Shown: positions 1 to 64,000 of the stretch, piece by piece
How positions within the stretch are numbered: the stretch's first letter is position 1
Layout of the letters: every line of letters begins with the position of its first letter
Assembly (NCBI RefSeq): GCF_022508225.1
Contig: NZ_JAETXJ010000005.1
Location: 62,001-126,000 of the forward strand
Length of the DNA stretch: 64,000 nucleotides
Direction of reading: 5' to 3'
Source: Desulfovibrio sp. UIB00
GTDB lineage: Bacteria; Desulfobacterota; Desulfovibrionia; Desulfovibrionales; Desulfovibrionaceae
Program-made: the position numbers and the translations under genes
Notes under the pieces: model-generated
What the model saw: only the letters and a program-made list of their open reading frames with translations
Databases searched by the model: none
What the model was told of the DNA's origin: nothing

Positions 1-313
1 TTTCGCGCACAAGATTCATGATGTCCTGCCCGTTGGCGGCATCACGCATGGCGCTGGTGGCGCAGATGCGGTAGTGGTCAACCCCGTAGGCCCGCATGAT
101 GTGGGCAACGCCGATCATGGCGTCCACAAAGGCGGCCTGCTTTTGTTCAGAGATGGCCCCGTAAAGGAAAACATCCGTCCCAAGGCGAATGGGAATGCGA
201 AGATAGGCGTTTTTTTTGACTGGCTTGTCGGGGCTCAGCTCTTCAACATTGCTGATGAGAAAGCGTATGGCGTTGGAGCCCACGTCAATGGCGGCAAGCA
301 TGCTGGGTTTCAC
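1..313 (-). CDS. ppx: Ppx/GppA phosphatase family protein (partial, N-terminal part)
   Basis: The minus strand encodes 104 residues before leaving the window at base 1. The N-terminus contains AAIDVGSNAIRFLI, the ASKHA phosphate-1 loop of exopolyphosphatase and pppGpp phosphohydrolase proteins, and later ICATSAMRDAANG, another family signature. I chose the GTG at 313 because GGAG lies 5 nt upstream; an in-frame ATG at 301 is the alternative. It lies downstream of ppk on the same strand, so synthesis and hydrolysis of polyphosphate are probably co-regulated. The C-terminal catalytic part is not visible, so Ppx and GppA cannot be separated; the ppk neighbour favours Ppx. Confidence 0.88.
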   Translation of the reverse strand, partial: MKPSMLAAIDVGSNAIRFLISNVEELSPDKPVKKNAYLRIPIRLGTDVFLYGAISEQKQAAFVDAMIGVAHIMRAYGVDHYRICATSAMRDAANGQDIMNLVRE

Positions 314-653
314 TCTGTCTCCTCTAGAGAGTTTAACACTTGAAATACTCGCTTACGGCAGCTCGCATTTCTCGGCAAGGATTTTCAGAAAAATCCTTGC
401 CGAGCAGTTAACTCACTTCATTCGTAAACTGCTCTTGCGGCAGTGGGTGAAATGCCTGGCGGTAGTACGTCGCGCCCTGAGGCGCGGTTCAGCAAGACTA
501 CACCAAGACCGCAGGAATATACACTGGTTTTTAGGGCGAGGGGTGCAGGAAAACCTGCGACTTCAGGGTTTCTTTACATTGGATGCCTGCATGTCGGCGT
601 AGATTTTTTCAGCACCCACGCCAAACAGTCAGGCCCTTGAATGGCAAGCAGCC
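314..653 (-). other. 340-bp ppk-ppx intergenic region with two competing stem-loops
   Basis: No credible gene is seen. The region holds a perfect 15-bp inverted repeat (371-385 with 390-404, 4-nt loop). A second 8-bp inverted repeat (402-409 with 427-434) shares bases 402-404 with the right arm of the first. Neither stem is followed by a clear U-tract on either strand. They may act as an attenuator, an mRNA-processing site or a protein-binding site. Confidence 0.6.
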
Positions 654-2858
654 CTAAGTTTCAGCTAGTGCGCCAGCCGTGTCGTCGCGCGCGGTGGCAG
701 GTGTCGTGCGCGCGGGCTTTCGGTTCTTGGTTGCAGGTGACCGTGACTTTTTGGCCCGGCTTATTTCGGTCTGAGCGGCAGGCGCATCTGTTGCAGGGCG
801 TGCGGCCATGCGGCTGTAATATTCGTGGAGCACCGTCTGCGAGCGGCAGGGGGCCACGGATTCGCCCTTGCTGTATTTGTTGACCCCAGTGCCGTCAAGA
901 ATGCGGGCCTTGACGTTGTCCGCCCACTGGATGTCAAAAATATCCCGCAGATTTTGGCGTAGGGCCGGGCAGTGGACAGGGGCCGCCACCTCCAGCCTGC
1001 GGTCAAGATTGCGGGGCATCCAGTCGGCGCTTGAGATATAGGCCAGCTCGCTGCCGTTGTTGCAAAAGAGCGCAATGCGCGCATGCTCGAGAAATTTGTC
1101 CACAATGCTGATAGCCCGGATGTTTTCGCTCAGATCCTGAACCTGCGGCTTGAGGCAGCAGGCGCTACGCACAATAAGGCGTATTTCCACCCCGGCCTTG
1201 CTGGCGCGGTAAAGCAGCCGGATCATGGATTCATCGGTGAGGCTGTTGAGTTTTACGTGGATATAGGCTTTTTTCCCGGCTTTGGCATTGCGTATTTCTC
1301 GCTCAATGGCGTTGGTGAAAAAGGCGCGCATGCACTGGGGGGCCGCCACCAGCTCCCGGCACGAAACCGGCTTGTGCGATGCATTGAGAAAATTGAAGAT
1401 GGTGCGGGCGTCTTCCGCAAATCCGGGATTGGCGGACAGAAGGCCCATGTCGCTATACAGGCGGGCTGTGTCTTCGTTGAAGTTGCCGGTGCCGATATAG
1501 ACATAACCTGTTTTTTTGCTGCCCTCGACGCGCTCAACAAGAATGACCTTGCTGTGCACCTTGAGGTCTTTGAGGCCGTGGATAACGCGCACCCCGCCCT
1601 GATGCAGCATGTCGATGCTTTTGACGTTGCGCTCTTCGTCAAAGCGGGCCATGAGCTCCACGCAGGCCGTAACCCGTTTGCCGTTCTGCGCTGCGTTTAT
1701 AAGGGCGTTGATGATGCGTGAATGGTCAGCAGTACGGTACAGGGTGATAGAAATATCCGTCACCTTGGGGTCGATGGCCGCCTCGCACAGAAATTCCACC
1801 ACATGATTGAAAGTATGGTAGGGAAAGTGCAACAGAATATCCTTGCTGCGCACCACCTTGAGAATGCTGGAAAAGGGTTTGATATCCGGATGGGTGAGGG
1901 CGGGCATGACGGCGTTTTCCAGATCTGGCCGCACGCGCGGAAAGTTCATGAGGCTGCGCATCATATGGTAGCGCGCGCCGGGGTCAAGCTCGCTTTTCTT
2001 GAGGTTGAGCTTTGAGGCCAGCAGAAAAAGCAGGTCTTCGGGCATGGCGCTGTCGTAGATAAGGCGCACGGGGCGGCCCCGCAGGCGGTGCTCCAGCCCT
2101 TCTTCCATCTTTTCAATGAGGCTTTTGGACACGTCGTCGTCAAGGCTCAGTTCCGCATCGCGCATTACCTTGAAGGTGTACGCGGAGATGCGGTCGTAGT
2201 TGAACATGAAGAAAATATTGTTCAGGCACAGCCTGATGATGTCGTCCACAAAAATGATGTCGTGGCAGCCGGGCGACGAGGGCATTTCCACAAAGCGCGG
2301 GCAGGCCGCGTTGACGGGGATGCGCAGCACCGCATAGCGGCATTTGCCCGGCGCTGCGTCCGACTCCATCTTGACGGCATGGTATATCTGGCTGTCTTGC
2401 AGAAAGGGCAGCCGGGCGGATTTGTTCAGAATAAGCGGCACCAGCTGCGGATAGACCACATTGCCGAAATAGCCACGGCAAAAGGCATCCTGCCCTTCGC
2501 TGAGTTCTGTTTCATCGCGCACGCGTATTCCTTCGTGCTCCATGGCGTCCAGCACTTCCTCGTAGGTTTCGCGAAAGGCCGTTTGCGCGGTGGCGGCCTT
2601 GTCGTTAACACGCTGCAAGGCTTCATCCGGCGTCAAGCCGCCCATGAGCAGCGGCTTTATTTTGCTTTTGGAGCGGGTAAGGCGCACAAGGGAAGCCACG
2701 CGAACCTTGATGAATTCGTCCTGATTGCTGGAAAAAATACCCAGAAAGCGCAGCCGCTGCATAAGTGGCGTGGAGTGGTCGCGGGCTTCCTGCAATATTC
2801 GTTCGTTAAAACTGAGCCAGCTCAGTTCCCTGTTGTTCATAACAGCCGAAGGCTTCAT
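654..2858 (-). CDS. ppk: Polyphosphate kinase 1
   Basis: The 734-residue protein has the full length of PPK1, which reversibly polymerises the gamma-phosphate of ATP into polyphosphate. The N-terminal NNRELSWLSFNERILQEA block is the PPK N-domain signature. The C-terminal phospholipase-D-like half contains KVHSKVILV, with the likely phosphorylated histidine, and YIGTGNFNEDTARLYSD. About 40 C-terminal residues are a Lys/Arg/Pro/Ala-rich tail beyond the usual domain. The reading frame stays open further upstream to 3032, but the ATG at 2858 has GGGAG 6 nt before it and fits the family N-terminus. It is followed by ppx in the same direction. Confidence 0.95.
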   Translation of the reverse strand: MKPSAVMNNRELSWLSFNERILQEARDHSTPLMQRLRFLGIFSSNQDEFIKVRVASLVRLTRSKSKIKPLLMGGLTPDEALQRVNDKAATAQTAFRETYEEVLDAMEHEGIRVRDETELSEGQDAFCRGYFGNVVYPQLVPLILNKSARLPFLQDSQIYHAVKMESDAAPGKCRYAVLRIPVNAACPRFVEMPSSPGCHDIIFVDDIIRLCLNNIFFMFNYDRISAYTFKVMRDAELSLDDDVSKSLIEKMEEGLEHRLRGRPVRLIYDSAMPEDLLFLLASKLNLKKSELDPGARYHMMRSLMNFPRVRPDLENAVMPALTHPDIKPFSSILKVVRSKDILLHFPYHTFNHVVEFLCEAAIDPKVTDISITLYRTADHSRIINALINAAQNGKRVTACVELMARFDEERNVKSIDMLHQGGVRVIHGLKDLKVHSKVILVERVEGSKKTGYVYIGTGNFNEDTARLYSDMGLLSANPGFAEDARTIFNFLNASHKPVSCRELVAAPQCMRAFFTNAIEREIRNAKAGKKAYIHVKLNSLTDESMIRLLYRASKAGVEIRLIVRSACCLKPQVQDLSENIRAISIVDKFLEHARIALFCNNGSELAYISSADWMPRNLDRRLEVAAPVHCPALRQNLRDIFDIQWADNVKARILDGTGVNKYSKGESVAPCRSQTVLHEYYSRMAARPATDAPAAQTEISRAKKSRSPATKNRKPARTTPATARDDTAGALAET

Positions 2859-3005
2859 TGTATGCTCCCGTGGCATTGGTAAAACGGCAGGGCAATAACT
2901 ACCCTCGCTTACGTCTGTTATGTATGATGGATTTGTTACAATTGCGTGGCGCAAGCCCGTATTTGCCCATGCAGCGGGCCATGCTTTGCCGTATTTGTCA
3001 CGCGC

Positions 3006-3044
3006 AAATAAAAAGGGCGTCCGCCTGTGCATGGCGGACGCCCC
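3006..3044 (-). terminator. Rho-independent terminator of the chemoreceptor gene
   Basis: An 11-bp perfect stem GGGCGTCCGCC/GGCGGACGCCC (3015-3025 with 3033-3043) with a 7-nt loop is followed on the minus strand by TTTTTATTT. It lies directly downstream of the chemoreceptor stop codon and upstream of ppk, so it should separate the two transcripts. Confidence 0.88.
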
Positions 3045-3071
3045 GATGGGTGTTGTAAGGCCTGGGTCGCG

Positions 3072-5162
3072 TTAGCCGCGCTTCATGTCGGCTACCAGCT
3101 TGCTCAGGGTGTTGGCCTGAGTTGCCAGATCCGCCACGGAGCCGGAAGCGGCGTTCATGGCGTGGGCTGTCTGCTCGGAGCGCTCATTGACCTCAAGAAT
3201 GGACTTGTTGATCTCGTCGCTGCTTGCGGACTGTTCCTCGCTGGCAGTTGCGATGGCGCGCACCTGATCGGCAGTGGAAAGCGCGTTGTTGACGATTTCG
3301 CGCAGGGCTTCGCCCGACTTGTTGGCAAACGTTGTGGCGGTTTGCACCTGTTCAAGGGCGTTGTCCATGCTTTGCACGCTCTTGGATGTGCTTTGCTGGA
3401 TGGCCGCAATGGCGTTGCCCACATCGTTGGTGGAAGCCATGGTCTTTTCCGCCAGTTTACGCACCTCATCGGCCACCACGGCAAAGCCGCGACCGGCCTC
3501 GCCAGCACGGGCCGCTTCAATGGCGGCGTTGAGGGCCAGCAGGTTGGTCTGGTCGGCTATGTCTGAAATAACGTTCATGATGCGGCTGATGGCCTGGGCA
3601 TGCTCGTTGAGCGTACCCATGTCATCCTTGAGCGCCATGGAAACAGAGTGCACGCGGTCAATGCTTTGCAAGGCCTGCTGCACGATTTTTTCGCCGTTTT
3701 CGGCATTGGCTCTGGTCTGGTCAGACATGTCTGAAGCGGACGAGGCATTGCTCGCCACTTCGCGCACGGTGGCGTTCATCTGGTTCATGGCTGTGGCAGC
3801 ATCGCCGAGGCGCAGGGCAGACTCGCTCGAAAGGTGGTTGGCCTGGCCTATGTGGGCTTCAAGCTCGTTGGACGCGGAGGATATGACCTTCACCACTTCT
3901 TCCAGTTGCATGGCGGCAGAGAGCATGCCCTCGCGGCGGGCGTTTTCCGCCTCTTTGCGGGCTTCTTCGGCCTGTTCTGTGGCGGCTTTTGCAAGGGCGG
4001 TCTGCTGTTCGGCCTCCTCGCCTTTCTGGCGGGCGGTGGTGATCATTTCCTGCAGATTGCTCACCATGTTCAGCAGGGCAGCGTGCAGCTCGGCCAGTTC
4101 GCCGTAGAATTGCCGGGCGTCAAGGTTCACGTTGAGATCGCCGGTGGCGACCTTGTCGGCCTCCTTGACAATAAGGCTCAAGGGCCGATTGATGGAGCGC
4201 GCTATGACCCAGGCGATCAGCAGCATGATCAGGGCCACGCTGAGGGTAATGATTACGCTGGCGCGTACGGCGGTGTTGGTGGCCGCAAGAATTTCTTCCT
4301 CAGACTGGAGCATGAGGATCTTCCAGCCATGCGGCGTGGTGAGCACATTGGCGCGTACTTCGTGCCCGTTTACAACGGCTTGCAGCATGCCGTCCTTGGC
4401 GCCAAACAGCTTCACAAGGCCGGGATCCTGTATGTCCTTGCCAATGATTTTGCCCGTCAGATCCTTGTTGCGCGGGTCGCAGAGGATGCGCCCCGTATTT
4501 TCGAGCAGCATGAAGTAGCCGGTCTTGCCGAAATTGAGTTCGGCAAAGCGCTGCGACAGGCCGTTGAGCGAAACGTCGATGCCCAGAACGCCCGTAAAGT
4601 CGCCCCGCCGCGAAAACATTTTGTGCGTGATGGCTACCACCAGCTCACCGGTGATGGAAAGGTAGCTGTCGGCCAAGCCGACCTTTTGCGACGAAGCCGC
4701 GCGCTGCGTGTACCAGGGCCGCTTGCTGGTATTGTAGCCAGCGGGTACCTTGGTATTGTCGGCAGAGGTCGCGTAGCTGCCGTCAGTGTAGCCTGCGTAG
4801 GCTTCCACGTAATCTTCTGAGCCTTCGTCAAGCCGCACCAGCGGCTGAACGGTTTTGAAGGCATCTACCGAAAGATCGGCCCGAAGAAAAACGTCCGCTT
4901 CTTTATTGTTGGAGAAGTTGGGGAAAAGACCCACAGCTTCAGCAATGTAAGGTTCCTGCGCCAGAAGGGCGACGTCGCGTTCCGCCCCGCTGATGAATGT
5001 TTCCACATAGTTGTTCATGAGGCGCAACTGGGTTGAGGAATTGGAAGTATAGCTTTCCTCGGCATTGTTGCGCATGGTCATGATCATAAAGGGCAGGGTG
5101 CCTGCTGCCATCACAATAATTGTAAAAAGGAATCCAAGAATAACGCGCAGTCTGATAGTCAT
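3072..5162 (-). CDS. Methyl-accepting chemotaxis protein with dCache-type sensor
   Basis: The 696-residue protein has a first membrane segment at about residues 6-28, a periplasmic dCache-like sensor of about 270 residues (including RPWYTQRAA and [16 protein letters not shown]), and a second membrane segment at about 301-322. A HAMP region and coiled coil follow, then the signalling hairpin tip ([19 protein letters not shown], about residues 535-555). It should bind a small ligand outside the cell and control CheA/CheW. The Cache pocket resembles amino-acid sensors, but the ligand cannot be read from sequence. The ATG at 5162 follows AGGAG by 7 nt; an upstream in-frame TTG at 5180 has no ribosome site. 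It is monocistronic, with its own terminator. Confidence 0.93.
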
Positions 5163-5465
5163 AGCAAGGCTCCTGCTCAATCTGAAGTGGACATGCGTCC
5201 AGCCTGGCGGATCTGACGCTAATAAAACTATCGGTTTGTTTTTCAGAAGCTTAATATCTGAAATGCAAATGTAACATGAAAAAAACGATGGGGGGCAAGG
5301 GACACATACGTATTATCCCCCGTGCGCGCAAGAGGGGCAGGCCGTACTTGCCTGCTGCCCATGAGTGCGTATACCGTCAGGTTGCAATATGGCTGCATCC
5401 GGTGTTGCTGCGCGGTCAGTCTGCGCACCGCCGGTTAATCAAAATTAAAGATCGGGAAGGTTTGC
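5163..5465. other. Divergent intergenic region between chemoreceptor and Nramp genes
   Basis: Apart from the possible sigma-28 promoter and the two ribosome-binding sites, no gene or strong hairpin is seen. A plus-strand frame opening at the ATG at 5276 crosses into the Nramp gene; it has no family resemblance and is not called. Confidence 0.5.
5228..5253 (-). promoter_or_regulatory. Possible sigma-28 (FliA) promoter for the chemoreceptor
   Basis: On the minus strand TAAG (5253-5250), a 14-nt spacer and ACCGATAG (5235-5228) resemble the sigma-28 consensus TAAA-N15-GCCGATAA. Transcription would start about 58 nt before the chemoreceptor ATG. Chemotaxis genes are common sigma-28 targets. The match is imperfect at both elements. 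Confidence 0.4.
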
Positions 5466-6731
5466 ATGTGTGCAACAAGCTTTTGGAGCAAGTGCAATGT
5501 GTCAGGCATTGCCCACAAGGGCGAAGAGTTCCTTAAATTTGTAGGGCCGGGGCTGCTGGTGACAGTTGGATTTATCGACCCTGGCAACTGGGCCGCCAAT
5601 CTGGCTGCCGGGGCGGAATACGGTTATTCCCTGCTGTGGATGGTGAGCCTTTCCACCTTTATGCTCATTGTATTGCAGCACAATGCGGCCCACCTGGGTA
5701 TTGTGACGGGCAAATGCATGGCCGAGGCCATAACGGAGTATTTTCCCTGCACCCTTGGTCGGCTTGTGCTGTTCAGTGCCTTTGGCGCTTCGGTCATGAC
5801 CAGCATGGCTGAAATCCTCGGCGGTGCCATTGCCCTGCGCATGCTCTTTTCCATCCCCCTGCCCATTGGCGCAACTCTCACGGCCCTTCTGGCTGGCGGA
5901 CTTTTGCTGTTCAATTCGTACAATAAAGTTGAAAAGTGGATCATCGGTTTTGTGTCGCTGATCGGCATCGCCTTTCTGTATGAATTGTGGCTGGTGCCTG
6001 CCGGATGGCTCCCCCAGGCTGCTGTGGGCTGGGTGATGCCAGCCTTTCCCGAAGGTTCCATGCTGGTGATCATGAGCGTTCTTGGCGCGGTGGTCATGCC
6101 GCACAATCTTTTTTTGCATTCCGAAATTATTCAGAGCCGTCAGTGGAATCTTGAGGGCGATGCCTTTATCAAAAAAAGGCTCGACTATGAATTTTTTGAC
6201 ACGCTCTTTGCCATGCTGGTGGGTTGGGCCATCAACAGCGCCATGATCATTCTGGCTGCTGCGGTGTTCTGGACCGCGGGGGAGCATGTGACGGAACTTG
6301 AACAGGCCCGCGACCTGCTCAAACCCCTGCTGGGCGACAGCGCCTCCGTGATTTTTGCCGTGGCCCTGCTGTTTGCCGGGGTGGCCTCGTCCGTCACATC
6401 GGGCATGGCGGGCGGCATCATGACATCGGGCATGGCGGGCGAACCCTACAATACCAAGGACAAGCACAGCGTCATGGGCATTGTTGGCTCGCTGGGCTGC
6501 GGCCTTGTGCTCATCTGGCTGACCAGCGACCCCTTCAAGGGCTTGCTGCTTTCGCAGATGGCTCTTTCGGTACAGTTGCCCATCACCATGGTTTCGCTGG
6601 TGGCGCTGACATCGTCCCCCAAGGTCATGGGCAAATACGCCAACGGCAAGGGCACAAAACTGCTGCTCTACACGCTCACGGGCATCGTGACCGTGCTGAA
6701 CATCATGCTGCTCTTCAGCGCGCTGGATTAG
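5466..6731 (+). CDS. Nramp family divalent metal transporter
   Basis: The 421-residue polytopic protein has the two metal-site motifs of Nramp carriers: DPGNW in TM1 (about residue 40) and MPHN in TM6 (about residue 208). Both Asp/Asn and the metal-selective Met are retained. It should import Mn2+ or Fe2+ with protons across the inner membrane. GGGAAGG precedes the ATG by 5 nt. The N-terminal extension contains two cysteines and is longer than typical. It is transcribed alone, divergent from the chemoreceptor. The metal (Mn versus Fe) is not decided by sequence; a manganese-riboswitch-controlled exchanger elsewhere in the window makes Mn plausible. Confidence 0.9.
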   Translation: MCATSFWSKCNVSGIAHKGEEFLKFVGPGLLVTVGFIDPGNWAANLAAGAEYGYSLLWMVSLSTFMLIVLQHNAAHLGIVTGKCMAEAITEYFPCTLGRLVLFSAFGASVMTSMAEILGGAIALRMLFSIPLPIGATLTALLAGGLLLFNSYNKVEKWIIGFVSLIGIAFLYELWLVPAGWLPQAAVGWVMPAFPEGSMLVIMSVLGAVVMPHNLFLHSEIIQSRQWNLEGDAFIKKRLDYEFFDTLFAMLVGWAINSAMIILAAAVFWTAGEHVTELEQARDLLKPLLGDSASVIFAVALLFAGVASSVTSGMAGGIMTSGMAGEPYNTKDKHSVMGIVGSLGCGLVLIWLTSDPFKGLLLSQMALSVQLPITMVSLVALTSSPKVMGKYANGKGTKLLLYTLTGIVTVLNIMLLFSALD

Positions 6732-6773
6732 CGGCATTTCTGAACCAGCCCAAGCATGTACCTGTCAGCGGAC

Positions 6774-6812
6774 ACAATATTGTATTGCCGTGTGGCTATA
6801 GTACAATATTGT
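6774..6812 (+). promoter_or_regulatory. Two 10-bp palindromes overlapping a possible promoter
   Basis: ACAATATTGT, itself a perfect palindrome, occurs at 6774-6783 and again at 6803-6812, 29 bp apart. The first overlaps a possible -35 (TTGTAT, 6780-6785) and the second a possible -10 (TACAAT, 6802-6807), 16 nt apart. The spacing of nearly three helical turns puts both copies on the same DNA face, as expected for a dimeric repressor. They lie 126-164 bp before the substrate-binding-like gene. Confidence 0.5.
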
Positions 6813-6852
6813 CTGGATCGTGGATGAAGGTGAAAGGTAAATTGACTTACAT

Positions 6853-6888
6853 ATCGGCATGTTGAACGGAATCTTTCATCGGCATGTT
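6853..6888 (+). repeat. Direct repeat of 11 bp in the leader of the SBP-GTPase-ABC operon
   Basis: ATCGGCATGTT occurs at 6853-6863 and 6878-6888, a 25-bp period, about 50 bp before the first gene. It could be a second regulator site or a leader element. Confidence 0.45.
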
Positions 6889-6937
6889 CCTTGCTGTACC
6901 CAGAGCGGTTCCCAAACTTTTTGCGGAAAGAGGCACC

Positions 6938-7954
6938 ATGAAAAGGCTTGAACATCTCATGCAGGCATTGCAGCAGCAGGATGATACCCCCGTCATGGGC
7001 AAAACAGACCTGCTGCTCTATGCCCCCTGCCCGGTAAAGCTTGTGGTCAAGGAGCGCATAGAGGCCATTGCCGCTGCGGCAAATCCTTCCCTGACGGCGC
7101 ATATACCTATGGGCTGCACGTCGGTTGATCCTTATGACCCGCTGTATATGGAATCAGACGTGAACAAGCTGCCCGCCGTTATCGCGTCCATTGGCTACGG
7201 CGACTTCTGGCGCGGCGAATTTGTGCGGCGTTTTGTCAACACGGGCGTATTTGAAAGCGTACAGCCCCGCGTACTGAATCCCCTGTATGCCGATGCCGGG
7301 CTGATTGACCCTGCCGGGGCCTATACCATCTATGGCGTGACCCCGTATATTTTTCTGGTAGACCACAAAAAGCTGGACGGCCTGCCAGCGCCGAAAAACT
7401 GGGCAGACCTCATGAACCCACGTTATCGCGGGCAGATTGTCATGTGCGGCGATGGCGACGACATGGCCGATGCCGTGCTGCTCAACCAGTACAAGGATTT
7501 TGGCGAACCGGGCGTCACCGGGCTTGCCGCCAACATTAAAAGCTTCATGCACTCCTCGCGCATGGCAAAGGTCTGCGGCACAGCCGCGCCGGATGCCGGG
7601 GGCATCTTTATCATCCCCCTGTTTTTTGCCGAGAGCACCAAGCTTCCGGAACACGTGGAAATTGTCTGGCCTGAGGACGGCGCAGCCGCAAGCCCCCTCT
7701 ACCTGCTGGCAAAAAAGTCTGAAAAAGCCCGTCTGGCCCCGGTGCTGGATTTCTTTGCCAATGGCTTTGGCGGCATAGACAGCGCCGCATGGTTCATCCC
7801 TGTGGACGGTTCGCGCCCTTCGCAGTTGCCCGCAGGGGCCAAGCTCAAATGGGTGGGCTGGGATTTTGTGGAAAGCAACGATGTGAACAGTCTGCGCGAT
7901 ATTCTGGCCCTGAAGTTCCGGCGTTTGCAGGCGGGCACGGCATGCGTCTCATAA
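6938..7954 (+). CDS. Substrate-binding-protein-like protein without signal peptide
   Basis: The 338-residue protein has the overall composition and motifs of iron/spermidine-type ABC binding proteins (class D fold; for example NWADLMNPRYRGQIVMCG and a second-lobe PLYLLAKKSEKA region). However, it starts MKRLEHLMQALQQQ, with no hydrophobic leader or lipobox, so it should stay in the cytoplasm. Cysteines in LYAPCPVK and MGCTSVDPYDP near the N-terminus could hold a metal. I chose the ATG at 6938 because AGAGG precedes it; a further upstream ATG at 6884 has no ribosome site. The stop codon overlaps the next gene by 13 nt. The three-gene operon encodes no membrane permease, so a classic import role is doubtful; a metallo-chaperone or cofactor role is an inference. 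Confidence 0.8.
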   Translation: MKRLEHLMQALQQQDDTPVMGKTDLLLYAPCPVKLVVKERIEAIAAAANPSLTAHIPMGCTSVDPYDPLYMESDVNKLPAVIASIGYGDFWRGEFVRRFVNTGVFESVQPRVLNPLYADAGLIDPAGAYTIYGVTPYIFLVDHKKLDGLPAPKNWADLMNPRYRGQIVMCGDGDDMADAVLLNQYKDFGEPGVTGLAANIKSFMHSSRMAKVCGTAAPDAGGIFIIPLFFAESTKLPEHVEIVWPEDGAAASPLYLLAKKSEKARLAPVLDFFANGFGGIDSAAWFIPVDGSRPSQLPAGAKLKWVGWDFVESNDVNSLRDILALKFRRLQAGTACVS

Positions 7955-8643
7955 CCGTGGCGGGGCCGCCCGCGTGCGGTAAAACCTCGCTGGTGGTAAG
8001 GGCTGGCGCGGCCTTGAAGGCGCGGGGCGCGACCTGCGCCGTCATCAAGTTTGACTGCCTGCAAACCCGCGACGACGAACTCTACGCGGCGGCGGATATT
8101 CCCGTTTCCGTGGCACTTTCCGGCGGGCTGTGCCCCGACCATTTTTTTGCCACCAATCTGGAAGAAGCCTTTGCCTGGGCTGGAGAAACCGGGGCCAACA
8201 TCTGCATTATCGAAACTGCTGGCCTGTGCAACCGTTGCTCGCCACATCTGCGCGGAGCCTTGGCCCTGTGCGTCATCGACAACCTCATGGGCATTGACGC
8301 GCCGGAAAAAATTGGGCCAATGCTGCGGCTGGCAGATGTGGTGGCCGTGACCAAGGGGGATCTGGTTTCGCAGGCAGAGCGCGAGGTCTACCGCTACCGC
8401 ATCCGGCAGATGAACCAGCGGGCGGTTATCCGCCACGTGAACGGCCTGACAGGGCAGGGTTGCGCGGAGCTTGCCGCCATCATGGCCATCGCGCCGGACA
8501 TTGCCTCCGTTACCGACATGCGGCTGCGCTTCGCCATGCCCGCAGCCATCTGCTCCTATTGCCTGAGCGAAATGCGCATTGGCGCGCGCTACCAAAAGGG
8601 CAACGTCAAAAAGGCGGAATTTGGAGAGGGCCATGGAGCGTGA
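7942..8643 (+). CDS. HypB/CooC-like P-loop GTPase with CxxC motifs
   Basis: The 233-residue protein starts MRLITVAGPPACGKTS, a Walker A loop (residues 8-16). ETAG (91-94) and TKGD fit the G3 and G4 boxes of SIMIBI GTPases of the HypB/UreG/CooC group, which load nickel or other metals into enzymes. Cysteine pairs CNRC (96-99) and CSYC near the C-terminus, plus single cysteines at 32, 39, 64 and 88, are unusually many and suggest metal binding. The ATG at 7942 lies inside the end of the preceding gene, and the stop overlaps the next start by 11 nt, so the three proteins are translationally coupled. The client enzyme is unknown. Confidence 0.82.
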   Translation: MRLITVAGPPACGKTSLVVRAGAALKARGATCAVIKFDCLQTRDDELYAAADIPVSVALSGGLCPDHFFATNLEEAFAWAGETGANICIIETAGLCNRCSPHLRGALALCVIDNLMGIDAPEKIGPMLRLADVVAVTKGDLVSQAEREVYRYRIRQMNQRAVIRHVNGLTGQGCAELAAIMAIAPDIASVTDMRLRFAMPAAICSYCLSEMRIGARYQKGNVKKAEFGEGHGA

Positions 8644-9421
8644 AAATATGGAGCTGTCCCTGCGCAGTCTGAGCCTGACCCCAGGCCGCGACAAGGCAGG
8701 CCAGCCGGAAAAGACGCAGATTCACTTCCGCCCCGGTGAAATCACGGCCCTGTTGGGGCCAACGGGCGCTGGCAAGAGCCGCTTTTTGAGCGATATTGAG
8801 TCGCTGGCCGCAGGCGATACCCCAACTGGCCGCACCGTATTGCTCAACGGCGCGGAACCCGATGAAGATACGCGCTTTGACCTACAGGGGCGGCTGGTGG
8901 CCCAGCTGACCCAGAACATGAATTTTGTGCTGGACATGGGCGTGCTAGATTTTTTGCGCACCCACGCGCTAAGCCGCGAGGTGCCAGACCCTGAAGCCGC
9001 TGCGGCCAGGGTTTTTGCCGCCGCCAATGAACTGGCTGGCGAATCCTTTGACGGGTGTACGCAGTTGACCCAGCTTTCCGGCGGGCAGTCGCGAGCCCTG
9101 ATGATTGCGGATACAGCCCTGCTCAGCTGGTCGCCCGTGCTGCTCATTGACGAAATTGAAAATGCCGGAGTGGACAAGCGCAAGGCCCTTGATCTGCTGC
9201 TGGCCTCGGATAAGATTATTGTCATGGCAACGCACGATCCCGTGCTGGCTTTGGCGGCAGACAGGCGACTGGTGTTCGAGCAGGGGGCCGTGGCATCGGT
9301 GCTGGCGCGTACCCCGGCGGAGGATGTCCTTCTGGCTCGGCTGGAAGAGATGGAGCGGCAGTGGTCTGAGGTGCGCGAGGCTCTGCGCAAAGGGGCGGAC
9401 ATGTCCCCCTGGGTTCTTTAG
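8633..9421 (+). CDS. ABC-type ATPase of the SBP-GTPase-ABC operon
   Basis: This 262-residue protein is an ABC nucleotide-binding domain with Walker A GPTGAGKS (42-49), signature LSGGQ, Walker B VLLIDEIEN and switch histidine in ATHD. The glutamate after the Walker B aspartate is present, so ATP hydrolysis is expected. The C-terminal 40 residues are helical and charged. No transmembrane partner is encoded here. GAGAGGG precedes the ATG at 8633, and a second in-frame ATG at 8648 is possible. The close coupling to a GTPase and a leaderless binding protein argues for a soluble ATP-driven machine or for a permease encoded elsewhere. Confidence 0.85.
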   Translation: MERENMELSLRSLSLTPGRDKAGQPEKTQIHFRPGEITALLGPTGAGKSRFLSDIESLAAGDTPTGRTVLLNGAEPDEDTRFDLQGRLVAQLTQNMNFVLDMGVLDFLRTHALSREVPDPEAAAARVFAAANELAGESFDGCTQLTQLSGGQSRALMIADTALLSWSPVLLIDEIENAGVDKRKALDLLLASDKIIVMATHDPVLALAADRRLVFEQGAVASVLARTPAEDVLLARLEEMERQWSEVREALRKGADMSPWVL

Positions 9422-9529
9422 CTGGTATTTTTTGCGGGGGGAAACGCCCCGTACCAATAGTCATATGCTTTACTTGCAGTTTTAACAGGCTCTGTCTGAA
9501 GCAGGGCAAGAGCAGAATGTGCAATATGT

Positions 9530-9569
9530 CAAAGGCAGAGGCCGCCCCAAGGGACGGCCTCTGCCTTTG
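9530..9569. terminator. Bidirectional terminator between ABC ATPase and 63-aa gene
   Basis: A perfect 15-bp stem CAAAGGCAGAGGCCG (9530-9544) pairs with 9555-9569 around a 10-nt loop. Short T-rich stretches follow on both strands. The genes on either side converge on it. Confidence 0.75.
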
Positions 9570-9589
9570 TATATCTTGTGAAACGAACG

Positions 9590-9781
9590 TTATTTTTTTT
9601 CAAACATCTCGATCTGGGCAACCACCATGCGGCTGAACACGGCGGCAATGCTCTCTGCATCCACAGTGGCGGAGCCGGAACCGGCAAAGGCTTCGGCCAC
9701 CTTTTGCGCATTGCTCACCATGGTGGAGAAAATCTGCGGGGTCACATTGGCGTTCATGGCGCGCTGATAGGTGGAATCCAT
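9590..9781 (-). CDS. Small protein of unknown function, 63 aa
   Basis: A 63-residue frame starts at an ATG with AAAGGA 6 nt upstream and ends next to the convergent terminator. The protein (MDSTYQRAMNANVTPQIF at the start, ending in MFEKK) is amphipathic and probably helical, with no cysteines or membrane segment. It lies 87 nt downstream of hypE on the same strand and may be co-transcribed. I do not recognise the family. The good ribosome site and the terminator immediately after the stop support a real gene. Confidence 0.62.
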   Translation of the reverse strand: MDSTYQRAMNANVTPQIFSTMVSNAQKVAEAFAGSGSATVDAESIAAVFSRMVVAQIEMFEKK

Positions 9782-9868
9782 ATTTTTTCCTTTCAGGCGG
9801 GAGGCTCCCGCATTCAGTTGACACAAAGAGAACAGTTCCAGGGGGCAAAAGAACCGTAGTGGCATGCC

Positions 9869-10873
9869 CTAACAGATGCGGGGCAACTGCGCGCCCTCCA
9901 GCATACCCAGCAGGCGGCGGCCCCCTATGAGGGTTTGCAGCGCCACCTGCGCCTTGCCTTCCGTTACCGTGCCGATGCGGGCCGCTTCCTTGCCGTAGGG
10001 CGAGCGGCGCATGGCCTCAAGGGCTGCTTCTGCGCTGCTTTCGGGCACAATGCAGATGCACTTGCCTTCGTTGGCAAGGTACAGAGGATCCATGCCGAGG
10101 AAGGAACAGCCGTTGCGCACGGCTTCGTGAACGGGAACGCTGGCCTCGTCAAGCAGGATGGACACCTGCGACTGCTCGGCGATTTCGTTGAGCGTGGTGG
10201 CAAGCCCGCCGCGAGTGGGGTCGCGCAGCACATGCACCTCGCCCACAGTGTTGATGATGTCTTCAATCATGTGGTTCAGCGGGGCGGAGTCCGAGGCCAC
10301 GTCCGTAAGGAAGGACAGGCCTTCGCGGCTGCCCATGACCGTGAGACCGTGGTCGCCCATGGCTCCGCTGACCAGTACTACATCGCCGGGTCGGGCATTG
10401 TGCCCCGAGGGCGAGGGCGAGGCAAACACCTGCCCGATGCCTGTGGTATTGATGAAAATCTTGTCGCAAGCACCGCGCGGCACAACCTTGGTGTCGCCCG
10501 TCACAATGCTCACCCCGGCCTCGCGGGCTGCCGCGCCCATGTCGGCCACAACGCGCTCGAGGGTTTCGAGGGGCAGGCCTTCTTCAAGGATAAATCCGCA
10601 GCTCAGGTAGCGGGGCCGCGCGCCCAGCATTGCAACGTCGTTGACGGTGCCGTGCACAGCCAGACTGCCGATGCTGCCGCCTGCGAAAAACAGGGGCGTC
10701 ACCGTGTAGGAATCGGTACTCATGGCCAGCGGGCCGGAAAGATCGGTCAAAAGCGCTGCATCGTCCATGCGTTCCAGCAGGGGATTGGCAAAATGGCGCA
10801 TGAAGCACTGGGCAATAAGGCGCTGCGAGGCTCTGCCGCCGCTGCCAGCATCAAGAAGAAGGCACTCGTCCAT
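9869..10873 (-). CDS. hypE: Hydrogenase maturation protein HypE
   Basis: The 334-residue protein belongs to the PurM/AIR-synthase-like family and ends in PRIC. The terminal cysteine is the residue that is carbamoylated by HypF and dehydrated to the thiocyanate donating CN- to the [NiFe] centre. GSGGRASQRLI near the N-terminus and the TGDTKVVPRG block are also typical. The start codon shares one base with the hypD stop (TAATG), and CGGAG precedes it. HypE works with HypC, HypD and HypF; only hypD is adjacent here. Confidence 0.96.
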   Translation of the reverse strand: MDECLLLDAGSGGRASQRLIAQCFMRHFANPLLERMDDAALLTDLSGPLAMSTDSYTVTPLFFAGGSIGSLAVHGTVNDVAMLGARPRYLSCGFILEEGLPLETLERVVADMGAAAREAGVSIVTGDTKVVPRGACDKIFINTTGIGQVFASPSPSGHNARPGDVVLVSGAMGDHGLTVMGSREGLSFLTDVASDSAPLNHMIEDIINTVGEVHVLRDPTRGGLATTLNEIAEQSQVSILLDEASVPVHEAVRNGCSFLGMDPLYLANEGKCICIVPESSAEAALEAMRRSPYGKEAARIGTVTEGKAQVALQTLIGGRRLLGMLEGAQLPRIC

Positions 10874-11964
10874 TATCGCTCCGAATATTTAAAGTAGGCC
10901 GCGCAACTGCCCTCGGTGGAAACCATACAGGGGCCAACGGGGTTGGCTGGGGTGCAGCGCTTGCCGAAAAGCGGGCAGTCCGGCGGGGTAATGCGCCCCT
11001 TGAGCACATCGCCGCAGCGACAGCCGGGCAGGGGGGGGACATCCGGCAAGGTGAGGTCAAGGCGCTTCATGGCGTCCATGCTCTCATATTCCGGGCGCAG
11101 GGCCAGGCCGCTCTGGGGTATGCGGCCTATGCCGCGCCACAGGGCGTCCGCCGGTTGGAAAAACTGTTCCAGCAGGGCGCGGGCGCGGGGGTTGCCCGTG
11201 TCGTCCACGGCGCGGGGATAGGCATTGACCACATCGGGCTTGCCGTCGCGCATCTGCTCGGCCATGAGGCAGAGGGCCAGCAGAATGTCGGCGGGCTGGA
11301 AGCCGCCCACAATGCCGGGAACATGAAAATCGCGCGCCAGAAAGGCGTAAGGCTCCAGCCCAAGAATGGTGGAAACGTGCCCCGGCAGCAAAAAGGCTTC
11401 TACGCCGCACTGGCTGTCTTCAAGCAGGATACGCAGGGCAGGGGGCACAAGCTTGTGCAGGGAGAGCACGCAGAAGTTGTTCAGCCCGCGCTGCTGGGCG
11501 GTGAGCAGGGTGGCGGCCACGGTGGGGGCGGTGGTTTCAAAACCAATGCCCAGAAAAACCACTGTATCGCCGGGGTTGGCCGCCGCAAGGGTCAGAGCGT
11601 CCAGCGGCGAATAGACAATTTCAACCCGCGCGCCCTGGGCCTGAGCGTGTTTGAGGCTGAGGCCGCCGGGGCCGGGCACGCGCAAAAGGTCGCCAAAAGT
11701 GGCTATGATGACGCGGTCACGGCCCGCAAGCTCAAGAAAAGCAGCTACTTCCGCATCGTGCGTGACGCATACGGGGCAGCCGGGGCCGGAAAGGTGCGTT
11801 ACCGATTTGGGCAGGAGCGAGCGCAGGCCGCTCTGGAAGATGGCAACTGTATGGGTGCCGCACACTTCCATGAAACGCATTGTGCGACCATCAAGGGCGC
11901 GGTTAAGGCGATCAAGAAGGCTGTGGCACAGTTGCGGATTCTGAAAGGCGGTTTCCAGTTGCAT
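10873..11964 (-). CDS. hypD: Hydrogenase maturation protein HypD
   Basis: The 363-residue iron-sulfur protein assembles the Fe(CN)2CO unit with HypC. It has the conserved CGTHT (Cys35), GPGCPVC (Cys63, Cys66) and a Cys-rich C-terminal [4Fe-4S] region (GCRCGDVLKG, GPCMVSTEGSCAAY). I chose the ATG at 11964: AAAGGA is 6 nt before it, whereas the ATG at 11970 directly abuts that site. It is translationally coupled to hypE. The 346-bp upstream region contains two long palindromes and no gene. Confidence 0.96.
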   Translation of the reverse strand: MQLETAFQNPQLCHSLLDRLNRALDGRTMRFMEVCGTHTVAIFQSGLRSLLPKSVTHLSGPGCPVCVTHDAEVAAFLELAGRDRVIIATFGDLLRVPGPGGLSLKHAQAQGARVEIVYSPLDALTLAAANPGDTVVFLGIGFETTAPTVAATLLTAQQRGLNNFCVLSLHKLVPPALRILLEDSQCGVEAFLLPGHVSTILGLEPYAFLARDFHVPGIVGGFQPADILLALCLMAEQMRDGKPDVVNAYPRAVDDTGNPRARALLEQFFQPADALWRGIGRIPQSGLALRPEYESMDAMKRLDLTLPDVPPLPGCRCGDVLKGRITPPDCPLFGKRCTPANPVGPCMVSTEGSCAAYFKYSER

Positions 11965-12032
11965 GGGCATTCCTTTTTTGCGGCCCGCAGGGGATCGGCG
12001 GGCAAAACTCTGGCGGCATTCTCCGGGGCAAA

Positions 12033-12130
12033 GGCTCGGCCATTACTGGCGGTTCCGGCAAGGAGAAAGGCTTTTTACCTGCAACGCATGTGCTGCATCC
12101 AGCAGGAATAAAAAGCCTTTCTGCCGAGCC
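12033..12130. repeat. Long interrupted palindrome upstream of hypD
   Basis: The right arm 12109-12130 (22 nt) is fully complementary to 12033-12040 plus 12064-12077. The left arm therefore carries a 23-nt insertion. The inner stem GAAAGGCTTTTTA/TAAAAAGCCTTTC (12065-12077 with 12109-12121) is perfect. The minus strand shows poly-T within the stem, so it may also slow or terminate transcription. Confidence 0.7.
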
Positions 12131-12163
12131 TTGAATGTAAAATGGTTGTGTGTATCAGGTCCA

Positions 12164-12310
12164 TGATATGTTAACAATATGAGAAATTTTGTTCCCTGCC
12201 AAGGAAGTAAGCCTTTTTATGGAGAGAGTGTACTGCTTCGGTACTCGACCGGAATAAAAAGGCTTCCTGACGCAGGCAGGGGGCAACAGGGCCATATTGT
12301 TAATATATCA
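12164..12310. repeat. 147-bp MITE-like nested palindrome between argC and hypD
   Basis: Outer arms TGATATGTTAACAATATG (12164-12181) and 12293-12310 match at 17 of 18 positions in inverse. Inside lie GTTCCCTGCC/GGCAGGGGGCAAC, then GGAAG..AGCCTTTTTAT/ATAAAAAGGCTTCC (12203-12220 with 12254-12267), and an apical GTAC..GTAC loop. The whole element folds into one imperfect hairpin. It abuts the argC stop codon exactly. A miniature inverted-repeat element or a structured RNA are both possible. Confidence 0.65.
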
Positions 12311-13366
12311 TTAGGCCAGCGGGGCCAAAGTATTGAGGCCCGTTTCTACCGGCAGCCCGCACATGAGGTTGGCGTTGGCCATGGCCTGACCGGATGCGCC
12401 CCTGCACAGGTTGTCGATGGCAGAAACGATGATGAGCCGCCCCGTACGGGGGTCTACCACAAGACCCAGATCGCAGAACATGCTGCCGCGCACAAAACGC
12501 GTTTCCGGCAGCGCTCCCTTGGGCAGAATGCGAACCCACGGGCTGTGTTCCCACGTGCGGGTAAAGACCTCGCGCACTTCATCCAGGCTGGTGGCGGGGT
12601 TTTTGAGCTTGGTATAGATGGTGGACAAAATGCCCCTGTTGGTGGGCAAGATGTGCGTGTTGAACGAAATCCGCATGTCGTGGCCCGCCAGCAGGCTGAG
12701 TTCCTGTTCGATTTCCGGCGTATGCCGGTGCGTGGGCAGGCCGTAGGCGCGGAAATTGTCGGAAATCTCGCAGAACAACGTAGGCACTGCTGCCTTGCGG
12801 CCAGCGCCCGTGGCCCCGGATTTGGCGTCCACTACAATGTCATCGGTATGCACGAGGTCATTCTTGATGGCGGCGTACAGGCCCAGTATCACCGAGGTGG
12901 GGTAGCAACCTGGGTTGGCGATAAGTTTCGCACCTGCGATTTCAGCCGCATATAGTTCGGGCAGGCCGTACACGGCCTTGTGCAGCAGATCAGTGCATAC
13001 GTGCTCGCGCTTGTACCATGTGGCATATGTTTCTGGGTCGCGCAGGCGAAAATCCGCCGAGAGGTCAACAACTTTCACCCCGGCGCGCAGCAGCATTTCA
13101 GCCATGTCCATGGCTGTGCCTGCGGGCACGGCAAGAAAGACCACATCGCACTGACGGGCGGCTTCCTGCGGGTCAAAAACGCTGATGACCACATCCGCGC
13201 CGGGCATGTGGTTCAGAAAAGGATAGAAATCCCCCAGCCGTTTGCCCGATTCTGCCCGCGAACAGGCCATGGCAAGCCGCATGGAAGGATGGCTCACGAG
13301 AAGCCGCGTCAGTTCCATGCCCGCGTAGCCGGTAATGCCCACCAGACCCACATTGATTGTCTTCAT
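12311..13366 (-). CDS. argC: N-acetyl-gamma-glutamyl-phosphate reductase
   Basis: The 351-residue enzyme reduces N-acetylglutamyl phosphate to the semialdehyde with NADPH in arginine synthesis. The Rossmann motif GITGYAGMEL is at residues 10-19, and NPGCYPTS carries the catalytic cysteine. The length and C-terminal GASGQAMAN region are typical. AAGGAT lies upstream of the ATG. No other arginine genes are adjacent. The stop codon lies at the edge of the 147-bp palindrome. Confidence 0.96.
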   Translation of the reverse strand: MKTINVGLVGITGYAGMELTRLLVSHPSMRLAMACSRAESGKRLGDFYPFLNHMPGADVVISVFDPQEAARQCDVVFLAVPAGTAMDMAEMLLRAGVKVVDLSADFRLRDPETYATWYKREHVCTDLLHKAVYGLPELYAAEIAGAKLIANPGCYPTSVILGLYAAIKNDLVHTDDIVVDAKSGATGAGRKAAVPTLFCEISDNFRAYGLPTHRHTPEIEQELSLLAGHDMRISFNTHILPTNRGILSTIYTKLKNPATSLDEVREVFTRTWEHSPWVRILPKGALPETRFVRGSMFCDLGLVVDPRTGRLIIVSAIDNLCRGASGQAMANANLMCGLPVETGLNTLAPLA

Positions 13367-13460
13367 GCCACCGATCCTTTGGAAACTATGGTCGATAGTA
13401 GTGACGGAGCCGCGCCACGCAGACGGCAGATTGCCGCTGGCCGTGCCGCACCGCAGAGCC

Positions 13461-13775
13461 TTAAGCTTTTTTTGACTGACAGGCGCAGTCCGGGCCGCAC
13501 TTCATCACGAACTTCATGCGCAGCTCGTAGAGGATGCTCTCCAGCAGCTTTCGCTCCTGTTCTTCCAGTCCATTTTCAGTTTTGGCGCGCAGCATTTCCA
13601 GTACATCAATGCTGTGCTTTGCCAGCGGCAGGTTTGTTTCCGTACCGCCGGTTTCGGGATTGGGCACCTCGCCCAGATGCACCAATGCCGATGACGCCAG
13701 CGAAATGATAAAGGTCGAAAACGTCACTTCCGGCATGGGGCCATCGGCCTTGCAGCCGCAGTTATTGTCACTCAT
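13461..13775 (-). CDS. DUF1844 family protein
   Basis: The 104-residue protein matches the DUF1844 pattern: FSTFIISLASSALVHLGEVPNP followed by LAKHSIDVLEMLRAKTENGL and a C-terminal helix. It begins with CGCK and ends CGPDCACQSKKA, a Cys-rich tail that could bind a metal or cluster. GAGGT precedes the ATG. The function of the family is unknown. It lies 94 nt upstream of argC on the same strand. Confidence 0.88.
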   Translation of the reverse strand: MSDNNCGCKADGPMPEVTFSTFIISLASSALVHLGEVPNPETGGTETNLPLAKHSIDVLEMLRAKTENGLEEQERKLLESILYELRMKFVMKCGPDCACQSKKA

Positions 13776-13875
13776 GGCGACCTCGTGGCACGTAAACGGT
13801 TACGGTAACTGCAATTTGCGCCAAATGCCTGCGTCCAACATACAAGCTTTTACCGCCAGCGCAAGGGCTTGCGCC

Positions 13876-15060
13876 CTAGCTGTGGATCAGCGGCAGCGGC
13901 TCGCCTGGTTTGCCCGCCAGGGCCATGCGATAAGCTGCCAGCGCTTCTTCAAGATAGTCACGCGAGCCGCAGTGTCCACCCGCTTCAATGATGCCCCGGT
14001 TAAGGGCATGCAGCCCGGCCACCAGATCGGCCCAGTCCACCCAGCCCATATGGCCTATGCGCACCATGCGGCCCTTCATGTGATCCTGACCGCCAGCCAT
14101 GCACACTCCGTAGTTATCCATGGCGATGCGCAGCACCTCGGCGCCGTCAACGCCCGCAGGCAGCATGACGCTGGTGATGCCCCAGGCAAAGTGGGTTTTG
14201 GCGTAAAGCTCAAGGCCCATGGCGGCAACGCCTGCACGGGCCAGCATGGTCAGCGCCCACTGCTTGGCGTAAATGGCTTCAAGACCGTTTTCCAGCAGCA
14301 TTTCAAGACTTTCGTCCAGGCCGACCACAAGGTTCACCGCAGAGGTGAACAATGTTTGCCCCTGAGCGATCTTGGCTCGTTCCTTGGGCAGGTTGAAATA
14401 GAAGCAGCCGGGCGTGACGCTTTCGGCCCTTTTCCATGCGCGGGGCGAGAGCGCCAGCAGCGCAAGGCCGGGGGGCAGCATGAGGCCTTTTTGCGAGCCG
14501 GTGACAAGGCAGTCAATACCCCACTGATCCATGGGGCAGGGCGCGAGGCTCACGGCAGAGATGCCGTCCACCAGCAGCAGAGTGTCGGTATCGCGGGTGA
14601 TGCGCGCCACTGCTTCCACAGGGTGCAGTACGCCGGTGGAGGTTTCGGAGTGCTGGATAAGCACCGCCGCGATGCCCGGATCGGCCTTGAGGGCCGTTGC
14701 AACGGCCTGCGGGTCAACGGCTTCGCCCCACGGCACTTCAAGTGTGGTGACTTCAAGCCCGCGCGAAACCGCGATCTCGCGCCAGCGCTGACCAAACTTG
14801 CCGCCCTCGACCACCAGTACCCGCTGGCCGGGGGTAAACAGACTGTACACCGCCGCCGTCATGGCGCCTGTGCCGGAACAGGAAAGGGGCAGAACCACAT
14901 CTGCGGTGCCGAACAGCACGCGCAGGCGCTCCTGAACCCGGCCCATCACGGCCTTGAATTCGCTTTTGCGGTGGTGGATCATGTCTTTGGCAAGCACAAG
15001 ACGTACGCGCTCCGGCAGAGGCGTGGGGCCAGGGGTGAGCAGGCGGACTTTGTTCAGCAT
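13876..15060 (-). CDS. Class V aminotransferase (alanine-glyoxylate / serine-pyruvate type)
   Basis: The 394-residue PLP enzyme has the N-terminal LLTPGPTPLPERV motif of alanine-glyoxylate aminotransferases, SGTGAMTAAVYSL (cofactor phosphate site), and TGSQKGLMLPPG with the Schiff-base lysine. It should transfer amino groups between small amino acids and glyoxylate or pyruvate. It starts 15 nt after the methyltransferase gene ends, with its ribosome site AAGGA overlapping that junction, so both are one operon. A short GC hairpin (13859-13874) follows the stop. Substrate choice cannot be read from sequence. Confidence 0.9.
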   Translation of the reverse strand: MLNKVRLLTPGPTPLPERVRLVLAKDMIHHRKSEFKAVMGRVQERLRVLFGTADVVLPLSCSGTGAMTAAVYSLFTPGQRVLVVEGGKFGQRWREIAVSRGLEVTTLEVPWGEAVDPQAVATALKADPGIAAVLIQHSETSTGVLHPVEAVARITRDTDTLLLVDGISAVSLAPCPMDQWGIDCLVTGSQKGLMLPPGLALLALSPRAWKRAESVTPGCFYFNLPKERAKIAQGQTLFTSAVNLVVGLDESLEMLLENGLEAIYAKQWALTMLARAGVAAMGLELYAKTHFAWGITSVMLPAGVDGAEVLRIAMDNYGVCMAGGQDHMKGRMVRIGHMGWVDWADLVAGLHALNRGIIEAGGHCGSRDYLEEALAAYRMALAGKPGEPLPLIHS

Positions 15061-15075
15061 GTCAAATCCTTCTAG

Positions 15076-16257
15076 TTACGCGCCCACTTGGGCGATAAAG
15101 CACTTCAGATAGGCCGTTTCGGGCATGGCGGCGTGGATGGGATGATCCGGCCCCTGGCCCCCGGCAAAAAGAATACGGGCATGCAGTTTGCGCTTGGCGG
15201 CGGCCTGCGTCAAGCAAGCGCGCAAAGACTGCGTTTCAAGATGGTGCGAACAGGACGAGGTTGCAAGTATGCCCCCCGGCGCCAGCAGTTGCACGGCCAG
15301 ATCATTGGCCTGCTTATAGGCCGCCAGGCCAAGGGCCGCGTCCTTGCGGCGCTTGATGAAGGCCGGGGGATCAAGGCTGATGGCCTGAAAGCGGCGGCCC
15401 TCGTCGCGCATCTGGCGCAGCAGGTCAAAGGCGTCGCCGCACAGGGTTTGGGCTTCGCAGCCGGGGGCGTTGGCTCGGGCGTTTTCTTCCGCAAAGGCGA
15501 GCGCCAGGGCCGAGGCGTCCACAAAGGTGACGGAGCGCGCCCCCGCAGCTGCTGCGGTAACGCCGAACCCGCCAACATAGCTGAAAATATCCAGCACGTC
15601 GGCATCCTTGGCATAGCGCGCCAGTTCCGCCCTGTTGGGGCGCTGGTCGTAAAACCAGCCGGTTTTCTGGCCTGTGGCGCAGGGCGCGAAAAAGCGGCAG
15701 CCGTTTTCCGGCACTTCCAGCCTTTCGGGCAACAGGCCTTCGCTCTCTTGCTCGCGGGAGAGGTTTTCAAGCCCGCGCGCGGCAAGGTCGTTGGCCCAGA
15801 GAATGGACGTGGGGCGCAGCAGCGTGTGCAGGGCAGCTGTGAGCGCCTCACGCCTTTGTTCCATGCCCGCAGTGGTGACCTGTACGGTCAGGTGGTCGCC
15901 GTAACGGTCAATGACCAGACCGGGCAAAAAATCGCCCTCGCCGTGGCAAAGCCTGTACCAGGGGCCGGGATAGAGGCGCTGGCGCAGGGCCAGTGCCGAT
16001 TCCAGCCTTTGGGTCAGCAGGGCTTCGTCCAGTTCCACATCGGGCTTGCGGCTGTGCAGGCGGGCGCAGATAAGCGAAGCCGAGTTGACGCACACGCTGC
16101 CAAGGGGCGCGCCGCGCCAGTCGCACAGTGTCGCGGATTCACCGGGGGCAAAGTCGGTGAGCGGGCTTTGTTTTACGTCCACCTCATTGGCGAAAATCCA
16201 GAGATGCCCGGCGCGCAGACGCCGATCTTCATTTTTTTTGAGACAGAGTTTGCGCAT
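15076..16257 (-). CDS. rlmI: RlmI-like 23S rRNA (cytosine-C5) methyltransferase
   Basis: The 393-residue protein has an N-terminal PUA domain (about residues 1-80), an EEHUD-like linker and a Rossmann SAM domain. VLDIFSYVGGFGVTAA is the SAM loop, DPPAF motif IV, and SCSHH carries the catalytic cysteine in motif VI. This architecture is that of RlmI, which makes m5C1962 in 23S rRNA. It is flanked at 3 and 18 nt by genes on the same strand. The exact target nucleotide is inferred from the family only. Confidence 0.88.
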   Translation of the reverse strand: MRKLCLKKNEDRRLRAGHLWIFANEVDVKQSPLTDFAPGESATLCDWRGAPLGSVCVNSASLICARLHSRKPDVELDEALLTQRLESALALRQRLYPGPWYRLCHGEGDFLPGLVIDRYGDHLTVQVTTAGMEQRREALTAALHTLLRPTSILWANDLAARGLENLSREQESEGLLPERLEVPENGCRFFAPCATGQKTGWFYDQRPNRAELARYAKDADVLDIFSYVGGFGVTAAAAGARSVTFVDASALALAFAEENARANAPGCEAQTLCGDAFDLLRQMRDEGRRFQAISLDPPAFIKRRKDAALGLAAYKQANDLAVQLLAPGGILATSSCSHHLETQSLRACLTQAAAKRKLHARILFAGGQGPDHPIHAAMPETAYLKCFIAQVGA

Positions 16258-16260
16258 ATG

Positions 16261-17811
16261 TTACTTTCCCGCTGCTTCGGCGGGGGCGGATTTTTGGGAG
16301 GTTTGCGCCGCAAGGGCGTTGATCTGTTCTTCCAGCGTTTTCTGACCGGCGACAGAGGAGCATGTAAACAGCGCGCCGGGGTCGTTCAGAGCAGCCAGTA
16401 TTTGCAGAATACCTATACGCTGGCCCTTGGCGCTGGCGGCTTCAAGCTGACCGGGGCGTTGCACAAAGGTCAGCAGGGCCTGACGTATGGCGTTGTTCTG
16501 CTGGGTGGGGGCAAGATCCAGCCCCTTGTCCAGAGTCTGGTGCAGCGCCGTGGCCGCCGCGCGCCCGTCGTGGGAAAGATTGAGCCCAACCCAGGCCAGC
16601 GCGCCGTGATCCTTCACGGCGAGGTGCAGATCGCTGAAGCTTTGCATCAGCAGGGCCTGTTCGCTGGTGCTGATGATTCCGGCATCGTACAGGGTGAACG
16701 AGCAGTCCACGTCCGCGAGGCCTTCGGCCTTGATGGACATTGTTTTTTTGTGCGAAGCGGTGCTCAGACCAAGGCTTTCAAAGGTCATGCTGGCCTTGAG
16801 CGCCGGCATGGCAAGGCCGGAAGCATCCTCAAGCAGGCTTTTGGAGGCCGCAAGGTCGCGGATAAAGCTGGTTGTGTGGCGCGGCGAGTTGGAAAGCCAG
16901 TCAAAACCCACGCTGCCAACAGTCACGCTGCCGTTTTCCACAGCAAAGGTCATGCCCGAGGCGCGCACCTGCCGCACAAGGGGCGGGTCAGCAGCCAGAA
17001 TTTCTTCCACAACCGGGCCAAGGGCCTTAACTGCTGCGTCCATGTCGTTTTCGCTCATGGCGGCTGCGTCCATAAGGCGGTGCAGCAGGCCCAGCTCCGG
17101 CAGGGTGAGGCCGTTGGCTTCAAAGCTCGCCATACGCATGCTCTCGTGCCCATCAAGGCGGCTCTGCATGTCTTCAATGCGCATATGCTCGACTGATGCG
17201 CCGTCCCATCCCTTGATCAGCGATTCTTTAATGGTCAGCTGGGCCAGACCTTCCTTGCCGGGAAGGCTGACGCTCAGAAAAAAGCTGTGCGCCTTGTCTG
17301 CGCCCATGAGGTAGGTGGCGGCCAGCGCGTCAATGGGTGCTCCGTCAAGAAAACGCCCCACCAGTTCACTCTGACTGCGCAGTTCGTCAATTTCTTCGCG
17401 CTGCACCGAGCCTCGGGCCTCGGGCGTGCGCAGGGCCAGATTGCGCAGCACGATGTTTTCGGCCACGGGCATCATGCCCACATCCTTCAGCACCATGGGC
17501 CGCAAAGGGGTGTAGGCCAGCAGCATGCGCATGGGAATGCGGAGCGAAACCTCCGCCACTTCATACGCAAGTGGCCCCTGGGGAGTTTCGCCGCGCAGGC
17601 GCAGGCCGTACAGGGTCAGGGTGCGCGACAAGGGCGAAAATTCCACCCTGTCCACTGCGGCCTGCGTGGATATGCCGTCGCCGGAGATCCCGATGCTCTG
17701 GATGCCCCTCTGCACCTGCCCCTCCACCAGAGGGCTCAGGCCGAAAAACAGACCCAGAAAACCCGCCGCGATCAGAATAACCACGGCGGCTGGCAAATAT
17801 GCTTTTTTCAT
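16261..17811 (-). CDS. Large membrane-anchored protein of unknown function
   Basis: This 516-residue protein has one hydrophobic segment at about residues 7-27 and an otherwise soluble, Leu/Ala/Ser-rich body, so it is probably anchored in the inner membrane with a periplasmic domain. The beginning (VDRVEFSPLSRTLTLYGLRL, about residues 52-71) resembles AsmA or DUF945-like periplasmic repeats, but I cannot assign it. TGGAG lies 8 nt before the ATG. It stops just before the rlmI-like start, so it heads a three-gene operon with the methyltransferase and aminotransferase. Confidence 0.75.
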   Translation of the reverse strand: MKKAYLPAAVVILIAAGFLGLFFGLSPLVEGQVQRGIQSIGISGDGISTQAAVDRVEFSPLSRTLTLYGLRLRGETPQGPLAYEVAEVSLRIPMRMLLAYTPLRPMVLKDVGMMPVAENIVLRNLALRTPEARGSVQREEIDELRSQSELVGRFLDGAPIDALAATYLMGADKAHSFFLSVSLPGKEGLAQLTIKESLIKGWDGASVEHMRIEDMQSRLDGHESMRMASFEANGLTLPELGLLHRLMDAAAMSENDMDAAVKALGPVVEEILAADPPLVRQVRASGMTFAVENGSVTVGSVGFDWLSNSPRHTTSFIRDLAASKSLLEDASGLAMPALKASMTFESLGLSTASHKKTMSIKAEGLADVDCSFTLYDAGIISTSEQALLMQSFSDLHLAVKDHGALAWVGLNLSHDGRAAATALHQTLDKGLDLAPTQQNNAIRQALLTFVQRPGQLEAASAKGQRIGILQILAALNDPGALFTCSSVAGQKTLEEQINALAAQTSQKSAPAEAAGK

Positions 17812-17935
17812 TCAGGTTTCTCCAGCTTCAAAACTTCAGCGGCAAAATTTCAAGTGCGGGCTTGCGCCGCGCACCGCAGGTATTCAGCCGATTTTGCTAA
17901 AATGTGTTCGGCAAGGGCCGTGGCCCACATGCACT

Positions 17936-19534
17936 TTAATCCACCCGGTGGTGGCAGCCAATACTTACCTTGTTGCGCAACGCGGCCTGCGTGATGATGT
18001 ACGAGGTCTGCGAGCCGTGGAAAAGATCCACCAGCCGCCGCGATATACGCGTGCGCTTGTAAAAGTCGTGGATATGCCGCACAAGGTCGCGCATGTCTTC
18101 AAAGGCGCGGCGCAGGCGCGCCTCTGTCCGGGCAATGCCCACGTAATTCCACATGGTATTGCGGATGTTTGCCCAGTCCTGAGCCACAAGGGCCGGGTCG
18201 TCCCTGCGCTCATCGCCTTCGTGTTTCCAGTCTGGGATGGCGGCGGCAAGGGCCTTGGGCAGGCCGCTTTCGGCCACCACGCGGTGGGACAGATCCTTGC
18301 CGCTGCTCACGCCCCATACCAATGCCTCAAGCAGGGAGGTGCTGGCAAGACGGTTGGCCCCGTGCAGGCCGGTGCAGGCGCATTCTCCGATGGCGTATAG
18401 CCCGTGCAGCGAGGTGCGTCCATGCACATCGGTGAGTACGCCGCCGCAGAAATAGTGGGCCGCAGGCACCACGGGGATGGGCTCCTTGAGAATGTCGATG
18501 CCGGCCTCGCGGCATTTTTCGTATACGGTAGGAAAGCGCGTGGGCACGTCCTGCTCCACGCCGCTCACATCCAGATACAGGCAGGGCGCGCCGGTGTGCA
18601 GCATTTCGTCCATCATGGCCTGGGCCACCACGTCACGCGGGGCCAGGTCGCCCCTGGGGTCGTGGTCGAGCATGAAGGCGCGGCCCTTGCTGTCAAGCAG
18701 GCGCGCGCCCTCGCCGCGCATGGCCTCGGTAATGAGCGAGCGGCGGTTGCTGCGTTCTTCGTACAGCGCGGTTGGGTGGAACTGCATGAACTCGAGGTTG
18801 GCAAGATCAACGCCAGCGCGAAAGGCCATGGACATACCCGTGCCCACGCAGCCGGGCGCGTTGGTGGAGTGCAGGAAGACCTGCCCCACGCCGCCGGTGG
18901 CAAGCACAGTCCAGTCCGCGAGGATGGTTTCCGTTTCGCCGGTTTCTTCATTGAGCACGTACGCGCCAAGGCAGCGGTTGCGCACCTCGTAGCGGTACTG
19001 CGAGGCCTTGGCGTGGTGGTGGCTGGTCAGAAGGTCGATGGCGGCGCGGCGGTGCAGCCGTGTGATGCGCGGATGCGCCAGCACCTGGGCGGTGAGGCCC
19101 TCCATGATGGCCCTGCCCGAAAAGTCGGCGCAGTGCAGAATACGCTGGGTGGAATGCCCGCCCTCGCGCGTGAGGTTGAACGTGCCGTCCTCGTTGCGGT
19201 CAAAGGGCACCTGGGCGCGCTTGATGAGCACCTCATCCACGCACTGCGGGCCTTGCGCGCACAGAAAACTGACGGCCTTGTTGTAATTATAATTGTGCCC
19301 TGCAACCAGAATGTCCTTTTCCAGAGCTGGCGCGTCCGAGGGATGTTCTGGCGTGGGATTTGCCTGATAGATGATGCCGCCCTGGGCAAGTTCGGAGTTG
19401 CCGTCAGCCAGCCTGTCTCCGGCGTTGAGCAGGAGAACGTCGCAGCCAGAGTCGGCAAGGGTAAGTGCAGCGGTACATCCGGCAACGCCCGAGCCGATGA
19501 TCAGCACGGGCACATGACGGCGAATAGAATTCAC
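17936..19534 (-). CDS. nadB: L-aspartate oxidase
   Basis: The 532-residue flavoprotein oxidises aspartate to iminoaspartate for NAD synthesis. VLIIGSGVAGCTAALTLA (FAD Rossmann loop), NSELAQGGI, GEGARLLDSKGRAF and GANRLASTSLLEALVWG are NadB/succinate-dehydrogenase family motifs. I chose the GTG at 19534, with GAGG 8 nt upstream, because it begins just after the nadA stop; an in-frame TTG at 19564 lies inside nadA. It completes a nadC-nadA-nadB order. In an anaerobe fumarate rather than oxygen is the probable electron acceptor (inference). Confidence 0.95.
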   Translation of the reverse strand: MNSIRRHVPVLIIGSGVAGCTAALTLADSGCDVLLLNAGDRLADGNSELAQGGIIYQANPTPEHPSDAPALEKDILVAGHNYNYNKAVSFLCAQGPQCVDEVLIKRAQVPFDRNEDGTFNLTREGGHSTQRILHCADFSGRAIMEGLTAQVLAHPRITRLHRRAAIDLLTSHHHAKASQYRYEVRNRCLGAYVLNEETGETETILADWTVLATGGVGQVFLHSTNAPGCVGTGMSMAFRAGVDLANLEFMQFHPTALYEERSNRRSLITEAMRGEGARLLDSKGRAFMLDHDPRGDLAPRDVVAQAMMDEMLHTGAPCLYLDVSGVEQDVPTRFPTVYEKCREAGIDILKEPIPVVPAAHYFCGGVLTDVHGRTSLHGLYAIGECACTGLHGANRLASTSLLEALVWGVSSGKDLSHRVVAESGLPKALAAAIPDWKHEGDERRDDPALVAQDWANIRNTMWNYVGIARTEARLRRAFEDMRDLVRHIHDFYKRTRISRRLVDLFHGSQTSYIITQAALRNKVSIGCHHRVD

Positions 19535-19544
19535 GGCGCAAACC

Positions 19545-20591
19545 TCAGTTACCGCAAGCTTCAAGCATGCGGGTTAGGGAGAGACGGGCGGGGGGGCAGA
19601 GGTTCTCCTCAATGTGCAGAGGCGAAGCTGCTCCGGCGGCTACGCTTTGCAGCGTGGCCAGAAGCTTCTTTTCCGTAACCTTGGCCATGTTGCCGCAAAT
19701 GGCATGGCCCAGCGGCAGGATGCGGCATTGGCCCGCATGGCGTTCAGCCAGACGGTACACAAGGTTGTTCTCCGTGCCGACAATCAGGGTCGTGCCCGGT
19801 TCTTCGGCGGCTACGCGGGCCGCCTCCTTGATGAGATATGACGTGGAGCCTGCGCCATCGCAGGCTTCAATGACTTCCTGCCTGCATTCGGGGTGGGCGA
19901 TGACGCGGCAGCCGGGGTATTCGGCGCGGATGGCCTCCACATCATCGGGTTCAAAACGCGCGTGGATGGCGCAACAGCCGGGCCAGAGCAGCAGCTTGCG
20001 GTCAAGGGGCTGGGTTTCTGGCTGTACCAGCCCCGCAGCGCCCACGCGCAGCACATGGCGTTCGTCCTGGCTGATGCCCAGAGTTTCGGCGGTATTGTTG
20101 CCCAAATGCCTGTCGGGCAGAAAGAGCACGCCATCGCCCTGATCCAGCGCCCAGCGCAGCATGATCCTGGCATTGGCAGATGTGCAGACCGCGCCGCCAA
20201 ATTCGCCCACCACGGCCTTAAGGGCCAGATCTGTGTTGACATAAGCCAGCGGAATGATCTTGCGGCCTGTGGCTGCGAGCTGCTCCAGCACCTTGCGGGC
20301 CAGGGGGGCCGGGGTCATGCGCGACATGAGGCAGTCTGCGTCCAGACTGGGCAGATGCACGCCCTGGCCGGGCTTTGCCAGCAGGGCGGCGGATTCACCC
20401 ATAAAATAGACGCCGCAAAAAACAATGTGGGCCGCGTCAATGCCGGGAACGCGGCGGGCCAGCTCCAGCGAATCGCCGGTGATGTCGCAGTGGCGCACCA
20501 CGTTGTCGTTCTGGTAGTGGTGCCCCATTATACACAGATTCGCGCCAAGCTGTTTTTTCAGGGATGCGATTGCAGCGCTTGTGTCTTGCAT
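19545..20591 (-). CDS. nadA: Quinolinate synthase
   Basis: The 348-residue enzyme condenses iminoaspartate with dihydroxyacetone phosphate. MGHHYQNDNV near the N-terminus, FCGVYFMGESA, VCTSANA and HPECRQEV are family motifs. Three cysteines (in FCGVYFM, PGCCAIH and ICGNMA or CPPARLS regions) are available for the [4Fe-4S] cluster. The ATG at 20591 follows GAGGAA by 8 nt; the frame extends to 20660 without a better site. It is in one operon with nadB. Confidence 0.95.
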   Translation of the reverse strand: MQDTSAAIASLKKQLGANLCIMGHHYQNDNVVRHCDITGDSLELARRVPGIDAAHIVFCGVYFMGESAALLAKPGQGVHLPSLDADCLMSRMTPAPLARKVLEQLAATGRKIIPLAYVNTDLALKAVVGEFGGAVCTSANARIMLRWALDQGDGVLFLPDRHLGNNTAETLGISQDERHVLRVGAAGLVQPETQPLDRKLLLWPGCCAIHARFEPDDVEAIRAEYPGCRVIAHPECRQEVIEACDGAGSTSYLIKEAARVAAEEPGTTLIVGTENNLVYRLAERHAGQCRILPLGHAICGNMAKVTEKKLLATLQSVAAGAASPLHIEENLCPPARLSLTRMLEACGN

Positions 20592-20779
20592 GTCAGGTTC
20601 CTCAGCAGGCAGTATGAAAAAAGAAGTGGCAAATGCGGAAATTTGTTCCGGTGATGTCACTGTGTTGTCGCAATGTCGCCGTATGGTTGCCGCCGTGGGT
20701 CAGCGTGTTGTTTCCAAGGCTGGCGGTTTGCGGTGTGCGGAAGTATGGCAGCAGAACGCGGGCATGGCTGTTGCTGCGG

Positions 20780-21652
20780 CTACACTGCCAGCAGGGTCAT
20801 GCTGAAATCTGCCGACACTGCGGAATGGGTCAGACGCCCCACAGAAATAAAATCGGGCCTGCGCGGCTCGGTGAGCGCAAGGGAGCGGATGGTATCCAGC
20901 CGCACGCCGCCGCTCACTTCGGTTTCGATGGAGCGGGGCACAAGGGCGAGAGCCTCGGAAAGGCGCTGGCCGTCCATGTTGTCCATCATGATGCGGTCAG
21001 CCTTGGCGGCTACTGCTTCGTACACGTGGTCAAGGGTGCGGCACTCCACCTCGATGGGCGGGCAGGGCGCGTACTGCGCCCGCAGTTTGGCAACCGCCGC
21101 CGTGATGGAGCCAGCGGCATCAATGTGGTTGTCTTTGAGCATGAGCATTTCTGTCAGGTTTTTGCGGTGGTTGTGCCCACCGCCAGCCTGAACGGCGTAT
21201 TTTTCGACCCAGCGCAGACCCGGAGTGGTTTTGCGTGTATCGAGCAGATGTACGCCAGTGCCTTCCAGTTCACGCACGTAGCGGGCGGTGAGGTTGGCAA
21301 TGCCCGAAAGATGGGTGATGAAGTTCAGAATGACGCGTTCGGCCTTGAGCATGGCCGTGGCTGGGGCCGTGATATGCGCAACCTCTGTCATGGAGGGCAC
21401 GGCGGCGGCTTCCCTGACCAGCGCGCGCCATGTGAACGGCGCGCCGAGGCTTTTGAAAACAGCGCCGATAATCGGCAGGCCCACAACCAGGGTGTCTTCC
21501 TTGGCGCGGATAACGGCGTTCATGGAGGATTCTGGAGCGAAAAGCCCCAGAGCGGTCATTTCAGGGCCGTCTTCCTCAAGAGCGAGATCGATGGATTTTT
21601 GGAGTAGCCGCTGACCTTCGGGAGAGAAAAATGCGGCCCAGGGCGTGAACAT
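20780..21652 (-). CDS. nadC: Nicotinate-nucleotide pyrophosphorylase (carboxylating)
   Basis: The 290-residue enzyme converts quinolinate and PRPP to nicotinate mononucleotide. DTRKTTPGLRWVEKYAV, GGGHNHRKNL and MLKDNHI are diagnostic active-site motifs. Starts at 21652 (ATG), 21667 (ATG) and 21676 (GTG) are all in frame; GGGGA 9 nt before 21652 decides my choice. It lies 188 nt upstream of nadA on the same strand, so the full de novo NAD set is together. Confidence 0.94.
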   Translation of the reverse strand: MFTPWAAFFSPEGQRLLQKSIDLALEEDGPEMTALGLFAPESSMNAVIRAKEDTLVVGLPIIGAVFKSLGAPFTWRALVREAAAVPSMTEVAHITAPATAMLKAERVILNFITHLSGIANLTARYVRELEGTGVHLLDTRKTTPGLRWVEKYAVQAGGGHNHRKNLTEMLMLKDNHIDAAGSITAAVAKLRAQYAPCPPIEVECRTLDHVYEAVAAKADRIMMDNMDGQRLSEALALVPRSIETEVSGGVRLDTIRSLALTEPRRPDFISVGRLTHSAVSADFSMTLLAV

Positions 21653-22070
21653 TGCGCTTGTCCCCATTTCTTGCACGTGCTAAGTGGAAACTCGCCCGTC
21701 AGGGCGTGCTCCGCACACGCTGCAAGACTGTAAATATGGCCCGATTGCGGCGGTTGCCCAATACGGGTGTGGTGTAATAGATAGAATGCCCCGTGTTTCG
21801 CGTCAAGCTGCCGGGACTTCATGAGTTTTTTCACAAGCATGACGTGCTGGTGACAATCACACGTTTTTTGCTTAACAGTCGGCAGTGTTTTGCGGCTGGC
21901 TGTCGGGGATCGTAAAAAATTGCCCCGGATTGCCGTGCCGCCCATCGTGTGCGGTTTTGGGGGCTGCCATCGGCTGTTGCCCGTGGCGGAGCTTTGCCGC
22001 TCCTTGTTGCAGGGTTGCGCCTTGGGCGCGACCATTCCACTTTGGCTACAGACTGGATTAAAGGCGCGCC
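21653..22070. other. 418-bp divergent intergenic region between nadC and mgtE
   Basis: I see no gene. Short GC-rich inverted repeats occur before mgtE (for example GCGG/CCGC near 21990). The conserved 5-prime sequence of an M-box magnesium riboswitch is not present. Promoters for both directions must lie here. Confidence 0.5.
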
Positions 22071-23522
22071 ATGGCAGATCAGCACAACGACAAATTCCGT
22101 ACCGATCCTGCGGAACAGCCCGGCAGCGCGCAGCCCACTGTAGTACCTCCCCATCCTTCATCTGAAAAAGACACCCTGCCCACGGGCGCGGCCTCTCTGC
22201 TGACTGCGGAGCGGCCCGATGCCCATGATCAAGATTTTGCCGCAGAATACGCCGATGCCGAATTCGTGCATCCGGCTGACATGGCGGACCATCTGGAGAA
22301 TCTGAGTCTCGAAAAGCAGGTCAGCACCCTGAGTCGCATGTCCAAGGAGGACGCCGCCGAGGCGCTGGCCGAACTGGACGAGAACATGGCCGTGGACGTG
22401 CTGGAAAATCTGGACGACGACGTAGCCGCCCAGATTATCGCCGAGATGTCGCCTGACGACGCCGCCGACGTGCTGGACGAACTGGACGAGGACCACCGCG
22501 ACGCCCTGCTGGAAAAGCTTGACCGCGAAGATTCGGAAGAATTGCGCAACCTGCTCAATTTTGACCCGGATTCTGCGGGCGGCGTCATGAACACCGAGCT
22601 TATTCTGCTGGAAAAGAATTTCACGGCAGACGAAGCTATCGCCCATATCCGCAGCGAAATGGAAGACAAGGAAAGCCCCTACTACGCCTATGTGGTGGAC
22701 GAACATCAGGTACTTGTGGGCGTGCTTTCTCTGCGCGACCTCATGCTGGCGCGCCCCGGCACCATCGTGGGCGACGCGGTTTCGGGACAGAGCGTTGTCA
22801 GCGTCACCTACGATACGGACGAGCGCGAAGTGGCAAGCCTGCTCTCGCACTACAATTTTATGGCTATGCCCGTTGTGGACAACGAGGGGCATATCCTCGG
22901 CGTGGTCACCTATGACGACATCATGGACATCATGCACGAAGAAGCCAGCGCCGACATGCTGGGCATGGTGGGCGCCGACCCGGAAGAAAGCGTGGATACC
23001 CCCTGGCTTGAGAGTGTGCGCAAGCGCCTGCCCTGGCTGTTTGTGAACATGATAAATTCCGCCCTCTCGGCCTCTGTGGTCTACATGTTTGAGGGTTCTA
23101 TCGCCCAGATGGCCGTGCTGGCCGTGCTCATGCCCATGGTGGCCAATCAGGCGGGCAATACGGGGCAGCAGGCTCTGGCGGTGATGATCCGCCAGTTGGC
23201 CACAGACCGTTTTGACCAGAAAAAAGCCTGGATGGCTGTGGTGCGCGAGGGCAAGATCGGCATTGTCACTGGCATGGCCATGGCTGTGGTGGCCTTTTTC
23301 GCTGCATGGTGGTTCACGGGCCTGCCCATGGTGGGCGGCGTCATGGGCGGGGCGCTCTTGTGCGACATGCTTTTGGGTGCTGTGGCTGGCGGTTCCATCC
23401 CGCTTATTTTTCGGGCGCTGGGGCGTGACCCCGCGCAGGCTTCAAGTATTTTTCTCACCACCATCACCGATGGCGCAGGCTTTTTTATCTTTTTGGGCCT
23501 GGCCTCTCTGTTCATTTTATAA
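22071..23522 (+). CDS. mgtE: Magnesium transporter MgtE
   Basis: The 483-residue protein has a 55-residue polar N-terminal extension, an MgtE N domain with acidic helical repeats (MSPDDAADVLDELDEDHRDA, about residues 125-145), two CBS domains (about 190-310) and five C-terminal membrane helices. PMVANQAGNTGQQALAV is the pore motif. It is a gated Mg2+ channel whose cytosolic acidic domains close it at high Mg2+. AAAGG precedes the ATG by 7 nt. No neighbour suggests an operon. Confidence 0.95.
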   Translation: MADQHNDKFRTDPAEQPGSAQPTVVPPHPSSEKDTLPTGAASLLTAERPDAHDQDFAAEYADAEFVHPADMADHLENLSLEKQVSTLSRMSKEDAAEALAELDENMAVDVLENLDDDVAAQIIAEMSPDDAADVLDELDEDHRDALLEKLDREDSEELRNLLNFDPDSAGGVMNTELILLEKNFTADEAIAHIRSEMEDKESPYYAYVVDEHQVLVGVLSLRDLMLARPGTIVGDAVSGQSVVSVTYDTDEREVASLLSHYNFMAMPVVDNEGHILGVVTYDDIMDIMHEEASADMLGMVGADPEESVDTPWLESVRKRLPWLFVNMINSALSASVVYMFEGSIAQMAVLAVLMPMVANQAGNTGQQALAVMIRQLATDRFDQKKAWMAVVREGKIGIVTGMAMAVVAFFAAWWFTGLPMVGGVMGGALLCDMLLGAVAGGSIPLIFRALGRDPAQASSIFLTTITDGAGFFIFLGLASLFIL

Positions 23523-23756
23523 AAAATTTGTCACCCTTGGTCTGTTTGAGGGATCATGCCCCTGCAACGGCGCGGCTGTTACAGGGCAACCTTGCGTTGC
23601 TCCGTGTGCTGCATCATAGCCGCTGCGGCTTTCTTGCCGCGCGGCCAGGGCATGGAGGCCTTCCGGCTTTGTCCCCCATTGCCGGATTAGACGCCAACAG
23701 CCGCCACAGGGGAAGCGGGCCGAAACATCAGCTGCGAGAGCCGCAAAGCCGTGCCA

Positions 23757-24443
23757 ATGGGTGATATTCCGGGCGAGGTCTGCCGCATTTTGCTGGTGGA
23801 CGATCACAAGCTGCTTATGGAGGGCGTGCGCAGTCTGCTCGCGCCTTACGGGCATCTGCGCGTTGTGGGCATGGCCCAGAACGGAGGCGAGGCTGTGGCT
23901 CTGGCGGCATCCCTGCAACCGCATTTGCTGGTGCTTGACCTTGGCATGCCCGGCATGAACGGTCTTGAAACAGGGCGCGCCGTGCTTGAGGTGCGGCCCC
24001 AGACGCGTATTTTGGTCTATACCGGGCATGAAGATCAGCGCTGGCTGCCGGAGCTTATTGATCTGGGCATTATGGGGCATGTGCGCAAGTCTGAATCGCC
24101 CGGCGTGCTGCTGCGCGCCATTGAAAGTGTGCGCGCGGGCGAGATTTATCTGAGTTTTTCTGATCCGGGCGGCCGTGTGGCGGCCATGCTGCGGCAGCGG
24201 CGCGAGGCTGCCGATACGGCGAATGCCGATGCCGGGGCTGATCTGGGGGCGCTTTCGCCCCGCGAGAAAGAGATTTTTCGTTTGCTGGCTGACGGCATGA
24301 GCGTCAAGAGCATAGCCGCAGAACTGTATATCAGCCCCAAGACGGTGGAAACCCACAAGTACAATCTGCTTACCAAGTTGCAGGCCGGGTCTGTGGGGGA
24401 TTTGGTCAAGATTGCCATCCGGCACGGTCTTGTGAAGGTGTAG
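23757..24443 (+). CDS. NarL/FixJ-family response regulator (orphan)
   Basis: This 228-residue regulator has a REC domain with LLVDDHKLLMEGV, the phosphoacceptor in LVLDLGMPGMNG, and a C-terminal LuxR-type helix-turn-helix (LSPREKEIFRLLADGMSVKS and ISPKTVETHKYNL). It should bind DNA as a dimer after phosphorylation. No histidine kinase is adjacent. The ATG at 23757 and the GTG at 23751 are both possible; neither has a strong ribosome site. Directly downstream lies the repeat-rich region. Confidence 0.88.
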   Translation: MGDIPGEVCRILLVDDHKLLMEGVRSLLAPYGHLRVVGMAQNGGEAVALAASLQPHLLVLDLGMPGMNGLETGRAVLEVRPQTRILVYTGHEDQRWLPELIDLGIMGHVRKSESPGVLLRAIESVRAGEIYLSFSDPGGRVAAMLRQRREAADTANADAGADLGALSPREKEIFRLLADGMSVKSIAAELYISPKTVETHKYNLLTKLQAGSVGDLVKIAIRHGLVKV

Positions 24444-24508
24444 CGGAACGGCAGAAAGCAAAAAAGAAGGCCAGAAAGCAGGAATGCGGCAGTCCTGGGT
24501 GGGGGAGA

Positions 24509-24730
24509 GAGCCTGTCAGGCTGATTTACGCAAACCCGTCTTTTCCGCCCTGAATGCGTCAGCGCCGGGATTTTGATGCTCACGTACTTGAGTACGCTGC
24601 GCTCAAAATCCCGGCGCTTCCTTTTCAGGCCGCAAAAACCGTATTTTGCAAATTCGCCCAACACCAGCCGTCGCCTTCGCATTCGCTCCGGCGAGTTTAA
24701 GGAAGGCAACACAACGACCAGCTTTTGATG
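24509..24730 (+). repeat. Dispersed repeat family 1, copy A (about 222 bp)
   Basis: The unit begins GAGCCTGTCAGGCTGATTTA and ends near CGACCAGCTTTTGATG. It contains a perfect 15-bp inverted repeat GCGCCGGGATTTTGA (24562-24576) with 24603-24617, forming a hairpin. It is nearly identical to copy B 90 bp downstream and to the inverted copy C at 49034-49254. Confidence 0.9.
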
Positions 24731-24819
24731 GCGGGGCGGAGGGAGTCAGAAAAGGCAAGAAAAGCAGAAAAGCTGGGAGAAAAAGGCAAAAGTAGGGGGA
24801 GAGTTTTTGCGGGATGGGT

Positions 24820-25043
24820 GAGCCTGTCAGGCTGATTTACGCAAACCCGGCTTTTACACCCTGAATGCGTCAGCGCCGGAATTTTGATGCTCACGTACTT
24901 GAGTACGCTGCGCTCAAAATCCCGGCGCTTCCTTTTCAGACCGCAAAAACCGTATTTTGCAAATTCGCCCAACACCAGCCATCGCCTTCGCATTCGCTCC
25001 GGCGAGAATAAGGAAAGCAACTCCACGACCAGCTCCTGGTGGT
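24820..25043 (+). repeat. Dispersed repeat family 1, copy B
   Basis: This copy follows copy A in tandem and differs by scattered substitutions (for example GCGCCGGAATTTTGA in the left hairpin arm, which breaks one pair). The conserved hairpin core and the block CCGTATTTTGCAAATTCGCC are retained. Confidence 0.9.
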
Positions 25044-25215
25044 GAATATATTTTTTGACTCGCAAATTTCCTGTCTGGTCATGGCTGAACGGGAATTGGT
25101 GTCGTTACAAGTAACTTGTGGTGATTTTAGAATGTTTAGTGTTACTGAGAAAAGTACAAATGCAAACCCGAAACGAGCAATTTAACCAGTGGTACTTGGC
25201 TGAATGCGGATATTG

Positions 25216-25520
25216 ATCGAAGCGAAAGCGTCCTCTGGCATTAACGCGGCGCGGAGGGAGATCACCTGAGCGAGCGTGGCGAGCGAGGGAAGCTCCCGCA
25301 GCAAGAGACGCGTTGCCCTCGCCACGCTAAGGAAGTTGAAAGCCCTTCTTATGGGGGTGCTTCGGGGGGGATGCAAGGGGGGCCGAGAAGGGGGCGTAGC
25401 CCCATAACCGGCCCCGCCTTGCCGCGCGCCGCGCAGGCGTCCCAAACACCGCCGGGTGGCGGAATCACATGCCCGAAGGGCAGTAAACTGCTTAAGCCCC
25501 ACGCGGGGAGGCAAACCCCG
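25216..25520 (+). repeat. Dispersed repeat family 2, copy D (about 300 bp)
   Basis: The GC-rich unit (CTGGCATTAACGCGGCGCGG ... GGGGGTGCTTCGG ... CCCCATAACCGGCCCCGCC) is repeated as the reverse complement at 48640-48957 with clearly visible high similarity. The order family 1 then family 2 is preserved at both loci. Confidence 0.85.
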
Positions 25521-25610
25521 CGCCCGAAAGACCGCAAATTCCCCGCACGCCAACAGGCTAACTCTCTCCCCCTCCCCTCTGGGGAAATCCCTTAGTCATT
25601 TTTTCACAAT

Positions 25611-25625
25611 TCAGGATTCTCCTGA
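25611..25625 (+). promoter_or_regulatory. Short palindrome upstream of the TauE/SafE gene
   Basis: TCAGGA-TTC-TCCTGA is a perfect 6-bp inverted repeat 80 bp before the TauE/SafE start. It may be an operator. The evidence is only its symmetry and position. Confidence 0.3.
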
Positions 25626-25705
25626 TAGTACCCAACCCCTTTCCAAACTACCTTGGGCTAACCGTAAATAAACTTGCGTCGGCAAAAGGCCGCAAGGGGG
25701 AAACA

Positions 25706-26836
25706 ATGGCTTTTGATTTCCAAAGAACCTTGAAGAGCGGGGCTGAGAATTCTGTGATGAAGTTCATTCTGCTGCCCGTGGTACTGTGTCTGTGGCTTGC
25801 CTGCCCGATGTCGGCGCAGGCCGCTGAGGCCCTTCCGGCTGCTCAGGCCGCAGTAACGGCGCAGGCTGAAAATGCCGCTCCAATCCAGACCCAGTCTTTT
25901 GTGGCTGTGGCTGCCGCCGAAACCTCGGTGCAGGCTGCGCCCGCTGAAGCCGCTCCTGCTGCTTCGCAAGCGACTGAAGCGGTGGCCATAGACAACCATC
26001 CGTGGTGGTACTGGCCGCTGGCCCTGCTGTTCTTCTGTTTTATCCTTGGTGTGATCGCCGTCATGGCAGGTGTAGGCGGCGGCGTTTTGTTTGTGCCGCT
26101 GGTGAGCGGGTTTTTCCCCTTCCACCTCGACTTTGTGCGAGGCGCTGGCCTGTTGGTGGCCCTTGCGGGCGCGCTGGCCGCTGGCCCCGGTCTGTTGCGG
26201 CGTAACTTCGCCAACCTGCGTCTGGCTCTGCCTGTGGCGCTGATTGCCTCTGCCTGCGCCATCGTGGGCGCCATGCTCGGCCTGGCGCTGCCGACCCATA
26301 TCATCCAGACCTGCCTTGGTGCGACCATCCTCGGTATTGCCGTGCTGTTGCTGCTTTCCAAAAATTCCGTGCGTCCGGTAGTGACCAAGCAGGATGCCAT
26401 CGGTCTTGCGCTCGGCATGAACGGCGTTTTCCTTGAACCCAGCACCGGCGAAGTGGTGGAGTGGAAAACCCACCGCACCCTGGCTGGCCTACTGCTGTTC
26501 ATCGCCATCGGCATCATGGCGGGCATGTTCGGCCTTGGCGCTGGCTGGGCCAACGTGCCTGTGCTCAACCTGCTCATGGGCGCGCCCCTCAAGGTGGCCG
26601 TGGGTACCTCCAAATTCCTGCTTTCCATTACCGACACGTCTGCCGCCTGGGTGTATCTGAACCAGGGTTGCGTTATCCCGCTGATGGCCGTTCCTTCCAT
26701 CGTTGGCCTCATGCTGGGTTCTGTGGTGGGTGTGCGTCTGCTTGCCAAGGCCAAGCCCAAGTTCATCCGCTACATGGTTATTGGCGTGCTCTTCTTCTCC
26801 GGGGCCAAGGCCCTCATGAAGGGCCTCGGCTGGTAA
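25706..26836 (+). CDS. TauE/SafE-family anion exporter
   Basis: The 376-residue protein has an N-terminal leader (hydrophobic core LLPVVLCLWLACPMSAQA, about residues 22-39), a 60-residue Ala/Pro-rich linker and two membrane halves: GVIAVMAGVGGGVLFVPLVS (about 115-134) and AIGIMAGMFGLGAGWANVPV (about 270-289). These paired glycine-rich motifs define TauE/SafE carriers for sulfite, sulfoacetate or related anions. GGGGG lies 5 nt before the ATG. A DUF1634 gene follows at 37 nt and a sensor kinase next, a likely operon. The substrate is inferred only as a sulfur or carboxylate anion. Confidence 0.87.
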   Translation: MAFDFQRTLKSGAENSVMKFILLPVVLCLWLACPMSAQAAEALPAAQAAVTAQAENAAPIQTQSFVAVAAAETSVQAAPAEAAPAASQATEAVAIDNHPWWYWPLALLFFCFILGVIAVMAGVGGGVLFVPLVSGFFPFHLDFVRGAGLLVALAGALAAGPGLLRRNFANLRLALPVALIASACAIVGAMLGLALPTHIIQTCLGATILGIAVLLLLSKNSVRPVVTKQDAIGLALGMNGVFLEPSTGEVVEWKTHRTLAGLLLFIAIGIMAGMFGLGAGWANVPVLNLLMGAPLKVAVGTSKFLLSITDTSAAWVYLNQGCVIPLMAVPSIVGLMLGSVVGVRLLAKAKPKFIRYMVIGVLFFSGAKALMKGLGW

Positions 26837-26873
26837 TCCGCATCGGATACGCTTGAACTGAAGGGAGAAAACA

Positions 26874-27302
26874 ATGACCACTGATCTGAAGAACGACATA
26901 AAGGCCTCCCCCGCGCAACTGCGCTATGCAGACACCCTGTTCTACGGCGCGCTGCTGGGCTTTGTGGCAATGCTTGTTACTTACGCGCTCTATGTTTTTG
27001 GCGTGCTGACGCCGCAGATTCCTCTGGACCAAATGCCGCACCTGTGGACGCAGAACGCAGCAGCCTACCGTGCTGCGGGCAATATTCCTCAAGGTTGGGG
27101 CTGGCTTGCCCTTGTGGGTAAGGGCGATATATGCAATTTCATTGGTATCGCTTTTCTTGCGGCGCTCACCATCATCTGCTTTGTGCAGCTTGCGATCAGT
27201 CTTGTGCGCCAGAAGCAGTGGATTATGACGATTATTGCCGTGCTTGAAGTGTTGGTGCTCAGCCTTGCGGCTTCGGGCGTTCTGGTGGCTGGCGGCCATT
27301 AG
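26874..27302 (+). CDS. DUF1634 membrane protein
   Basis: The 142-residue protein has three predicted membrane helices (about residues 22-43, 88-110 and 118-139). DUF1634 proteins regularly accompany TauE/SafE carriers, so this is probably an accessory subunit. A strong ribosome site (AAGGGAG) precedes the ATG. The kinase start lies 92 nt downstream. Confidence 0.82.
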   Translation: MTTDLKNDIKASPAQLRYADTLFYGALLGFVAMLVTYALYVFGVLTPQIPLDQMPHLWTQNAAAYRAAGNIPQGWGWLALVGKGDICNFIGIAFLAALTIICFVQLAISLVRQKQWIMTIIAVLEVLVLSLAASGVLVAGGH

Positions 27303-27394
27303 TCGGGGTTTTGCCTTACGGGGCCGGGGAACGTGCCGCCGTGGAGCTGAACCGCACCAGCGGGCTTGACGGCGGCGCAGACCTTGGAGGGCAC

Positions 27395-29155
27395 ATGTTT
27401 GCCACGATAAAAAACTACTTCGCGCATCTGCTGGAAGTTCCGGAGGCTGTGTCTCCGGCCCGGTACCGCTCACTGCGGCGGCTGATGACAGTGCTCATGG
27501 TGGCCGTTTCGGTTACGCCGCTACTACTGCTTTCGGCCATCAGCCACGTGCAGTACATGCGTACCCTTGAGCGCGAGCTTGAAAGCCCGGTGTACGCCCT
27601 GGCCCGCAAGTCGCAGGCGGCACTTGAACTGTACCTTGGTGAACGTGTTTCCACGGTGAGTTTTCTGGCCCACGCGTACACCTTCAAGGATTTACTGGAC
27701 GAACGAACTCTCAACCGCGTGTTTCTGGCCCTTAAAAGTGAATATCAGGGCTTTGTGGATATGGGCCTAGTGGACGCGGACGGCCAGCAGGTTGGCTATG
27801 TGGGGCCTTACAAGCTCAAGGGCGTGGATTACGCGGGCAAGCCCTGGCTGCGCGATACCGAGATAAAGGGGCGCTACCTCAGCAACGCAATTCTGGGGTA
27901 TCGCGGGTATCCGCACCTTGTCGTGGCAGTGCACAGGCTTGAAGAAAACGGCGTTTCATGGACGTTGCGCGTGGCCACAGATACCCTGCGCATCCAGCAG
28001 GTTGTGTCCACCGTTGGGCCGGAGCATGATACTGACGTGTTTCTTGTGGACACGGAAGGCGTGCTGCAAACGGATTCCAATCTTTTCGGCAAGGCGCTGG
28101 AAAAACTGCCCATGGATTTGCCCCCGGCCTCGCACGAAACAGTGGTGCGCCGCATTACAGACCCCAAGGGCAGGCAGCTCATGGTGGCCTCGTGCACGCT
28201 GGCAGGCACGGATTTCATGCTGCTGGCCGTCAAGCCCACGGAAGACGCCATCCGCCCCTGGCTGGCCCTGCGCACGGAATTGCTGCTGGTCTTGTGCGGC
28301 GGCATTGCCCTGATCTTTATGGTTTCTAATCTGCTCATGCAGCAGCTTATAAACCGGTTGCAGGCCAGCGATGAACGCCGGGTCGCTGTTTTTGCCCAGA
28401 TGGAGCACAACCAGAAGCTTTCGTCCATCGGGCGGCTGGCTGCGGGTGTGGCCCACGAGGTCAATAATCCGCTGGCCGTCATTTACGAAAAGGCGGGGCT
28501 TGCCCAGGATCTTTTGAGCATGGGCAAGGTGTGCGGCGACGGCAAGGACAAGGAAAGGCTTTGCGCACTGCTGGAAGGCATTGAAAGCACAGTGGAACGC
28601 GCGCGCGGCATTACCCACAGGCTATTGGGCTTTGCCCGCCGCATGGAAGCCAACCGTCAGGCCCTGCACATAGAAGAAGTTATTTCAGAAACCCTTGGTT
28701 TTCTTGAGCGCGAAGCCAAAAACCGGGGCGTCAAACTTGAAGCGGAACTGCCGCCCAACCTGCCGGAAATTGTGTCCGACAGAGGCCAGTTGCAGCAGGT
28801 GTTCCTCAATATCGTGGGCAACGCGCTGGACGCGCTGGCCGGTGGCGAGGGGAGCACGCAGACTCCGCAGGGCGAAGAGCGTTTTGTTAAAATCCGCTGT
28901 CAAAGCCAGAACGGGCAGATGCTGGTGAGTGTGCAGGACAACGGCAAGGGCATGTCGCCCGAAGTGCTCCGGCATATTTTTGAGCCGTTTTACTCCACAA
29001 AAAAAGACAAGGGAACCGGGCTCGGCATGTTCATCACCTACGGCATCGTGCGCAAGCTTGGCGGCGAAATTCACGTGCAAAGCGAAGAAGGGCGGGGCAG
29101 CACCATAAGCATCACCCTGCCGCTTACTCCGCCAGATGTCGCGGTGGAGGTGTAG
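27395..29155 (+). CDS. Membrane sensor histidine kinase with Cache-type sensor
   Basis: The 586-residue protein has membrane helices at about residues 34-56 and 300-320 enclosing a Cache-like periplasmic domain (GLVDADGQQVGYVGPYKLKG, about 140-160). A HisKA domain follows (AAGVAHEVNNPLAVIYE, phosphoacceptor His), then HATPase with VFLNIVGNALDAL (N box), DNGKGM (G1) and GTGLGMF (G2). GGAGG lies 4 nt before the ATG at 27395; the frame upstream of it has no family match. It is followed after 1 nt by a response regulator and should sense an external ligand linked to the adjacent exporter. Confidence 0.93.
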   Translation: MFATIKNYFAHLLEVPEAVSPARYRSLRRLMTVLMVAVSVTPLLLLSAISHVQYMRTLERELESPVYALARKSQAALELYLGERVSTVSFLAHAYTFKDLLDERTLNRVFLALKSEYQGFVDMGLVDADGQQVGYVGPYKLKGVDYAGKPWLRDTEIKGRYLSNAILGYRGYPHLVVAVHRLEENGVSWTLRVATDTLRIQQVVSTVGPEHDTDVFLVDTEGVLQTDSNLFGKALEKLPMDLPPASHETVVRRITDPKGRQLMVASCTLAGTDFMLLAVKPTEDAIRPWLALRTELLLVLCGGIALIFMVSNLLMQQLINRLQASDERRVAVFAQMEHNQKLSSIGRLAAGVAHEVNNPLAVIYEKAGLAQDLLSMGKVCGDGKDKERLCALLEGIESTVERARGITHRLLGFARRMEANRQALHIEEVISETLGFLEREAKNRGVKLEAELPPNLPEIVSDRGQLQQVFLNIVGNALDALAGGEGSTQTPQGEERFVKIRCQSQNGQMLVSVQDNGKGMSPEVLRHIFEPFYSTKKDKGTGLGMFITYGIVRKLGGEIHVQSEEGRGSTISITLPLTPPDVAVEV

Positions 29156-29156
29156 A

Positions 29157-29552
29157 ATGTCATTACGCATCCTTCTGGCTGACGATGAAAAAGAATTTGT
29201 CGATACCCTGGCAGAGCGACTTTCGCTTCGCGGATTTGCTCCCTATGTGGTTTATGACGGCATCAGCGCACTCCAGGCCGCCACGCCGGAAAAACCCGAT
29301 GTTGTGGTGCTTGATCTCTTCATGCCCGGTTTGTCGGGTGATGAAGTGCTGCGCCGCCTCAAGGTTCTGTACCCGGATTTGCCGATTATCCTGCTGACGG
29401 GGCACGAGGCCGTGGACGACAACGGCACAAACCCCGTGGCGCAGGCCTTTGCCTGCCTCACCAAGCCGTTGAGCTTCAATGTTTTTCTGGAAACACTGCA
29501 AGCTGCAGTGCGTGAAGGCAAGGAATGCTCAGCCAGCGGAGGCAAGTCATGA
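29157..29552 (+). CDS. Single-domain response regulator
   Basis: The 131-residue receiver domain has the acidic pair DDE (9-11), phosphoacceptor Asp53 in VLDLFMPG, Thr in LLTGHEA and the conserved Lys in LTKPLS. No output domain follows, so it acts as a CheY-like relay or sink. It begins 1 nt after the kinase stop, with GGAGG upstream. Confidence 0.92.
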   Translation: MSLRILLADDEKEFVDTLAERLSLRGFAPYVVYDGISALQAATPEKPDVVVLDLFMPGLSGDEVLRRLKVLYPDLPIILLTGHEAVDDNGTNPVAQAFACLTKPLSFNVFLETLQAAVREGKECSASGGKS

Positions 29553-30214
29553 ATGAAAGTCAGTGCATGGCCCGCTTGCTGGCTTCCGCCGTTCACGACA
29601 TGCGCAACGTGCTGGCAGTGATACGTGAATCTGCCGGGCTGGCGCAGGATCTGGCAACGCTGGCTGGCGGCAAGGCTGTTGCCGCGCCTGGGGCAGAGCG
29701 GCTTTCATCGGCATTGAGTGAAGTGCAGCGTTCCATCATCCAGGGGGCGGCCCTTTCCGAAGCCATGGACTTCATGGCTCAGGCTGGAGGCATGGAGCCC
29801 GGCGGTGCTGGCCCCTGCGATCTTGCGCGGGTGAGCCGCAGTTTCTGTCTGCTGGCGGCGCGTCAGGCGCGCGCGGCGCAGATACACCTGACCAGCGGCG
29901 AAACTGAAGAACCCGTGTGGGCCAATGTGCCGCCTTTGGCTGTGCTGCGGTCGCTGCTTGAAGTGTTTGATCTCTGCGCCTCGGTGGGCGGGCAGGTGAA
30001 CCTGCGCCTTACCGCCGGACGGCGGCAGAAGGAAGAAGGCATTATTGTTGAGGCACTGGAAGGGGCCAACCGCGAAATGGCCCTGGCGGCCATGACGGGC
30101 AGCCCCATGCTGGACGGCATGCGCCCCGGTTGGCGCGCCGTGCTTATGCCCTGGCGGGATGCCGGGCCAAGATTTTTCCTTTCCATTTCGGCCTGCGATA
30201 GCGAAGGCGAATAA
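29549..30214 (+). CDS. Degenerate histidine-kinase-like protein (DHp-type, no visible ATPase boxes)
   Basis: The 221-residue protein begins with LLASAVHDMRNVLAVIRESA, closely resembling the phosphoacceptor helix of the nearby kinase (AHEVNNPLAVIYE), and shares the GLAQDL block. The rest has kinase-like length, but I find no N, G1 or G2 box, so ATP binding looks lost. It overlaps the preceding receiver gene by ATGA and has GGAGG. A phosphotransfer or docking role between the receivers is inferred. Confidence 0.7.
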   Translation: MNESQCMARLLASAVHDMRNVLAVIRESAGLAQDLATLAGGKAVAAPGAERLSSALSEVQRSIIQGAALSEAMDFMAQAGGMEPGGAGPCDLARVSRSFCLLAARQARAAQIHLTSGETEEPVWANVPPLAVLRSLLEVFDLCASVGGQVNLRLTAGRRQKEEGIIVEALEGANREMALAAMTGSPMLDGMRPGWRAVLMPWRDAGPRFFLSISACDSEGE

Positions 30215-30253
30215 CCGGCGCCGGCATGTTGCCGGGCCTTCAAGGAGTATTCC

Positions 30254-30727
30254 ATGACCAAGGAAGACATCAAAATCCTTCTGGTGGACGATGAAAAGCA
30301 GTTTGTGGACACGCTGTCGGAGCGCCTTGCCATGCGCGGCTTTGAAGCGCGGGTGGCCTATGACGGCCCCGAGGCCCTCAAGGCTGTGGAGCAGCCCACC
30401 GACGTTATCGTGCTTGACCTGCGCATGCCCGGCATGGACGGCTTTGAAGTGCTGCGCAACGTCAAGAAGAGCAATCCGCAGGTTCAGGTCATCATTCTTA
30501 CGGGCCACGGCGGCGACGCTGAAGAACAGACCGCCTATCGCATGGGTGCGTACAACTTCCTCAGAAAGCCCATGGACATTGACGAATTGCTCAACAGCAT
30601 TCGCATGGCCTACCGCGACAAGCTTGAGAACGCCATGGTGGCTGTTTCTCTGGCCGAAGGCGGTGATTTTGACTCCGCACGTGATGTTATGAACGAAAAG
30701 GACGTGCTGGAAGAGCACGGTAAATAG
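30254..30727 (+). CDS. Single-domain response regulator with C-terminal extension
   Basis: The 157-residue protein has a receiver domain with DDE (12-14), Asp55 in VLDLRMPGMDG, LTGHGG and RKPMD. The N-terminal 40 residues closely resemble the receiver at 29157 (both read DDEKxFVDTLxERL), suggesting duplication. A charged 35-residue C-terminal helix follows. AAGGAG precedes the ATG. Confidence 0.92.
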   Translation: MTKEDIKILLVDDEKQFVDTLSERLAMRGFEARVAYDGPEALKAVEQPTDVIVLDLRMPGMDGFEVLRNVKKSNPQVQVIILTGHGGDAEEQTAYRMGAYNFLRKPMDIDELLNSIRMAYRDKLENAMVAVSLAEGGDFDSARDVMNEKDVLEEHGK

Positions 30728-30753
30728 GCGCTGGTGCAGCTTTGGCCGGGGAG

Positions 30754-30776
30754 GGCCGGATGGAGCGCATCCGGCC
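30754..30776 (+). terminator. Hairpin after the second receiver gene
   Basis: GGCCGGATG (30754-30762) pairs perfectly with CATCCGGCC (30768-30776) around a 5-nt loop. No U-run follows directly, so it may be a weak terminator or an mRNA-stabilising structure within the array. Confidence 0.4.
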
Positions 30777-30952
30777 TGCGGCAAGAGTGTTTCTGTACGA
30801 AATGCTCTTGAAGGGGCTTGTCCCCCAGTCCCTGCCATAAACAGGCGTTGGCTGGTCTTGCCCGCCGCAAGGCGGCTGGTTCAAGCGTTAATTGTCCTGA
30901 AGCAGTTTTCTGAAACTGTCAGGGCGGCAGCGGTTCGCCATAGGAGTTCGCC

Positions 30953-32167
30953 ATGCGTGTGCTTGTTGTGGATGACGAACCTGCCTTTTCGGAGCCTTTG
31001 GCCGAGCGTCTGGCATTGCGCGGCTACGAAACCGCAACCGCGCAGGATGCCGATGCGGCCCTGGCCGAACTGGCGCGCGGCCCCCGCGACCTCATATTTC
31101 TTGATGTGGGGCTGCCGGGTATGGACGGCGTGGATCTGCTGAAAATTTTGCGCGAGCACTACCCGCAGACCGATGTGGTGATGCTTTCAGGCGCAGGAGA
31201 TATGGGCAAGGCCGTGCAAGCCATGCGGCGCGGCGCGTTGAACTGGCTTTCAAAGCCCGTGGGCATGGACGGCATCCTTGCGGAATGCCGCAAAGCGGCG
31301 GAACGCGCAGGCGCACGGCAGGAAGCCGCACGTCTGGCCGAGGCAGCCCGCTGGCGCAGCCTTGGCCGGGTAGCGGAAGGTGTGGCCCATGAGGTCAACA
31401 ACCCGCTGAATATCATGGTGCAGGCCGCTGGCCTGATCCGTGACTGTCTGGAAGAGCCGGAAGCCCAAGCCCTGCCCGATATCGGCGAAGTGCGTGAAGC
31501 TGTGGACACCATCAGGACGCAGAGCCTGCGGGTGCGCGAGATTACGCGCAAGCTGCTCATGGTGGGGCACGGGCTTGACTCCCGTGTGGGCGCTCTTGAT
31601 GTGGCTGCGGATGTGGCTCAGGTGCTGCGCCTGCTGCACGAACGCATGGAAAGCGCCCATGTGCGCTGCGATGTGCAAGTGCCGCAGGGCGAGGGCGCGC
31701 CCCGCCCCTTGGGTTCCGCCCCGGAATTGCAGCAGATATGCCTGCACCTGCTGGAAAACGCGCTGGATGCTCTCAGTGATACTGAATCCGCATCAGGAGC
31801 GGCAGAGCGCCCCGGCGGTCTGATTATCCTGACTGCCAGCACCAGGCGCGATGCGCAGGGGCAGGATTGGTATGACCTTGTGGTGCGCGATAACGGCCCA
31901 GGCATCGCGCCCGACATCATGCCGCACATATTTGAACCCTTTTTCAGCACGCGCGCCCTGCAAAGCCCGGTTGCCGCACATGCATCCGGCGGCAAGACGC
32001 TTGGCCGTTACGTGGGCCTGGGGCTTGCGGTGGCACGGTCTCTGGCGCACGCCCGAGGCGGCGAGCTGACAGCCGCCAACGCGGCTGATGGCGGGGCGGA
32101 ATTCTGCCTCAGCCTGCCCCTGGCGGAATCCTTGGGAGAACACCCAACGCCCAAGGCAGAAGCATAG
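30953..32167 (+). CDS. Receiver-histidine kinase hybrid (REC-HisKA-HATPase), cytoplasmic
   Basis: The 404-residue protein starts with a receiver domain (DDEPAFSEPLAERLALRG; Asp in FLDVGLPGMDG, about residue 50). A HisKA domain (EGVAHEVNNPLNIMVQAAG) and HATPase boxes (LLENALDAL, DNGPGI, GLGLAVARSLA) follow. There is no membrane segment, so its input is probably phosphorylation of the N-terminal receiver. AGGAG lies upstream. A terminator follows the stop, ending the signalling cluster. Confidence 0.92.
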   Translation: MRVLVVDDEPAFSEPLAERLALRGYETATAQDADAALAELARGPRDLIFLDVGLPGMDGVDLLKILREHYPQTDVVMLSGAGDMGKAVQAMRRGALNWLSKPVGMDGILAECRKAAERAGARQEAARLAEAARWRSLGRVAEGVAHEVNNPLNIMVQAAGLIRDCLEEPEAQALPDIGEVREAVDTIRTQSLRVREITRKLLMVGHGLDSRVGALDVAADVAQVLRLLHERMESAHVRCDVQVPQGEGAPRPLGSAPELQQICLHLLENALDALSDTESASGAAERPGGLIILTASTRRDAQGQDWYDLVVRDNGPGIAPDIMPHIFEPFFSTRALQSPVAAHASGGKTLGRYVGLGLAVARSLAHARGGELTAANAADGGAEFCLSLPLAESLGEHPTPKAEA

Positions 32168-32260
32168 GACTCTGAAATTTTTCATATTGCGCGCAAGGTT
32201 CGATCTCTGACGTTTGCGCCACGCATCACCTCCATGCGCCCCAAGCGTTTACGGTGGAAG

Positions 32261-32296
32261 CCCCTTGCCAAGGGTTCGGCAAGGGGCAATTCTTTT
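32261..32296 (+). terminator. Terminator of the two-component array
   Basis: CCCCTTGCC (32261-32269) pairs with GGCAAGGGG (32278-32286), followed by CAATTCTTTTATT on the plus strand. Confidence 0.7.
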
Positions 32297-32309
32297 ATTG
32301 CAGGCCAAC

Positions 32310-32351
32310 ATAAAGCCCCTGCCGCAGGTTGTCCTCCGGCAGGGGCTTTAT
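32310..32351. terminator. Bidirectional terminator before the thioesterase gene end
   Basis: A perfect 15-bp stem ATAAAGCCCCTGCCG (32310-32324) with 32337-32351 and a 12-nt loop lies between convergent genes. A/T-rich stem ends serve both strands. Confidence 0.8.
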
Positions 32352-32424
32352 GTTAATGTTGTTGCGGGCTTTGCTCTTGCCCGGTCTGAATAATGGGGCG
32401 GGGCTCGGCGTGATTAAGAAAAAA

Positions 32425-32820
32425 CTAATCCGGCAGCAGCACGTCGGTCTGAAATCCGGCGGCAACGCACTTGGCAATAAGATCGCCTGAACCGTCGTAA
32501 ATTTTTACGTCGTAATTCAGGATATGCTTGCCGTTGCGCACCACAAAGGCCTCCGCCGTGAGGGGGGAAACCCTGCCGGGGCGCAGGTATTCAATGGTGG
32601 TATTCAGGCTTACCACGCCGTAATCCTTGCCCGCATTGGCGGCAGAGCCAAAGGCCACATCGGCCAGGGCAAAGATGGCCCCGCCGTGGGCCATGCCCAT
32701 GCCGTTTTTGTGGTTTTCGGTGATCGGCATGGTTACCTTGGCATATTCCGGTGTGGCGCTTTCAATGGTCATATCCAGATAGCGCACCAGCTTGTCGTGC
32801 TTTTCCACGTAGTTTTTCAT
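32425..32820 (-). CDS. PaaI-family hotdog thioesterase
   Basis: The 131-residue protein has the hotdog-fold motif NGMGMAHGGAIFALADVAFG, typical of PaaI/YbgC-type acyl-CoA thioesterases, and DVKIYDGSGDLIAKC at the C-terminal strand. It should hydrolyse a small or aromatic acyl-CoA. The ATG at 32820 follows GGAG by 6 nt; in-frame ATG 32826 and GTG 32832 are alternatives. It is monocistronic between terminators. Confidence 0.88.
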   Translation of the reverse strand: MKNYVEKHDKLVRYLDMTIESATPEYAKVTMPITENHKNGMGMAHGGAIFALADVAFGSAANAGKDYGVVSLNTTIEYLRPGRVSPLTAEAFVVRNGKHILNYDVKIYDGSGDLIAKCVAAGFQTDVLLPD

Positions 32821-32925
32821 TTCCATCTCCACACGTACCCCTTGCCCTGGCGTTTAGCGAGTCGGCTTTGTCTCAGGCACATGCCTTGTTGCCGCACCAC
32901 CGCGCCAAAGTTGGCGTTTAAAAAA

Positions 32926-32949
32926 CCTTGAGAATACGCATTCTCAAGG
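32926..32949 (-). terminator. Second terminator of the Tim44-like gene
   Basis: CCTTGAGAAT (32926-32935) pairs with ATTCTCAAGG (32940-32949), 4-nt loop, followed on the minus strand by TTTTTTAAA. Confidence 0.8.
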
Positions 32950-32972
32950 CTGTTTTGCTCTTGTGAAAAAGA

Positions 32973-33002
32973 ACGGGCTGAAGGCCTCGGCTTTCAGCCC
33001 GT
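32973..33002 (-). terminator. First terminator of the Tim44-like gene
   Basis: ACGGGCTGAA (32973-32982) pairs with TTCAGCCCGT (32993-33002), with inner GCC/GGC pairs, followed on the minus strand by TCTTTTTC. It lies 28 nt past the stop codon; two terminators in tandem. Confidence 0.8.
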
Positions 33003-33029
33003 GTTACATCAAACAAATGCAGATATGGT

Positions 33030-33944
33030 TTATTCAACCTGCTGGATGCCGTCCAGCTTCCAGTTGCCGCCTGTCACAGGGCGCATAAAGTGCCACACTT
33101 CGCGCGCGGAAGACGGCGTCTGCTGTTCAGGGCTTTCACGCAGGAGCACGTCAAAGAACACCTGTGCGTACTGCTCCTGACCTTCATCGGTCACACCGAG
33201 CAGCTGGGCATTGACCAGCAGAATTTCTGTGGTGCTCGGCTTGGGATCGGCTTCCATCTGCTCGCGCACTGATTTCTGCACGGCCTCGGTGGTGAACTGC
33301 GCGATATCGTTCATGTCGCGCTTGTCCCAGGCCGTCTGCAAACGGGTGTATGCCATCTTGGCCCCGCGCAGGAATTCATCGGCATCAAAACCGGGAGGCA
33401 TCGGAATCTGCGGGCCGGGAGCTTCAGCTTCGCCAGCGCCGCCCTGCCCACGCAGTGCGTCCCAGCCATTGCTCGCACTGTCATTACGCATCATGCCCGC
33501 TTCGGGCTGCGCGGCCTGTGCGTCTTGCGCGCCTGCGGATGCTTGCGCTGGCCTCTGCGAGCCGCGAAAGGCGGCAAAAAGCTTGAGGCCGAGGAAAATC
33601 ATCAGGCCGATGAGCAGGATATCCATAAAACCGCCGCCAGCAAAGCCATGACCGCCCAAGAGCGAGCCTATGAGCGTACCGGCAAGCAGGCCGCCCATGA
33701 GGCCGCCCATACCGCCAAACATACCGCCAGGCCGCGCGGCAGGGGCCGCTTGTGCCTGAGGCTGAGCGGCGCTGGGCTTATTCTGGAAAGTGGTCTGTGG
33801 ACGGGGCGCAGGCGTGCTCATAAAGGGCTTGCTGCCAAACGACCCCCCGCCTCCAAGACGAGCGGCAAGTGCGTCATCAGACAGGGCGAACATAAGCGAA
33901 CAGCAAAGCAGAACAAGAATCGTCAAAAAAGCTTTTATTTGCAT
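33030..33944 (-). CDS. Tim44-like domain membrane protein
   Basis: The 304-residue protein has an N-terminal signal or anchor (AFLTILVLLCCSLMFALS), a Pro/Gln/Ala-rich linker and a glycine-rich hydrophobic stretch (GGMFGGMGGLMGGLLAGTLI, about residues 72-91). A membrane helix (FMDILLIGLMIFLGLKLF, about 105-122) and a Tim44/MRPL45-like domain ending near WHFMRPVTGGNWKLDGIQQV follow. Bacterial members of this family have no settled function. GGGAG lies 6 nt before the ATG at 33944; the ATG at 33950 abuts it. Confidence 0.85.
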   Translation of the reverse strand: MQIKAFLTILVLLCCSLMFALSDDALAARLGGGGSFGSKPFMSTPAPRPQTTFQNKPSAAQPQAQAAPAARPGGMFGGMGGLMGGLLAGTLIGSLLGGHGFAGGGFMDILLIGLMIFLGLKLFAAFRGSQRPAQASAGAQDAQAAQPEAGMMRNDSASNGWDALRGQGGAGEAEAPGPQIPMPPGFDADEFLRGAKMAYTRLQTAWDKRDMNDIAQFTTEAVQKSVREQMEADPKPSTTEILLVNAQLLGVTDEGQEQYAQVFFDVLLRESPEQQTPSSAREVWHFMRPVTGGNWKLDGIQQVE

Positions 33945-34158
33945 GAACATCTCCCATAAGGGCGGTGTTGGTCATCTCCTTGAGTGGCGATATGACCGGA
34001 TAGTACTTTCTGTACAAGCCTTATCTACTATAATCATTATGCAGATTAAGGCAAGTCTGGGTAAAACGCGGCAAGGGGCGCAATTTTTTGCTCTCTGCGG
34101 CGTGGGTGGAAAAGTATTTTTGCAGATTTGAAGCCAGCAAATTCGGCGGCTTGGGGGA

Positions 34159-34914
34159 TTATTTTTGCAGCGAGGTCAGCCCGTCAAGAATTGTCCACGG
34201 ATTAGGCGGGCAGCCGGGAATATACAGATCAACGGGCAGCAGTTCGCTCACGCCACGGTTGCACTGCTCGCTCTCGCGGAACAGCCCGCCGGAAATGGCG
34301 CAAGCCCCCACGGCAATGACAACGCGCGGCTGCGGAGTTGCCTTGAAGGTGTCAAGCAGGGCCAGCCGCATGTTTTCCGAAACCGGGCCAGTCACGGCAA
34401 TACCGTCAGCATGGCGGGGCGAGGCCACAAAATCGATGCCAAAGCGCCCAAGGTCAAACACCAGAGTGGTGAGCACGTTGCTGTCGGCCTCGCAGGCGTT
34501 GCAGCCTGCGGCGCTGACCTGCCGCAGCTTGAGCGAGCGGCGGAACAGGGAAAACCGGGACGGCGTGGGCTGCTCTGCAAACGCCTGACCGGGAATTACC
34601 AGCAGGCCCTCGCGGGTAAAGGACGCCATGCGGTGTTGCCCGGTAAAGGTAAAGGCACCCTTGGGGCAGGCGGCACGGCATGCGCCGCAAAAGGTGCAGC
34701 GCCCCATGTCCAGCGTGGGAGTACTGTCTTCGGCACCAGCGGTGGGCAGCAGGGCACCAGCGGGACAGGCCGCGTAGCAGGCGCGGCACGAGCCGCAGGA
34801 AACCTGTGCAAGCTCGGGCCGGCCCAGATACCGGGGCGAGAGCGAGGGCTGGAGTTTGGGGTAATCCAGCGTGCGGTATTTTTGGTGCAGGCGTTCCTTG
34901 ATAATACGCAGCAT
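34159..34914 (-). CDS. Hydrogenase-4-like small subunit fused to a 2[4Fe-4S] ferredoxin domain (HyfH-HyfI fusion)
   Basis: The 251-residue protein begins with two [4Fe-4S] motifs, CGSCRACYAACP and CTFCGACRAACPKG (about residues 40-85), as in HycF/HyfH. An NuoB/HycG-like domain follows with GCNACEAD, VGACAISGG and PGCPPNP, the ligands of the N2-type cluster. Electron carrier and small subunit, normally separate, are thus one chain. It is the last gene of the six-gene complex; GAGG precedes the ATG and the large-subunit stop is 9 nt away. It should pass electrons between a soluble donor and the large subunit. Confidence 0.9.
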   Translation of the reverse strand: MLRIIKERLHQKYRTLDYPKLQPSLSPRYLGRPELAQVSCGSCRACYAACPAGALLPTAGAEDSTPTLDMGRCTFCGACRAACPKGAFTFTGQHRMASFTREGLLVIPGQAFAEQPTPSRFSLFRRSLKLRQVSAAGCNACEADSNVLTTLVFDLGRFGIDFVASPRHADGIAVTGPVSENMRLALLDTFKATPQPRVVIAVGACAISGGLFRESEQCNRGVSELLPVDLYIPGCPPNPWTILDGLTSLQK

Positions 34915-34923
34915 GTCAAAGCC

Positions 34924-36471
34924 TCACAGATCGTGTCCGCAGTACGAGAGGTTGAAACTCTTGTTGCAGAGCGGGAAGTCGGAAATCTGGTTGCCGCGCA
35001 GGGCCATGGCAAGGCCTGACCAATTGTGGAACGAAGGATCGATGGCCTTGTAGGTCAAAAATCTACCGTCAGGCCCGGTAACAGCCACGTGGCAGATTTC
35101 GCCGCGCCAGCCCTCAACCTGCGATACTGCGAGGGTATCGGGCGGAAGGGACGCAAGGGCCTCTGCGTCTGGCCGTTCCGCAAGGGGGGGCAGGTTGGCG
35201 AGGGTGGAAAGGTCCGCCTCAAGCAGGCGCAGGGAATCGTCAATCTCCTTGCTGCGTACGAGGGTGCGGGCCAGAACATCACCCGTGTTTTCAACACGCG
35301 GCGCGCAGTCCCTGGTGGGCAGGTCGGCAAGGGGAAAGTGGAAACGCGCGTCAATTTTGAGTCCGCAGGATCGCGCGGCCATGCCCACCAATCCGAGATT
35401 CTGGGCAGTTTCCCTGCTGACGTAGCCCGTGCCCGTGAGGCGTTCAAGCACGCTTTCGGTGTGCAGCATCACGTCCACAGCGCCGCGCACATCGCGCCCT
35501 GCCGCCTTGATGCGTGCGAGCATGTCTGCGCAGCCTTCAGCGTCAAGATCATAGGCCGTGCCGCCGGGGCGCAGCAGCCCCCGGCCAAACCGATTGCCGC
35601 ACAGACAGGCTGTGGTGTTGAGAAAATCACCGCGAATGCGGCCATTCCATGAAGCAGTCGGCAAAAAGCCCGTATCCCCGGCAATGGCCCCAAGGTCGCC
35701 CGTGTGGTTGGCAAGTCGCTCAAGCTCAAGGCCCACCCGCCGCAGACGGTGAGCGCGCGGGCCGACCACGCAGCCCGCAAGGCGCTCAAGCAGTACGCAA
35801 TGGGCCGTGGCATGGCCTATGGTTGTATCGCCTGCGGCGCATTCCAGCAGGGGCAGACAGCGGGCAAGAGGGCCGCGCACAAGCATACGCTCAAGCCCAC
35901 GGTGTTGATAGCCCAAGGCAATTTCAAGGTTCAGCACATTTTCGCCATGACACTGAAAGCGGAAATGCCCCGGCTCAATAACCCCGGCATGTACGGGGCC
36001 AACGGCAACCTCATGAATTTCTTCGCCTTCAACCCTGTAGAAGGGATAGGGCTGGGCAGCCTGTCCGGGCGCTGCGGCAAGCGAGCCGCCTTCGGCCTGC
36101 GTTCTGGCATTGGCTTCGGCGGCGTCCGGGATGCGGCGCACACTTTTGAGCCAGGGATGGCCCTCGGGTCGTATGCCCCATTGTTCAAATATCTCGCGTT
36201 CAAACAGATGCGTCTGAGGCGTGGCGGGCGTCATGGAAGCATAAAATTGCAAGGGGGCGGTGCGCATGGCGGCCAGATAGTGCGAACTGTCCTGAGCCAG
36301 TACGCAGCACAATCCCGCAGGGGCGTTTTCGTCCGAAGATTCCGGCAGGCCGAACAGGGCCAGCAGACGCCAGCCTTCGGCAATGTAGCGGCGCACAAAA
36401 GCTCCCAGTTCTTCAACAGAAACAGGGGGCATGCCCGACAGCGGCACGGTATCGCGGTAATCGAATAGCAT
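34924..36471 (-). CDS. Hydrogenase-4/complex-I-like large subunit lacking nickel ligands (HyfG/HycE-like)
   Basis: The 515-residue protein combines an N-terminal NuoC-like domain (HLFEREIFEQWGI, about residues 90-102) with a NuoD/HycE-like domain (YQHRGLERML, ELERLANHTGDLGAI). In true [NiFe] enzymes two CxxC pairs bind nickel. Here the first pair is C211-AA-G214 (CAAGDTTIGHA), and the C-terminal DPCxxC is DPSFHN (Ser480, Asn483). Nickel cannot be held in the usual way, so this fits energy-converting-hydrogenase-related (Ehr) complexes rather than a hydrogenase. The ATG at 36471 has GAGGG upstream; the GTG at 36483 lacks a ribosome site. Confidence 0.88.
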   Translation of the reverse strand: MLFDYRDTVPLSGMPPVSVEELGAFVRRYIAEGWRLLALFGLPESSDENAPAGLCCVLAQDSSHYLAAMRTAPLQFYASMTPATPQTHLFEREIFEQWGIRPEGHPWLKSVRRIPDAAEANARTQAEGGSLAAAPGQAAQPYPFYRVEGEEIHEVAVGPVHAGVIEPGHFRFQCHGENVLNLEIALGYQHRGLERMLVRGPLARCLPLLECAAGDTTIGHATAHCVLLERLAGCVVGPRAHRLRRVGLELERLANHTGDLGAIAGDTGFLPTASWNGRIRGDFLNTTACLCGNRFGRGLLRPGGTAYDLDAEGCADMLARIKAAGRDVRGAVDVMLHTESVLERLTGTGYVSRETAQNLGLVGMAARSCGLKIDARFHFPLADLPTRDCAPRVENTGDVLARTLVRSKEIDDSLRLLEADLSTLANLPPLAERPDAEALASLPPDTLAVSQVEGWRGEICHVAVTGPDGRFLTYKAIDPSFHNWSGLAMALRGNQISDFPLCNKSFNLSYCGHDL

Positions 36472-36494
36472 CGGCCCTCTCACCGTTGGCAGCG

Positions 36495-36513
36495 CAAAAC
36501 CCGGTGGGTTTTG
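36495..36513 (-). other. Intercistronic hairpin between HyfF-like and HyfG-like genes
   Basis: CAAAACCC (36495-36502) and GGGTTTTG (36506-36513) form an 8-bp stem with a 3-nt loop. It may set the relative amounts of membrane and peripheral subunits. Confidence 0.4.
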
Positions 36514-36530
36514 GCATCAGCCTTTGGCGC

Positions 36531-38027
36531 TTACGCGCCTATGAGCGCAGCGGCGCGGTTAAGAAAATTCCACAGCCAGTCAGGAATCCACAGGCCCAGA
36601 GTCAGCACGGTCAGCCCCAGCACCAGCGGCGGCAGGACGCTCAGCACTGGCTCGGTGTTTGCGGGCGGCAGATCCACGGGGCGGTTGCCCTGCACCATGC
36701 GCAGCACCGACACGGAAAGCCCGACAAATATTATGGCCAGCAGCACCAGATACCCGGCGGAAAGCCAGGGCAGGTCTGCTGCCAGCATGCCCTTGAAGAT
36801 GAGCAGCTCGCTGACAAAAAGCCCAAAGGGCGGCGATCCGGCTACAGCCAGAAATCCTGCTGTCCACAGTGCCGCCGTGGCGGGCATGGTCCAGCGCATG
36901 CCGTGTACGTCGTAGCTGGAATAGGTGTGGTAGCGGGCAAGGATGTTGCCAGAAAGCAGAAAGAGCATGCATTTTGTGAGTGAATGGCAGACCGCATGCA
37001 GCATTGCGCCGGGCACAGCCACACCGCCCACGCCTATGCCCAGAGCCAGAATGCCCATGTGCTCAACGCTGGAATAGGCCAGCATGCGCTTGTAGTGGCC
37101 TTGCCCCACAATAAAGATGGCGGCTGTCATGAGCGAAAGAATGCCGAAAAACATGAGCATGCCGCCCGAAAGCCCGCCAAGCCCCGCAGCCAGCATGATC
37201 TGGTGCCCGCGCAGCATGCCCAGCATGGCGCAGTTGAGCAATGCGCCAGAAAGCAGGGCCGAAACCAGCGAAGGAGCCTGACTGTGGGCATCGGGCAACC
37301 AGTTGTGCAGAGGGGCGAGGCCCATCTTGGTGCCGTAGCCCACCAGCAGAAAAACAAAGGCCGCCTTGAGCCACGTGGGTTCGGCAAGGCCCGCATTACG
37401 CACAAACCAGCCCACCTGATCCATGCCGTCAGCTGCGCCAGTGGCGCCTTCCGCACCGTGAAACGACACGGCGAGCAATATGTTGCCCAGCAGGGCCAGG
37501 GCAATGCCCACAGAGCATATGATCAGGTACTTCCAGGTGGCTTCCAGCGAACTCTTGTGACGGTGAAAATAAATGAGCTGGGCGCTTGAAAGCGTGGTCG
37601 CCTCAATGCCCACCCACTGCGCGCCCATGTGCGGCGTGATGGTCACAAGCGTCATGGCCCCGAGAAAAAAGCACAGACAGGCTGTGAAGCGGCGCTCTGG
37701 CGCATTGGTGAAGCGCCCGTGATCCAGAATGTTGGTGTGTTCGCCGATGCGTTCTTCTTCCCGCAGGTAATGCACGGCATAGAACGACGCGGTAAGAAAC
37801 AGCAGGCTCGCCAACATCAGAAACAGCACGCCCAGCGCGTCCGGGGCCAGCAGCCCGCCAAGCTCTGAAGGGGCTTCTCCGCGCGCGACCTTGACGGCAA
37901 TCGCGGCGGCAAGGGCTGTGTGCGCCAGTGCCGTGAGCGGCAGGCCGAGTCGGCAGATGACGGCGCGGCCCCAGAGCAGCATGATGCAGCCTGCGCACAG
38001 GGGGATGAAAAGAAGTGCTGTCAGCAT
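36531..38027 (-). CDS. HyfF-like antiporter-type membrane subunit
   Basis: The 498-residue polytopic protein belongs to the NuoL/M/N-Mrp family. GIEATTLSSAQLIYFHRHKSS is characteristic of HyfF. GYGTKMGLAPLHNWLPDAHS (lysine in the broken helix) and GHYKRMLAYSSVEHMG carry the proton-channel lysines. It should pump H+ or Na+. AGGA lies upstream of the ATG. The gene starts 10 nt after the HyfE-like gene. Confidence 0.92.
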   Translation of the reverse strand: MLTALLFIPLCAGCIMLLWGRAVICRLGLPLTALAHTALAAAIAVKVARGEAPSELGGLLAPDALGVLFLMLASLLFLTASFYAVHYLREEERIGEHTNILDHGRFTNAPERRFTACLCFFLGAMTLVTITPHMGAQWVGIEATTLSSAQLIYFHRHKSSLEATWKYLIICSVGIALALLGNILLAVSFHGAEGATGAADGMDQVGWFVRNAGLAEPTWLKAAFVFLLVGYGTKMGLAPLHNWLPDAHSQAPSLVSALLSGALLNCAMLGMLRGHQIMLAAGLGGLSGGMLMFFGILSLMTAAIFIVGQGHYKRMLAYSSVEHMGILALGIGVGGVAVPGAMLHAVCHSLTKCMLFLLSGNILARYHTYSSYDVHGMRWTMPATAALWTAGFLAVAGSPPFGLFVSELLIFKGMLAADLPWLSAGYLVLLAIIFVGLSVSVLRMVQGNRPVDLPPANTEPVLSVLPPLVLGLTVLTLGLWIPDWLWNFLNRAAALIGA

Positions 38028-38036
38028 GCGCTCGTC

Positions 38037-38660
38037 CTAATCCCTGAGGCTGCGGAACCGCGCCACGTCAATGGAGGCGAAGGAATCGCTGATATGGTTG
38101 ATGGCTATGCCCATAACAAACACGGCCACGAAAACGTCCAGCAGAAGGGCCAGCTCAAACCACACCGTGCCGCCTGTCATGAGCGGCACGCCCAGCAGAA
38201 AAATGCCGTTTTCCGCCACCAGATAGCCGATGACCTGTGTGATGGCCTTGATGCGCCCCACGATGAGGATAAAGCCGCAAAACAGCGTTGTCAGCCCTGT
38301 TGGCAGCAGCAGGGGCGGATAAAGGCCCAGCGGCATGACCAGCTTGCCGTCCAGCCAGATGGAAAACACGAGGCCGGCCATGCCAGCCAGCACGCCGAAG
38401 CCCACGCGGCGGGCCGGGCAGATCAGGGCATCGGCGGGCAGCCGTTTTTGGGTGCGCCACAGCAAACCGGGCAGCAGCGCGCCCTTGATCAGCAACACAG
38501 CCCCGGCCAGCAGGGCGTGATCAAGGCTCAGCAGCAGGGCTGCCAGCAAAACGCCCTGAAAGGCGGTCAGGCGCGTCATACCCGCAACGCGGCGCGTTCC
38601 AAGCAGCAGAAAATTGCTTAATACCAGAAGGAAAAGGCAGGACTGTAAAAGCGTGGTCAT
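38037..38660 (-). CDS. HyfE-like membrane subunit
   Basis: The 207-residue protein has about six membrane helices and the NuoK-like segment (TQVIGYLVAENGIFLLGVPL, with the conserved Glu in a helix) seen in HyfE and MrpC-like subunits. The long open frame upstream (to 38879) is out-of-frame hyfC sequence. The ATG at 38660 overlaps the HyfC-like stop as ATGA and has GAGG, so I start there. Confidence 0.9.
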   Translation of the reverse strand: MTTLLQSCLFLLVLSNFLLLGTRRVAGMTRLTAFQGVLLAALLLSLDHALLAGAVLLIKGALLPGLLWRTQKRLPADALICPARRVGFGVLAGMAGLVFSIWLDGKLVMPLGLYPPLLLPTGLTTLFCGFILIVGRIKAITQVIGYLVAENGIFLLGVPLMTGGTVWFELALLLDVFVAVFVMGIAINHISDSFASIDVARFRSLRD

Positions 38661-39604
38661 GGCAACCTCGCCTGGGTCAGAATAAGCGTGAGCATGCCCA
38701 TGCCCGCTGCTGCGCCCAGCAGATAGGGCACGCGCTCCATGCGCAGGCGGGCCATGATGGATTCCACAATGCCCACAACCACGGCCAGCAGCAGTACAAT
38801 GCCAAGACGCACCCCCAGTTGCTCCCACAAGGGCAGCGCGGGAGTGATGAGGCCCGCAATGAGCGCGGCGAAAAACCACAGCTTGAGGGCAGCACCGTAA
38901 AGTATCAGGGCCAGATTGGGGCCGGAATGGTCAAGCACCATGACCTCGTGGATCATGGTCAGTTCAAGGTGCGTGTTGGGGTCGTCCACCGGGATACGGC
39001 AGTTTTCCACCAGCAGCAGCACAAAAAAGATCACGGGCAGGAGCAGCAGCTCGCCCTTGCCTGTCAGCCATGCCCCGGCAGTCTGCCCGCCAAACATGGT
39101 GGAGAGGCTGAATGCTGTTTCGGTGCCGTGCCCAAGACCGAGGCACAGGCTGGTGAGCACCATGAGCGCCAGAAAAAGAACGGGTTCCGCAAGGGCGGAG
39201 AATGTGGCCTCGCGGCTCGCTCCCATGCCTTCAAATGCCGAGCCGGTATCCAGCGCGCCCAGCATGACGGCAAAGCGCCCCATGCCCAGCAGATAGGCGG
39301 CCAGCACAAAGTCGCCAGCAAAGGCCAGGGGCGAAACCGCGCCGCCAAGGGGCAGCAGGGCCAGCGCGCAGATTGCGCCTGCCAGGGATATGGAGGGGGC
39401 GGCGGCAAATATCCATGTGGATGTGCGGCTGATCACCTCGCCCTTGCGCAGCAGTTTGGCGATGTCATAGTAGGTTTGTAGCACGGGCTTACCGTGGCGT
39501 CCGGCAAATTTGGCCTTGACCCGGTTGATGATGCCGGGCAGCAGGGGGGCCAGAATCAGGGACAGGGCAAACTGCGCAAGATAGACTGCAAGCTCGGCTT
39601 TCAT
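38657..39604 (-). CDS. HyfC/HycD-like membrane subunit (NuoH family)
   Basis: The 315-residue protein matches NuoH/HycD: GRHGKPVLQTYYDIAKLLRK (about residues 34-53), the acidic loop NCRIPVDDPNTHLELTMIHE (about 205-225) and VPYLLGAAAG. It anchors the peripheral arm and couples electron flow to ion movement. ATGA overlap with the HyfB-like stop and with the next gene shows tight translational coupling. Confidence 0.93.
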   Translation of the reverse strand: MKAELAVYLAQFALSLILAPLLPGIINRVKAKFAGRHGKPVLQTYYDIAKLLRKGEVISRTSTWIFAAAPSISLAGAICALALLPLGGAVSPLAFAGDFVLAAYLLGMGRFAVMLGALDTGSAFEGMGASREATFSALAEPVLFLALMVLTSLCLGLGHGTETAFSLSTMFGGQTAGAWLTGKGELLLLPVIFFVLLLVENCRIPVDDPNTHLELTMIHEVMVLDHSGPNLALILYGAALKLWFFAALIAGLITPALPLWEQLGVRLGIVLLLAVVVGIVESIMARLRMERVPYLLGAAAGMGMLTLILTQARLP

Positions 39605-41661
39605 GAGTGCAGCCCCCACACGAGCAGCGCCACCAGCGTAGCGAGAATATACAGAATATACAGGTGGATTTTGCCGTGCTGGATAACCTTGCAGGCATTG
39701 CACAGGTTTTCCACCGCCGTAAACAGCGGTGTAAACAGGCCGCTGCGCAAGCGATCGGGCGCGGTGACACTCAGCTGCCCGCCCGTGGGGAACAGACCGT
39801 CATCCAGTTGCAGGCGTGTCTTGAGGCCCATGACCGGAGCAAATATTTTTGCCGTGGGTTCGGAGAAAGCCGCGTCCGTATACTGGATGCGGGCAGAGCC
39901 GCCCTGAAAGCCGCAGCCCCAGGTGGGCATGGATTCTACAGCGCGTTTTTTAAGCAGGCAGCGCCGAACAAAAAGGATAATCAGGGTCAGTCCAAGGCCG
40001 GCTCCGCCGATTTTTGCCACAGCTGCAAGGCTTGTATGCGCCTGTGTCAAGCCAGCCAAACCAGCCTGCTGAAATGCCGGAGGCAAGGGCAGAGCGCTTT
40101 GCGCCGCACCTGCTGCCAGATCAAAAAAACAGGGGGCAGCCAGACCGCCAGCCAGACACACGGCGGCGGGCAGGGCCAGGGGCCAGAGCGTGCGCCAGGA
40201 AAGCGGGTGCACACTGGCGGCAAAGCCGGAACGCGGCTCGCCCAGAAAGGCGATGCCGTAGGCCTTGGCGTACAGGGCTGCCGCAAGACCGCTGATGCAG
40301 GCAAGACCCGCCAGGGCAAGCAGCAGGCCCACCTGTCGTTCCACGCCAAAAAGCGCGGGGCCGTCCAGCAGGGAAAGGCCCATCACGAGTTCGCCCGCAA
40401 ATCCGTTAAAAGGCGGCAGGCAGGCAATGGCCGCTGCGCCTATGGCAAAGGCCGCGCCAAGCAGGGGCAGACGTTTTTGAAGCCCGCCCAGATGCTGCAT
40501 GCGCACGGTTCCTGTGGCGTGCAGCACTTCGCCTGCGCACAGGAAGAGCAGCCCCTTGAATGCAGAGTGGTTGAGCATGTGCAGCAGCGCGCCGGAAAAT
40601 CCCAGAACAGCAATCCACGCATTGCCGCAGCTCTGGCCGATAAGCCCGGCGCCCAGCCCCATGACCATCAGGCCCATGTTTTCCACGCTGGAATAGGCGA
40701 GCAGCCTTTTGAGGTTGCTTTGGGCCGTGGCCTTTAAAATTCCCATGAGGCCCGTGGCAAGGCCCAGCAACAGTAGTGCCCAGCCCCACCATTCAGGTGC
40801 CGCGCCCGCAGGGGCCAACATGCCCACGCTACGGATCATGCCGTAAAATCCAGCATTGATCATGGCCCCGGAGAGCAGGGCCGAAACATGGCTTGGCGCG
40901 GCAGGGTGCGCCTCGGGCAGCCATACGTGCAGGGGGGCAAGCCCAGCCTTGGCTCCAAATCCGGCCACGGCCAGCACAAACAGCACCGTGAGCAGGCCGG
41001 GGCCGGAATAGCCTTGCGCCTGTTCAAGCACCTGCGCAAGCACAGCCCCGCCTTGGAGGGCGTCAAGCGAGGTGTCGCCCGTGACCTGCCAGAGCAGGGT
41101 AAAGAAGGCCATCAGGGCCACAGCGCCCAGGTGGGCAGCCACAAGGTAGACCCAGGAGGCGTCGCGCACCTTGCTGTCGCCGTCATTGAAATCGATAAGA
41201 AAGAAGGGCGCCAGCGACATGATTTCCCACGCCAGCATGAACAGCACGGCATCGCGCGCGGTCATCACCAGGGCAAGGCCGATCAGGAGCATATGAAAAA
41301 AGAACCAGTGCGCCGCAAGGTTGTGGCGCGCTGGTTCTTCATGTCGTAGGGCAATGCCGCCAGAGGCGGCGCAAACAAAACCCAGACCAAACACTGGCAG
41401 CAAAAAAAGACGGCTCAGGGCATCCATGCCCAGGGCGCAGGAACCCACGGGCAAGGCCAGAGGCAGGCGCAGGCTCTCCTGCCCGGCCCAGGGGCCGGAA
41501 GCAAGAGCGCACAAGCCGACAAAACAGCCCGCAAAGGCCCCGATAACGCCAGCCGCATTGGCCGCGCGTCCGGTTGCCTTTGAGGGCGGGCGCACGGCCA
41601 AGAGTGCGCACAGGGCGGCTGTTGCCGCCAATATGCCGATGGCCGTGATAAAAAGGAACAT
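39601..41661 (-). CDS. HyfB-like antiporter-type membrane subunit
   Basis: The 686-residue protein has about 16 membrane helices and the NuoL/Mrp motifs LAWEIMSLAPFFLIDF (conserved Glu), FGAKAGLAPLHVWLPEAHPA and NLKRLLAYSSVENMGL. A C-terminal soluble stretch (WGCGFQGGSARIQYTDAAFS) typical of HyfB/HycC follows. It leads the six-gene complex (HyfB, C, E, F, G and fused H-I). No strong ribosome site precedes the ATG. The UDP-glucuronate decarboxylase gene ends 14 nt upstream, so read-through is possible. Confidence 0.92.
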   Translation of the reverse strand: MFLFITAIGILAATAALCALLAVRPPSKATGRAANAAGVIGAFAGCFVGLCALASGPWAGQESLRLPLALPVGSCALGMDALSRLFLLPVFGLGFVCAASGGIALRHEEPARHNLAAHWFFFHMLLIGLALVMTARDAVLFMLAWEIMSLAPFFLIDFNDGDSKVRDASWVYLVAAHLGAVALMAFFTLLWQVTGDTSLDALQGGAVLAQVLEQAQGYSGPGLLTVLFVLAVAGFGAKAGLAPLHVWLPEAHPAAPSHVSALLSGAMINAGFYGMIRSVGMLAPAGAAPEWWGWALLLLGLATGLMGILKATAQSNLKRLLAYSSVENMGLMVMGLGAGLIGQSCGNAWIAVLGFSGALLHMLNHSAFKGLLFLCAGEVLHATGTVRMQHLGGLQKRLPLLGAAFAIGAAAIACLPPFNGFAGELVMGLSLLDGPALFGVERQVGLLLALAGLACISGLAAALYAKAYGIAFLGEPRSGFAASVHPLSWRTLWPLALPAAVCLAGGLAAPCFFDLAAGAAQSALPLPPAFQQAGLAGLTQAHTSLAAVAKIGGAGLGLTLIILFVRRCLLKKRAVESMPTWGCGFQGGSARIQYTDAAFSEPTAKIFAPVMGLKTRLQLDDGLFPTGGQLSVTAPDRLRSGLFTPLFTAVENLCNACKVIQHGKIHLYILYILATLVALLVWGLHS

Positions 41662-41675
41662 GACTGCCGGAATAC

Positions 41676-42632
41676 CTACGCCAGGCCGTCTTTCAGCTGC
41701 TTTTCAAAGTAGGCGATGGTTTTAACCAAGCCTTCTTCAAGGGCTACCTTTGGTTCCCAGCCAAGCTTTTCGCGGGCCAGGGTGATGTCGGGCTTGCGCT
41801 GCTTGGGGTCGTCGCAGGGCAGGGGTTCGTAAGAAATCACGGATTTGCTGCCGATCATTTCCACGACCTTTTCCGCCAGTTCGCGAATGGTGAATTCGCC
41901 GGGGTTGCCCATGTTCATGGGGCCCACAAAATCATCGGGCGAGGCCATGAAGCGGATCATGCATTCCACAAGATCATCCACATAGCAGAAGGAGCGGGTC
42001 TGGGAGCCATCGCCGTAAATGGTGATGGGTTCGCCCTTGAGCGCCTGAATGATGAAGTTGGAGACCACGCGACCATCGTTGGGGTGCATCTTGGGCCCGT
42101 AGGTATTGAAGATGCGTCCCACCTTGATGGGCAGACCGCCTTGACGCCAGTAGGCAAAGAACAGTGCTTCGGCGCAGCGTTTGCCTTCATCGTAGCAGGA
42201 GCGGATGCCGTTGGGGTTCACATGGCCCCAATAGCTTTCCTGCTGCGGATGTATCTCGGGGTCGCCGTACACTTCACTGGTGGACGCCTGATAAATGCGC
42301 GCGCCAAGCCGCTTGGCCAGCCCCAGCATATTGATGGCGCCGTGAACGCAGGTCTTGATGGTCTGCACCGGGTCATGCTGATAATGGATGGGCGAGGCCG
42401 GGCAGGCCAGATTATAAATTTCATCCACCTCTACAAAGAGGGGAAATGTCACGTCGTGGCGGATAAGCTCAAACCTGCGGTTATCCATGAGCGCTTCCAC
42501 GTTGGCGCGGGCGCTGGAAAAGAAATTGTCCACGCAGAGCACTTCGTGCCCTTCGTTGAGCAGGCGTTCGCACAGTTGCGAACCTAAAAACCCGGAACCG
42601 CCGGTGACAAGAATGCGTTTGCGGAGATGCAT
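41676..42632 (-). CDS. UDP-glucuronate decarboxylase-like NAD-dependent epimerase/dehydratase
   Basis: The 318-residue extended SDR protein has [10 protein letters not shown] (NAD loop), [32 protein letters not shown] (catalytic Ser/Thr) and YDEGKR (YxxxK), a pattern typical of UDP-xylose synthase. It should turn UDP-glucuronate into UDP-xylose for surface polysaccharide. The ATG at 42632 follows GGGGG; upstream frame to 42752 has no homology. It lies 14 nt before the hyf-type cluster, with no functional link I can see. Confidence 0.9.
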
Positions 42633-42800
42633 GATTCCCCCGAAAAGAGTATAGGAAACCAGTAAAAACTGGCAAATCCCCAAAAGCATAGCCCCATTGT
42701 CCGGGCATTGCAATGGTGACTGGGTGTAGGGGGTACTGCCGAGGCTTGCCACTTGCCTTTCGCCTGCCCCCGTTGCTATGTATCGGCCGCGAGGTAAACC

Positions 42801-43634
42801 ATGTCGAAAAAATCAGCCGCCCGCATTGATCCCCTGACTCTGGCCCTGCCCCTTGCCGGGGTGGACAGCCACGCGCACCTTGATGGTCAGGAATTTGATG
42901 CGGATCGCGATGCCGTGCTTGAACGCGCCCGCGCGGCAGGTATTGCCCAGGTGGGCAACGTTTTTTTGGGACCGGAAGAGTATCATGCCCGCCGGGCTTA
43001 TTTTGATGCTCACCCCGAGGTTTTTTTTCTTATGGGGGTACACCCCTGCGATGGGCAGAAGTGTACACAGGAGCGTCTTGCCACCATGCGCGCGGCCTTT
43101 GCCGCTGACCCCCGGCTCAAGGCCGTGGGCGAAATAGGGCTGGATTTTTACTGGCCTGATTGCCCGAAGGAAATCCAGTATCAGGCTCTGCGCGATCAGC
43201 TTGCCCTTGCCCGCGCCGTGGAGCGTCCGGTGGTCATTCACTGCCGCGATGCTGAAGAAGAAACGCTCATGACGCTGGAGGGCGAGGGCTTTGCCGGGTA
43301 TCCGCTCTTGTGGCACTGTTTTGGACAGGGGCCGGAAATTGCGCGGCGCATCTTGCGCAACGGCTGGCACATATCCATTCCCGGCCCTGTCACGTACAAG
43401 GCCAATGAGGCCCTGCGCGAGGCCGTGGCCCTTATCCCCGCCGACCGTATGCTGCTGGAAACCGACGCCCCCTATCTTGCACCTCTGCCGTGGCGCGGCA
43501 AACGCAACGAACCGTCCTATACGGTGTTTACCGTGCGGGCCATGGCCGAAGCGAGGGGAGAAAATCCCGAAGAACTCTGGCGTACCTGCGGCGACAATGC
43601 CCGCCGGTTTTTCGGTCTGCCAGCGCAGGAATGA
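42801..43634 (+). CDS. TatD-family metal-dependent hydrolase
   Basis: The 277-residue TIM-barrel protein has DSHAHLDG (HxH metal ligands), [28 protein letters not shown] and [11 protein letters not shown], the full TatD metal set. Family members act as 3-prime exonucleases or D-aminoacyl hydrolases. GAGGT precedes the ATG. It is divergent from the decarboxylase gene and has its own terminator. Confidence 0.92.
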
Positions 43635-43722
43635 TGCGGTGCTGACCCCCGCCAGCCCTGCTCGCGCGGCTGGCCTCGCACGGGTCTGTTCTTGTGTCCA
43701 CATGGCAGAAGTGATACCATGT

Positions 43723-43759
43723 CCAAAGCCGCTCGAAACGGTGGCTTGGTAATTTTTTT
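43723..43759 (+). terminator. Terminator of the tatD-like gene
   Basis: CCAAAGCC pairs with GGCTTGG (one bulged A) around a short loop, followed by TAATTTTTTTG on the plus strand. Confidence 0.7.
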
Positions 43760-43876
43760 GATAGATATTTTCAGTGCTTTGTCCGGCCTGCCGCAGCGTA
43801 TTGCTGCTGCAGGGCCGCCCCGGCGCGTCCTCTATAGCGTCAGCGCAAGCTGTTTGCCCAACTTTAAGGAGATTCC

Positions 43877-44959
43877 ATGTCGGATCTGCGTACCCCCCTC
43901 ACTGCCTGGCACGAGGCGCATGGCGCAAAAATGGCCCCCTTTGCCGGGTGGCTCATGCCCATCCAGTATGAGGGTATTATTGTCGAGCATCAGCACTCCC
44001 GCCAGCATGCAGGCCTTTTTGACATCTGCCACATGGGTGAGTTTCTTATTGAAGGCACCGGCGCGGACGAAGCCCTGAGCAAGGCCGTGAGCCATAACCT
44101 CCAGACCCTTGCCCCCGGCAAGTGCCGCTACGGTTTTTTGCTCAACGAAAAGGGCGGCGTGCTGGATGATGGCATCATCTACCGCTTCGGCCCTGATTCC
44201 TTTATGGCCGTGGTCAACGCCGCCTGCGCCGCCAACGACTTTGCCGTGCTGCGCGCTCGCCTGCCCCAAAGCGTCAAGATGACCGACATTTCCGCCGAAA
44301 CCGGCAAGATCGACCTTCAGGGGCCGGAATCCCTGGACGTGCTTGAAACGTTGCTGGGTCAGAATTTTCATGATCTTGGCTACTTCGGCTTTCGCGAAAC
44401 CACCTGGCAGGGTACACCCCTGCTGGTGAGCCGCACCGGCTACACCGGCGAGCTGGGCTATGAGCTGTACATTGACAGCTCCGTGACCGAGGCTTTCTGG
44501 AGCGCCCTGCTGGCTGATGAACGCGTCAAGCCCATAGGCCTTGGCGCACGCGATACCCTGCGCCTTGAGGCTGGTCTGCCCCTGTATGGGCACGATCTGG
44601 ACGAGAATCACAGCCCCGCCGAGGCAGGCATGGGCCGCATGATGACCAGCACAGCCGATTATGTGGGCCGCCAAGGCGCGCAGAACATTGCCGAAGTGCT
44701 GGTGCCCCTGCGCATTGACGGCCGCCGCGCCGCCCGCCATGGCGATGTGATAGCCCTTGCTGACGGCACGGAAGTGGGCCACGTGACCAGCGGTTCGTTT
44801 GCGCCCTCGCTGGGTTATGTGATCGCCTTTGCCTGGGTCAAGGCCGCGCATGCCGGGGCCGAAAATTTTGTGGTTCGCGCCGCCAGAACGGAGCTGCCCG
44901 CCGCGCGGGTTGAAGCGCCGTTCTACACCGAAGGCACCGCGCGTAAAAAACTGGCCTGA
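43877..44959 (+). CDS. gcvT: Aminomethyltransferase (glycine cleavage T protein)
   Basis: The 360-residue folate enzyme takes the aminomethyl group from lipoyl-GcvH to form methylene-THF and ammonia. GLFDICHMGEF, GPESLDVL, SRTGYTGELGYELY and GLGARDTLRLEAGLPLYGHD are hallmark motifs. AAGGAG lies 7 nt before the ATG. It opens the gcvT-gcvH-gcvPA-gcvPB set. No glycine riboswitch is visible upstream. Confidence 0.97.
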   Translation: MSDLRTPLTAWHEAHGAKMAPFAGWLMPIQYEGIIVEHQHSRQHAGLFDICHMGEFLIEGTGADEALSKAVSHNLQTLAPGKCRYGFLLNEKGGVLDDGIIYRFGPDSFMAVVNAACAANDFAVLRARLPQSVKMTDISAETGKIDLQGPESLDVLETLLGQNFHDLGYFGFRETTWQGTPLLVSRTGYTGELGYELYIDSSVTEAFWSALLADERVKPIGLGARDTLRLEAGLPLYGHDLDENHSPAEAGMGRMMTSTADYVGRQGAQNIAEVLVPLRIDGRRAARHGDVIALADGTEVGHVTSGSFAPSLGYVIAFAWVKAAHAGAENFVVRAARTELPAARVEAPFYTEGTARKKLA

Positions 44960-45057
44960 TACGGTCGTTGATCTCTGGGGGGCCGCATCGCACGGTACAT
45001 CCCGCAGAACAGCGTAATTTTTATAACGATTGAACCCAATTTTTCAGGAGTTTGCAC

Positions 45058-45444
45058 ATGGCTACCAATCCCGCCGATATTCTGTACAGCACCAGCCACG
45101 AATGGACCCGCATCGAAGGGGACGAGGCCGTCATCGGCATCACCAGCTTTGCCCAGGAATCCCTTGGCGATATCACCTACGTGGAACTGCCCCCTGTGGG
45201 CGATCAGCTTTCTGAAGATAAGGAATTCGGCTCTGTGGAATCGGTCAAGGCCGCAAGCGACCTGATTTCTCCCGTTACGGGCGAAGTTGTGGCCGTGAAC
45301 GAAGCTCTGGAAAACACCCCCGAGCTTTGCAACAGCGATCCCTTTGGCGAAGGCTGGATTGTGCGCGTCAAGCTGGCCCACAAGCCCGGCGGCCTGCTGG
45401 ACGCGGCGGCTTACGAAGCTCATTGCGCCACTGAGAAACATTAA
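45058..45444 (+). CDS. gcvH: Glycine cleavage H protein
   Basis: The 128-residue carrier has the lipoylated lysine in [17 protein letters not shown] (about residue 63) and the family start [16 protein letters not shown] lies 8 nt before the ATG at 45058. It shuttles the aminomethyl and electron-carrying lipoyl arm among P, T and L proteins. Confidence 0.97.
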
Positions 45445-45673
45445 TCCGTCATGCCGTGTGACATGGGTAGCGCAGTTTAACCAAGTTACCCTTGTATGAT
45501 TTTGGGCTGCCTGCGCGCTGGCAAACTTTTGCACCGAGTGTGTAACAGCCTGAAATTTTTTCTTTCGCACCGGCTGGAGCAGCGTCGTACAACGGCGGGT
45601 TCCAGCCGGAGTCCCTTTCACAGCGGCTGCCGTCGCACAAGCGGTACAACGTGTCCGGCGGCAAGGAGCTAGT
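45445..45673 (+). other. 229-bp gap with stem-loop between gcvH and gcvPA
   Basis: A hairpin CCGGCTGGA (45570-45578) with TCCAGCCGG (45601-45609) encloses a 22-nt loop. No U-tract follows. It may be a processing or attenuation site. No gene fits. Confidence 0.45.
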
Positions 45674-47005
45674 ATGCCATACATTCCTCATACGCCGGAA
45701 GAGTTGCATGAAATGCTCTCCGTAGTTGGCGTGCGCAGTCTGGATGAGCTTTTTTCCGACATCCCATCCAGCATGCGCCCCCAGAGCTTTGATCTGCCCA
45801 AGGGGCAGAGCGAAGCCGCCGTCTGCGGACACCTTGAAGAGCTGGCAGCCAAAAACTGCCCCGGTCATGTGTCCTTTCTCGGCGCGGGCTTTTATAATCA
45901 CGACATCCCCAAGGCTGTGGACGCGCTCTCTGGCCGCAGCGAATTTTACACCGCCTACACGCCCTACCAGGCAGAATGCTCGCAGGGCACCCTGCAGGCC
46001 ATTTTTGAATTCCAGACCGCCGTCAGCCGCCTGATGGAAATGGATTGCGGCAATGCCTCCGTGTATGACGGCGGCACCGCCATTTTTGAAGCCGCCATGA
46101 TGGCCGTGCGCTCCACGCGCCGCCGCGTGCTGGTGGTGGACGAAGCCGTCAACCCCATCTGGCGCTCCATGCTGGAGGCCTATGTTTCCAGCCTTGATCT
46201 GGAAATCAAGACCGTCCCCCAGCAGAATGGTTGCAGCGATATGGACGCCCTCATGGCTGCCACCGACGCTACCTGCGCTGCCGTTATCGTGCAGAATCCC
46301 AACTTTTTCGGCGCGGTGGCGGACTACACGGCCCTGTTTGCCAAGGCCCGTTCCAACAAAGCCTTTGGCGTCATCTCCGTGTATCCGGTCATGCAGTCTG
46401 TGCTCAAAACCCCTGGTGAAATGGGGGCTGACGTGGCCGTGGCCGAAGGCCAGAGTCTTGGCATGAACCTCTCGTTCGGTGGCCCCTACCTCGGGCTCAT
46501 GGCCTGCCGCAAGGAACACATCCGTCAGTTCCCCGGCCGCATTGTGGGCCGCACCACCGATGTGGACGGCAAAACCGGCTACGTGCTGACCCTGCAAGCC
46601 CGCGAGCAGCACATCCGCCGCGCCAAGGCTACCTCCAACATCTGCTCCAATCAGGCTCTCTGCGCCCTGCGCTCGCTCATCCACATGAGCCTGCTTGGCC
46701 CGCAGGGCCTCACCCGGGTTGCCGAAAACAACATGGCGCTTGCCCGCTACGCCGTTGAACGCCTTACCGGCCTCAAGGGCGTGGAACTGCTCAACAGCGC
46801 CCCTTACGGTTCGGAAGTGGCCCTGCGCCTGCCCATGCCCGCTGCCGAAGTGGTCAAGGCCATGACGCCCAAGGGCGTCGTGCCCGGCTATCCGCTGGGC
46901 AAGCACTATCCCGGCATGGAAAACGTGCTGCTGCTCTCGTGCACCGAGGCCAACAACCGCACCCAGATAGACAAGCTGGCCGAAATCATGGGAGGTCTGT
47001 TGTGA
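45674..47005 (+). CDS. gcvPA: Glycine dehydrogenase (decarboxylating) subunit 1
   Basis: The 443-residue protein is the N-terminal half of the P protein, split as in many anaerobes. YIPHTPEELHEML, PYQAECSQGTLQAIFEFQT and NPNFFGAVADY are typical. It forms an alpha2-beta2 enzyme with GcvPB to decarboxylate glycine. AAGGAG precedes the ATG, and the stop overlaps the gcvPB start by 4 nt. Confidence 0.97.
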   Translation: MPYIPHTPEELHEMLSVVGVRSLDELFSDIPSSMRPQSFDLPKGQSEAAVCGHLEELAAKNCPGHVSFLGAGFYNHDIPKAVDALSGRSEFYTAYTPYQAECSQGTLQAIFEFQTAVSRLMEMDCGNASVYDGGTAIFEAAMMAVRSTRRRVLVVDEAVNPIWRSMLEAYVSSLDLEIKTVPQQNGCSDMDALMAATDATCAAVIVQNPNFFGAVADYTALFAKARSNKAFGVISVYPVMQSVLKTPGEMGADVAVAEGQSLGMNLSFGGPYLGLMACRKEHIRQFPGRIVGRTTDVDGKTGYVLTLQAREQHIRRAKATSNICSNQALCALRSLIHMSLLGPQGLTRVAENNMALARYAVERLTGLKGVELLNSAPYGSEVALRLPMPAAEVVKAMTPKGVVPGYPLGKHYPGMENVLLLSCTEANNRTQIDKLAEIMGGLL

Positions 47006-48450
47006 AAACCATTTTCGCCAAATCCGTTTCTGGGCGCACTGCCTGCTGCCTGAACAGCGACGCCCCCAAGGCTGAGGCCATGTTGCCCGCAGACCTGCTG
47101 CGCAAAAAAGCTCCCCGTCTGCCCGAATGCTCGGAACTGGACGTGGTGCGCCACTTCACCCAGCTCTCGCAGCTCAACTACAGCGTGGACGCCAATTTCT
47201 ATCCCCTTGGCTCCTGCACCATGAAGTACAACCCCAAGTTCATGGAATACGTGGCGGCGCTGCCGGGCTTTACCCACCTGCACCCCATGATGGCCCAGCT
47301 TGAAGGCGGGGCCGACTGCGCTCAGGGCGCGCTGCAATGCCTGTATGAAGCCGAAAATCTGCTCTGCGAACTCACGGGCATGAAGGCCTTCACCTTCCAG
47401 CCCATGGCCGGGGCCAACGGCGAGTTCACCGGCGTCAAGCTTATTGCCGCCTACCATAAGGCCAAGGGACGCAACCGTAAAAAGATGCTCATTCCCGATG
47501 CGGCCCACGGCACCAACCCTGCCTCCGCCGCCCTTGCAGGATTTGACACCATCAATATCGAATCGCGCGACGGCATGGTGGATCCCGAAGCCATCGTGGC
47601 GGCCATTGCCGAACACGGCGAAGATGTGGCGGGCCTTATGATGACCTGCCCCAACACCCTCGGCCTCATGGAAGTGCACCTGCCCCGCATCGTGGCGGAA
47701 CTGCGCAAGGTCGATGCCCTGCTGTACTATGACGGCGCGAACATGAACGCCATCATGGGCAAGATGCGCATGGGCGATGTGGGCTTTGACGTGGTGCACC
47801 TCAACGTGCACAAAACCCTTGCCACCCCGCACGGCGGCGGCGGCCCAGGCGCTGGCCCTGTGGGTGTCACTGACCGTCTGCTGCCCTTTATGCCCGCCCC
47901 GCGCGTGGCAAAGCACCCTGATGGCCGTTTCTTCCTCGATTACAATCTGCCGCAGACCATCGGCCCCATCGGCCCCTTCTACGGCAGTTTTGGCGTGGTT
48001 ATCAAAGCCCTGGCCTATATGCTTCGCCTCGGCGGCGAAGGACTCACCCGCGCATCTGAATACGCGGTGCTCAACGCCAACTACCTCAAGAAAAAGCTTG
48101 AGAACGTGCTGGAGATTCCCTTCAAGGATCGTTTCTGCGCGCACGAATTTGTGGCGTCCGCACCCGAGGGGCTGCGTGCGCTGGATATCGCCAAGGCCCT
48201 GTTGCAACGCGGCATCCACGCGCCCACCATCTACTTCCCGCTTATCGTGCATGAGTGCCTCATGGCCGAACCCACGGAAACGGAAAGCAAGGAAACCCTG
48301 GATGGTTACGTTGAAGCCCTGAAGGAGATCATCCTTACGGGCAAGGCTGATCCGCAGTCTCTTCAGGAACTGCCCACCAATCTGCCCGTGCGCCGTCTGG
48401 ACGAAACCGCCGCTGCGCGCCAGATGGTTCTGACGGCAGATATGGGGTAG
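47002..48450 (+). CDS. gcvPB: Glycine dehydrogenase (decarboxylating) subunit 2
   Basis: The 482-residue PLP subunit carries the Schiff-base lysine in NVHKTLATPHGGGGPG, plus YPLGSCTMKYNPK and PDAAHGTNPASAAL. The GTG at 47002 is used: GGAGG lies 6 nt upstream and it overlaps the gcvPA stop (GTGA). A 19-bp hairpin follows the stop. With GcvT and GcvH this lacks only lipoamide dehydrogenase, which must lie elsewhere. Confidence 0.97.
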   Translation: MKTIFAKSVSGRTACCLNSDAPKAEAMLPADLLRKKAPRLPECSELDVVRHFTQLSQLNYSVDANFYPLGSCTMKYNPKFMEYVAALPGFTHLHPMMAQLEGGADCAQGALQCLYEAENLLCELTGMKAFTFQPMAGANGEFTGVKLIAAYHKAKGRNRKKMLIPDAAHGTNPASAALAGFDTINIESRDGMVDPEAIVAAIAEHGEDVAGLMMTCPNTLGLMEVHLPRIVAELRKVDALLYYDGANMNAIMGKMRMGDVGFDVVHLNVHKTLATPHGGGGPGAGPVGVTDRLLPFMPAPRVAKHPDGRFFLDYNLPQTIGPIGPFYGSFGVVIKALAYMLRLGGEGLTRASEYAVLNANYLKKKLENVLEIPFKDRFCAHEFVASAPEGLRALDIAKALLQRGIHAPTIYFPLIVHECLMAEPTETESKETLDGYVEALKEIILTGKADPQSLQELPTNLPVRRLDETAAARQMVLTADMG

Positions 48451-48462
48451 GTAAAAAATGAT

Positions 48463-48502
48463 GGGGGCAGGGGCGCTTTTTGAAAAAAGCGCCCCTGCCC
48501 CC
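48463..48502. terminator. Strong 19-bp hairpin after gcvPB
   Basis: Positions 48463-48481 pair perfectly with 48484-48502 around a 2-nt loop (GGGGGCAGGGGCGCTTTTT arm). T and A runs lie inside the stem, so either strand could stop, but there is no separate U-tail. Confidence 0.7.
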
Positions 48503-48620
48503 AAACCCCCATCCCCGCAAAAACTTTTATAACGGGCCTTGGCTGATGCTGAGGCCTGTTTTTTGTCGTTGCTGGTGGGGGATATTTGTAGCATTGCTAC
48601 CCTTCGGGCACAGGGTTCAG

Positions 48621-48744
48621 CCTCCGGCGAAGCTTGGGACGCCTGCGAGGCGTGCGTTTTCGCCTTCCCGGCGTGGTGTTGCGAGTATTTGTCGCCCTCC
48701 GGGCACACCATTTCGCCCTCCGGCGAAGCTTGGGACGCCTGCGC
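48621..48744 (+). repeat. Short direct repeat inside the right repeat locus
   Basis: A block containing CGGCGAAGCTTGGGACGCCT occurs near 48626-48645 and again near 48721-48740, 95-97 bp apart, indicating an internal duplication of part of family 2. Confidence 0.6.
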
Positions 48745-48957
48745 GGCGCGCGGCAAGGCGGGGCCGGTTATGGGGCTGCGCCCCCTTCTCGGCCCCCCCT
48801 GCATCCCCCCCGAAGCACCCCCAAAGAGGAATCTTCAATTCCCTTCGCGTGGCGAGGGCAACGCGGCTGTAGCTGCGGGAGCTTCCTTCACTCGCTGCAC
48901 TCGTTCAGGTGATCTCCCTCCGCGCCGCGTTAATGCCAGAGTCCGCTTTCGTTTAAG
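48640..48957 (-). repeat. Dispersed repeat family 2, copy E (inverted)
   Basis: This is the reverse complement of copy D (25216-25520), with the strongest match over the block around CCCCATAACCGGCCCCGCC and GGGGGTGCTTCGG. It lies next to family-1 copy C in the same relative order. Confidence 0.85.
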
Positions 48958-49033
48958 TCGAACTCCGTTTCAGCCAACAGTCGCGGTCAGCGTTGGGAAT
49001 TGACCAACTACGCACGATTGGAACTCGGCACGT

Positions 49034-49254
49034 CATCAAAAGCTGGTCGTGAAGTCGCCTTCCTTAGACTCGCCGGAGCGTAGCGGAGGCGATGGTTGGT
49101 GTTGGGCGAATTTGCAAAATACGGTTTTTGCGGTCTGAAAAGGAAGCGCCGGGATTTTGAGCGCAGCGTACTCATGTACGTGAGCATCAAAATCCCGGCG
49201 CTGACGCATTTAGGCCGTAAAAGTCGGGTTTGCGTAAATCAGCCTGACAGGCTC
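49034..49254 (-). repeat. Dispersed repeat family 1, copy C (inverted)
   Basis: This is the reverse complement of copies A and B over their full length. The internal hairpin has arms GCGCCGGGATTTTGA and its complement, with a few changes in the loop. Confidence 0.9.
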
Positions 49255-49291
49255 ACCCGCACTACCGTATGGGGAAATTCTTCTTCTTGCC

Positions 49292-50440
49292 CTATGCCAT
49301 CTCCTCCACAACGCCAGCAGCCAGCACTCGGCCTTCTTCGTCATAAACCGCTGCCACCTGACCGGGTGCCGTGGGAAACTGAGGTTCAGCCAGCATAATG
49401 CGCAGACACGCATCCTCTACCTGCACGCTCGCCGGGCAGGGGCGCTGCCGATGCCGCAGCCGTACAAGCAACCTGTCAGGCCAAAGATGCGGCGGCAATG
49501 CGATATTTGCTGGCCCTGTCACGCAGGTGCGTATGCCCAGCAAAGCACGCGGCCCGACCACAAGGGTGTTGGTGGCGCTATCCTTGGTCAGCACAAAAAG
49601 CGGCTCCGTAAATGCAATGCCAAGGCCCTTGCGCTGCCCCTCCGTATAGCGCCACAGGCCTTTGTGCTGGGCAATTTCGCGCCTGTTGCCCGCAGCGTCC
49701 AGCAAGAGCACTGGCCCCGGCCCAGGCGCGATGGTGCCAGCTGCCTGCCAGTGCCGCTCCAAAAAGGGGCGATAGGCTTCTGCGGCAGACATGCCAGCCT
49801 GCGCTGTGGGCGGGGCAAAACAGATATCCTGGCTCTCGGACGGCAGGGGAACTGCCAGCCCTGCTGCCGCCACAATGGCGCGGGTCTGCTCCTTGTTCTG
49901 CCCGTAAAGCGGAAACAGGGCGCGGCTCAACCGTTGACGCGGCACAAGGCTGAGAAAATAGCTCTGATCCTTGGCGGCATCCGCAGCGGCGGCAAGCAGG
50001 GGATAGGCTTTGGAAGTTTCATCCTCGCCCACAGTTGTTGGCGCGTCTGGGGCGGGAACAAGGCGGGCGTAGTGCCCGGTGGCAAGCTTGTCCGCACCGA
50101 GAGCAAGGGCGGTGTCGAGCAGCACGCCAAACTTGATGGCCCGGTTGCAGTAGGCGCAGGGGTTGGGGGTGCGCCCCTGGGCATAGGCGGCGGCAAAGGG
50201 GGCCAGCACTTCGCGCTGAAAGGTCTCGCGCAGGTCGGCTACATGCAGAGGAACCCCAAGCGCGGCGCAGGCTTCGGCCAGCCCTGCGGGGGCGACAGTT
50301 GGGCCGTCTGGTAAAAAAAGACCGTGCAGGGCCAATACGCGAAAACCCGCATTGTGCAGCATGACCACTGCGCACAGGCTGTCCACGCCGCCGCTCACGG
50401 CAACGGCTACAGTAGGGCTATGTGTATGGGGGGCGTTCAT
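49292..50440 (-). CDS. mnmA: tRNA-specific 2-thiouridylase
   Basis: The 382-residue enzyme adds sulfur at U34 of Lys, Glu and Gln tRNAs. The PP-loop SGGVDS is at residues 16-21, the catalytic cysteine in NPCAYCNR (Cys95) and the persulfide cysteine in SQDICF. The C-terminal beta domain ends in EEMA. ATG 50440 is chosen, with GGGAG 11 nt upstream; the in-frame GTG at 50452 abuts that site. The gene lies just outside the right repeat locus. Confidence 0.94.
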   Translation of the reverse strand: MNAPHTHSPTVAVAVSGGVDSLCAVVMLHNAGFRVLALHGLFLPDGPTVAPAGLAEACAALGVPLHVADLRETFQREVLAPFAAAYAQGRTPNPCAYCNRAIKFGVLLDTALALGADKLATGHYARLVPAPDAPTTVGEDETSKAYPLLAAAADAAKDQSYFLSLVPRQRLSRALFPLYGQNKEQTRAIVAAAGLAVPLPSESQDICFAPPTAQAGMSAAEAYRPFLERHWQAAGTIAPGPGPVLLLDAAGNRREIAQHKGLWRYTEGQRKGLGIAFTEPLFVLTKDSATNTLVVGPRALLGIRTCVTGPANIALPPHLWPDRLLVRLRHRQRPCPASVQVEDACLRIMLAEPQFPTAPGQVAAVYDEEGRVLAAGVVEEMA

Positions 50441-50532
50441 GGATTTGTTCACTCCCTTGCAGTTGTCGCCGTGGAGGGCGTAGCTGCTGACGCAGCGCGT
50501 AAGGGATGGCGGGAAAGAGGGAGGGGATACGA

Positions 50533-50567
50533 CAGGAGGGACCCCTTGCGGGCAATGGCCCCTCCTG
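50533..50567 (-). terminator. Stem-loop after the amino-acid ABC operon
   Basis: CAGGAGGG (50533-50540) pairs with CCCTCCTG (50560-50567), with further GC pairs inside, just downstream of the ATPase stop. No U-tract is present, so termination would be weak. Confidence 0.45.
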
Positions 50568-50579
50568 CCCAAAAGCGAA

Positions 50580-51326
50580 CTACAGAATCTGGTTCAGGAA
50601 CTGCCGCAGGCGCGGATGGCGGGGGGCAGTGAAAAGCATTTCGGGCTTGCCCATTTCCACAATCTGGCCCTGGTCCATAAAAATGAGGCGGTCAGCGACC
50701 GTGCGCGCAAAGCCCATTTCGTGGGTTACGCAAACCATTGTCATGCCTTCTTCTGCCAGCTTCACCATAACGTCCAGCACTTCGCCCACCATTTCGGGGT
50801 CAAGGGCTGATGTAGGCTCGTCAAAGAGCATGATGGAGGGCTGCATGGCCAGAGCGCGCGCAATGGCAACACGCTGCTGCTGCCCGCCCGAAAGCATGGC
50901 CGGGTACACATTGGCCTTGTCGCTGATGCCGACCTTTTTGAGAAGACTCAGGGCGCGGGCGTCAGCCTCCTCGCGCGAGAGCTTGCGCAGGTGGCGCGGG
51001 GCAAGAGTGAGGTTTTCCAGTACCGTCTTGTGCGGAAAAAGATTGAACTGCTGGAAAACCATGCCCAGATTCTGGCGCATCTCGTTGATGTTGTTCTCAT
51101 CGCTCTGGATATCCTGCCCCTGAACAATAATGCTGCCCTGGTCGATCTGTTCCAGTCTGTTGATGGAACGCAGCAGGGTGGACTTGCCGGAGCCGGAAGG
51201 GCCGATAATAACCACACGTTCGCCGGGAGCAATATCCAGACTCACATCCTGCAAGGCAGGCAGCGAACCAAAGTACTTCCAGACGTGATTGATGGAGATA
51301 ATGGGGGCGGCGCTATTTTCCGTCAT
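50580..51326 (-). CDS. Polar amino-acid ABC transporter ATP-binding protein
   Basis: The 248-residue protein has [18 protein letters not shown] (Walker A), [19 protein letters not shown] and [17 protein letters not shown], matching the GlnQ/HisP subfamily almost perfectly. It powers import with the adjacent permease. The start overlaps the permease stop by 14 nt. Confidence 0.94.
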
Positions 51327-52113
51327 AGTAGTTCAGCCTGGATTCCATGATGCTCACAGCCTTGGAGAGCACAAGAGTGATAATCAGATACATAATTGCC
51401 ACTATGGTGTAGGTCTCAAAATACAGATATGTGGTGCCCACAAAGCTGCGCGCGCGTTGCATGATGTCCGGCACGGCCATGATGGATACAAGCGAGGTAT
51501 CCTTGAGCATGGCGATACATTCGTTGCCAACGGGGGGCAGAATGGTGCGCATGGCCTGGGGCAGCACCACAAGGCGCATGGTCTGGTAGCGGTTGAAGCC
51601 CAGCGAGCGCGCGGCTTCAGTCTGGCCCTTGTTGATGGCCGTGATGCCCGCGCGGAACACTTCGCCCATGTAGGCGCCGTAGCAAAAACTGATGGCAACC
51701 ACCGCAGAGGTCACGCCGCTCACCTGCACAAAGCGCGAGAGTGCGTAGTAGATGTAAAATATCTGCACAAGCAGGGGGATGCCGCGTATCACTTCCACAT
51801 AGGTGGAGGCGATGAGATTTATGAGGCGGTTGTCCGAAATGCGACCAAGCCCTGTGAGCAGCCCCAGCGGCACCGCACAGCAGATGGAAAGCAGGGTGAT
51901 CTTGAATGTGATCAGTATGCCGTCCGGCAGGTAAAGCAGAATGCGCAGGTATGGCTCGGGCCAGAGCGTACAGAGGGTAAACAGGGTGCCGAGCGCGCCC
52001 ACCAGGGCGATAGACCATGCGTTTATCAGGCGCCATTCACGCGGGTCGGGGATGGACGCGCCATCCGTGACCATAATGATGTTGCCTTTGCTTCCATCTT
52101 TTTTATCGTGCAT
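51313..52113 (-). CDS. Polar amino-acid ABC transporter permease
   Basis: The 266-residue HisM-family permease has about five membrane helices and the EAA loop ([20 protein letters not shown]). [16 protein letters not shown] is the family signature. AAGGA precedes the ATG. Only one permease gene is present, so a homodimer is likely. Confidence 0.93.
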
Positions 52114-52235
52114 CGCAGTCCTTCATGACAAGGCGTTTGAGGCTGGCGGCAAGCAACGGGCTGGGCCGTCTCGAGATGCCGCAGGTTATAACGGGCTGGC
52201 CCTGTGGTGTAAGGCATTGCCCTGGTTTGTGCAAT

Positions 52236-52261
52236 GGCTTCCGGGAGTTTTCCCGGAAGCC
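52236..52261 (-). other. Intercistronic stem-loop between binding-protein and permease genes
   Basis: GGCTTCCGGGA (52236-52246) pairs perfectly with 52251-52261, 4-nt loop. Such hairpins after binding-protein genes often protect the upstream message or reduce read-through, giving more binding protein than permease (family knowledge applied by position). Confidence 0.6.
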
Positions 52262-52287
52262 AGCAAAATATCGCAAAAAAAAGCAAG

Positions 52288-53031
52288 CTAGTTGGAAGCG
52301 CCCATCCATTTCTGGAGCAACTGGGCTTCCACGCCGGAAGCTTTCACGGCCTTGATGCCCTTGTTCAGCTTTTCCACCAGATCCGGGCGGCCCTTGCGCA
52401 CGGTAAAGCCGTAGTATTCCTTTTCTTCGGTCTTGAAAGAAATGTTCAGCTTGCCGGCGGTGTCGGCCTTTTTGTTGACGTAGTAGAGCGCAACCGGGTC
52501 ATCGCAGATAACGGCGTCAAGGCGTCCGCCCAGCATGTCCTGAATGGCCAGGCCCACATCGTCGTATTCCTTGAGATCAACCGTCACGCCAGCCTTGCGG
52601 ATAACGAACACGCCGGTGGTGCCGATCTGGCCGCCGACCTTCTTGCCCTTGAGGTCGGCCAGGGTCTTGATGCTCTTGCCTGCGGGCAGCACCACAGCCT
52701 GGGCCACTTCATAATAGGGATCAGAGAAGTCAAACTGCTTCTGACGTTCTTCAGTGATGGTGGTGGCGGAGGCCACGATGTCGTACTGTCCGGTGGCTAC
52801 ACCGCCGAAAATGCCGTCCCAGGCGATGTTGCGCACGTCAACTTCAAAGCCGGCAGCCTTGGCGACAGCTTTGATGAAGTCCACATCAAAACCTTCAGGC
52901 TGCTTGTTGGCATCCAGCATTTCCATGGGGGGCCAGGTGCAGTCGGTGGCCACAACAAATTTTTCAGCAGCCATAGCCTGGCCGCACAAAAGGGAAACGG
53001 CAACAAGGGCCAGCAACAGACGACGGATCAT
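52288..53031 (-). CDS. Amino-acid ABC binding protein 1
   Basis: The 247-residue class F-type (SBP family 3) protein has a signal peptide ending near AMAAEKF. GFDVDFIKAVAKAAGFEVD and FDFSDPYYEVAQAVVLP are family motifs, and GRLDAVICDDPVALY lines the ligand cleft. It is close to its neighbour at 53096-53839 and differs mainly in the first lobe (for example GFDVDFIK versus GFSTDYLR, SATTIT versus SSVTIT). AAGGAG lies 5 nt before the ATG at 53031. Confidence 0.93.
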   Translation of the reverse strand: MIRRLLLALVAVSLLCGQAMAAEKFVVATDCTWPPMEMLDANKQPEGFDVDFIKAVAKAAGFEVDVRNIAWDGIFGGVATGQYDIVASATTITEERQKQFDFSDPYYEVAQAVVLPAGKSIKTLADLKGKKVGGQIGTTGVFVIRKAGVTVDLKEYDDVGLAIQDMLGGRLDAVICDDPVALYYVNKKADTAGKLNISFKTEEKEYYGFTVRKGRPDLVEKLNKGIKAVKASGVEAQLLQKWMGASN

Positions 53032-53050
53032 GTCCACTCCTTAAAATACG

Positions 53051-53083
53051 GCGGGGCGCCCAGGCCAAGCCCGAACGCCCCGC
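53051..53083 (-). other. Stem-loop between the two binding-protein genes
   Basis: GCGGGGCG (53051-53058) pairs with CGCCCCGC (53076-53083) around a 17-nt loop in the 64-nt gap. It may adjust relative expression of the two paralogues. Confidence 0.5.
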
Positions 53084-53095
53084 GAAAACGGAACG

Positions 53096-53839
53096 TTAGT
53101 TGGATTTACCAAGCCACTTTTCAGCAATTTTGCGGTCTTCGCCAGAAGCCTTCACAGCGGCAATGCCCTTGTTCAGCTTTTCCACCAGGTCCTTGCGGCC
53201 CTTGCGGACGGTGAAGCCATAGTATTCCTTTTCGTCGGCCTTGAACGAAATGTTCAGCTTGCCGGCGGTGTCAGGCTTTTTGTTCACATAGTACATGGCA
53301 ACCGGATCGTCGCAGATAACGGCGTCAAGACGGCCGCCCACGAGGTCCTGAATGGCCAGGCCCACATCGTCATATTCCTTGATGTCCGCGTTGGCATTGG
53401 CCTTGCGCATAACAAAGATGCCGGTGGTGCCGATCTGGCCGCCGACCTTCTTGCCCTTGAGGTCAGCCAGGGTCTTGATGCTCTTGCCAGCGGGCAGCAC
53501 CACGGCCTGAACCACTTCATAGTAAGGAGCGGAGAAGTCAAACTGCTTTTCACGCTCGGGGGTGATGGTCACCGAGGAAGCCACGATGTCGTACTGTCCG
53601 GTGGCCACACCGCCAAAAATGCCGTCCCACGCGATATTGCGCACTTCAACCTCAAAGCCTGCGGCTTTGCCCATGGCGCGGAGGTAGTCTGTGGAGAAGC
53701 CTTCAGGCTGCTTGTTGGCGTCCAGCATTTCCATGGGGGGCCATGTGCAGTCGCTGGCAACAATGAATTTTTCGGCGGCGGCCGCCGGCCCGCAGAGCAG
53801 GGCAAGGGTAATCAGGGCAAGAATAACACGGCGAAACAT
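53096..53839 (-). CDS. Amino-acid ABC binding protein 2 (paralogue)
   Basis: The 247-residue protein has a signal peptide ending near PAAAAEKF and is collinear with binding protein 1, with long identical blocks (TWPPMEMLDANKQPEGF; KTLADLKGKKVGGQIGTTG). AGGAGG lies upstream of the ATG at 53839; the frame continues to 54022 but without a ribosome site. It is first in the operon, so it is expected to be the most abundant product. The pair probably widens substrate range for one permease. Confidence 0.93.
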   Translation of the reverse strand: MFRRVILALITLALLCGPAAAAEKFIVASDCTWPPMEMLDANKQPEGFSTDYLRAMGKAAGFEVEVRNIAWDGIFGGVATGQYDIVASSVTITPEREKQFDFSAPYYEVVQAVVLPAGKSIKTLADLKGKKVGGQIGTTGIFVMRKANANADIKEYDDVGLAIQDLVGGRLDAVICDDPVAMYYVNKKPDTAGKLNISFKADEKEYYGFTVRKGRKDLVEKLNKGIAAVKASGEDRKIAEKWLGKSN

Positions 53840-54087
53840 AGGACCTCCTAACCAGGTTTTATGATTCAGGCCCGCCGCTGTATGCGTCATGGGGGACGCC
53901 TGCGCCGTAATCATGCGGCCGTAATCACTGAAAACGGCTACAGGCTGCGGCGGTCCGTGGTTCGCCGGTAAGCGCGGGGTGCACCAGTAGGGCGGGCTAC
54001 CAACCAGAAAAGAGCGTCTCACTTTTTAGCGTTGGCGGCTCCCGGCGTCAAGCGCTTCGGGCCGTTGGACTGACAGTTTGCGGGTAT

Positions 54088-54771
54088 TTACCACGCATTG
54101 CCGGGCGCTGGGCCTTCGTCCTCGTCGTCAGGATTCTTTTCGGGGGCTGGCGGCGCGACATGCGCGGTGCGGGCAATGGATGGTGCGGGCGCTACAGGAA
54201 TGGGCTGGTCGTCCACATCATCGGCGCGCTCGTCGCGCAGGGCCTGCTGCAAAAACCAGTCTTCGCGGATGCGCCAGGATGCCGCAGCCGTATAGGCGGG
54301 CGAAGAATATCCCACAGAAAGTACCAGGGTGCGGCGGGCATGTTCCTGCAGGCGGATGAGCAGGGGGGTAAAGTCCGCATCGCCGGAAAGAATGATGAAT
54401 TCGTCAAAGTGGGTGGAGTGGGAAAGGTCGTCCATGCAGTCCATCACCAGATGGATATCGGTGCTGGTTTTGCCGCGTGTGGTCAGCGGCGGGCAGTCCA
54501 CCACCTGAAATGCGCTGCGGATGAAGGGATTGCGGTATTCCTGATAGCGCTGGGGGTTGAGGTAACACATGCGTTTGAGGATGCGGCGGCGCACGCCTTC
54601 GCCGTACAGAATGCGTAGCGCATGGTTTTCAATCCAGCGCACCCACCGGTATGGAACAGAGCCAAAGGCCCTGGCAGCCTCGGGGTCAATTTCAAGAAAG
54701 CGGGTGTAAATATTGTCGAAGTCAACGTAAAGAGCACTGAATACTTCGTCAAAACCGGTAAATCTGGCCAT
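54088..54771 (-). CDS. NYN-domain (LabA/PIN-like) protein
   Basis: The 227-residue protein has the NYN fold signature: YVDFDN (Asp17, Asp19), STDIHLVMDCMD and LSGDADFTPLL, acidic residues that bind metal in PIN-type nucleases. The C-terminal 50 residues are Asp/Glu/Pro-rich and probably disordered. It is likely an RNase acting on RNA in the cytoplasm. The ATG at 54771 follows GAGG by 6 nt. It is divergent from the O-antigen-ligase gene. Confidence 0.87.
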   Translation of the reverse strand: MARFTGFDEVFSALYVDFDNIYTRFLEIDPEAARAFGSVPYRWVRWIENHALRILYGEGVRRRILKRMCYLNPQRYQEYRNPFIRSAFQVVDCPPLTTRGKTSTDIHLVMDCMDDLSHSTHFDEFIILSGDADFTPLLIRLQEHARRTLVLSVGYSSPAYTAAASWRIREDWFLQQALRDERADDVDDQPIPVAPAPSIARTAHVAPPAPEKNPDDEDEGPAPGNAW

Positions 54772-54918
54772 AGTATACCTCAATGGTGAAATAATTTATC
54801 GCAAAAGTATATTTTGCCTGTTCCCCTAATGCAAGGATTTTACGGCTACTTGAATTTATGCCCGCCAACGGATACACCTTGCGCCATAGTCTGTATCCAA
54901 ACAAAGGGCGCATGAGCT

Positions 54919-56271
54919 GTGCTGAATATATATAATGAAGCAAAAAAACAGGGTTTGCACGTGCGGGAGCACCTGCTTTGCGCATTGCGCAATCCGTCTG
55001 ATGTACAGTGGCATCGCTGCCTTTTCTGGTCGTTCTGGATTTCGCTGGCCTCCTTTCCCATAGGGTACGGTGCGCGTGAGGTCTTGCCCGTCATCTGCTT
55101 TATTTTTTTGTTGCTCTATTATCGCTACAACTGGGCAGAAAGTGTTTTGCACAGGCTTGATGCGCGTCCGTTTTTTTATTGCCTGTGGGCCATGATCGGT
55201 ATTGGCGTGTTTTTTTCAGAACACATATGGACTTCACTTCTCCACGCGGGCACAGGCATTAACAAGGGTTTTATTCTGCCGTTCATCGGCATGGAATGCG
55301 TGCGGAGCGAAAAAGACCTGCGCCGCCTTGTGTGGGCCTGTGCGCTGGCCTGCTTCTGGGAAGGGCTGGACGGCCTGCATCAGGCGCTGACCGGCACGGA
55401 TTTCATCATGGGCTATGCCCTTAATGCGGGCAGGCTCACGGGGAGCCTCGGCGATTACACTGTGGGCAACTACATCGCCTTGGCGCTCATCCCTGCCTTT
55501 TCCCTCTGGTTCATCTTGCGCCGTGCCCTCTCGCCTGCGGTTTCGGCCCTGCTGTGGTTCGCAACGCTTTGGCCCGCGTTTTTCCTGCTGATTGGCGCAA
55601 GCAGCCGTAGCGGCGCGCTGGCTGTGGCAGCTTCCTTTGGTTTGTGGGTGCTGCTGCGCGGGGGCCGTGGACGCTTCAAACTTGCCGTGGGCTCGCTGGG
55701 CATTCTGCTGGCGGTGCTCCTGCTGCAGGGGCGGGCCGGGCTGGGCGCGGTGGAGAGCGATGGCCGCTGGAGCCTGTGGCATCTGGCGTGGCAGGTGTTT
55801 TGTGAACATCCCTGGCTGGGAGCCGGAGCGGGCCGTTATAACGAGGCCTTCCGCGCGCTCGGTCTTGCGCCTGAAAAAGACGTTATCACCATCAGCCATC
55901 CGCACAACCTTTATCTGGATATGCTGTACGCGCATGGTATTGTTGGCTTTGTGCTGGGTATGATTTTTCTGCTGGGCTTTATCTGGTGGGGCTACAAGCG
56001 TATACGCCCGCGCCTGCTGGCAGAGCTTGAAAGCAAAAGCCCCAGCATCTACTGGCGCTTGACTGCCTGGTTCTGGATCGGTTTTGGCGGTTGGCTTGTC
56101 AACGGCATCTTTGGACATGACTTTTACCGCATCTGGTGGTTGGGCCTTGCCATGAGCCACCTTGGGGTCATGATCGGGGCTGTGGTCAACGGTCTGGACG
56201 CCGCCCCGGAAGACCTGGCCGAGCAGGCGCGTCAGGATGAAGCCGTAGCGGTGGGCAAAACATTCTTTTAA
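54919..56271 (+). CDS. O-antigen ligase-like (Wzy/WaaL family) membrane protein
   Basis: The 450-residue protein has about 10-12 membrane helices and the large periplasmic loop of WaaL/Wzy proteins (EHPWLGAGAGRYNEAFRALG and SHPHNLYLDMLYAHGIVGFV, about residues 296-350). The HPHN histidine is typical. It should join polysaccharide to lipid A core or polymerise a glycan. The GTG at 54919 has AAAGGG 10 nt upstream; a start further in (GTG at 54961) is possible. No other surface-sugar gene adjoins. Confidence 0.83.
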   Translation: MLNIYNEAKKQGLHVREHLLCALRNPSDVQWHRCLFWSFWISLASFPIGYGAREVLPVICFIFLLLYYRYNWAESVLHRLDARPFFYCLWAMIGIGVFFSEHIWTSLLHAGTGINKGFILPFIGMECVRSEKDLRRLVWACALACFWEGLDGLHQALTGTDFIMGYALNAGRLTGSLGDYTVGNYIALALIPAFSLWFILRRALSPAVSALLWFATLWPAFFLLIGASSRSGALAVAASFGLWVLLRGGRGRFKLAVGSLGILLAVLLLQGRAGLGAVESDGRWSLWHLAWQVFCEHPWLGAGAGRYNEAFRALGLAPEKDVITISHPHNLYLDMLYAHGIVGFVLGMIFLLGFIWWGYKRIRPRLLAELESKSPSIYWRLTAWFWIGFGGWLVNGIFGHDFYRIWWLGLAMSHLGVMIGAVVNGLDAAPEDLAEQARQDEAVAVGKTFF

Positions 56272-56296
56272 AGAGTCCCATATGAGCAAAAGAGAA

Positions 56297-56327
56297 TGCG
56301 GTTCCACACACAGTGTGCGGAACCGCA
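56297..56327 (+). terminator. Terminator of the O-antigen-ligase-like gene
   Basis: TGCGGTTCC (56297-56305) pairs with GGAACCGCA (56319-56327), with inner CACA/TGTG pairs, followed by AAAACTTTTCT. Genes on both sides converge. Confidence 0.7.
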
Positions 56328-56357
56328 AAACTTTTCTGCAAGCCTTTTGGGAAAGCC

Positions 56358-57152
56358 TTACTGATCGGTAAAGTCTTCAGCGCTGGTCTGCTGCCCGCCA
56401 TGCGAGCGCAGCATTTCAAGCGCCTGCTCCTTGGTGAGCACGCGGCCCACGCACCGTGCGTGCTGGCGCTTGTTTTCAGGGCAATAGCCCATCTGCACGC
56501 AGCTTGGGCCAGCCCCTGCAAAGAGGTCGGGCGCGGCCTTGCGGCTGAGGCGCAGCATCTGCCACGCCAGATGGCGAATTTCGTGCTGTGCGTTGCGGCA
56601 GCAGCGGATGGCAAACCAGTCGAGCAGGGCGTGGGCGTTCATGCCGATGATGGCCTTGAATTCCGTGGCCTGTGGCTTCAGGTAGCGCAAGTCTTCTTCA
56701 GGCAGGCCCGCGTCAAGGCCAGCATCATACCACTGGCGTGAAATGTCAGCCAGATCGTGCCCGCTGAGGGTTGCCGTGTGCCCGTCGGGCAGGGTCACCT
56801 GCGCGGAAAATTCGGCAACGCTGCGCGGATACACCACGGAATAGCGGCGCTTGCCGCCCAGTTCCGCCCGCCCGGATTTGATGAGGTACGAGGCCAGCCG
56901 CTTGCGCACAAGCTGGGTTTCGGTAACGCGCGAATAGCCCTCGACGCCAAAGAGAAAAAAGTCGAACTCCAGCGCGGCCCTGTGGCCCGAATCGAGAATG
57001 TTCTGCACTATCTGGCGCGAGTAAGGCGAGGCCACGATTTCTTCCAGATCGCGCTCACTGCGCACAAACCGGGCGGCGATATCCGTATAGATTTTTCCGC
57101 CGCCTGCCAGCAACACAACCTTGCCGTTGCCAGTGTATTTTTCGTCAAGCAT
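56358..57152 (-). CDS. thyX: FAD-dependent thymidylate synthase with variant motif
   Basis: The 264-residue protein makes dTMP with FAD and methylene-THF. The ThyX motif RHRxxSxxxxSxR appears as RKRLASYLIKSGR (residues 83-95), so the usual His is Lys84, but both serines and arginines are kept. Conserved blocks such as ALLDWFAIRCCRNAQHEIR (with Arg) near residue 175 fit ThyX. CGGA lies upstream of the ATG. A minus-strand terminator-like hairpin lies 117 nt before the start. Confidence 0.85.
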   Translation of the reverse strand: MLDEKYTGNGKVVLLAGGGKIYTDIAARFVRSERDLEEIVASPYSRQIVQNILDSGHRAALEFDFFLFGVEGYSRVTETQLVRKRLASYLIKSGRAELGGKRRYSVVYPRSVAEFSAQVTLPDGHTATLSGHDLADISRQWYDAGLDAGLPEEDLRYLKPQATEFKAIIGMNAHALLDWFAIRCCRNAQHEIRHLAWQMLRLSRKAAPDLFAGAGPSCVQMGYCPENKRQHARCVGRVLTKEQALEMLRSHGGQQTSAEDFTDQ

Positions 57153-57260
57153 GGATTTCCGCCTAATCTAATATGGGTCAGTACAACAGAGGCAGACTAT
57201 AGGGCAAAGCGCCCCTGCGGGCAAGGTTGCGTACAGCACTACGCAAAACACGGAGATATC

Positions 57261-57283
57261 AAAAAAGGCCCGCCCTGAGCGGG
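57261..57283 (-). terminator. Terminator-like hairpin upstream of thyX (minus strand)
   Basis: CCCGC (57269-57273) and GCGGG (57279-57283) flank a 5-nt loop, and the minus strand continues CCTTTTTT. It precedes thyX, so it would stop leader or antisense transcripts. Confidence 0.5.
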
Positions 57284-57429
57284 TATTTGGGGCGGCATCT
57301 TGACATGGCGCGGGCAACACGCCAGACTGACGGAGTTTTTTGAAATGCCGCCGCCGGATGGCCATTCATAGGCTGAAAACCGCGCAGGCCGCAGATATTG
57401 CAGAAACCCAGCATGAAGAAGGAGATCGC

Positions 57430-58641
57430 ATGAGCCAGCATTCCGCCCCTTACGGCATTCCTGACAGCAAGGGCTTTTTTGGGGCCTACGGCGGGCAGTT
57501 CGTACCCGAGCCTCTCAAGGCCCGTCTGGACGAAGTGGCCGAAGCCATGAAGGCCGCCGAGGCGGATCCGTCCTTCCAGAAAGAGCTGGACTATCTTTGC
57601 TCCCACTACACGGGGCGGCCCAATCCGGTATTTCACTGCGCCAACCTGAGCCGTCACCTTGGCGGCGCGCAGATATGGCTCAAGCGTGAAGACCTCAACC
57701 ATCTGGGCGCGCACAAGATCAACAATACCCTTGGACAGTGCCTGCTGGCAAAACGCATGGGCAAGAAGCGCGTTATCGCAGAAACCGGCGCAGGCCAGCA
57801 CGGTGTCGCCACAGCGGCCACAGCAGCCCTGATGGGGCTGGAATGCACCATCTGCATGGGTGAAGTGGATATTGAGCGCCAGCACCTCAATGTTATCCGT
57901 ATGGAGATGCTCGGCTCGCGCGTGGTGGCGGCCAAGAGTGGTCAGCGCACCCTCAAGGAAGCCGTGGACGAAGCCCTGGGCATGTGGATTGAAGATCCGG
58001 AAATGTTCTATGTGCTAGGCTCTGCCGTTGGCCCCCATCCATACCCTTATATGGTGCGTGTTTTTCAGTCGGTGGTTGGGCGCGAGGCCCGTGCCCAGAT
58101 GCTGACCGAAACGGGCCGCCTGCCCGATGCCTGCCTTGGCTGCGTGGGCGGCGGTTCCAACGCCATCGGCCTGTTCGCGGGTTTTCTTGACGATACGGAC
58201 GTGCGCCTTGTGGGCGTGGAACCCGGCGGTCGCGGCAACAGCTACGGCGAGCATGCCGCATCCCTCTGCCTTGGCGAACCCGGTGTCATGCACGGTTTCA
58301 ATTCTTATATGATCAAGGATTCTGGGGGCGAGGCGGGCGAAGTGTATTCCATTTCCGCCGGGCTTGATTATCCCTCAGTGGGGCCGGAACACGCACTGCT
58401 CAAGGATATGGGCCGCGCCGAATACGTCAGCGTGACAGACAAGGAAGCCCTGAACGCATTTTTTGCCCTTTCGCGGCATGAAGGCATCATTCCGGCGCTG
58501 GAATCTTCCCACGCGCTGGCCCACGCCATGAAGATGGCCCCCGCCATGCCTGTGGACGGCATTTTGCTGGTGAACCTCTCTGGCCGTGGCGACAAGGACG
58601 TGGCCCAGGTTGCCGAAATGATGCAGAAGGGCCTGATTTAG
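57430..58641 (+). CDS. trpB: Tryptophan synthase beta subunit
   Basis: The 403-residue PLP enzyme has YGGQFVPEPL, NHLGAHKINN (Schiff-base lysine), ETGAGQHG and GCVGGGSNAIG, canonical for TrpB1. AAGGAG lies 6 nt before the ATG at 57430; the open frame back to 57340 has no homology. No trpA or other trp gene lies beside it. A terminator follows. Confidence 0.95.
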   Translation: MSQHSAPYGIPDSKGFFGAYGGQFVPEPLKARLDEVAEAMKAAEADPSFQKELDYLCSHYTGRPNPVFHCANLSRHLGGAQIWLKREDLNHLGAHKINNTLGQCLLAKRMGKKRVIAETGAGQHGVATAATAALMGLECTICMGEVDIERQHLNVIRMEMLGSRVVAAKSGQRTLKEAVDEALGMWIEDPEMFYVLGSAVGPHPYPYMVRVFQSVVGREARAQMLTETGRLPDACLGCVGGGSNAIGLFAGFLDDTDVRLVGVEPGGRGNSYGEHAASLCLGEPGVMHGFNSYMIKDSGGEAGEVYSISAGLDYPSVGPEHALLKDMGRAEYVSVTDKEALNAFFALSRHEGIIPALESSHALAHAMKMAPAMPVDGILLVNLSGRGDKDVAQVAEMMQKGLI

Positions 58642-58705
58642 GGCAATTCTTAAAATTGCTCTGGCGGCTGTGTGAGCAGACGCCCGCCAGTTTTGCAGGA
58701 GGAGC

Positions 58706-58755
58706 GCGGGGGAAGGAAGCCTTTTGGCTTTTTCCCCCGCACTTGCTTTTTTTCT
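58706..58755 (+). terminator. Terminator of trpB
   Basis: GCGGGGGAA..GAAGCC pairs with GGCTTT.TCCCCCGC (58706-58740, TTTT loop), followed by TTGCTTTTTTTCTTT. Confidence 0.75.
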
Positions 58756-58777
58756 TTAACTCCCCATTCTTTTTGTC

Positions 58778-60667
58778 ATGCAGAAGCCCGAATCATCCAG
58801 CATTCCCATTACTCCCGGCGTTTACCTGTACAAGGACGCCAAGGGCCGCATTATCTATGTGGGCAAGGCGCGCGTGCTGCGCCGCCGGGTGCTCTCCTAT
58901 TTTCGGCCAGAGGGGCTGCCCGCCAAAACGCGGGCCATGCTTTCGCATGCCGAAAGCATTGAGTATCTGACCACCACCACGGAAAAAGAGGCCCTGCTGC
59001 TGGAAGCCAGTTGCATCAAAAAGCACAGGCCGCACTACAACATCGTGCTGCGCGACGACAAACAGTACGTGCTTTTTCGCATCAATCCCAAGCATCCCTT
59101 TCCCCGGCTGGAAATCGTGCGGCAGGCGCGGCGCGATGGCGCGCGTTATTTTGGCCCGTTCACATCCGCTCTGGCGGCGCGTGAAACGTGGAAGCTCATC
59201 CACCGCGCCTTTGCCCTGCGGCGCTGCACCGACAAGGCCATGAAAAACCGCGTGCGCCCCTGCCTGTATCATTTTATGGGGCAATGCCCGGCGCCCTGCA
59301 TGGGCATGGTGACATCGCAGGAATACAACGAAAACGTGCGCAAGGTGACGGATCTGCTCCAGGGGCGTTCCGCCGAGCTGCTTGGCGGGCTACGCGCCGC
59401 CATGGAACAGGCCGCCGAAGAACTGGAATTTGAAAGGGCCGCCAGCCTGCGCGACCAGATCCGCGCAGTGGAAAGCACTGTTGAGCGGCAGGCCGCCGTG
59501 CTGCCCGGCGGCGGCGACATGGACGTGGTGGGCCTTTTCTCTGCCGACAAGGGGCTGGCGCTGGGGCTTATCTTTGTGCGTAACGGGGCGGTGACGGACG
59601 GGCGGGCTTTTTACTGGTCGGGCCTGACCTTTGAAGACGCGCCGGAGCTTTTGTGGTCGTTCATGGGGCAGTATTACAGCCAGGCCACGCCGCCCCCGCG
59701 TGTCCTGCTGCCCTGGATTCCCGCCGATCAGGAAGAGGAGCCAGCAGAAGAGGGCGACAAGACAACTGACAGTAACGGACAGGCAGGCGAAAGCGGCGCA
59801 TCAACCCGCGAAACCCTGGAGCAGACTCTTGCAGACCGCCGGGGCGGAGCAGTGCGCATTGTGCCGCCGCAGAATGCGGGCGACAACCAGCTCATAGACC
59901 TTGCGCAGGCAAACGCACGGGAGGAAGCCCGTCGTCAGGAACAGAAGACGGATCAGAACATTCTGGAGCGTCTGGCAAAGGCCCTGCACCTGCCCGGCCC
60001 GCCCATGCGGATTGAATGCGTGGACGTGTCCCACACTGGCGGGCAACAGACCCGCGTGGGTATGGTTGTTTTTGAGGACGGCAAGCCCGAACGCTCGCAG
60101 TATCGGGCCTATGCCATGCCCGACAGTGGAGATGACTACGCAACCCTGTACGCCTGGGTGGCACGTAGAATTGAGAGCGGCCCGCCGTGGCCGGATTTGC
60201 TGCTCATAGACGGTGGGCGCGGGCAGCTCGGCTCCGTGCAGCGCGCCCTGCGCGAGGCAGGGCAGGAAGATCTGTTTGCCCTCGCGGCCATTGCCAAGGC
60301 CAGGGATGAGGAGGGCCATGCCGACCGCCGCGCAGGCAATGTAGCTGACAGAATTTTTGTGCCCAACCGCGCAAATCCGCTGCCCCTGCGCGAGGGCGGC
60401 CCGGAACTGCTGTTTTTGCAGAACGTGCGCGACAACACCCACCGCTTTGCCATTGGCCGACACCGCCGGGCGCGGCAAGGTGCTGCTTTGTCTGGCGAGC
60501 TGATGCGTCTGCCGGGCATCGGCCCTGCCACGGCGCGCCTGCTCTGGGACAACTTTGGCAGTGTTGAGGCCATGCGGGCCGCAGGGGTGGAGGATTTGTG
60601 CAAGATTCCCGGCATCGGCCCTGCCAAGGCCGCTCTGCTGCGCGAAAAGTTACGCGGTCTGGATTGA
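58778..60667 (+). CDS. uvrC: Excinuclease ABC subunit C
   Basis: The 629-residue nuclease makes both incisions in nucleotide excision repair. The GIY-YIG domain (GVYLYKDAKGRIIYVGKA, about residues 10-30), a UVR helix (AAEELEFERAASLRDQIRAVE, about 212-232, quoted in part), the RNase H-like C-terminal half (ECVDVSHTGGQQ) and a final HhH2 pair (GIGPATARLLWDNFG, IPGIGPAKAALL) are all present. An acidic linker of about 30 residues near 320-350 is unusual. No clear Shine-Dalgarno precedes the ATG. Confidence 0.96.
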   Translation: MQKPESSSIPITPGVYLYKDAKGRIIYVGKARVLRRRVLSYFRPEGLPAKTRAMLSHAESIEYLTTTTEKEALLLEASCIKKHRPHYNIVLRDDKQYVLFRINPKHPFPRLEIVRQARRDGARYFGPFTSALAARETWKLIHRAFALRRCTDKAMKNRVRPCLYHFMGQCPAPCMGMVTSQEYNENVRKVTDLLQGRSAELLGGLRAAMEQAAEELEFERAASLRDQIRAVESTVERQAAVLPGGGDMDVVGLFSADKGLALGLIFVRNGAVTDGRAFYWSGLTFEDAPELLWSFMGQYYSQATPPPRVLLPWIPADQEEEPAEEGDKTTDSNGQAGESGASTRETLEQTLADRRGGAVRIVPPQNAGDNQLIDLAQANAREEARRQEQKTDQNILERLAKALHLPGPPMRIECVDVSHTGGQQTRVGMVVFEDGKPERSQYRAYAMPDSGDDYATLYAWVARRIESGPPWPDLLLIDGGRGQLGSVQRALREAGQEDLFALAAIAKARDEEGHADRRAGNVADRIFVPNRANPLPLREGGPELLFLQNVRDNTHRFAIGRHRRARQGAALSGELMRLPGIGPATARLLWDNFGSVEAMRAAGVEDLCKIPGIGPAKAALLREKLRGLD

Positions 60668-60696
60668 TGGCCGCAGGCACTGACGACTGCTCACAA

Positions 60697-60720
60697 AAAA
60701 AGCCCCGGAAGGGGCTTTTT
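60697..60720. terminator. Bidirectional terminator between uvrC and the DUF3298-type gene
   Basis: AAAAAGCCCC (60697-60706) pairs with GGGGCTTTTT (60711-60720), GGAA loop, with T-runs on both strands. Confidence 0.9.
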
Positions 60721-60750
60721 GCATATATGAGCGCGCTACGGCGAGGGGCG

Positions 60751-61725
60751 TTATTTGCCCCAGAGCAGCATCAGGGGATGCGCAGGCTGGAGTTCTTCAA
60801 TGGGGATTTCCACCTTCTGCGCGCCAGCCATGCCAGGGGCCACCTGATAGGGCTGAAAGTTGATGCGTATGCCCGAGGGCGTCAGGGTCAGGCTGGCGAA
60901 GTTTTCCGGCACGGGATTAAGGCCTGTGCGCAGGTACTGCTCCTGACGCATGCCGCCCAGACGCTGGAAAAGCTCCCTGCGCGACCATGCGGACATGATG
61001 GCAAGGGCCGCGTCCGGGTCTTCAAAAATATCCACCAGCCCAAGGCGTTGGCCTGTCAGCAGGCTGTAGTTCAGGGTCATGATGTCCAGATTGCCCTGTG
61101 CGCCGCCCGTGTAGGTCCAGACTTCAAAGGTGATGCTCAGCGCCTTGTCCGAAGGATGGCTTAGAGAATAGGAACACCACAGTTCAGGAACCGGGCGGTT
61201 TTCATCCGGGTACAGACCGGGAGAATTGAAGGTTTCTTCAAAGGCGTCGGCTATGCCCGTGGCCCATTCGCGGATATTGGCGTCAACTGCGCGGATGCCG
61301 ACCGAGGGATAGCTGAGATTGATATCCGGCTTGTCTTCCCGGTTGGTGCGCACGATCTGGTGTTCAATGATGCCAGGGCGGCGCGAACCGGAAATGATGG
61401 CTGCCGCAGTCTTTTCATCCGCTTTTTCCACAGCTTTCAGCGCTGGTGCGGCATCTGTCGCGGCAGGGCTGTCTTTGTCCGCATTGGCCGCTGGCAGGGG
61501 GAGCTGGCCCGCACCCGCATTGGGGTCTGCAGCGGCCAGCGAAGTGGCAGGCGTGTTCGCGGAATCCTTGCGGGCCGGTATTATTTTAATGCCCTGAGCC
61601 GGAGTTTCAGCTTTTAGTGATCCCGTTGCCTGCACTTCGGGCAGGCGGGCGGCAAGGGCGGCTTGCGCGCATGCCAGCAGCGGCAAAAGCAGAAGCAGAA
61701 AAAAGACTAGGCGGGGCATATTCAT
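60751..61725 (-). CDS. Secreted DUF3298/RsiV-like domain protein
   Basis: The 324-residue protein has a signal peptide (LVFFLLLLLPLLACAQAALA, about residues 6-25), a low-complexity Ala/Pro linker, and a C-terminal domain with FEVWTYTGGAQGNLDIMTLN and LVDIFEDPDA, the DUF4163/DUF3298 pattern found in RsiV and PdaC. It should be periplasmic. Its function is unknown; RsiV relatives bind lysozyme. ATGs at 61725 and 61719 are both weak starts. Confidence 0.82.
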   Translation of the reverse strand: MNMPRLVFFLLLLLPLLACAQAALAARLPEVQATGSLKAETPAQGIKIIPARKDSANTPATSLAAADPNAGAGQLPLPAANADKDSPAATDAAPALKAVEKADEKTAAAIISGSRRPGIIEHQIVRTNREDKPDINLSYPSVGIRAVDANIREWATGIADAFEETFNSPGLYPDENRPVPELWCSYSLSHPSDKALSITFEVWTYTGGAQGNLDIMTLNYSLLTGQRLGLVDIFEDPDAALAIMSAWSRRELFQRLGGMRQEQYLRTGLNPVPENFASLTLTPSGIRINFQPYQVAPGMAGAQKVEIPIEELQPAHPLMLLWGK

Positions 61726-61772
61726 CCATTGTAGCGGTCAGAAAAGTCTGACCGACGGGGTTTTGCGGCAAA

Positions 61773-61806
61773 GCCCGCATGTGCTGGCACAGGAACACAT
61801 GCGGGC
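61773..61806 (-). terminator. Hairpin after the cation exchanger gene
   Basis: GCCCGCATGTG (61773-61783) pairs with CACATGCGGGC (61796-61806), 12-nt loop; the minus strand continues TTTGCCGC, a weak tail. Confidence 0.55.
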
Positions 61807-61822
61807 GGTAAATACAATAGCT

Positions 61823-63043
61823 TTAAACCTTGAATCCTTCACGCAGGCGCAGAAGGCCGCGCCAGTTTCTGAGCAGCAGCACTGCCGCCAGCACCAGATA
61901 CACCTGCGCAAAGAAATAGTGCAGGCGTAAAGGATCGTGCGCAAGCCCCAGCAGGGCTTCAACCTGGGTGTCGTAGAGAGGCGAGAGCAACTGGGCTGCA
62001 AACAGAATGAACAGCCACAGGGCCTCGCGTACATGCAGGCGCAGATCCACCAGCAGGGCCACGGCAAAAAGGGACTGCCCGGCGGTCAGTAGTATTTCCT
62101 GAAACTGGTGAGTGTCAAGGTTTATGGAAGGTGAAAGCGATCCGGATGACGCGGCGTAGACGCCGGGGATCATGCCCACAAGCAGGGTCCACTGGTTCAG
62201 TTTGGACGAAAGCAGGCTGCCCAGAGCCAGTGAAGCATTGCCCCGCGCGGCAAACATGAGGGCAATGATGAACTCGGGAGATTCAGAGGCAAGAGGCGCA
62301 AGCCATTGCACCAGCAAAAATTCGTTGATGCCCAGCAGTTTTCCGCTGGCAACCAGACTTTCGCTGAAGGGCTCGGCATTGCACAAAATGACCAGCGCCG
62401 AAAAAAGGAAAATAAGGATAACGCTGCGCAGGCGCACCTTTTTGGCAAAATGGGCCAGCAGGGCTGCGGGGCCTTCGGGTTCTTCCTCTTCCACGGGTCT
62501 GCGGGCGATAATGCAGATGTACCAGATATAGATACCCAGCAGCACTGCGCCGTCAACCCAGGTCAGCGAACCCTTGAGCGGAATAAACAGGGCGTAAATG
62601 GTTGCTAGGCCGAGAAAGAGTACGTCCGTGCGTTTGTCGTCCGGCAGGGACACCCCCGAATGGAACCGTCTGGCAAAAACAAGTACAATGGCCGACCAGC
62701 CTACGCCGATGAGCAGCCTGTTGGCCCCGGTCATGTTGGCAATGGCGTAGTGGGAGTACGCGCTTTCGGGGTGCTGGCCTGCCATCCAGGTAAAGTACAT
62801 GTCCACGGCATATTCGGGCAGCACGGCGATAAAGGCCACCACAGCCACGGCTACAGCCTGCGGGATGTCCATCTGGGCCACTTCGCACGCCCAGGTGAGC
62901 AGAAAGGATGCGCCCAGAATGGCCATGCCCGAGAGCAGGGCCACCAGAAGCGGCGAAACGTCAGGGTGCAGAAAGCGTAGCCCAATGCCTGGCAGGGTCA
63001 TGCCCACGGCAATGATGTAGGGGCGCAGTGCGCGAATGGTCAT
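61823..63043 (-). CDS. Sodium/calcium exchanger family protein, manganese-riboswitch controlled
   Basis: The 406-residue protein has about 11 membrane helices and two alpha-repeat halves carrying acidic ion ligands: AVLPEYAVDMYF (about residues 73-84) and ASESPEFIIALMF (about 250-262). AAGGAG lies upstream of the ATG at 63043. The gene sits directly behind a yybP-ykoY riboswitch with an intrinsic terminator, so it should be switched on by Mn2+. Its probable job is Mn2+ (or Ca2+) efflux, inferred from riboswitch plus family. Confidence 0.9.
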   Translation of the reverse strand: MTIRALRPYIIAVGMTLPGIGLRFLHPDVSPLLVALLSGMAILGASFLLTWACEVAQMDIPQAVAVAVVAFIAVLPEYAVDMYFTWMAGQHPESAYSHYAIANMTGANRLLIGVGWSAIVLVFARRFHSGVSLPDDKRTDVLFLGLATIYALFIPLKGSLTWVDGAVLLGIYIWYICIIARRPVEEEEPEGPAALLAHFAKKVRLRSVILIFLFSALVILCNAEPFSESLVASGKLLGINEFLLVQWLAPLASESPEFIIALMFAARGNASLALGSLLSSKLNQWTLLVGMIPGVYAASSGSLSPSINLDTHQFQEILLTAGQSLFAVALLVDLRLHVREALWLFILFAAQLLSPLYDTQVEALLGLAHDPLRLHYFFAQVYLVLAAVLLLRNWRGLLRLREGFKV

Positions 63044-63398
63044 GCTGTTCTCCTTAAAAAATAAAAAAGACCTTGGCGATGTAACGCCAAGGTCTCACTA
63101 ATCGGCTGTACCGACGGCGACACCAGGCCTGAGGCCATGCTGTTGATGTCGCCCGGGTTTCAAGAACCCAGTTACTCCCCTTGAGCTGCCAAAATAGACG
63201 TTGTTCACGGTGCTGTCAACAATTCCACCGGGCGCTCAGCGGCATGCAGCGCTGCGTAGTCAGGGACACAGGCTTTGCTGTCCGAACCATGCGCCGCATT
63301 GTTGCAAGGGGGCAGGCGGCACTTGCCAGTATGGGTGCCTGCGGCTAAAGTGACGATGAATTATGTGCCGGCGTAGTCGGCCAGCCTAGGAGCTCTTT
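63044..63398. other. Divergent region between the exchanger and zinc-ribbon genes
   Basis: Apart from the riboswitch (63060-63195), the 200 bp to 63398 contain no gene; promoters for both directions are expected there. Confidence 0.6.
63060..63195 (-). promoter_or_regulatory. yybP-ykoY (manganese) riboswitch with expression-platform terminator
   Basis: On the minus strand CAAGGGGAGTAAC (63184-63172 region) matches the conserved 5-prime aptamer sequence, and GTGAGACCTTGG (about 63099-63086) the conserved 3-prime part; between them are two paired arms as in known members. The closing stem CAAGG/CCTTG uses the same CCTTG that forms the left arm of the terminator AGACCTTGGCG (63085-63095 with 63068-63078), followed by TTTTTTATTTTTT. 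Mn2+ binding would therefore prevent termination. The ribosome site lies directly behind. Confidence 0.9.
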
Positions 63399-64000
63399 GT
63401 GAATATTACTTGCCCGCGTTGCGGCTTCAGCCGCGAATTGCCCGCCGATCGTCTGCCCTCCAAGGCAGTTATAGCTACATGCCCGCACTGCGCCTGCCGG
63501 TTCCGTCTGGTTCCCGGCGTTGGCGTCATGGATGTGCTGTCCGAACCGGAACACCCCATTGAAAATCCTGCACACAACGGTGATTCCAAAGTCGCCGCTG
63601 CGCGGCCTGAAAAGTTGGGTGCGGAACCGCATGGGCGGGGAGCCTGGCAGTCGGGCGATGATGATCCATTGCCCCCTGGGGCCATTGTTCCCGGTCATTC
63701 CGTGCAGAAACCTTCCTATTCGGATGACGAGCGGGACGCGAGCCGTGAACCCGCGCAAAAGCCGCAGTCTGGCAGAAAATTCCCCCAGGCGGATGCTGGA
63801 GAAGAAAAGCATATAGGTAATCTGTGGGGGCTGCTGGGCGGCAAAAATATTTTTGGCCAGCGCGATGACAAAAGCAGTGAAAAGCGTGCTGGCGAAAGGG
63901 ATGACGACAATCAGCAGAAACGTAATTCGCAGCGCGGACTTTTTGGCCCTGCTGACGATGATGCTGATGAAAGCCGTAATGCCAGCGCGGCCTATGCGCG
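63399..64000 (+). CDS. Zinc-ribbon (MJ0042-type) protein, partial at window end
   Basis: The frame is open for 200 codons to the window edge. It begins with NITCPRCGFSRELP and CPHCACRFRLVPG, the paired CxxC knuckles of the MJ0042 zinc-ribbon motif. The rest, up to base 64000, is polar, acidic and probably disordered (DDD, GRK and Gln-rich stretches). Proteins of this type in delta-proteobacteria often carry membrane or DUF segments further on, which cannot be seen here. AGGAG lies 7 nt before the GTG start at 63399. Confidence 0.85.
   Translation, partial: MNITCPRCGFSRELPADRLPSKAVIATCPHCACRFRLVPGVGVMDVLSEPEHPIENPAHNGDSKVAAARPEKLGAEPHGRGAWQSGDDDPLPPGAIVPGHSVQKPSYSDDERDASREPAQKPQSGRKFPQADAGEEKHIGNLWGLLGGKNIFGQRDDKSSEKRAGERDDDNQQKRNSQRGLFGPADDDADESRNASAAYA

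Follow-up and report, generated by a model that had tools for sequence, protein, structure and literature searches.

What could a cell do with a solute-binding protein (SBP) that lacks a signal peptide, a cysteine-rich GTPase and an ABC ATPase, when no permease is encoded with them? The question is raised by three overlapping genes in the 64-kb stretch of DNA analysed here (the window). All three (6938-7954, 7942-8643 and 8633-9421) lie on the plus strand with open translations. Their outer limits and their overlaps (13 nt between SBP and GTPase, 11 nt between GTPase and ATPase) agree with an initial annotation made from the same DNA. No membrane protein gene overlaps the three, so its description of an operon without a membrane protein also stands. 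The features are as follows.

5466-6731, plus strand: Nramp-family divalent metal transporter (Pfam PF01566, 349 bits), context only

6774-6812, no strand: operator-like palindrome pair ACAATATTGT in the promoter region of the set (copies at 6774-6783 and 6803-6812), by count against expectation and by relatives

6938-7954, plus strand: leaderless SBP_bac_6 solute-binding protein, 338 aa (Pfam PF13343, predicted model, hydropathy)

7942-8643, plus strand: G3E GTPase, 233 aa, with invariant CPDH (64-67), CxxC (96-99) and CxxC (204-207) (Pfam cobW, homologue motifs, model)

8633-9421, plus strand: ABC ATPase, 262 aa, with GPTGAGKS, LSGGQ, DEIENAG at Walker B/D-loop and THD (Pfam ABC_tran)

An earlier in-frame ATG is present at 6884. 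Five relatives nevertheless keep the start codon at 6938, together with the sequence preceding it, GGAAAGAGGCA. The Nramp gene ends 206 nt upstream of the trio on the same strand. Since the palindrome pair stands between them, the Nramp gene is probably a separate transcription unit. The palindrome occurs twice in the window against 0.02 copies expected, and the pair is kept in five relatives with at most one mismatch per copy, its spacing altered in some. Among the loci examined it is specific to the promoter of the set. Of 15 other genomic copies read in four genomes, most fall within genes unrelated to the set, and at none of them was a conserved promoter site seen; an operator regulon was thus rejected, and we name no regulator for the pair.

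The trio is a conserved unit in many anaerobic bacteria. With the window proteins as tblastn queries, all three genes were found adjacent to one another in 22/26 loci (two genomes being counted twice), a linkage not due to chance. In the other four, the contig ends inside the GTPase gene (L052), the SBP is divergent (L053), or there is no trio and we take the hits for weak GTPase matches only (L054 and L055). GTPase identity is 76-94% in 19 of 21 aligned relatives; the other two, a Tissierellia record and G053, stand at 52%. A wider collection of 81 loci, in which 79 GTPases are distinct (L045/L081 and L077/L078 share theirs), contains the orders SBP>GTPase>ATPase (48 loci), GTPase>ATPase>SBP (10) and ATPase>GTPase>Fe-S protein (11). 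These counts are approximate, since some open reading frames of GC-rich loci were picked in wrong frames, L052, L138 and L158 are truncated where their contigs end, and the SBP of L091 was missed by the pattern and found by tblastn. As some loci reorder the trio or carry a DUF364 or Fe-S protein in place of the SBP, GTPase and ATPase form the core and the SBP is replaceable. The search across genomes that the initial annotation had called for thus recovered its three-gene unit in the same order in 48/81 loci, with an SBP that is not constant.

The GTPase matches Pfam cobW with 39.8 bits (cut-off 20.7) and carries the hallmarks of the G3E class: a P-loop (G1), GPPACGKT at 8-15, with G8, G13, K14 and T15 invariant in alignment A3; a Glu in G3, E91 in IETAG, also invariant there; and an NKxD-type G4 in its Thr variant, TKGD at 137-140, with K138 and D140 invariant. 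The two CxxC motifs already noted at first (96-99 and 204-207) are only part of its ligand-type residues, as a third motif, CPDH (64-67), is also present. C64, H67, C96, C99, C204 and C207 are invariant in A3 and in 80/80 full-length GTPases. The nearest solved folds of the predicted model (pLDDT 90.9) are the metallochaperones UreG (5xkt, Z 21.0, 184 residues aligned, rmsd 2.3) and HypB (4lps, Z 18.3).

With these G3E nickel metallochaperones the GTPase shares the predicted fold, the P-loop and the Glu in G3. Its Cys-Pro-x-His motif before G3 resembles the Cys-Pro-His of UreG. It differs from both by two additional CxxC motifs, by its partners, which are an ABC ATPase and an SBP where those have UreE/F/H or HypA, and by scores far under the curated cut-offs of the UreG (NCBIfam TIGR00101, 20.2 bits against 204.2) and HypB (TIGR00073, 33.8 against 121.2) profiles. 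With COG0523/CobW GTPases it shares a Pfam cobW match above the cut-off; unlike them, the window GTPase has no CxCC, a characteristic of COG0523 according to PMC9164220, and its C-terminal part is short, with CSYC. CPDH is present in 80/80 homologues. A CobW-related selenoprotein family (NF041053) was rejected, its match covering 62 residues and falling far under its cut-off. For the trio, the family matches listed include no MoeA, MogA or MobA, and MobB only at E 0.0013-0.04; PHROGs gave nothing useful.

The ATPase (Pfam ABC_tran PF00005, 50.2 bits) has the Walker A GPTGAGKS, the LSGGQ signature, the Walker B VLLIDE and the His loop THD of an ABC ATPase. It also has an unusual DE(I/L)ENAG motif, found in an ATPase open reading frame in 77/81 loci (the L093 ATPase has no exact match), whereas 27 other ABC ATPases of the neighbourhoods have DEP-type motifs. 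SufC, described in PMC9164220 as a soluble ABC ATPase of metal-cofactor assembly, and other such ATPases are likewise permease-free in a metal or cofactor setting. The set ATPase departs from SufC in its DE(I/L)ENAG motif and its pairing with a GTPase, and no SufB/D partner was seen.

The SBP (338 aa; PF13343, 198.8 bits) is predicted to adopt the two-lobed transferrin-like fold of FbpA-type ferric-iron binding proteins. The best match of its model (pLDDT 91.4) is SfuA/KfuA, with Z 20.4, 281 residues aligned and rmsd 3.4. The SBP is not of ModA type; binders of ferric iron and of sugar phosphates make up most of its fold matches, and the metal-citrate binder MctA is among them. Compared with FbpA, AfuA and MctA (SBP_bac_6 and relatives; Z 17.6-20.4), it is only ~8-14% identical and has neither a signal peptide nor a cognate permease in the set. 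We propose that this FbpA/AfuA-like protein is a cytoplasmic cargo binder.

Which metal would such a set handle? In three of 74 set-bearing genomes a Moco riboswitch (RF01055) stands directly upstream of the set. The gap between its end and the next gene is 140 nt in G833 (to the GTPase), 13 nt in G737 (to the ATG of the SBP) and ~205 nt in G639 (to the first GTPase). Among the 142 RNAs of the 74 genomes, 0.009 would be expected so placed and 3 were observed; within 6.2 kb of the set lie 9, against 0.80 expected, with distances picked after seeing the data and Poisson values that ignore relatedness; these counts ignore shared ancestry, and after collapse to 5 lineages p = 0.0014. G465/G584 and G796/G836 look like related pairs, being similar in gene order. 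The riboswitch is absent from 47/74 set-bearing genomes and, under stricter filters, from all 20 type A/B Desulfobacterota genomes, including the one to which the window belongs; the window itself has 0 Rfam matches. Within 25 kb of the set lie 7/47 ModE-type matches (0.88 expected; they exceed the curated cut-off in 3/74 genomes only) and 7/84 ModA-type matches (1.45 expected), counts to which the same limits on distance and ancestry apply; for ModA within 12 kb the excess is marginal (3 against 0.71, p 0.035). A hand count confined to set-bearing genomes gave ModA in 40/48 with type A/B and 7/26 with type C sets. ModABC-like genes adjoin the set at L052, ModA, a ModB-like gene and a PBP_like regulator are neighbours at L092, and MFS_MOT1 and an SBP_bac_11 protein at L152. 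Such neighbourhoods and riboswitches, in several genomes, are shared with the ModABC, WtpABC, TupABC and MolBCA importers and Moco biosynthesis genes, but the set is not itself a transporter. From this genomic context we infer that molybdenum or tungsten is most likely the metal. Points that weigh against it are the missing riboswitch of the window lineage, an SBP that is not of ModA type, the divalent-metal neighbours of some lineages and the second phylum described below. Nickel, the lead followed at first, gives way to Mo/W on the strength of the riboswitches upstream of the set: apart from hypD and an AIRS-domain gene read as hypE, nearby on the opposite strand of the window, nothing in the 81 neighbourhoods read pointed to nickel.

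A second link comes from nitrogenase. In Desulfobacterota, nifH was found in 16/17 set-bearing against 83/378 other genomes (Fisher p 1.2e-9, shared ancestry ignored); set-bearing members without it are G436 and G011 (63% complete). Genes for nitrogen fixation also adjoin the set: nifB at L048, nifH and a homocitrate-synthase-like gene at L034, and nifV at L088. A second phylum showed no nifH association (13/51 set-bearing against 5/29 set-free genomes, the latter 29 consecutive genomes and not a random draw). Consequently, a nitrogenase-only function is rejected, 38/51 set-bearing genomes of that phylum having no nifH above the cut-off. There is an anf cluster in G000, and anf clusters lie near the set in G260 and, as read from sequence, G212. 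They suggested Fe-only nitrogenase as the specific partner, an idea set aside on account of nine set-bearing genomes with a single nifH match at E 1e-100. NifQ delivers Mo to FeMo-co, and the set would have in common with it the proposed supply of Mo to nitrogenase.

The same machine could serve different metals in different lineages, with Fe, Zn, Mn, Ni or Co in some of them; the Mo/W link seen in some genomes would then not hold for the window. An Nramp gene precedes the set in this genus, the window included, with a corresponding gene at L033; a ZnuA-type gene follows it in a Fusobacterium record; CobN, TonB and ExbBD genes are neighbours at L053; and different G3E subfamilies serve different metals, as stated in PMC9164220. 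We consider this reading unlikely, though deserving of real weight, given the nifH, ModE and ModA linkage in Desulfobacterota and the fact that no marker of another single metal recurred equally in the 81 neighbourhoods, as judged by reading, Mo-type markers alone having been given proximity statistics.

It is improbable, in our judgement, that the set processes an imported metal chelate (a metallophore or metal-tetrapyrrole), the SBP binding the whole chelate and the NTPases driving metal release. BtuCDF/FecBCD-type importers lie nearby (a FecCD-like family in 11/81 loci), SAM methyltransferases and DUF364 proteins occur in some neighbourhoods, L053 has its CobN chelatase-like gene, and the fold matches of the SBP include MctA. 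For DUF364, a role in chelate chemistry is proposed in PMC2954201, which also reports that it occurs in the context of transport of molybdate, tungstate, vanadium and iron. Such neighbours are, however, missing at most Desulfovibrio-type loci.

That the genes are parts of an ordinary ABC importer, with the permease encoded elsewhere and the SBP exported by an unrecognised route, would fit the pairing of an SBP with an ABC ATPase and the FecCD- or SsuC-like permeases near some loci; we think it very improbable. None of 59 set SBPs has a hydrophobic leader, in keeping with the initial annotation: over residues 1-60, their 15-residue mean hydropathy peaks at -0.41 to 1.75, whereas 23 binding proteins of neighbouring transporters, presumed to be extracytoplasmic, reach 2.2 to 3.25. 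Open reading frames were begun at the first possible start, so that some N-termini are over-long. A permease within 9 kb, counted for three ABC families and leaving out singletons such as the peptide-/amino-acid-type ones at L151 and L164, was found in 20/81 loci, far from the adjacent permease in most genomes that had been named as grounds for dropping the first interpretation, and 18 of these 20 also encode a canonical transporter ATPase. The G3E GTPase is constant while the SBP is not, and the ATPase motif is distinct. Least probable of all is a sensing device in which the SBP would sense Mo/W in the cytoplasm and the NTPases would relay the signal. PBP-like domains do occur in Mo/W regulators of TaoR-like architecture (PMC11980592), and the best sequence match of the SBP profile is a two-component-linked binding protein (6lki/6lkg), but Pfam detected neither a DNA-binding nor a kinase domain in the proteins of the trio, and the Cys/His motifs of the GTPase, which are of metallochaperone type, do not vary.

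The literature covered, which leaves out most subscription journals, yielded no account of a system so composed and no characterised family including all three proteins. The set goes unmentioned in the available parts of a D. vulgaris fitness paper (PMC10102598), and those of PMC13197769 and PMC9312934 hold nothing on it. We judge it to be a variant of NTPase metallochaperone systems for which, within that scope, no published description was found.

Taken as a cytoplasmic metal-trafficking machine, the trio would consist of a two-NTPase core, the G3E GTPase with its three Cys/His motifs and the permease-free ABC ATPase, and an exchangeable cargo protein, in the window the leaderless SBP, and would bring Mo/W to cofactor assembly; we hold this reading with middling confidence. 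The evidence favours the cytoplasmic metal- or cofactor-loading machine using GTP and ATP that had first been suggested, with nickel less likely than Mo/W and an SBP that can be replaced. We hypothesize that, after import, the SBP binds molybdate, tungstate, or a thio- or chelated form, that ATP-driven closure of the ABC ATPase would release or remodel the bound cargo, and that the GTPase cysteines would take the metal for a GTP-gated handover to the cofactor assembly site (FeMo-co or Mo/W pterin cofactor). More tentatively, the GTPase and the permease-free DE(I/L)ENAG ATPase may be an obligate pair and represent a class of cofactor-metal machine not described before. In anaerobes, such a pair would mobilise Mo/W for FeMo-co and pterin cofactors with the help of interchangeable cargo proteins (cytoplasmic SBP, DUF364 or Fe-S protein), the metal perhaps being in thiometallate form.

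Free molybdate should be scarce in a cytoplasm rich in sulfide and, to our knowledge, the delivery of Mo/W from importer to cofactor assembly sites in anaerobes is poorly known. This step would become testable with a widespread candidate carrier that has both a GTPase and an ATPase part. In the organism of the window, the machine may help to supply Mo to a cell with both Mo- and Fe-only nitrogenase. If our proposal is true, a binding protein and an ABC ATPase are used here without a membrane, with a cargo subunit exchangeable between lineages.

The three-gene unit proposed in the initial annotation is present in the window, and its genes overlap by 13 and 11 nt:

6938-7954, + strand: solute-binding protein (SBP), Pfam SBP_bac_6
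7942-8643, + strand: G3E GTPase, Pfam cobW
8633-9421, + strand: ABC ATPase, Pfam ABC_tran

Neither the SBP nor the GTPase scored over the cut-off of any NCBIfam family, and the ATPase did not do so among the best 25 of 134 families. The binding protein had been described as leaderless. This description was borne out by a hydropathy scan, which found no hydrophobic leader and gave a maximum of at most 1.75 in 59 SBPs of such sets, compared with at least 2.2 in 23 binding proteins of neighbouring transporters, presumed to be extracytoplasmic. The fold classes of the SBP and the GTPase are predicted from models. That of the SBP (pLDDT 91.4) is closest to ferric-binding proteins, AfuA, P5PA and MctA ranking just after them by small differences in Z, while that of the GTPase (pLDDT 90.9) is closest to UreG and HypB. 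The set promoter (6774-6812) contains the 10-bp palindrome ACAATATTGT in two identical copies, which make inverted arms of 11 nt and have no counterpart elsewhere in the window. A 91-aa ORF on the - strand (9593-9865) separates the set from hypE; it has homologues at the equivalent place in those related loci that were compared, whereas Pfam gave it no match at E 1e-5.

The window GTPase contains the P-loop and the G3 glutamate of G3E proteins. However, it lacks the CxCC motif of COG0523 and falls under the UreG and HypB cut-offs, and it is therefore assigned as a G3E GTPase only. C64, H67, C96, C99, C204 and C207 are invariant in 80 of 80 full-length GTPases. These include 12 of type C, the variant with an Fe-S protein as third gene, five of which were compared with the window's protein and share 35-38% identity with it.

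The set ATPase carries the usual ABC motifs. An ATPase ORF bearing DE(I/L)ENAG was found at 77 of 81 loci, being absent from L093 and from three loci cut by contig ends (L052, L138, L158). Sorting the 102 ABC ATPases of the neighbourhood cluster by one pattern gave 71 of the set type and 27 canonical (DEP) ones, and left 4 unclear. A canonical ATPase is also encoded in 18 of the 20 loci with a member of any of three ABC permease families inside 9 kb; the permease-bearing L085 and L088 have none in the examined stretch. Thus, the transporters adjoining the set do not seem to depend on its ATPase. Judged by its motifs, the latter is classed as an ABC ATPase but not as a transporter component.

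A GTPase search of 61 genomes, the window's own and its relatives, gave more than 50% identity in four (the window's own, G011, G013 and G053) and weak matches only, at 25-32%, in 26 others; scanning genome contigs yielded 21 loci. The set occurs in 20 genomes of a 395-genome sample of Desulfobacterota, in 51 of 398 from a second phylum, to which a Tissierellia record belongs, and in one Fusobacterium record. Locus L214 lies on NZ_CP084075.1, a 2.1-Mb record labelled as a Fusobacterium plasmid, although its size looks chromosomal. Among 81 loci with 79 distinct GTPases, the order is SBP, GTPase, ATPase in 48; GTPase, ATPase, SBP in 10; GTPase, ATPase with no SBP recognised in 8; and ATPase, GTPase, Fe-S protein in 11, the remaining 4 being partial or escaping the arrangement pattern. 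At L140, L143, L145 and L152 a DUF364-cluster protein (assigned by Pfam on the L145 member) follows the GTPase and ATPase in place of the SBP. In a third branch (L094-L096, L158-L166) the SBP gives way to a small protein, whose Fe-S motif was assigned to PF04060 by a scan at L096. The SBPs of the second phylum often exceed the window's in length, and DUF1858 lies at the N-terminus of all three long SBPs scanned (L085, L214 and, under cut-off, L128). Some sets, such as L129, L133, L137, L141 and L142, adjoin a gene for a hybrid cluster protein (hydroxylamine reductase, by family scan of the L141 member only), a Crp-like regulator, or both; these neighbours make up clusters c5, in 11 loci, and c8, in 9.

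Molybdenum or tungsten is the metal reading that we favour. In several lineages molybdate or tungstate genes neighbour the set: ModABC-like genes read from sequence at L052; ModA, a ModB-like gene and a PBP_like HTH regulator at L092; MFS_MOT1 and an SBP_bac_11 protein at L152; ModE-type HTH proteins, under the curated ModE cut-off, at L089 and L153, the former with a molybdopterin oxidoreductase; and FmdE at L085. Rfam scans found the Moco riboswitch (RF01055) in 2 of 40 short loci (L109, L122), in 2 of 8 loci (L149, L150) and, as two copies at L127, in 1 of 7. A search of 74 set-bearing genomes returned 142 such RNAs in 27 genomes, three of them directly upstream of a set's first gene. The G737 aptamer stops 13 nt short of the SBP start codon (ATG at 608 of L109), and its end overlaps another candidate ATG at 587. 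In G833 the aptamer ends 140 nt before the GTPase; in G639 some 205 nt separate it from the first GTPase, and it is followed by a terminator-like hairpin and T-run. Further copies precede FecE-, FecB- or FecCD-like genes adjoining the set, and those of G796 and G836 lie 3-4 kb downstream. Three directly upstream against 0.009 expected, and nine within 6.2 kb against 0.80, are counts at distances picked post hoc, with expectations that ignore relatedness; collapsed to five lineages, the proximity gave p 0.0014. Within 25 kb of a set we found seven ModE-type matches (0.88 expected) and seven ModA-type matches (1.45 expected), G260, G212 and G417 counting in both tallies and having nifH on the same contig; at 12 kb the ModA enrichment was marginal (3 against 0.71).

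In the main rival reading, each branch of the family may handle a different metal. No Moco riboswitch occurs in the window lineage, and the nearest metal-related neighbour of its set is Nramp; the Fusobacterium set adjoins a ZnuA-type gene, TonB/ExbBD and CobN genes surround the set of L053, and ModA was found by hand count in 7 of 26 type C genomes, most being without it. Thus, the metal may vary by branch. At L053 (3004-17809), a TonB receptor, an NMT1-like binding protein, an SsuC-like permease and an ATPase, identified by reading the sequence, lie beside the variant set, accompanied by ExbB/ExbD/TonB-like genes and a CobN chelatase-like gene.

Nitrogenase mostly accompanies the set in Desulfobacterota. 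In that sample nifH was over cut-off in 16 of 17 genomes with the remaining set types (A/B) compared with 83 of 378 others (99 of 395 overall), and in 0 of 3 type C genomes. Adding G053, G011 and G013 gives 18 of 20 set-bearing genomes, the exceptions being G436 and G011 (63% complete); in the window's family it is 8 of 8 set-bearing against 4 of 9 set-free sampled genomes. The neighbours of individual sets include nifB (L048), nifH together with a homocitrate-synthase-like gene (L034), and a gene that exceeds the nifV cut-off (L088). The window's genome holds two nitrogenase clusters (L175 and L176), both on contigs other than that of the set: one for a Mo-nitrogenase, with nifD over cut-off, and one for an Fe-only (anf) enzyme, with ANFD at 1009 bits and anfK at 915 bits. 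The second phylum shows no nifH association (13 of 51 set-bearing, 5 of 29 set-free); therefore nitrogenase is at most a client of the set, whose general function lies elsewhere.

We propose that the SBP would bind its cargo in the cytoplasm, that ATP would drive cargo release, and that the GTPase cysteines would capture the released metal for a GTP-gated delivery. The set is counted as a variant of the NTPase metallochaperone systems. The sections of a review of these systems that deal with G3E GTPases and SufC cover them separately and describe no system in which a G3E GTPase works alongside an ABC ATPase (PMC9164220). Genome context has tied DUF364 to the transport of iron, tungstate, vanadium and molybdate (PMC2954201). 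In other branches a DUF364 or Fe-S protein takes the place of the SBP, which suggests that the third gene determines the cargo and that the two NTPases act as the engine.
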